A stretch of DNA of 5,305 nt, taken from assembly GCA_001803565.1 (NCBI GenBank), contig MHDQ01000193.1, positions 1 through 5,305 on the forward strand, in the 5' to 3' direction. This DNA comes from Nitrospinae bacterium RIFCSPLOWO2_12_FULL_45_22 (GTDB taxonomy: Bacteria; 2-12-FULL-45-22). The notes beneath the pieces are model-generated. The model did no database searches, was not told the DNA's origin, and saw only the letters and a list, made by a program, of their open reading frames with translations. Shown one piece after another: positions 1 through 5,305 of this stretch (positions are counted from its first letter, which is position 1; every line of letters begins with the position of its first letter). A program made the position numbers and the translations under genes.

Positions 1-2
1 AT

Positions 3-167
3 AAGGTATTGGTCATAGACAATTATATTACCATTGTAGGCAGTACGAACTGGACATACAGCGCACTGAAAAAGAATCACGAAGCATCTGTCCTGATAAA
101 ATCGCGCAGCGTAGCAGAGTCGTTTCTGAATAAACTCAGGCCAATCTCAAAATATCAGCCAAAATGA
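3..167 (+). CDS. Phospholipase D-like (HKD) protein, C-terminal fragment
   Basis: This is the 3' end of a gene entering from the left edge, read from base 3 to the TGA at 165-167 (54 residues visible). The first residues, KVLVID, fit the second half of an HxKxxxxD motif; the preceding partial codon ends in AT, compatible with His, Asn, Asp or Tyr at the middle position. They are followed by VGSTNW, the GSxN element, and by NHEASVLI, a Glu-containing segment usual after an HKD motif. The family includes phospholipases, cardiolipin synthases and Nuc/BfiI-type phosphodiesterases, which act through a phosphohistidine intermediate. The fragment ends soon after the second HKD motif, so no extra C-terminal domain is present. 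Whether it is a lipid enzyme or a nuclease, and whether a signal peptide or membrane anchor exists, cannot be seen. The next gene begins 266 bases downstream, so co-transcription is uncertain. Confidence 0.85.
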   Translation, partial: KVLVIDNYITIVGSTNWTYSALKKNHEASVLIKSRSVAESFLNKLRPISKYQPK

Positions 168-211
168 TGAGCGTTCAGCAAGGAGAAATCTTTTGGACAC
201 GGATGAAAGCG

Positions 212-311
212 GACTTCGTCGTGATGGTTCGACAGGCGCACCATGGACGGCGCCAGGCTCACCATGAACGGCACTGCATCCTGAGCTTGTCGAAGGATCA
301 GTCGAACGATT
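212..311. repeat. REP-like intergenic repeat with imperfect inverted arms
   Basis: TTCGACAGGC at 228-237 pairs with GCTTGTCGAA at 285-294 (10 bp with one G-T wobble), so the element can fold into a long hairpin. Between the arms are two direct copies of a 19-base unit, at 233-251 and 254-272, differing at two positions with a 21-base period. The outer blocks GACTTCGTCGTGA (212-224) and TCAGTCGAACGATT (298-311) both recur exactly near 4800, downstream of the large gene. From memory, repeats with these arms are scattered between genes in several environmental bacterial phyla. The 75-codon open frame from 164 to 391 that crosses this element reads HHGRRQAHHER because of the 21-base repeat and is not believed to be a gene. 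Confidence 0.75.
233..272 (+). repeat. Two-copy 19-base tandem unit inside the REP-like element
   Basis: The copies at 233-251 and 254-272 share CAGGC-CACCATG-ACGGC and differ only at 238/259 (G/T) and 246/267 (G/A). They are separated by GC, giving a period of 21. This may be a local duplication of half of the repeat unit. Confidence 0.7.
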
Positions 312-354
312 ATCAAGATGGTTTAGTAAGACAGGATTCATTAGAAGTGAAGTT

Positions 355-360
355 TATAAT
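355..360 (+). promoter_or_regulatory. Possible -10 box (TATAAT) ahead of the large gene
   Basis: TATAAT matches the sigma70-type -10 consensus in full and lies 73 bases before the ATG at 434. No convincing -35 hexamer lies 16-18 bases upstream, and there is no TG extension, so this rests on the -10 alone in AT-rich DNA. If used, the gene would have a leader of about 65-70 bases and its own promoter, independent of the upstream phospholipase D-like gene. Confidence 0.3.
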
Positions 361-433
361 AAAAAAGATTACTTTTGGTGAAAGAAATTAACTCATCGAA
401 TAGGCGGTAATTTTAGGAAACCGGGTATCAAGT

Positions 434-3400
434 ATGAATAATGTACGCTCCTGTTTAATTAAAGTTGAAGATGACGCCTTACTGGTCGCTAATACCGGTA
501 CTCCTTTTGGCCGACTGAACGTAGTTTCAATATGTGCCTCTCATTTGGGCACAAAACAAAATTACAAACCCATAGACACGTTCTCGAAACGTCCAGACAC
601 AAAACTTATTGAAGAAATAAGAAACCTTAAAATTGAGACCTATAAACGGGACCCTAATTTGTTAAGGGAAGACTATTCAGGTGAAGAGGAAACCCAAAAG
701 GATTATGGAGGTCGCGTTATCTGGGAGCTATTACAGAATGCAGATGATGCTATGGCTCCCAAAGGCACCTCATCAGCCGACCTTATTGGTGTAAAGGGTT
801 TGGGGTTTAAATCGGTATTAGAGGTAACAGAAGAGCCAGAAATTTACTCAGGGAAATTCAATTTCTGTTTTTCGGCAAAAAAAACTCAGAAATTAATTAA
901 AAAAGAAATCAAAGAAATCGAAGATGTTCCTCCCCTCACTTTCCGAATACCCCACGAAGTTTCGCCAAGTTCAATTATTAAAGAACTCCAAAAAGATTAT
1001 GTGACCGTTATATGTCTCCCTTTCAGAGAAGGGAAAGAAGATATTGTCCAAGAGTGGTTAGAAAAGCTTGCTCCTGAATGTATGATCTTTTTTCAGTATA
1101 TTGAAGTTCTTAAAATAATACTTCCAAACCAAGCCCACAGAATTTATTCATGCAAGCGTGAAAAACCCGGAGAGTTGACTGATTGCGATATTTCCATTAA
1201 AGAGGAAATTGGAGACAAAACATTTCAGTATCGTTTATGGACAAATACTTGGAGTGGTGAAAGTGGTTGTAAACGTCATAGCGCGGCAATTTCAATCCCT
1301 TTGAAAGACGAGAAACCGGTTTCTTTTGATAGAACTCACCCCCTTTATGTATTCTTACCAACCTCGGAACACCTTCCCTTTCGTGCTTTAATGCATGGCT
1401 CATTTGACCTGGAGCAAAACCGTAAACACGTCCGGAATCCAGAGGAACATAAAAGTCATAAGACTAATTATGCCGATTTAATTTCTCGGATTCTTGACAA
1501 CATACCGGCCTCAACCGCACTTCGGGCATTTGTACCAGGCGTAGAACCGGAACAAGATACAGTTGCGTCCTTCCTATGGGAAACTATCAAAGAAAAGATG
1601 GCTGAAAAGGCATTTTTACCGTGCTTGGGAGGATTAAAGGTAACTCCAGGGAAAGCCCGCTTGTGGAAACATAATCTTGGCAAAGTTGTGGATTCCACGT
1701 TGGAAAAGGTTAAGGAGCTAAATCTTGCAGAGCAAGAATTGGTTTTAGACGAAAAATGTAAAAAGGCATTGGAACATTTCGGTGCAAAGAGTATAGAAAG
1801 TGAGCAATATCCATTAATTCTCCAGAATTGCCGCAACAGTAATTTGGATGATTGCCGGGAATCACTTGAAACGCTGTATGATGTTGTGGCAAGTTACACT
1901 CCTCAGCATGATGAAAAGCGAAAAGATTTATTTTTAAATAACTGCCGCAATGTCCCCTGCTGGTGGACTGAAAGCGGAAAAGCCCGTTCGATATCAAAAG
2001 AGACAAAACCGCTTATTCGAAAAAATCTGGACGAGTCTCTGCCTGAATGGCTGACGGTCGACATACTACACGAGGGAATTCTTAGTTTAATTGAGAATTA
2101 TGAGAAGGCAACGGATAAGGGAAGAAAAAAATGTTTGGAAGAGCTTTTAAAAGGGGGTTTGCTTCGAGGTGAAAAAGAAGAGCTTGTAGATTCCGTACTA
2201 ATACCATATTTGGAACAAAAAATTGCGCAACAGGAATGGTGGAAGAAATACGGCTGGGAAGCCTTGAGACTTTACCTGGCTTGGAGTAAGAATCATTCTT
2301 TTGACGATACAAAACCAATATTTTGTGATAATGATAAGCAAAACAGGCGAGCAAGGACAATTCAGTTTCCAACTGCCAAAGGATGGATGCCCGCATGGAA
2401 ATGTTATGCGGGGAAATTATGGGATGGCCCAGAGAGCTTTGACGAATTTTTCAAGAAAATTCCTGACCGCGGGATATTAAGCCCTCTTAAAGATTGGGAA
2501 GAATCGTTCAGGGGTGAGGATAGAAGTGTTATCAAAGGAAAACTTAGATATGCAGGGATATCGTGGGAACCTAAAGTGCTAAAATTTGAGGCAAAGACTG
2601 AGCAAGACGAGATTGATTTTAAGGGATATCCGAAATATCCACCAAATTGCTGGAAAGACCTCATTCCGGATAGTTATTGGGAACAGTATTGCAAATCGTT
2701 ATCCACAATAGAATATGATAAGAAAAATGTGTTTGAACGCGATGCAAAGCTAAAAAAGCAATGGGTCATAGAATATTTTCACGATGCATTACCTCCAAAG
2801 GCATTAGATCGTATTAAAATTATCAAACCGTTAGCAGAAAGAATCATGCAAGATATGCAGCGTATGACTTTTACCAGTGGAGAGCGTAAGGGAGCCAGAG
2901 GTACAAGGTTTCTCGACTCCTTTGCTTACTGGCAGTTGAGTAAAGTTGCATGGCTACCATGTAAACCCAGCCTGATTCACAGGGACAACTGGATATCTCC
3001 TTTAGATGGATATCTTTCGGGGAAAGGCCTCAGTGGTCTGTTGCCGGAAATTGATATTAAGTTGGATGATAATCAAGAAGGACGTGATATTGAAACCTTG
3101 CTAGTAAAAACTCTCAAGGTTCGTGAAACATTGCCCCGTGAAGATGAATCACAATGGAGTAACTGGCTTAATGACCTTCCTGGGCATGTTGCATCTTTTC
3201 CAGATAAAGAAAAAGCGCTTAAAAGCATAGAAAAACTATGGGAAAAAGTCCTATCCTTTAAGGATTCTTCACGGTTGATGGGTATAGATAAAATCCCATG
3301 TAAGGTCTGGCGGGATGAAAATGAAATCCTTGAGTTCAGATCAAAATCCGAAGTTTATTGGGTTGACAAGGGATATTTAAACGAACGGTCAACACGTCAT

Positions 3401-4585
3401 GCTCTTCTAAAAAATGGTTATTCACTTTTTATTCTGGAGCTACAAGAAGGAGAACGCATAAATGAGCTGTTCAAAGTCGGGCGATTGTCTGAGAAAATTG
3501 CTGTTGATCATTATTTTGAAGGGAAAAATGAAGATTTGAGTACATCCGCAAAGGAACGCTATCAGGAAAGGTATAAAGCTCTCAAGGCAATTCAAAACAA
3601 CATAAAACTTCCTAATCCCGATAGCCTTCTAATTGACGTAGTAAAAAACTTAAAAATAAGAATTAGCAGAAAGGATGGGCAAGAAATCGCAAATGACATT
3701 TCCCGTCCTTTCTGGATTAAAGAAGACAAAACGTTTGTGATTGATGAAAAGAATATGTGGGAAGGGTTTGGCCTGGCGTTGACTGATAGTAGTTCTTCTC
3801 CCGGCATTTCCAGTCTTTTTGAAAATATTATGAGAGAAGAAAACTGGGCGGGGGTATTGAGACGTCTTCGGGAAGCAAGCGTCCCTGAAAACAGTGTTCA
3901 CGAATTGGAGCAATCTATCACTCCTAGTAGTTCTAAACCGAGCGATGGGATAGGGACGGGTGCATTGGATGGTACATCTGCTGTCATACCACCATTAACA
4001 ATCCATCCGCCTGAAACCGGAGGAACTAGGCAAACACGTGCAAGCACGCAGGTTCGAAAGGTAAAAGGTCAGGTCGCTGAAGACTGGTTTCGCAATGAAT
4101 TGAAAGAGCTCCTTGGATCGCATGGCTGGCATATCAGCGAAGGCCCCAAAAAGGACGAAGATAATTTGGAAAGTGATATCGTATTAACACACGACCAAAA
4201 AGAAACATACCACATTGAAGTAAAACATGCAGAGGCTAATGCATTATATTGGTCCATTAAAGAAGTTGAAAAGGCTCGTAAAAACCCAAAACACTATTGG
4301 ATGGTTATTATTCGTCCAACTGAAGAAGGTCAAGCAGAGTACCGCTGCATTCTGATAGAAGACCCTCTTGAAACGTTAGAACATAACGAGCGAAGCGGCA
4401 CGTGGCTTTGGCAAGCAAGAGATGACAAGGTGCCAATAAATGAAGGATGGGATACACCTGAGCCAAAGCCAAAGAAAGAGGCGAATAATTTTTCTTTTCA
4501 AATTAGTATCAATGATAGTTATTTTAATGGGGATAAATTCCCAGATGCATTCGATTTTATAAAGGACAAACTAATTGAAACTTAA
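434..4585 (+). CDS. Sacsin/NO VEIN-like GHKL ATPase with C-terminal DUF3883-type nuclease domain
   Basis: A 1383-residue, presumably cytosolic protein. Residues about 1-150 form a GHKL (Hsp90/sacsin-type) ATP-binding module: N-box ELLQNADDA (E98, N102, D105), glycine motif GVKGLGFKSV (119-128), then EEPEIYSG. The G1-equivalent strand, DALLVANTGTPF (14-25), lies before the N-box, an unusual order. Residues 304-332 (YVFLPT, FDLEQNRKHV) resemble the transducer region that follows the ATPase in such proteins. The long middle is Trp-rich and not recognised. A Ser/Pro/Gly/Thr linker (about 1161-1206) leads to a PD-(D/E)XK-like domain with KGQVAEDW (E1216), SDIVL (D1248) and IEVK (E1262, K1264), like the C-terminal domain of plant NO VEIN (DUF3883). 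The last roughly 80 residues are unassigned. The ATG at 434 is preferred because conserved sequence begins within 15 residues; the next in-frame ATG would cut through the N-box. Its Shine-Dalgarno is weak (AGGA at 415-418). A defence role is inferred, not shown. Confidence 0.85.
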   Translation: MNNVRSCLIKVEDDALLVANTGTPFGRLNVVSICASHLGTKQNYKPIDTFSKRPDTKLIEEIRNLKIETYKRDPNLLREDYSGEEETQKDYGGRVIWELLQNADDAMAPKGTSSADLIGVKGLGFKSVLEVTEEPEIYSGKFNFCFSAKKTQKLIKKEIKEIEDVPPLTFRIPHEVSPSSIIKELQKDYVTVICLPFREGKEDIVQEWLEKLAPECMIFFQYIEVLKIILPNQAHRIYSCKREKPGELTDCDISIKEEIGDKTFQYRLWTNTWSGESGCKRHSAAISIPLKDEKPVSFDRTHPLYVFLPTSEHLPFRALMHGSFDLEQNRKHVRNPEEHKSHKTNYADLISRILDNIPASTALRAFVPGVEPEQDTVASFLWETIKEKMAEKAFLPCLGGLKVTPGKARLWKHNLGKVVDSTLEKVKELNLAEQELVLDEKCKKALEHFGAKSIESEQYPLILQNCRNSNLDDCRESLETLYDVVASYTPQHDEKRKDLFLNNCRNVPCWWTESGKARSISKETKPLIRKNLDESLPEWLTVDILHEGILSLIENYEKATDKGRKKCLEELLKGGLLRGEKEELVDSVLIPYLEQKIAQQEWWKKYGWEALRLYLAWSKNHSFDDTKPIFCDNDKQNRRARTIQFPTAKGWMPAWKCYAGKLWDGPESFDEFFKKIPDRGILSPLKDWEESFRGEDRSVIKGKLRYAGISWEPKVLKFEAKTEQDEIDFKGYPKYPPNCWKDLIPDSYWEQYCKSLSTIEYDKKNVFERDAKLKKQWVIEYFHDALPPKALDRIKIIKPLAERIMQDMQRMTFTSGERKGARGTRFLDSFAYWQLSKVAWLPCKPSLIHRDNWISPLDGYLSGKGLSGLLPEIDIKLDDNQEGRDIETLLVKTLKVRETLPREDESQWSNWLNDLPGHVASFPDKEKALKSIEKLWEKVLSFKDSSRLMGIDKIPCKVWRDENEILEFRSKSEVYWVDKGYLNERSTRHALLKNGYSLFILELQEGERINELFKVGRLSEKIAVDHYFEGKNEDLSTSAKERYQERYKALKAIQNNIKLPNPDSLLIDVVKNLKIRISRKDGQEIANDISRPFWIKEDKTFVIDEKNMWEGFGLALTDSSSSPGISSLFENIMREENWAGVLRRLREASVPENSVHELEQSITPSSSKPSDGIGTGALDGTSAVIPPLTIHPPETGGTRQTRASTQVRKVKGQVAEDWFRNELKELLGSHGWHISEGPKKDEDNLESDIVLTHDQKETYHIEVKHAEANALYWSIKEVEKARKNPKHYWMVIIRPTEEGQAEYRCILIEDPLETLEHNERSGTWLWQARDDKVPINEGWDTPEPKPKKEANNFSFQISINDSYFNGDKFPDAFDFIKDKLIET
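4055..4330 (+). other. PD-(D/E)XK nuclease-like (DUF3883/NOV-C) domain within the large protein
   Basis: This is the coding segment for roughly residues 1208-1300. It has the order expected of the fold: a helix with KGQVAEDWF (E1216), GWHI, an acidic strand ESDIVL (D1248), a strand with IEVK (E1262-x-K1264), then a helix SIKEVEKARKNPKHYW and a hydrophobic strand MVII. The Asp, Glu and Lys of the active site are all present, so catalytic competence is possible. Many DUF3883 domains are uncharacterised, and neither nuclease activity nor substrate can be read from sequence. Confidence 0.7.
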
Positions 4586-4610
4586 CACTCAGATGAGTAG
4601 AAGCATAGGG

Positions 4611-4658
4611 TCACCTTCGTAATTCATAAAAATGCTTATAACCAAAAGACGAAAGTGA
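4611..4658 (+). other. Imperfect inverted repeat after the large gene, weak terminator candidate
   Basis: TCACCTTCGT (4611-4620) and ACGAAAGTGA (4649-4658) can pair over 10 bases with one C-A mismatch, enclosing a 28-base loop. It starts 25 bases past the stop codon. Only four Ts follow (ATTTTG), so it does not meet the usual picture of a rho-independent terminator, but it is the best hairpin found between the two genes. Confidence 0.25.
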
Positions 4659-4790
4659 ATTTTGTGGTAACAGTTCAGCCCACAGCAGAACGCTGAGATC
4701 GCAAAGGCAGAAAGATGATAAAGCCGAGAAGAAAATAAAATGTTAAAAATGAGTTTCAGACGTTCATCAGATAAAATCTAGCAAGGCGGA

Positions 4791-4850
4791 ACCACAGACT
4801 TCGTCGTGAGCGCTCAGTCGAACGATTTCTCAGATTACACAGAAAAAAAG
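4791..4850. repeat. Shortened copy of the upstream REP-like repeat in an ACCACAG/CAGATTACACAG context
   Basis: GACTTCGTCGTGA (4797-4809) and TCAGTCGAACGATT (4814-4827) are exact copies of 212-224 and 298-311. Here only four bases separate them instead of 73, so the hairpin arms and the tandem unit are missing. They are bordered by ACCACAG on the left and CAGATTACACAGAAAAAA on the right, which together look like another widespread intergenic repeat interrupted by the first. It is either an internally deleted copy or a minimal form of the element. Confidence 0.6.
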
Positions 4851-4857
4851 ATACGAA

Positions 4858-4884
4858 TTAACCTTTGGCATTATAAGATATATT
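4858..4884 (+). promoter_or_regulatory. Possible promoter for the hicB-like gene
   Basis: TTAACC (4858-4863, four of six matches to TTGACA) is followed after 15 bases by TATATT (4879-4884, five of six matches to TATAAT). An alternative -10 is TATAAG at 4872-4877. The start codon is about 25 bases further on. The spacing is short of the ideal 17, and the surrounding AT-rich sequence makes chance matches likely. Confidence 0.3.
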
Positions 4885-4897
4885 TCATTATTCAAAC

Positions 4898-4903
4898 AGG
4901 AGG
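4898..4903 (+). promoter_or_regulatory. Strong ribosome binding site of the hicB-like gene
   Basis: AGGAGG lies six bases before the ATG at 4910. It is a full anti-Shine-Dalgarno match at good spacing, which fixes the start of the antitoxin gene and contrasts with the weak site of the large upstream gene. Confidence 0.85.
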
Positions 4904-4909
4904 TATAGA

Positions 4910-5185
4910 ATGCAAGGAACGAGGTCTATTCTAAGTGAGTATGTGGAACAAGCTATGGCACAAGCCCTCTACGATAAGCTTGAAGATAGTACATTTTCAG
5001 GCCGTATTCCGGTTTGTAAAGGGGTTGTGGCGTTTGGCGCTACATTGCGCCAGTGTGAGGATGAATTACGTTCAACGCTTGAAGATTGGATTTTGGTTGG
5101 GTTGAAATTTGGCCATACTTTACCAGTGATTAGAGGTATCGATCTGAATAAGGAGCCAACCCGTGAGCCGATGGACGCCGTGTAA
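4910..5185 (+). CDS. hicB: HicB-family antitoxin
   Basis: A 91-residue protein of the size usual for short HicB antitoxins. From residue 10 it follows the pattern of the HicB RNase H-like fold: YVEQAMAQALYDKLED, then FSGRIPVCKGVVAFGATLRQCEDEL (residues 29-53), where the 'G.IP...GV.A...T...C..EL' spacing is typical. Next comes the helix LRSTLEDWILVGLKFG and the ending LPVIRGIDLN. HicB proteins bind and neutralise HicA, a small mRNA-cleaving toxin, and many also repress their own operon. No separate DNA-binding domain is visible after residue 80. The start is fixed by AGGAGG at 4898-4903. Order here is antitoxin then toxin, with the toxin-like frame overlapping the last 23 bases. Family assignment is by remembered pattern. 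Confidence 0.85.
   Translation: MQGTRSILSEYVEQAMAQALYDKLEDSTFSGRIPVCKGVVAFGATLRQCEDELRSTLEDWILVGLKFGHTLPVIRGIDLNKEPTREPMDAV
5150..5155 (+). promoter_or_regulatory. Ribosome binding site of the overlapping hicA-like frame
   Basis: AAGGAG within the end of hicB lies seven bases before GTG at 5163. It supports GTG as a real start and suggests that toxin translation is coupled to translation of the antitoxin. Confidence 0.6.
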
Positions 5186-5305
5186 ACGGAGAGATTTTAT
5201 TCGCCGTTATAAAAATAACAAATATATTCCCATGAATGGACTTTCAGGCATGCCTATTGTTGAAAGTTATACCAAAAAGTTTAATAGGGTATTCAAAACG
5301 AGAAA
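5163..5305 (+). CDS. hicA: HicA-like toxin, 5' end, probably disrupted; runs off the window
   Basis: A GTG at 5163 opens a frame that overlaps hicB by 23 bases and stays open to the window edge (47 full codons). It begins VSRWTPCKRRDFIRR, which matches the N terminus and first helix of HicA toxins of the kind paired with this HicB type. HicA is a small dsRBD-fold ribonuclease. After RDFIRR (ending at 5207) the usual continuation, a Leu-Gly-Phe turn and then the Gly-x-x-His segment with the catalytic histidine, is absent, and the frame reads YKNNKYIPMNG and on. YKNNK-YIP faintly resembles a later HicA strand, so an internal deletion of about 20 codons is one explanation; insertion of foreign DNA near 5208 is another. 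In either case the toxin is probably inactive. No ATG exists in this frame before 5232, hence the GTG start. Family call is from pattern memory. Confidence 0.55.
   Translation, partial: MSRWTPCKRRDFIRRYKNNKYIPMNGLSGMPIVESYTKKFNRVFKTR
5240..5267. repeat. Inverted repeat with an internal palindrome near the right edge
   Basis: ACTTTCA (5240-5246) and TGAAAGT (5261-5267) are perfect inverted copies 14 bases apart, and AGGCATGCCT (5246-5255) is a perfect 10-base palindrome within. No T-run follows on the + strand, so it is not a typical terminator for hicB. It could belong to inserted DNA that interrupts the hicA-like frame, or be chance. Confidence 0.4.

Follow-up and report, generated by a model that had tools for sequence, protein, structure and literature searches.

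The GHKL ATPases, which include gyrase B, Hsp90, the histidine kinases, MutL, MORC and sacsin, are treated as fixed in the order of their motifs, and both motif searches and profiles assume this order. In ordinary members the ATP lid runs directly on from the G1 helix to the G2 motif. Work on sacsin counts an arginine of the middle region and a short, lysine-bearing lid among the parts of its site (PMC9880540). The protein described here is encoded in a window of 5305 bases, which is one entire contig from a metagenome-assembled genome (MAG), and its ATPase domain runs, unlike the canonical GHKL order, from G1 and the start of the lid to the N-box and then to G2. As the motif order common to every canonical member examined fails in this domain, the protein is a rearranged variant of the GHKL or Bergerat-fold ATPases and not a canonical member. 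No relevant description of a permuted GHKL domain or Bergerat fold was found in the literature searched, most subscription journals lying outside it.

Gene, domains and family assignment

The single large gene on the contig is a confirmed open reading frame encoding 1383 amino acids. Its ATPase domain was split into segment A (the N-terminal helices and the N-box), segment B (the hairpin, G1, a helix and the first part of the lid) and segment C (G2 onward). The features are as follows.

434..4585, forward strand: TmtA (Tiamat)-like protein with rearranged GHKL ATPase domain (PADLOC PDLC03964, NF047352)
434..568, forward strand: segment B, residues 1-45; G1 beta-hairpin (N20, G22), helix and start of the lid with K41
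569..601, forward strand: loop from B (lid) to A, residues 46-56; poorly conserved, low model confidence
602..751, forward strand: segment A, residues 57-106; N-terminal helices and N-box ELLQNADDA (E98, N102, D105)
752..784, forward strand: new linker MAPKGTSSADL, residues 107-117, from the N-box helix directly to G2
785..928, forward strand: segment C, residues 118-165; G2 motif GVKGLGF and the strands after it
1421..1423, forward strand: R330, middle-region arginine, candidate gamma-phosphate partner
4049..4327, forward strand: NOV_C / PD-(D/E)XK-like domain with D1248, E1262 and K1264 (PF13020)

The best family match is the PADLOC profile of TmtA from Tiamat (PDLC03964, E 2.1e-87), whose best stretch covers residues 109-1158 and begins at profile position 103, segments A and B being out of the profile's order; the sacsin-type ATP-binding model P_loop_sacsin of NCBIfam (NF047352) also matches (E 3e-13). 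Because of the swapped motif order, the first 110 residues of proteins with the B-A-C arrangement, of which four are known here, escape profile searches. In the C-terminal region, Pfam NOV_C (PF13020) matches residues 1219-1295 (E 1.7e-7), being above the cutoff also in the Candidatus Brocadia relative (L006) and not reported for the Mesorhizobium relative (L007); a match to PF24608 is below the cutoff (E 0.0048). Within the NOV_C region there is a PD-(D/E)XK-like pattern, D1248...E1262-x-K1264, shared without change by all four B-A-C proteins. The NOV_C domain is preceded by a proline/serine-rich linker (residues 1160-1205, window 3911-4048) that diverges fast, with 20-61% identity between otherwise similar proteins. 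The window protein derives from the Tiamat group's sacsin-type GHKL ATPases and probably works like them, and on homology alone an anti-phage role may be supposed.

Upstream of the gene, positions 3-164 encode the C-terminus of a phospholipase D-like protein (PLDc_2, E 1.1e-10) that is cut by the contig edge. Downstream, positions 4910-5185 encode a 91-residue UPF0150-like (HicB-like) protein (E 1.8e-27), which may be the antitoxin member of a HicAB-type pair whose toxin would lie beyond the contig edge. The short words TTCGTCGTGA and GTCGAACGAT are shared by the two flanks of the gene (215-310 and 4800-4826) and look like a dispersed repeat; a repeat search of the window returned no repeats of at least 16 bases.

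Order of segments in the ATPase domain

The motifs ANTGTPF (residues 19-25), ELLQNADDA (98-106) and GVKGLGF (119-125) lie where they were first reported, and the claim that a G1-like segment stands ahead of the N-box is borne out by hidden Markov models of the three segments, which were built from 23 canonical relatives only and compared with a background of 1000 shuffled sequences. The canonical B model matches the window protein at residues 7-42 (20.8 bits vs 3.4 for the best shuffle), the A model at 57-106 (57.8 vs 6.8 bits) and the C model at 118-165 (50.0 vs 6.3 bits), the position of B in canonical relatives being after the N-box. The G1-like segment, originally given as residues 14-25, is present and proves to be longer, B including both the helix and K41, the lysine of the lid. 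As first stated, 12 residues (107-118) separate the end of ELLQNADDA from the start of G2; the distance from N-box to G2 start is 20 residues in the window protein, compared with 52-72 in relatives. The segment models detected no second copy of A or B in the window protein, and no A-like stretch was found upstream of the gene in six frames of the window or of the three B-A-C relatives, so that a frameshift at the 5' end is indeed no explanation.

The change is best described as a transposition of blocks A and B, by which the N-box helices now lie inside the ATP-lid loop. The original prediction had offered a circular permutation or a rearrangement in the lineage. The latter stands, as the new order is lineage-wide with the fold apparently kept in the predicted model, but a strict permutation of the whole domain is rejected since G2 and all that follows it are unmoved and only A and B were exchanged.

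Relatives, clade and selection

When 49 relatives were scored with the segment models, 45 had the order A-B-C, four had B-A-C, and no other order was seen. The scores of the B-A-C proteins are independent of the models, and those of the 23 canonical sequences (of 45) on which the models were trained are not. Among the canonical relatives are plasmid-encoded ones from Rhizobium, Haematobacter, Methylorubrum and haloarchaea, 26 from viral contigs, and one from G779, a planctomycete in the order to which Ca. Brocadia belongs. A canonical-order relative in this planctomycete (contig 150, Brocadiales) is split over reading frames, which probably reflects either a pseudogene or an error in sequencing.

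The B-A-C proteins are those of the window, of a planctomycete groundwater MAG (L005), of Candidatus Brocadia WS118 (L006) and of Mesorhizobium onobrychidis (L007), the last encoded on the complete plasmid pOM4. The evidence base is thus four sequences only, three of which (window, L005 and L006) are close, with 76-78% identity overall, while the Mesorhizobium protein, at 27% identity, is collinear with that of the window from residue 1-2 almost to the end. The phylum of the MAG that holds the window is not that of the Brocadiales, yet its protein is 76-78% identical to Brocadiales genes; a recent transfer or wrong binning of the short contig is possible. In a tree of the region from C onward, with A and B left out, the four B-A-C proteins are monophyletic (support 89/83) and group together in 90% of bootstrap trees, which is good support although below maximal, and one origin therefore suffices. 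The order shared by homologues is conserved across a deep clade, an outcome that had been named beforehand as support; the contrary outcome, an NNVR segment preceded by an N-box in the canonical position, was not seen within this clade, more distant relatives being canonical.

Among the three close genes, dN is lower than dS in A, B and C for every pair, demonstrating purifying selection on all three blocks; in the shortest comparison, which is that of B between the window and L006, the gap is narrow (dN 0.071 vs dS 0.1). Neighbouring genes differ at each B-A-C site, which fits a mobile single-gene system, and each genome or plasmid searched has one match only to the gene. A set of 386 spread genomes, four sets at phylum level, the order of Ca. 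Brocadia, eight viral-contig scans and the phage collection yielded no further B-A-C member, and the Mesorhizobium plasmid is the sole plasmid match with this order.

Predicted fold and the ATP site

An AlphaFold2 model was obtained from 29 sequences (pLDDT 78.9, pTM 0.81), in which canonical relatives inform A and C, and B is informed by three permuted sequences only. Canonical rows were used for A and C alone because with MAFFT neither B-C fragment rows nor separate A, B and C rows could be aligned in the wanted register; a model from the three permuted sequences by themselves (pLDDT 34) was discarded. The predicted model has the alpha/beta sandwich fold, and the segment B strands 6-12 and 15-20 have pLDDT of 83 and 94, respectively, with lid residues 38-46 below 50.

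The closest solved chain by VIA-align is sacsin SR1 (5v44; Z 9.5, 2.9 A over 142 residues), with model residues 3-241 on sacsin 125-336, the numbering offset of the sacsin chain being an estimate good to within two residues. Model residue 3 falls on sacsin 125, a position that the profile alignment puts just past the sacsin N-box. In the alignment to Hsp90 (2akp), which is also among the closest chains, model residues 1-231 fall on 58-210, past the Hsp90 N-box at residues 33-40. In both alignments B starts on the strand after the N-box. The structure aligners are assumed to keep chain order, and since B plus C match post-N-box sacsin at low rmsd, B appears to occupy the G1 position, as the superposition originally proposed was expected to reveal. 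An alternative alignment (8ffw_B) sets model residues 72-333 on Hsp90 20-403, and this one alignment would place A on the canonical N-terminal helices. Foldseek ranks Hsp90 chains first (E 7.5e-7); their large rmsd is what a forced chain order would be expected to give. When the PDB was searched by sequence, the whole window protein matched nothing and canonical relatives matched sacsin alone. In the model, then, the Bergerat fold seems to be kept with B in the G1 position of a sacsin/Hsp90-like nucleotide site, and a failure of residues 1-45 to pack in that site is not seen; AlphaFold may, nevertheless, recall the common fold.

The residues required of a GHKL site are present, namely E98, N102 and D105 of the N-box, N20-T-G22 of G1 and G119-x-x-G122-x-G124-F of G2, and the ATP-site residues are conserved, E98, N102, D105, N20, G22, K41, G119, G122 and G124 being invariant in all four B-A-C proteins. 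R330 is likewise invariant and, judged from the sequences, may be the partner of the gamma-phosphate; by analogy, R330 and K41 could correspond to the arginine and lid lysine of sacsin.

Origin of the rearranged order

There is a strong case that the window encodes a TmtA-like ATPase/nuclease-like protein in whose lineage the GHKL blocks A and B were exchanged once. The likely route would be a partial tandem duplication to A-B-A-B-C, after which the first A would have been lost by an internal start and the second B by deletion. It is unlikely, though worth keeping in view, that B was instead taken from another GHKL gene and the original B then lost; B is short and its own ancestry is not resolvable, and no observation decides against such a transfer, intermediate orders having been absent from about 1,600 genome searches in which some genomes were searched more than once.

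Two further accounts are improbable. In one of them the order is real but the ATPase domain is non-functional, with no nucleotide site formed by B and A and the gene working through its other domains; the lid is weakly supported in the model, but the nine invariant site residues, the selection on A, B and C and the placement of B in the G1 slot of the model speak against it. The other, to which we give similarly little credence, has B packing in trans, the N-terminal hairpin completing the site of a dimer partner as a domain-swap device. Hsp90-type proteins swap N-terminal segments between subunits, which favours such packing, and the B-A linker is flexible at about 10 residues; the single-chain model (pTM 0.81), however, has B packed within the same domain.

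Since the window spans all of a 5305-base MAG contig, an assembly error or a recent one-gene rearrangement, such as a chimera of tandem copies, might be suspected, but this is ruled out almost entirely by independent homologues with the same order in two other MAGs (76-78% identity) and on a complete plasmid (27% identity), and by the purifying selection on each block. Ahead of the start codon, the window and Brocadia DNA match over about 38 bases and then diverge, and the 5' end of the gene is therefore fixed. Misassembly, a frameshift or a wrong start as the cause of the B-A-C order is not credible because of the four-protein clade, which includes the complete plasmid.

Proposed mechanism and significance

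ATP would be bound and hydrolysed by the rearranged fold. In the window protein the chain leads from the lid to the N-box helices, then through 12 residues to G2, and the far end of the lid would thus be tied to the N-box helices and not to G2, an arrangement that may be called a split lid. The lid would be coupled to the helix of the catalytic N-box glutamate, and not to G2, because the N-box helices have moved into the lid loop, and we would guess that its closure moves the N-box helix directly. The ATP state might then be relayed to the NOV_C/PD-(D/E)XK-like domain at the C-terminus in a defence response, as supposed for Tiamat. It is a tentative proposal, somewhat more doubtful than not, that the rewired Bergerat fold with its split lid represents a different ATP-driven switch in phage defence that arose in one event and spread across phyla.

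A natural swap of order that keeps every catalytic residue would mean that the fold tolerates changed connectivity, and it offers a natural experiment on the purpose of the lid's tether to G2.

Comparison with known systems

Tiamat TmtA (PDLC03964 and relatives) resembles the window protein in being a large single protein with a GHKL/sacsin-like domain first and a long middle region, and its profile aligns from G2 to residue 1158 (E 2.1e-87). Canonical TmtA-like relatives have the order A-B-C and match this profile from its start, whereas the window protein has B-A-C and its best stretch runs from C onward. Sacsin SR1 (5v44, 5v47) is the best structural match and has the N-box, lid lysine and G2 signature in common with the window protein; it differs in its order of N-box, hairpin, lid and G2. 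The N-terminal domain of Hsp90 shares the Bergerat fold, the E/N/D residues of the N-box and the G2 glycines, and the model aligns with it at Z up to 8.9; the order of the first two blocks differs, and the lid of the window protein is interrupted by the N-box helices. Proteins of the NO VEIN / DUF3883 type (PF13020) have the NOV_C-like C-terminal domain in common with the window protein but, in the DUF3883-annotated relatives examined, retain the canonical ATPase order.
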